Translations under genes and position numbers: made by a program | Part shown: positions 1-9,335 of the stretch, piece after piece | Position numbering within the stretch: the stretch's first letter is position 1 | How the letters are laid out: each line of letters starts with the position of its first letter | Origin: Treponema sp. | GTDB lineage: Bacteria > Spirochaetota > Spirochaetia > Treponematales > Breznakiellaceae | NCBI GenBank assembly: GCA_031288005.1 | Contig: JAITSE010000036.1 | Span: forward strand, 1 to 9,335 | Reading direction: 5' to 3' | DNA length: 9,335 nt | Notes under the pieces: generated by a model | What the model was told of the DNA's origin: nothing | The model's input: only the letters and a program-made list of their open reading frames with translations | Database searches by the model: none

Positions 1-30
1 TTACTAGTTGAAAGGGACTCCCACACCCTT

Positions 31-64
31 GCGACCGCTATGAGACCTTCGGTCTCACGGTCGC
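31..64. repeat. Composite triloop hairpin (GCGACCG / CGGTCGC with inner TGAGACC-ttc-GGTCTCA)
   Basis: The outer arms are 31-37 and 58-64. The inner arms are 41-47 and 51-57 around a 3-nt loop (ttc), with a 3-nt bulge (cta) on the left side, giving 14 base pairs in total. The equivalent hairpin at 1785-1818 keeps the fold with a different inner stem. There is no T-tract on either side, so a standard intrinsic terminator is not supported. Confidence 0.85.
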
Positions 65-66
65 TT

Positions 67-114
67 GGAGTTTTGCGGCCCTACAGTCCGCGAGACCGCA
101 GGTCTCAAAACTCC
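67..114. repeat. Hairpin GGAGTTTTG / CAAAACTCC containing an inserted mini-palindrome
   Basis: The outer arms are 67-75 and 106-114. The inner 15-nt perfect palindrome GAGACC-gca-GGTCTC sits at 92-106. In the inverted copy (1749-1781) this 15-mer is absent and the 12-bp stem GGAGTTTTGCGG / CCGCAAAACTCC is uninterrupted, so the left copy looks like the same hairpin with a mini-palindrome inserted into its right arm. Confidence 0.8.
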
Positions 115-204
115 CCGCACTGGCCTCCGGGCCGGTCCTCCAGGTCTGTCCCTCCGGGCGGGGTCTGTCCCCCGAGGCTTTCTCCCCGCACTGCTTCTTA
201 GGTC

Positions 205-1497
205 TCACAGGGTTGCAAAATAATCGTCTATAGTCTCCGCCCGGCGAATTTGGAGGACCGAGCCGTCAGGTCTAAGGAGCAGCTCCCCGCAGCGGAGCTT
301 CCCGTTGTAGTTAAAACCCATAGCCCGGCCATGAGCGCCCGCGTCATGGATCACCACAAAATCACCGCTCCGGGGATCCGCCGGGTTCTCCGCGGCAACC
401 GCAATCCTGGGCAGCTTCCGCTGCACAGCGAATTTGTCGTTGTTCTCGCAGAGACTCCCCACCACATCATAAGTCTCAACAGCCGGCTCATTCTCCTTGC
501 CGGGTATAGTGATGTGGTGATACGCGCCGTAGAGGGCGGGCCGCATCAAGTCTGACATGCTGGCGTCAAGGCCGATGTAGTTCCGGTAAATCTCTTTTTT
601 GTGAAGCGCCCTGGCCACAAGCCAGCCATAAGGCCCGGTAACAGGCCGCCCGTACTCGGTGTGAATAGCCAGCCCCGCAAGACCCGCGGGAACCAGGATT
701 TCGTCGTAGAGCTTCTTCAAACCCCCGGCCAGGGCCTCCCAGTTCACCGCCTCCTCTTCAGGCCGGTACGGTATACCCACGCCGCCGCCGAGATTCAGCA
801 ATTCCAAAGCGATCCCCGTCTTGCCCTTAATCTCCACCGCAAGCTCGAAGAGAAGCCGCCCCGTCTCCAAGTGGTAGCCCAGGTTAAGCTCGTTGGAAGC
901 CACCATAGTATGAAGGCCAAAGCGCCGCGCCCCCTTCCGCTTCAAGAGCTTGAACCCGTCAATCAACTGCTCCCGGGTAAACCCGTACTTGGCCTCCTCA
1001 GGCTTCCCGATAATCGCGTTCCCCTCTTTAAGCGGCCCGGGATTGTAGCGGCAGGAAATAATCTCCGGCATCCCTTCGCCGCCTGAAGGAGACTCAAGCG
1101 CGAAGACCTTCTCCAGATACTCAATGTGGGTAAAATCGTCCAGGTTGATAATCGCCCCCAATTCCCGGGCTTTAAGATATTCCCGCGCCGCGGTCTCGTT
1201 GGCCGTGAACATAATATCCTCACCCCTGATCCCCGCCATATCAGTCAGGAGCAGTTCCGGCAGGCTGGAACAATCCGCGCCAAAACCCTCCTCCGCAAGC
1301 GCCCTAAGCACAGCCGGATTGGGCAGCGCCTTAACCGCAAAGTGTTCTTTATAAGAAGGAAACGCCGAAAAAGCCTTGATAATACGCCGCGCGTTTTCCC
1401 GTATGGCCTTCTCGTCGTATACATAAAACGGCGTAGGATACCGCTCCGCCAGGTCCTCCAACTGAGTTTTGCTCAAGGGAAAATTCTTTACGCTCAT
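205..1497 (-). CDS. lysA: Diaminopimelate decarboxylase (430 aa)
   Basis: A cytoplasmic PLP enzyme that decarboxylates meso-diaminopimelate to L-lysine, the last step of the DAP pathway. The N-terminal alanine-racemase-like barrel holds HFAVKALPNP, with Lys56 as the expected PLP Schiff-base lysine, then the GLHTM strand (His196), the GGG phosphate-binding turn at about 237-239 and EYGRPVTGP at about 281-289. The C-terminal beta domain has MRPALYGAYHH (about 318-328), VVGSLCENNDKFA with the active-site Cys350, and GAHGRAMGFNYNGKLR. The ending (RRAETIDDYFATL) matches the DAPDC subfamily with CENNDKF in place of the commoner CESGD. I chose the ATG at 1497 rather than the in-frame ATG at 1578 because the family starts close to the TPFYVYDE segment and a TATAGT box lies 6 nt upstream; the 27 extra residues look non-coding. 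There is no good Shine-Dalgarno. The gene stands alone, with hairpin arrays on both sides. The usual family length is about 420 aa. Confident. Confidence 0.93.
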   Translation of the reverse strand: MSVKNFPLSKTQLEDLAERYPTPFYVYDEKAIRENARRIIKAFSAFPSYKEHFAVKALPNPAVLRALAEEGFGADCSSLPELLLTDMAGIRGEDIMFTANETAAREYLKARELGAIINLDDFTHIEYLEKVFALESPSGGEGMPEIISCRYNPGPLKEGNAIIGKPEEAKYGFTREQLIDGFKLLKRKGARRFGLHTMVASNELNLGYHLETGRLLFELAVEIKGKTGIALELLNLGGGVGIPYRPEEEAVNWEALAGGLKKLYDEILVPAGLAGLAIHTEYGRPVTGPYGWLVARALHKKEIYRNYIGLDASMSDLMRPALYGAYHHITIPGKENEPAVETYDVVGSLCENNDKFAVQRKLPRIAVAAENPADPRSGDFVVIHDAGAHGRAMGFNYNGKLRCGELLLRPDGSVLQIRRAETIDDYFATL

Positions 1498-1503
1498 GGC
1501 TCT

Positions 1504-1509
1504 ACTATA
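1504..1509 (-). promoter_or_regulatory. Possible lysA -10 box (TATAGT)
   Basis: On the minus strand TATAGT ends 6 nt before the chosen lysA ATG. A transcript starting at the normal distance would begin at or next to the start codon, so the mRNA would be essentially leaderless, in keeping with the missing Shine-Dalgarno. The expected -35 position is only T-rich, with no good TTGACA match. Confidence 0.4.
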
Positions 1510-1578
1510 CCGGCTGGGGAAGGAAAGAAAAAGTCCCCGGAGTTCAGCCTGCCATTTCATTTCTGAATTTGGGCGCAT

Positions 1579-1639
1579 CCTGCCTGGCGGCAGGACCGGG
1601 CTTTCCGCTTAAATCTTTTTTTGCCTGCGGCAAAAAAAG
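1579..1639. repeat. Two hairpins upstream of lysA
   Basis: First hairpin: CCTGCC-tggc-GGCAGG at 1579-1594. Second: an 11-bp stem at 1615-1639, CTTTTTTTGCC with loop tgc and GGCAAAAAAAG. The T-run lies inside the stem, not after it, so this is not a textbook terminator in either direction. A weaker triloop hairpin, GGCA-aac-TGCC, follows at 1663-1673. No gene is seen in 1579-2044; hairpins fill it. Confidence 0.75.
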
Positions 1640-1691
1640 GATACCGCTTCAATCCCTTGCGCGGCAAACTGCCAAGCAAGCTGAGACCTAA

Positions 1692-1712
1692 GCAACCTGC
1701 TTTGCAGGTTGC
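1692..1712. repeat. 9-bp triloop hairpin GCAACCTGC-ttt-GCAGGTTGC
   Basis: A perfect 9-bp stem with a 3-nt loop. It is preceded by gagacctaagc and followed by aagggtgtgag. Similar words occur around the hairpins at 22-64 and 196-216, so it appears to belong to the same repeat family. Confidence 0.8.
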
Positions 1713-1739
1713 AAGGGTGTGAGGGACAGGCTCGAAGAA

Positions 1740-1830
1740 CCAATGCGGGGAGTTTTGCGGGCTGTAGGGCCGCAAAACTCCTAAGCGACCGTGGGACCGG
1801 AGGTCCCTTAGCGGTCGCAAGGGTGCGGGA
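1740..1830. repeat. Inverted copy of the 19-123 palindromic element
   Basis: Contains a 12-bp hairpin with arms 1749-1760 and 1770-1781 (GGAGTTTTGCGG / CCGCAAAACTCC), then a composite hairpin at 1785-1818 with outer arms GCGACC / GGTCGC and inner GGGACC-gga-GGTCCC. Relative to 31-64, the inner stem differs at paired positions (GAGACC/GGTCTC becomes GGGACC/GGTCCC) and stays paired, while a flanking T-A pair becomes A/A. Together with 19-123 it brackets lysA. Confidence 0.85.
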
Positions 1831-1855
1831 TAAAAAGCCCATAGAATAAATGCAT

Positions 1856-1888
1856 GGGGTTTTGCAACACTACGGGTTGCAAAACCCC
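1856..1888. repeat. 13-bp hairpin GGGGTTTTGCAAC / GTTGCAAAACCCC
   Basis: A perfect 13-bp stem with the 7-nt loop actacgg. The arm is a variant of the GGAGTTTTGCGG arm found at 67-75 and 1749-1760. The A-to-G change in the left arm is matched by T-to-C in the right arm, so pairing is kept. No U-tract follows. Confidence 0.8.
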
Positions 1889-1915
1889 TAAGCGGCCCGT
1901 GAGAGACGCAGGGGT

Positions 1916-1956
1916 CCTTAGGTAATTTGGGACAGCAGGTCCCAAATTACCTAAGG
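1916..1956. repeat. 18-bp perfect hairpin
   Basis: The arms are 1916-1933 (beginning CCTTAGGTAATTT) and 1939-1956, perfectly complementary around the loop agcag. It is the longest perfect stem in the lysA-MATE spacer. Its 3' arm shares GG with the next hairpin (1955-1992). It lies about 70 bp upstream of the MATE gene and could end transcription entering from upstream, but it has no U-tract. Confidence 0.8.
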
Positions 1957-1992
1957 AGTTTTATTTTCCACCGGGGTGAAAAGTAAAACTCC
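1955..1992. repeat. Hairpin GGAGTTTTA / TAAAACTCC
   Basis: The outer arms 1955-1963 and 1984-1992 are perfect. Inside, TTTTC (1964-1968) pairs with GAAAA (1978-1982), with a further CACC/GGTG pairing towards the loop. The outer arms are another variant of the GGAGTTTTG family. Confidence 0.7.
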
Positions 1993-2023
1993 ACGGGGTC
2001 TACTAGCAATAGGGGAGAGAATA

Positions 2024-2029
2024 TATAAT
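2024..2029 (+). promoter_or_regulatory. Possible -10 box (TATAAT) for the MATE gene
   Basis: A perfect TATAAT in an AT-rich stretch, 15 nt before the ATG at 2045. The predicted transcript start leaves a leader of about 8 nt, too short for a normal Shine-Dalgarno, and none is visible. The -35 position (around 2001-2006) is not convincing. Confidence 0.45.
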
Positions 2030-2044
2030 TATTAATATAAAGCA

Positions 2045-3436
2045 ATGTTTCGATATTTTTCCGGCGGAATCAACTCTGAATCAGGAACCATCTCTTCACC
2101 TGAGTGGAACAACCGCGCCCTTTTCAATATGATTTGCCCCCTCATAATAGAACAACTCCTGGCTGTAACCATGGGTGCGGTGGATACCGCTATGGTAAGC
2201 TCTGCCGGGGAACACGCCATATCCGGGGTAAACATTGTTGATAATATTAACAACCTGCTGATTATCGCCTTCTCCGCCCTGTGCACAGGCGGAGCTGTGG
2301 TGGTGAGCCAGTACATAGGCCGGCGGGACACAGAGAACGCTCGGCTTGCTTCCCGGCAGCTTGTCTACATCGTAAGCGGCGTGTCCCTTATTATTATGGC
2401 TGCGGCCTTTACGCTGCGGAGATCTATTATCACACTCATTTACGGAAACATAGAAGCCGGCGTAATGAATGCTGCCTCAACATATCTCATGATAACTTCT
2501 CTGTCTTACCCGGCGCTGGCGCTGTACAATTCATGCGCCGCCTTGTTCCGCGCCGCGGGTAACAGCAAAATCACCATGCTGACAGCGCTTCTTGTAAACA
2601 TCCTCAACATTGGAGGCAACGCCATTTTTATTTATGTCTGCGGGATGGGCGTGGCCGGAGCCGCCCTGTCAACCCTGATAAGCCGGACGGCGGCGGCGGC
2701 GGTTTTGATATTCCTGCTGTGCGCGAGCCGAAGGGGGCCGGTTAGTCTTGCCGGTATTCTGAAAATTAAAATTACGCGGCCGATGATACATAACATTTTG
2801 AATGTGGGGATACCAAGCGGCCTTGAAAGTTCCATGTTCCAAACAGGCAGGCTTCTTACCCAGCGCATATTTACTACCTTCGGAACCGCCGCCATAGCGG
2901 GAAACGCCATAGCCAGCGTCATAAACTCTTTTTCCTTCATGCCAGGCAATGCCTACGGCATGGTCCTTTTGACCGTAGTGGGCCAGTGCATCGGCGCGGG
3001 GGATTACGCCGCGGCCAGGCGGAACACCATAAAAATAATGAAGCTGTCGTACATTACGCTGTTTGTGATGAACCTTTTTATCTATATCTTTATGGAGCCG
3101 CTGATAAGCGTTTTCAGTCTGAGCGGCGAAGCCCACAGCTTTGCAAAGTCTTTTTTGAGGGTCCACTGCATTTCCATGACTCTGGGCTGGGGAATGAGTT
3201 TCGGCCTTCCAAACGCTCTGCGCGCCGCCGGAGACGTCAGGTACGTGATGATTGCCGCAACTGTCTCCATGTGGGCGGTCCGGGTAAGCGCGGCCTACCT
3301 GCTGTCTTATACTTTAGGAGCGGGGCCTTTGGGCGTGTGGCTTGCTATGGGCGGCGACTTTATCTGCCGGGGGACCTGCTATCTGATCCGCTGGCTCAGC
3401 GGCAAATGGGAAAAGCAGCGGGTACTGGCTAACTGA
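2045..3436 (+). CDS. MATE family multidrug/sodium antiporter (463 aa)
   Basis: An inner-membrane efflux transporter of the multidrug and toxic compound extrusion family, which exports cationic or other organic compounds using a Na+ or H+ gradient. The N-terminus WNNRALFNMICPLIIEQLL is the usual start of helix 1. About twelve hydrophobic segments follow in two six-helix halves. Family-like segments are VVVSQYIGRRD (about 84-94) in the first half and the equivalent VVGQCIGAGD in the second, which reflects the internal two-fold repeat. The size is normal for MATE (about 450 aa). The ATG at 2045 is kept because the soluble 28-residue head precedes helix 1 as in relatives, although no Shine-Dalgarno is seen. 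Its end overlaps the convergent amrS gene by 8 bp. The substrate cannot be told from sequence; no regulator is adjacent. Confidence 0.92.
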   Translation: MFRYFSGGINSESGTISSPEWNNRALFNMICPLIIEQLLAVTMGAVDTAMVSSAGEHAISGVNIVDNINNLLIIAFSALCTGGAVVVSQYIGRRDTENARLASRQLVYIVSGVSLIIMAAAFTLRRSIITLIYGNIEAGVMNAASTYLMITSLSYPALALYNSCAALFRAAGNSKITMLTALLVNILNIGGNAIFIYVCGMGVAGAALSTLISRTAAAAVLIFLLCASRRGPVSLAGILKIKITRPMIHNILNVGIPSGLESSMFQTGRLLTQRIFTTFGTAAIAGNAIASVINSFSFMPGNAYGMVLLTVVGQCIGAGDYAAARRNTIKIMKLSYITLFVMNLFIYIFMEPLISVFSLSGEAHSFAKSFLRVHCISMTLGWGMSFGLPNALRAAGDVRYVMIAATVSMWAVRVSAAYLLSYTLGAGPLGVWLAMGGDFICRGTCYLIRWLSGKWEKQRVLAN

Positions 3437-4481
3437 CAATGGGAGCGGCGGCCCCGCAATACGCGCAACAATACGATTGTCCGCCCGCTTCTTCTTTTTG
3501 TACAAGCCCTCCGACATCGATTTTATATCCCCGGCGGCTGATCAAAATCCGTCCGCAATGAAGGCAGAGGGTGTCGTGCAGTTCCTGGGAGTCCGGTCCG
3601 CCGCTGATGTTGCCAATGTACACGTAATGAAGGATTTCCCTGGCGCGGCGGACGGCGCGGATGAGGGCGGCTTTGTTTGTTGGAGGGGCCGCCCAGCGGT
3701 AGTCAGGGTGATAGGCTGAAAGGTGCCATGGGATGTCCCTGGAGACGCCCGCGATAAAGGCGGCGCCGTCCGCTGTTTCCTTGGCGCTGTCGTTGAGGCC
3801 CGGCACTACGAGGGTGGTAATTTCAAGGTGAACCCCCGCGGCATGGGCCGCTTCGATGAAGGCAAGGACTGTTTGAAGGTCTCCGCCAAGAACGCTTGAG
3901 TAAGTTTTTTTTGAAAAGGCTTTAAGGTCTATGTTGGCGGCGTCTGTGAGGGCAAGAATCTCCGCCGCCGGTTTCTTGTTTACGCAGCCGTTGCTCACGA
4001 TGATGTTGGCTATTCCCGCTTCTCTGGCCAGCTTCATGCAGTCAAGGAGAAATTCAAAGTGAACAAGCGGCTCTGAGTAGGTGTAGGCAATTTGCCGTAA
4101 TCCCATCGACCGGGCGGAGGCTGTCACTTCGGCGGGGGAAAGACGTTTGAGACGCGGCGCCGCGGCGCTTCTCTGGGATATGCGCCAGTTCTGACAGAAA
4201 GGGCATTGCAGGTTACATCCCGCAAAGCCTATGGAAAAGACGGATGAGCCGGGTCTGAAATGGTAGAGGGGCTTTTTCTCTATGGGGTCCGCCGCCATTG
4301 CGGTAACAACGCCGCTGAATGGCGTGTCCCCCGCGGCGTTCCGATTCCGCCTGACTCCGCAGTTCCCGAAGCCGCCCGGAGCTATAAGACAGCGGCGGGG
4401 GCAGAGTCCGCACCGGATACGGCCGCCTCCAGTTTCGCAGGGACTGAAATACCGGGGCGCGGGAAGAATCGCCGTTTCCAT
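3429..4481 (-). CDS. amrS: AmmeMemoRadiSam system radical SAM enzyme AmrS (350 aa)
   Basis: A radical SAM protein of the AmrS family, named for co-occurrence with AMMECR1-like and Memo-like proteins; to my knowledge the substrate is not firmly established. The CxxxCxxC motif that binds the 4Fe-4S cluster is CNLQCPFC (Cys89, Cys93, Cys96). An N-terminal cysteine cluster precedes it: CGLCPRRC at Cys24/27/31 plus Cys41, followed by VRRN. The SAM-binding barrel continues through AYTYSEPLVHFE, IIVSNGCVN, NIDLKAF and HLSAYHPDYR. A C-terminal CLHCG (Cys306/309) with CAYCG (Cys339/342) could bind zinc. The length fits the family. The ATG overlaps the stop of the upstream gene (TAATG), indicating translational coupling. 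Its usual partners (AMMECR1, Memo) are not in this window. Its 3' end overlaps the MATE gene tail by 8 bp. Confidence 0.92.
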   Translation of the reverse strand: METAILPAPRYFSPCETGGGRIRCGLCPRRCLIAPGGFGNCGVRRNRNAAGDTPFSGVVTAMAADPIEKKPLYHFRPGSSVFSIGFAGCNLQCPFCQNWRISQRSAAAPRLKRLSPAEVTASARSMGLRQIAYTYSEPLVHFEFLLDCMKLAREAGIANIIVSNGCVNKKPAAEILALTDAANIDLKAFSKKTYSSVLGGDLQTVLAFIEAAHAAGVHLEITTLVVPGLNDSAKETADGAAFIAGVSRDIPWHLSAYHPDYRWAAPPTNKAALIRAVRRAREILHYVYIGNISGGPDSQELHDTLCLHCGRILISRRGYKIDVGGLVQKEEAGGQSYCCAYCGAAAPIVS

Positions 4482-4858
4482 TATTCCGTGAGGAAGCGAA
4501 TCCGCTGTTCCACTCCTCCAGTGGCATTATTCACAAACCTTATGGGGTCCTGCACTTCAAAAGGCTCCATGATGACGCCCCTTGCGCCCCGGCGTATCCA
4601 GAGCTTAACGAGCGGGACCCCTTCTCCCGCTTCAGTCACCGCGGAAAGAGCTTCTTCCGCATAAAGCACATCGTCAAGCTTAAACTCCATGACCGCGGGA
4701 TTGTCCCCCAGCGGATCGTTGACCAGAATGACTTTGCATTTATCCGAGGGGTGCTGCCGGAGAAATCCCATAAACAGAACCGTATTCTTTGGCGGGCCGC
4801 CGTTATATTTGGCGATTTTATTAAGGGGTAATATTTCAAGACAAGCGTTAAGGTCCAT
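4481..4858 (-). CDS. Unrecognised 125-residue protein, coupled to amrS
   Basis: I do not recognise a family. The protein is small, soluble and mixed alpha/beta, with no signal peptide or membrane segment. It has a hydrophobic strand (NTVLFMGFL, about 25-33), a second (KVILVNDPLGDNP, about 42-54), an acidic segment (MEFKLDDVLYAEEALS) and a strand pair around VPLVKLWIRRGARGVIM (about 81-97). The start at 4858 is chosen because GGAGGAG lies at 4865-4871, 6 nt upstream; the longer frame to 5005 runs through a palindrome and is unlikely to be coding. The stop TAA overlaps the amrS ATG by one base (TAATG), so the two are almost certainly one operon. The coupling suggests, but does not prove, that this protein works with AmrS or its substrate. 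Confidence 0.75.
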   Translation of the reverse strand: MDLNACLEILPLNKIAKYNGGPPKNTVLFMGFLRQHPSDKCKVILVNDPLGDNPAVMEFKLDDVLYAEEALSAVTEAGEGVPLVKLWIRRGARGVIMEPFEVQDPIRFVNNATGGVEQRIRFLTE

Positions 4859-4864
4859 ACAAGT

Positions 4865-4883
4865 CTCCTCCATATTAAGTATA
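4865..4883 (-). promoter_or_regulatory. Shine-Dalgarno and possible -10 box of the 125-aa gene/amrS operon
   Basis: On the minus strand TATACT (4878-4883) precedes GGAGGAG (4865-4871), which is 6 nt from the ATG. GGAGGAG is the best ribosome site among the complete genes here and fixes the start. The -10 assignment is weaker: its -35 region is only T-rich, and it would place the transcript start at the ribosome site itself. Confidence 0.5.
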
Positions 4884-4945
4884 CAGCGCAAACAATGAAA
4901 AATGAAGAAGCCCGGCGTGGGGTTGTTGATTAGAGTTATTCGTCG

Positions 4946-5000
4946 GAAACGCGGAAACATCGGAAACTCCGTTTCCGCGTTTCCGATGTTTCCGCGTTTC
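4946..5000. repeat. 22-bp inverted repeat built of iterated GGAAAC / GTTTCC units
   Basis: The arms 4946-4967 and 4979-5000 are perfectly complementary around an 11-nt spacer. Each arm repeats GGAAAC at 8-9 nt spacing (separated by gc or atc), and the spacer adds one more GTTTCC. It is therefore at once a long hairpin and a short-period repeat. It sits between the broken reading frame at 5047-5826 and the operon beginning at 4858. It could end minus-strand transcription, but no U-tract follows. Confidence 0.85.
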
Positions 5001-5018
5001 TGCAAATTCAGTTATTGT

Positions 5019-5033
5019 CGAACCATCGGTTCG
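5019..5033. repeat. Mini-palindrome CGAACC-atc-GGTTCG
   Basis: A perfect 6-bp stem with a 3-nt loop, 15 nt in all, just downstream of the broken minus-strand frame. It has the same size and shape (xxxACC-nnn-GGTxxx) as the palindromes at 92-106 and 1793-1807. Confidence 0.65.
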
Positions 5034-5046
5034 CCAAGTCCATTGA

Positions 5047-5826
5047 TTATTGCGCTTCCGCAACCACGCAGTTCAGCGCGCGGGCGATAGCGATAATTTT
5101 GTCCGCGGCTTCCTGCGGGCGTTCAGCGTATTCCTTGTAGAGCCTGTAGAGATACAATTCTTCGTCCACAGACTCAAGACCCGGGTAACGGGTCCCATAA
5201 AAGACAAAACCGCTTTTTTGCGGAATGCTCGTTTGATGTACCCATTTGCTTATTTCGATATGAGCGCTTTTGTTTTTCGTCCTGACAAAGGCAGCGTAAT
5301 CGGTGACCAGGACGCCTCTCTTAACTATTACCTGCGGCCCATCTTAAAATGGCGTTTCCGCTTCCATGTAGGCGCGAAAGGCAGCGGCGCGGGCTGTGTC
5401 AGGGCTGTTTTCAGGGATGTAGTCATATACACCGTTCGGCACGGCGAAGCTCTTTAAAATATCCATTTCTTCTTCCGTTACCACCTGCGCCGGATAGGGC
5501 TAGCGATGGCGCAGGACAAAACAGCGGAGGCGGTAGTGCGAGGAAAGCAGTGACAACATTTTTTGTGCATCGGGATCGCCTATGGAAAAAGCGATGATAA
5601 TATTTTCATAGTCTGCATCGCGGATGAATTGCTCAAAGCGCTCAGGAATGTCAGTGTTGGATGTACGCCTGATGTAAAACTCGTAGGCATTGCCGTCTTT
5701 CTTGCTTACAATGTTTATACAGGCCATCCTGAAATCACCATCGGTTAAGGCGCGCAGAGTCCGGGACTTGCCCCAGTGTTTGCCTTTTCCGACGAGCAAG
5801 TATGCCATTCCTTTTTTGTTTTCCAT
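5047..5826 (-). pseudogene. Unrecognised gene interrupted by two in-frame stops (260 codons)
   Basis: One minus-strand frame stays protein-like from the ATG at 5826 to the stop at 5047-5049, broken only by TAG at 5500-5502 and TAA at 5344-5346. The first part (108 aa) begins MENKKGMAYLLVGKGKHWGK; GKGKHWGKS resembles a P-loop but does not fit GxxxxGK[ST] exactly. After TAG the frame reads PYPAQVVTEEEMDILKSF and on to MEAETPF; after TAA it continues VLVTDYAAFVRTKNKSAHIE to IIAIARALN. The last segment has no Met, ATG or GTG start, so it is unlikely to be an independent gene. A ribosome site AGGAG (5836-5840) precedes the start. I read it as a decayed gene. Alternatives are a functional 108-aa protein followed by remnants, stop-codon readthrough, or sequence errors. 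The function is unknown. Confidence 0.6.
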
Positions 5827-5930
5827 ATCTATATACTCCTATTCCAGAATATTCGGGGGTGTATTTTCCGTACGCTGGTCTTGCGTTCATGCGGTATGTT
5901 TCCCCCGTCATTCACTCCTCACACCGCCCG

Positions 5931-7619
5931 CTACTTATACTCAATTTTCAGCGTGATGTTCTGGCTGATACTGCTCGCACCACCGCCGGTATTAGTACTG
6001 AAGGCCCCGTTCTCCCAGCCGCCGCCACGAAAGCCGTTGCCCCAGCGCTCCGTAGTATCGTAACCGCTGTAAGTTGCCGGCACTGTACCGTATCCCGTAG
6101 CGCCCGCGGGAACCTTCACGGTAACAGTTTTAGAGGCGGAAACATAGTCGAACATCCTATACCCCAGCGTTGGGGCCGCGCTGCCAAGGGTAATGGTCAG
6201 GGCCTGTCCCGCGGTAAACTGGAAAGCGAAGTAACCGATGGTTTCCGCATTAGGGATGTTTACCGTGGTCAGTCTGTTGCAGGATGAGAAGGCGCTATCG
6301 CCGATGCTTGTCGCAGATGGGAAGTCAGCCGTGGTCAAGCTGTAGCAGCCGTAGAAGGCGCTATCGCCGATGCTTGTTGCAGATGGGAAGTCAGCCGTGG
6401 TCAGGCTGGTGCAGACACTGAAGGCACTGTTGCCGATGCTTGTCGCCAATGGGAAGTTCGCCGTGGTCAGGCTGGTGCATCTGGAGAAGGCGCCAGCGCC
6501 GATGCTTGTTATGCCGGAACCGCTGATGCTTTTAAGAGATGTGAAGTACCTGAAAGTTTTGCCCTCAGTAAGACTATAATATTTAATGCTCGTTGCCACA
6601 TTCGGCAGAACCAGGAACACGATTTTGCTTTCCCAGGTATTGGCCCTCGTGCCGGGGTCGAATTCTGTCCCGCTCATGGTGCATTCCGAAAGGTCCAGGG
6701 CGACATATTTACCCGCCTCATATATCGCGGAAAGAAGGCTGTTCCAGTCGCTTGCCAGGTTAAGCGTTAGCGCCAAGGATACGGGGTTGACGGCTGATTG
6801 ACCTCCTGAAGCGGCGGCAAGGAAATTTTTGACATCGTTAATGCTTTGTATCTTCCATTGCGCTGTGAATGTTACGCTGCCGCTTGCCGTGTACGAGGCT
6901 CCCGCCGCGTATGTCCCGCCGCCGTCCGTCTTCCAGCCCGCAAAGCTTTTGCCGGAAGGCGCGGTCATGCTTCCCTGAGCGGGAAGGCTTATCGCATTTT
7001 CAGCGTTCACGGTCTGGCTTGCCGGGGCGCTTCCGCCGCCTTCTCCCACGCTAAACGTAATCGTGTACTGCGTAATCCACTGGGCGTGCATCGTCAGGTT
7101 CCCGTTCAATGTGTAGGGCCAAGAGAAAAGCTCCCCGCCATCCGCCGTGCTGAACCAGCCCAGGAAGATATATCCCTCACGCAGAGGGTCTGCGGGCTTA
7201 TCAACCAAGGCCCCTTCATCAGCCTTTATTGGCGGGACTGCCGTCCCCCCGGCGCTGTTAAACGTAATTGTATACTCCCGGACCGTGGCTGCCGTAAACG
7301 CCGCCTCAACCGTCACATTGCCGGCGGGCATCTTAAAAAAATACTGCGGGTAGCTGCCGCCTATCGGCACTGCGCCGTTATTGACATTGAGGCTGCCTTC
7401 CGTATACCGGTAGCCCGCATCCGGCGTTACCGTGATGATCACGTAGGCCCCCGCCTCCGCATTCGCCGGACTGAGCGTAACCGCGCCGTTCGTAATACCG
7501 TCCGCTGCCTCCGCCTTGTAAACAGCCGTCGCAGAGGTTTTATCGCCCATATTGCACGCCGGGAAGCCCAACGCCAAAACCAGCGCCGCCAAAAATAACC
7601 GGGAAACCGTCTTTTTCAT
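5931..7619 (-). CDS. Surface lipoprotein with InlB-type and BspA-type leucine-rich repeats (562 aa)
   Basis: A predicted secreted lipoprotein, probably surface-exposed and adhesive or host/substrate-binding, as inferred for BspA-like treponemal proteins. The signal sequence MKKTVSRLFLAALVLALG is followed by FPAC, a relaxed spirochaete-style lipobox with Cys22 as the lipidated residue. Then come a bacterial-repeat domain (about 41-110), two InlB B-repeat-like domains (about 116-181, EYTITFNSAGG to MHAQW; about 184-255, QYTITFSVGEG to FTAQW), and BspA/LRR_5 repeats of 22 aa (about 366-465, consensus ATSIGDSAF..C.SLTTADFPS). A Gly-rich tail ends QNITLKIEYK. The ribosome site is weak (AAGAAG about 6 nt upstream), but the start is fixed by the signal peptide. 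A consensus promoter lies about 90 nt upstream. Precise ligand unknown. Confidence 0.88.
   Translation of the reverse strand: MKKTVSRLFLAALVLALGFPACNMGDKTSATAVYKAEAADGITNGAVTLSPANAEAGAYVIITVTPDAGYRYTEGSLNVNNGAVPIGGSYPQYFFKMPAGNVTVEAAFTAATVREYTITFNSAGGTAVPPIKADEGALVDKPADPLREGYIFLGWFSTADGGELFSWPYTLNGNLTMHAQWITQYTITFSVGEGGGSAPASQTVNAENAISLPAQGSMTAPSGKSFAGWKTDGGGTYAAGASYTASGSVTFTAQWKIQSINDVKNFLAAASGGQSAVNPVSLALTLNLASDWNSLLSAIYEAGKYVALDLSECTMSGTEFDPGTRANTWESKIVFLVLPNVATSIKYYSLTEGKTFRYFTSLKSISGSGITSIGAGAFSRCTSLTTANFPLATSIGNSAFSVCTSLTTADFPSATSIGDSAFYGCYSLTTADFPSATSIGDSAFSSCNRLTTVNIPNAETIGYFAFQFTAGQALTITLGSAAPTLGYRMFDYVSASKTVTVKVPAGATGYGTVPATYSGYDTTERWGNGFRGGGWENGAFSTNTGGGASSISQNITLKIEYK
6234..6563 (-). 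repeat. Tandem 66-bp coding repeats (22-aa LRR_5 units)
   Basis: Units begin at 6234, 6300, 6366, 6432 and 6498, exactly 66 bp apart on the plus strand. The 6300 and 6366 units are nearly identical over their first 37 bases; the outermost units are more diverged. Gain or loss of a unit keeps the frame, so copy number could vary between strains without breaking the protein. Confidence 0.85.
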
Positions 7620-7633
7620 ATAAATCTTCTTTA

Positions 7634-7666
7634 GAACCGCAGGTTCCAGGCGTGTAAGACACGCCT
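7634..7666 (-). repeat. Two adjacent triloop hairpins in the lipoprotein leader
   Basis: GAACC-gca-GGTTC at 7634-7646 and AGGCGTGT-aag-ACACGCCT at 7648-7666, separated by one base. Both lie in the predicted 5' untranslated region, 14-46 nt upstream of the start codon, next to the ribosome site. They could affect mRNA stability or translation, or be members of the dispersed palindrome family; the sequence alone does not tell. Confidence 0.6.
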
Positions 7667-7715
7667 ACAGTCTGTTTTCGTTTTCGCTTCTTCTGTTGTA
7701 CAAAGCATGGAAATT

Positions 7716-7744
7716 ATTATAGTATATTATGACGAATTTGTCAA
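7716..7744 (-). promoter_or_regulatory. Consensus sigma-70-type promoter of the lipoprotein gene
   Basis: On the minus strand TTGACA (7739-7744) and TATAAT (7716-7721) are separated by exactly 17 bp, a full match to the consensus. The predicted start near 7709 gives a leader of about 90 nt. The -35 box overlaps an imperfect palindrome (7731-7742, GACGAATTTGTC) that might be an operator. Confidence 0.85.
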
Positions 7745-7868
7745 TTATCCGAATCATACTGTAATTTTTCCAAGTGAAAAGACGGCGTGAGCTAAAATCA
7801 GCTAAGCCCGCCGCAGAATTCAAATCCGCGTTTCGGCGGCGCTCTTAATTTTGGAGCAATACGCCGGC

Positions 7869-7897
7869 TTGAAGCGGAATATGTATCCTGCTATGAT
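7869..7897 (+). promoter_or_regulatory. Possible nudC promoter (TTGAAG-17-TATGAT)
   Basis: TTGAAG at 7869-7874 and TATGAT at 7892-7897 with 17-bp spacing. The -10 box ends 8 nt before the nudC ATG and there is no Shine-Dalgarno, so the transcript would start at or beside the start codon (leaderless). The divergent spacer 7745-7868 holds no gene that I can see. Confidence 0.5.
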
Positions 7898-7905
7898 AAT
7901 TTTTC

Positions 7906-8781
7906 ATGGAAACGTCTCTGCCGGAAGGCCGGGCTTCGCGGATATTTGTTTTTTATGGTGATGCCCTGGCGGTTCCCACATCTCTGCTAAACGGAATTTC
8001 TCATGAAATTGGCGGCTTCTCTTTGTTCAAAGGCTTTGGCCGGGAGCAGCTTCCTGAAGAATGGACAGAAAGGGCAGCGGATTATTTTGAAATCCATGAA
8101 ACCTGGGGAGAATGCAGCATAGCGGGTTTGCTCCTTGATGCCGCCGTGTCCCTGCCCGAAGGATGGCAGACGGTCAACATACGGCATTATCTTCCATTTG
8201 CGGAACAATGCGTCTTTTCACCAGGCCGGGAGGACATAGCCCGCCTTTTCAGGGCCTGCCACGTTATGCATTGGCGCAAGGAATCTGCCTACTGCGGCGT
8301 CTGTGGCAGCCGTAACACGGACGCCCCCGACGAACTTGCCCGGCTTTGCCCGATTTGCGGGCGGCGGGAATACCCCCGGATTTCCCCGGCTGTCATTGTC
8401 CTGGTTACCAATGACCGGGACGAGGTTCTCCTGGCCCACAACAAAAAGTTCTCAGACGGCGTTTACAGCCTTATCGCGGGATTTAACGAAGCCGGGGAAA
8501 ATCTAGAAACTACGGCGGAACGGGAAGTCCTGGAGGAGGCGGGAATCGGAATAGACTGTCTGCGCTACGAAGCCTCACAGCCCTGGCCTTTTCCTAACTC
8601 CCTGATGATAGGCTTCACCGCCCGCCATAGCTGTGGAGAAATCCGCCCGGACGGTGAAGAAATAGACGATGCCCGCTGGTTCCGCCGGGATTTCCTGCCG
8701 GATCTGCCCAGTCCCGGCTCAATGGCCCGGTATCTCATCAACCGGTGGCTTTATGGAGCATCTCCGTGTGCCAAACAATGA
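7906..8781 (+). CDS. nudC: NAD+ diphosphatase / NAD-RNA decapping Nudix hydrolase NudC (291 aa)
   Basis: Hydrolyses NAD(H) to NMN(H) and AMP; family members also remove NAD caps from RNA 5' ends. The protein has an N-terminal domain (about 1-120), then a four-cysteine zinc ribbon: CGVC (Cys130, Cys133) and CPIC (Cys148, Cys151), followed by YPRISPAVIVLV. The Nudix box lies at 192-214, GFNEAGE through REVLEEAGI, with Arg206 and catalytic glutamates 207, 210 and 211 present. SQPWPFPNS (224-232) is the motif that marks the NudC/NADH pyrophosphatase subfamily. The C-terminus is slightly extended (GASPCAKQ). Length is normal for the family, though a bit longer than the E. coli protein. It stands alone, divergent from the lipoprotein gene. 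The start at 7906 is the first ATG before conserved sequence; a TATGAT box just upstream supports it, but there is no ribosome site. Confidence 0.92.
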   Translation: METSLPEGRASRIFVFYGDALAVPTSLLNGISHEIGGFSLFKGFGREQLPEEWTERAADYFEIHETWGECSIAGLLLDAAVSLPEGWQTVNIRHYLPFAEQCVFSPGREDIARLFRACHVMHWRKESAYCGVCGSRNTDAPDELARLCPICGRREYPRISPAVIVLVTNDRDEVLLAHNKKFSDGVYSLIAGFNEAGENLETTAEREVLEEAGIGIDCLRYEASQPWPFPNSLMIGFTARHSCGEIRPDGEEIDDARWFRRDFLPDLPSPGSMARYLINRWLYGASPCAKQ

Positions 8782-8852
8782 CTAGTTTCATGTCCAGACA
8801 TTGTTGGTCTGAGATTGGCTTTCGTATACCACCAGAACATAAATATCTAACG

Positions 8853-8902
8853 ATGCTTCAAAATCTCAAGTTTGAAACATCTTCCTTAAAAAAATGAAGC
8901 AT
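8853..8902. repeat. Nested inverted repeats between nudC and the tRNA-like palindrome
   Basis: The outer arms ATGCTTCA (8853-8860) and TGAAGCAT (8895-8902) enclose a smaller inverted pair, TTCAAA (8857-8862) and TTTGAA (8871-8876). They lie immediately before the tRNA-derived palindrome and might be recombinase or accessory-factor sites, but short AT-rich inverted repeats are common. Nothing else is evident in 8782-8907; no good nudC terminator is visible. Confidence 0.5.
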
Positions 8903-8907
8903 AAACA

Positions 8908-8983
8908 GGGCCATCGAGGACTTGAACCTCGGACCAAGAGACTCATAATCTCTTGGTCCGAGGTTCAAGTCCTCGATGGCCCA
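8908..8983 (+). other. tRNA-Ile2(CAU)-derived perfect palindrome, probable attachment site
   Basis: The arms 8908-8941 and 8949-8982 are perfect 34-nt reverse complements around the 7-nt loop CTCATAA. The right half reads as a tRNA 3' half: anticodon loop CTCATAA (anticodon CAT), anticodon-stem strand TCTCT, TGGTC, T-stem CGAGG, T-loop TTCAAGT, CCTCG, acceptor strand ATGGCCC, discriminator A. It resembles the 3' half of tRNA-Ile2, whose CAU anticodon is modified to lysidine. The left half is not a D-arm half but the inverse copy: GGGCCAT, then CGAGG-ACTTGAA-CCTCG. Positions 8-9, the D-loop GG and the D-stem consensus are missing and no CCA is encoded, so a working tRNA is unlikely. With a likely integrase gene 120 bp away, an att site is the best reading. 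Confidence 0.8.
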
Positions 8984-8988
8984 AAGCT

Positions 8989-9011
8989 AATTCCTTACTA
9001 TATAAGGAATT
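8989..9011. repeat. 9-bp AT-rich hairpin AATTCCTTA-ctata-TAAGGAATT
   Basis: Perfect 9-bp arms with a 5-nt loop, 6 nt after the tRNA-like palindrome. It is too AT-rich and lacks a T-run, so a terminator is doubtful; it may be a recombinase-associated site. Confidence 0.5.
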
Positions 9012-9051
9012 ACTAAACGACTTCCTTCTAATTTTCTCAAGATTGCCTGGC

Positions 9052-9073
9052 ATCGTGCACTTATCGTGCATTT
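9052..9073 (+). repeat. Tandem 11-bp repeat ATCGTGCA(C/T)TT
   Basis: Two head-to-tail copies (9052-9062 and 9063-9073) differing at one base, each containing GTGCA. They lie about 30 bp upstream of the likely integrase gene, where arm-type integrase sites or an operator would be expected. No promoter is clear. Confidence 0.6.
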
Positions 9074-9102
9074 ATTTTTCCACCATACCGGAGGATAATG
9101 TC

Positions 9103-9335
9103 ATGCCCAGGCTTCAAAAGCCGTTTACCGCCCTCAGCCGGCGGGATTCTAAGACCTTCCAATTAACCATAAATCCGTCTTGCGGCCTCCCGGACAAGAT
9201 ATGCCGGGAGTGGCGCCGGAAAAGTTTCCAGAGCCTGCCGGATGAACTGTCTATGTACCGGTATCCCAAAACGAAAGCCGCCGCGGAGTCAGGCGCCCTG
9301 GCCCTTATTCAATACTTAAAGAAACAACTGGAGGA
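9103..9335 (+). CDS. N-terminus of a probable tyrosine recombinase/integrase (partial)
   Basis: The reading frame is open to the window edge; 77 complete codons are visible. It begins MPRLQKPFTALSRRDSKTF and contains a basic beta-like stretch (FQLTINP), REWRRKSFQ, YRYPKTKAAAESGALALIQ and a helical end (YLKKQLEE). The layout (KPF start, short strands, then TKAAAE leading into a helix) resembles the arm-type DNA-binding head of phage and island integrases in treponemes; the catalytic R-H-R-Y part would lie beyond the window, so this is inference. GGAGG at 9090-9094 is 8 nt from the ATG at 9103. The out-of-frame ATG at 9098 is only 3 nt from GGAGG and soon meets a stop. The adjacent tRNA-derived palindrome supports an integrase. 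Confidence 0.6.
   Translation, partial: MPRLQKPFTALSRRDSKTFQLTINPSCGLPDKICREWRRKSFQSLPDELSMYRYPKTKAAAESGALALIQYLKKQLE

What the first reader, a model, noticed from the sequence alone, without database searches (positions are those of the whole stretch)
8908..8983. Symmetrical 'mirror tRNA': 3' half of tRNA-Ile2 fused to its own reverse complement
A perfect 34-bp inverted repeat around the 7-nt anticodon loop CTCATAA makes a cloverleaf with two T-arm-like arms and no D-arm, on either strand. The right half matches tRNA-Ile2(CAU) 3'-half features. Many integrases that use tRNA genes cross over in the 7-bp anticodon loop, with the anticodon-stem strands as binding sites. A palindrome centred exactly on that 7-nt loop is what joining two right half-sites in inverted alignment would give. 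It could be an unusual att site, the scar of an aberrant inversion, or a folded single-strand recombination site.
Basis: partly seen in the sequence, partly recalled or inferred. Interest (0 to 1): 0.85.

Follow-up and report, generated by a model that had tools for sequence, protein, structure and literature searches.

The report
Palindromic dead tRNA beside phage integrase
Next to a phage-type integrase gene in a spirochaete, one half of a transfer-RNA gene appears to have been replaced by the mirror copy of its other half, most likely by a copying slip during DNA replication; it looks like a striking one-off mutation, or possibly a sequencing error, rather than a new kind of genetic element.

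Summary
8908-8941 and 8949-8982 form a perfect 34-bp inverted repeat around CTCATAA, the anticodon loop of tRNA-Ile2(CAU); the right arm is a normal tRNA 3' half. From 9103 starts a tyrosine integrase; named relatives are Treponema or Spirochaetaceae. Of nine close viral relatives, 6 have an intact tRNA in front of the integrase, one looks like attP, two are cut short, none is seen mirrored. Best explanation: a tRNA-Ile2 gene at attL, a natural quasi-palindrome, had its D-arm overwritten by the reverse complement of variable loop and T-arm through a template switch between acceptor and anticodon stems. It is hardly a functional tRNA (Rfam 25.7 bits; 55.7-74.6 for eight intact genes). An artefact stays possible: the contig ends 353 bp away, and three of the four other mirror tRNAs found in genome contigs are contig-tip fold-backs.

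The parts
8908..8941 (+). Left arm: acceptor 5' strand (GGGCCAT) followed by the reverse complement of T-arm, variable loop and anticodon 3' strand, where a D-arm half is expected
   Evidence: 100% complementary to the right arm; sequence
8942..8948 (+). Anticodon loop CTCATAA, in tRNA orientation relative to the right arm (CAU anticodon)
   Evidence: same loop in intact tRNA-Ile2 of L057
8949..8982 (+). Right arm: tRNA-Ile2(CAU) 3' half, positions 39-72; inferred to be element-borne
   Evidence: same place as the 3' half of intact tRNAs in integrase relatives
8983..8983 (+). Discriminator A73, present only on the right side
   Evidence: left neighbour 8907 is A, so T if read as a tRNA 3' end
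8988..9012 (+). TAATTCCTTA-CTATA-TAAGGAATTA inverted repeat just behind the tRNA; exact pattern also in the contigs of L058 and L063, near-identical in L060 and L064, other inverted repeats in the same place in L059 and L065
9055..9070 (+). GTGCACTTATCGTGCA motif between tRNA and integrase; present with 0-1 mismatches in 4 of 4 relatives' records and with 2 mismatches at the far end of one (G004); inferred arm-type integrase site
9103..9335 (+). Start of a tyrosine integrase gene, runs off the window (P0001, 77 aa read)
   Evidence: PF00589 in 119 of 120 listed relatives of the full-length protein
7906..8781 (+). NADH pyrophosphatase (NudC-like) gene, host side
   Evidence: PF00293, PF09297; best named relative Treponema sp., 78% over 95%

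Best explanation
A tRNA-Ile2(CAU) gene lies at the left attachment site (attL) of an integrated phage or similar element. Its integrase belongs to a family that sits behind tRNA genes and whose attP carries the anticodon loop and 3' half (seen in relatives). A tRNA gene is a natural quasi-palindrome, held by the acceptor stem (7 bp) and the anticodon stem (5 bp, often extended by near-complementarity of the D-stem 3' strand and the variable loop). During DNA synthesis the growing strand folded back, copied the T-arm/variable side instead of the D-arm side, and returned at the other stem. This made the gene a perfect palindrome and overwrote the D-arm (inferred). The product is a dead tRNA gene that as RNA would be a 34-bp hairpin. 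Any effect on integrase binding is incidental.
For: (1) The arms end exactly at acceptor pair 1-72, and A73 is only on the right; a 3'-3' join or a simple fold-back would run on, as in L006 (38) and L002, L010, L011 (56 or more). (2) Relatives hold an intact tRNA in this very place: 6 of 9 close viral relatives by ARAGORN and by Rfam at 56.8-74.2 bits; 1 is attP-like, 1 is cut inside the tRNA, 1 has no upstream sequence. The six pair at 9-14 of 34 mirrored positions, against 34 of 34 in the window. (3) Ordinary tRNAs are quasi-palindromes: of the 10 positions next to the loop 9 (L057 Ile2), 8 (Lys), 7 (Ala) and 6 (Gln) pair, G-T counted. (4) If the lost 5' half was ordinary, both switch points share only about 5-7 nt, too little for a k-mer assembler but enough for a polymerase (reasoning). 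(5) The tRNA model gives 25.7 (+) and 29.2 (-) bits against 55.7-74.6 for eight intact tRNAs. (6) Template-switch patterns in rRNA genes, bacteria included, are described in PMC8794818 (abstract and passages).
Against: The ancestral 5' half is not known: no genome is held and no orthologous locus was found (viral contigs only). AUA codons are in use (40 of 2100 codons in five ORFs), so losing tRNA-Ile2 should be lethal unless another copy exists. PMC8794818 itself says that structure-breaking template switches are rarely fixed. It is a single case. No promoter-like site on the + strand lies between 8780 and the left arm, so 'upstream flank' rests mainly on the missing A73.
Confidence: 0.52

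Rival explanations
1. Laboratory or assembly artefact: a chimeric molecule made by fold-back copying at the tRNA, or a wrong join near the contig end, took the place of the real sequence.
For: The palindrome lies 353 bp from the end of the contig (the window's own proteins are listed on a contig of 9335 bases). Among four mirror tRNAs found by one pattern in genome contigs, three (L002, L010, L011) are contig-tip palindromes that run to the first base of the contig with 0-1 mismatches outside the loop. Library artefacts at inverted repeats are documented for human DNA (PMC10908179, abstract). A dead essential tRNA is easier to accept as an artefact.
Against: A simple fold-back gives the same flank on both sides and arms that run on beyond the tRNA, as in the three tip cases; here the flanks are unrelated and the arms stop at the acceptor stem, so a second switch is needed.
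Confidence: 0.28
2. Inverted site-specific recombination: the integrase joined the host's tRNA 3' half to the element's 3' half, leaving a 3'-3' mirror.
For: Integrase beside it, and identity beginning at the anticodon loop in relatives. L006, a tRNA-Ala(GGC) mirror inside a MAG contig between mobile-element genes and host genes, has the form that such a join would give: its arms run 4 nt past position 72.
Against: In the window the left arm lacks A73 and stops at 72. The 7-nt overlap read inverted (TTATGAG) matches CTCATAA at only 2 of 7 positions. attP-like L060 and attR-like L047 and L084 are not mirrored.
Confidence: 0.11
3. A mirror that is kept because it does something: a symmetric integrase core site, a folded single-strand site, or a stable hairpin RNA.
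For: No mismatch in 34 pairs although the D-arm side would be free to drift; strong hairpin on both strands.
Against: No mirror in the 7 of 9 integrase relatives where the site can be read in full. The pattern scan of 84,980 species genomes gave only one mirror tRNA inside a contig, L006, though it sees one spacing and T-loop type only. A recent event explains the perfect arms equally well.
Confidence: 0.05

Closest known systems
tRNA genes used as attachment sites by tyrosine integrases, anticodon-loop class ('A' sites of Islander, PMC4383910; passages seen)
   Same: Integrase gene just downstream; attP-like relative carries the loop and tRNA 3' half, with identity starting at the anticodon loop
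   Different: The attL tRNA is not intact: its 5' half is a reverse complement of the 3' half
Quasi-palindrome or template-switch mutations (PMC8794818; abstract and passages seen)
   Same: A stretch replaced by the reverse complement of its hairpin partner, bounded by pre-existing stems, giving a perfect palindrome with the loop unchanged
   Different: Here a whole tRNA arm is overwritten and the RNA destroyed; the ancestral sequence is inferred, not observed
tRNA gene fragments left by mobile elements (PMC9897764; passages seen)
   Same: Non-functional tRNA-like sequence at an element border that tRNA finders still call
   Different: Fragments there are partial copies; this is a full-length palindrome
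Library-preparation chimeras at inverted repeats (PMC10908179; abstract seen)
   Same: Inverted-repeat copying makes palindromic reads; comparable to contig-tip cases L002, L010, L011
   Different: Unrelated flanks, and arms that stop at the acceptor stem

Membership tests
Functional bacterial tRNA (RF00005) | D-arm and covariance-model score in the range of intact tRNAs | tested here: not met
   25.7 bits on + (cut-off 29), 29.2 on - in a permissive search; no tRNA listed for the whole window at the gathering threshold; eight intact tRNAs in L057 (two), L058, L059, L062-L065 score 55.7-74.6. ARAGORN does call it
Anticodon-loop tRNA attachment site of a tyrosine integrase | Integrase gene next to the site | tested here: met
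   P0001 at 9103 onward; relatives are full-length integrases
Anticodon-loop tRNA attachment site of a tyrosine integrase | Identity between attP and the target tRNA begins at the anticodon loop | tested here: met
   In relatives only: L060 against L058/L059, shared from CTCTGGA
Anticodon-loop tRNA attachment site of a tyrosine integrase | attL holds a restored, intact tRNA | tested here: not met
   5' half is the reverse complement of the 3' half; 6 of 9 relatives do have an intact tRNA
Anticodon-loop tRNA attachment site of a tyrosine integrase | Displaced 3' fragment at the far end of the element | not testable with these tools
   Window ends 233 bases into the integrase gene; no genome held
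Template-switch (quasi-palindrome) mutation | Reverse-complement copy bounded by pre-existing inverted repeats | tested here: inconclusive
   Arms end at the acceptor stem and the loop is unchanged, but the ancestral sequence is inferred
Template-switch (quasi-palindrome) mutation | Observed ancestor or sister with the unmutated sequence | not testable with these tools
Simple fold-back artefact | Same flank on both sides, palindrome running into flank or contig end | tested here: not met
   Pairing stops after 34 nt in the window; it runs to the contig end in L002, L010, L011

The most novel reading that the evidence does not exclude
The perfect mirror is a maintained, working site: a phage-linked attachment site whose two integrase half-sites were made identical by copying the element's tRNA half in inverted form, perhaps acting as a cruciform or single-strand hairpin substrate, with L006 in Bacteroidota as an independent second case.
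Probability: 0.06. Interest if true: 0.75.

Novelty: new member of a known kind. Interest (0 to 1): 0.35.

Why it matters
If the mutation is real, it is a clean example of how the cloverleaf's own symmetry can turn a tRNA gene into a perfect palindrome and erase the D-arm in one step. It also warns that a tRNA finder may call such a palindrome a tRNA on both strands, and that metagenome contigs can end in tRNA-centred fold-backs.

Tried and rejected
Inverted 3'-3' joining by the integrase: set aside for the window because A73 is missing on the left and the attP/attR-like ends seen in relatives are not mirrored. Mirrored attP in the element: rejected because integration would then leave an intact tRNA on the integrase side, and attP-like L060 is not mirrored (10 of 34 positions pair). 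Functional tRNA: rejected on Rfam score and folding.

Pattern scans for other mirrors: one viral stretch, L001, chance; 27 stretches in genome contigs, of which 4 are mirror tRNAs: L002, L006, L010, L011; the rest pair little beyond the T-arm letters or are other inverted repeats; spacing 31, four viral stretches, none mirrored. These patterns demand a T-loop on both sides and a fixed spacing, so other forms would be missed; spacing 31 was not tried in genome contigs. Searches that led nowhere: phages and plasmids by DNA and by protein (no match); NudC-like gene in viral contigs (no match); tRNA-Ile2 3' half in viral contigs (only unrelated L057); relatives of the L006 element protein (2 of 395 genomes, one of them itself, the other E 7.9e-4 with six stops). 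P0001 has no Pfam or PHROGs match. Treponema genomes could not be reached with the genome search, because no handle in that group was at hand.

Literature: searches. In their listings (capped at 10-15 titles each) I saw no paper on a mirror tRNA made by template switch or on a perfectly palindromic tRNA attachment site; only open-licence PMC papers are searched. Passages of PMC11144348 (Treponema prophages) say nothing on attL or tRNA targets. Williams 2002 (PMC100330) is not held.

Full report
Observation. The window holds a perfect 34-bp inverted repeat, 8908-8941 and 8949-8982, around the 7-nt loop CTCATAA. ARAGORN reads it as a tRNA on both strands. It is far beyond chance: the longest perfect arm with a loop of 3-12 nt in 60 dinucleotide shuffles of the window was 12. 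As RNA or DNA it folds to the full hairpin; the cloverleaf is much weaker (-28.4 against -71.8 kcal/mol). The right half is a proper tRNA-Ile2(CAU) 3' half followed by A at position 73.

Setting. To the left are chromosomal-type genes: a PLP-dependent decarboxylase, a MATE transporter, a radical SAM protein, a BspA-type LRR protein and a NudC-like NADH pyrophosphatase. The last has its best named relative in Treponema sp. (78% over 95% of the query, best 120 of 884 listed). To the right, 120 bp on, begins an open frame that runs off the window (P0001). It has no Pfam or PHROGs match by itself. Relatives of this N-terminus in viral contigs (4 loci) are full-length proteins of about 430 aa. A protein search with one of them found 383 proteins at E <= 1e-90; of the 120 listed, 119 carry PF00589, and the 4 with an organism name are Treponema or Spirochaetaceae. 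So the window is the edge of an integrated element in a Treponema-like spirochaete. That such spirochaetes are typical of termite guts is recalled; no call shows the window's source.

What the integrase normally does. Nine close viral relatives were found in two scans (8, plus L066 at 26% identity, left out; 8, of which only L099 is new). Upstream of the integrase, 6 of 9 have an intact tRNA: L058 and L059 Gln(CTG), L062 Lys(CTT), L063 Gly(TCC), L064 Ala(CGC), L065 Pro(GGG) (Rfam 56.8-74.2 bits). L060 has only the anticodon loop and 3' half of tRNA-Gln behind an unrelated sequence, and so looks like attP. L061 starts inside the tRNA 3' half. L099 has nothing upstream. Mirrored pairing about the loop is 9-14 of 34 positions in the six and 10 of 34 in L060, against 34 of 34 in the window. 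Identity between L060 and L058/L059 begins at the first base of the anticodon loop. The far end of G004, the record of L033/L061, carries an attR-like decayed tRNA-Ala 3' half behind a phage arm that does not look mirrored (by eye). Between tRNA and integrase the window has a TAATTCCTTA...TAAGGAATTA inverted repeat (8988-9012), exact in the contigs of L058 and L063, near-identical in L060 and L064, and replaced by other inverted repeats in L059 and L065. It also has GTGCACTTATCGTGCA (9055-9070), found with 0-1 mismatches in 4 of 4 records tested. The window is therefore an attL-like junction in which the expected intact tRNA is replaced by a mirror.

Which half is odd. The right half sits where relatives have the 3' half. 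If the left arm were a second tRNA 3' half joined in inverted form, it should bring A73; read that way it has T, and pairing stops at the acceptor pair 1-72. By contrast, L006, a 3'-3' type mirror of tRNA-Ala(GGC), pairs for 38 positions outside the loop, through A73. The contig-tip mirrors L002, L010 and L011 pair on to the first base of the contig with 0-1 mismatches. The simplest reading is that the left flank is the natural upstream flank, the acceptor 5' strand is natural, and only the D-arm part was overwritten. The loop orientation does not decide between these readings.

Mechanism. Intact tRNAs are quasi-palindromes about the anticodon loop: of the 10 positions next to the loop, 9 pair in L057 tRNA-Ile2, 8 in Lys, 7 in Ala and 6 in Gln, G-T counted, and the acceptor strands pair further out. 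A template switch that starts in the anticodon stem and returns in the acceptor stem (or the reverse) would copy the T-arm side into the D-arm side and give exactly this palindrome. Such events are inferred for rRNA hairpins, with the remark that structure-breaking ones are rarely fixed (PMC8794818, abstract and passages). Shown: the palindrome, its end points, the integrase setting, intact tRNAs in relatives. Inferred: the ancestral 5' half, the switch itself, and the loss of tRNA function, for which the Rfam scores speak (25.7 and 29.2 bits, against 55.7-74.6 for eight intact tRNAs).

Against this reading. AUA codons occur 40 times in 2100 codons of five ORFs, so a cell needs an intact tRNA-Ile2 somewhere; no genome is held to check. 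There is no independent second copy. No + strand promoter-like site lies between 8780 and the left arm. The contig ends 353 bp beyond the palindrome (contig length 9335). Fold-back artefacts at tRNAs do reach assemblies, as L002, L010 and L011 show (3 of the 4 mirror tRNAs among 27 stretches matched by one fixed-spacing pattern in 84,980 species genomes). Library chimeras at inverted repeats are documented for human DNA (PMC10908179, abstract). I keep somewhat more than one chance in four for an artefact.

L006. This contig of an Ichthyobacteriaceae MAG has a mirror of tRNA-Ala(GGC) inside the contig, between mobile-element genes (CHC2 primase, DUF5906, HTH_17) and host-type genes. Its identity was shown by tRNA-Ala(GGC) genes in order relatives (6 of 148 genomes matched the 3' half, counting G001 itself; ARAGORN calls Ala in the other five). 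One of them, G083, has a second match about 36.6 kb away, L084, that is attR-like and not mirrored (11 of 34). In G001 no other copy of an 18-nt core was found with up to 1 mismatch, but the MAG may be incomplete. L006 has the form that an inverted join, or a mirrored attR, would have, and deserves read-level checking.

Verdict. The sequence observation is right and striking. The likeliest account is a one-step template-switch mutation of a tRNA-Ile2 gene at attL, with an artefact as the main rival.

Noticed in passing
L006:3735-3815: Second mirror tRNA, tRNA-Ala(GGC), inside a MAG contig at the border of a mobile element; arms extend through position 73 and beyond, and no other copy of the 3' half core was found in the MAG.
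   Followed up: partly
L002, L010, L011 (first 190-280 bases): Public MAG contigs that start with tRNA-centred fold-back palindromes running to the first base, apparently assembly or library artefacts centred on the anticodon loop.
   Followed up: partly
window 19-123 and 1740-1830: Inverted repeats up to 48 nt, 84-90% complementary, about 1.6-1.7 kb apart, flanking the decarboxylase gene.
   Followed up: no
window 1590-1670, - strand: Match to Rfam Flavo-1 RNA (53.7 bits, E 1.1e-9) in a spirochaete-like contig; it is mostly a long hairpin.
   Followed up: no
window 4946-5000 and 1915-1957: Further perfect hairpins with arms of 22 and 19 nt.
   Followed up: no
L007, L015, L027, L028: Proteobacterial contigs share outer inverted arms GGGGTCGAACCG ... 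CGGTTCGA(C/G)CCC with different inner sequence; not called as tRNAs, nature unknown.
   Followed up: no
L069 and L070: Other viral contigs with tRNA-Arg and tRNA-Lys followed directly by the same TAATTCCTTA...TAAGGAATTA inverted repeat; the genes behind were not examined.
   Followed up: no
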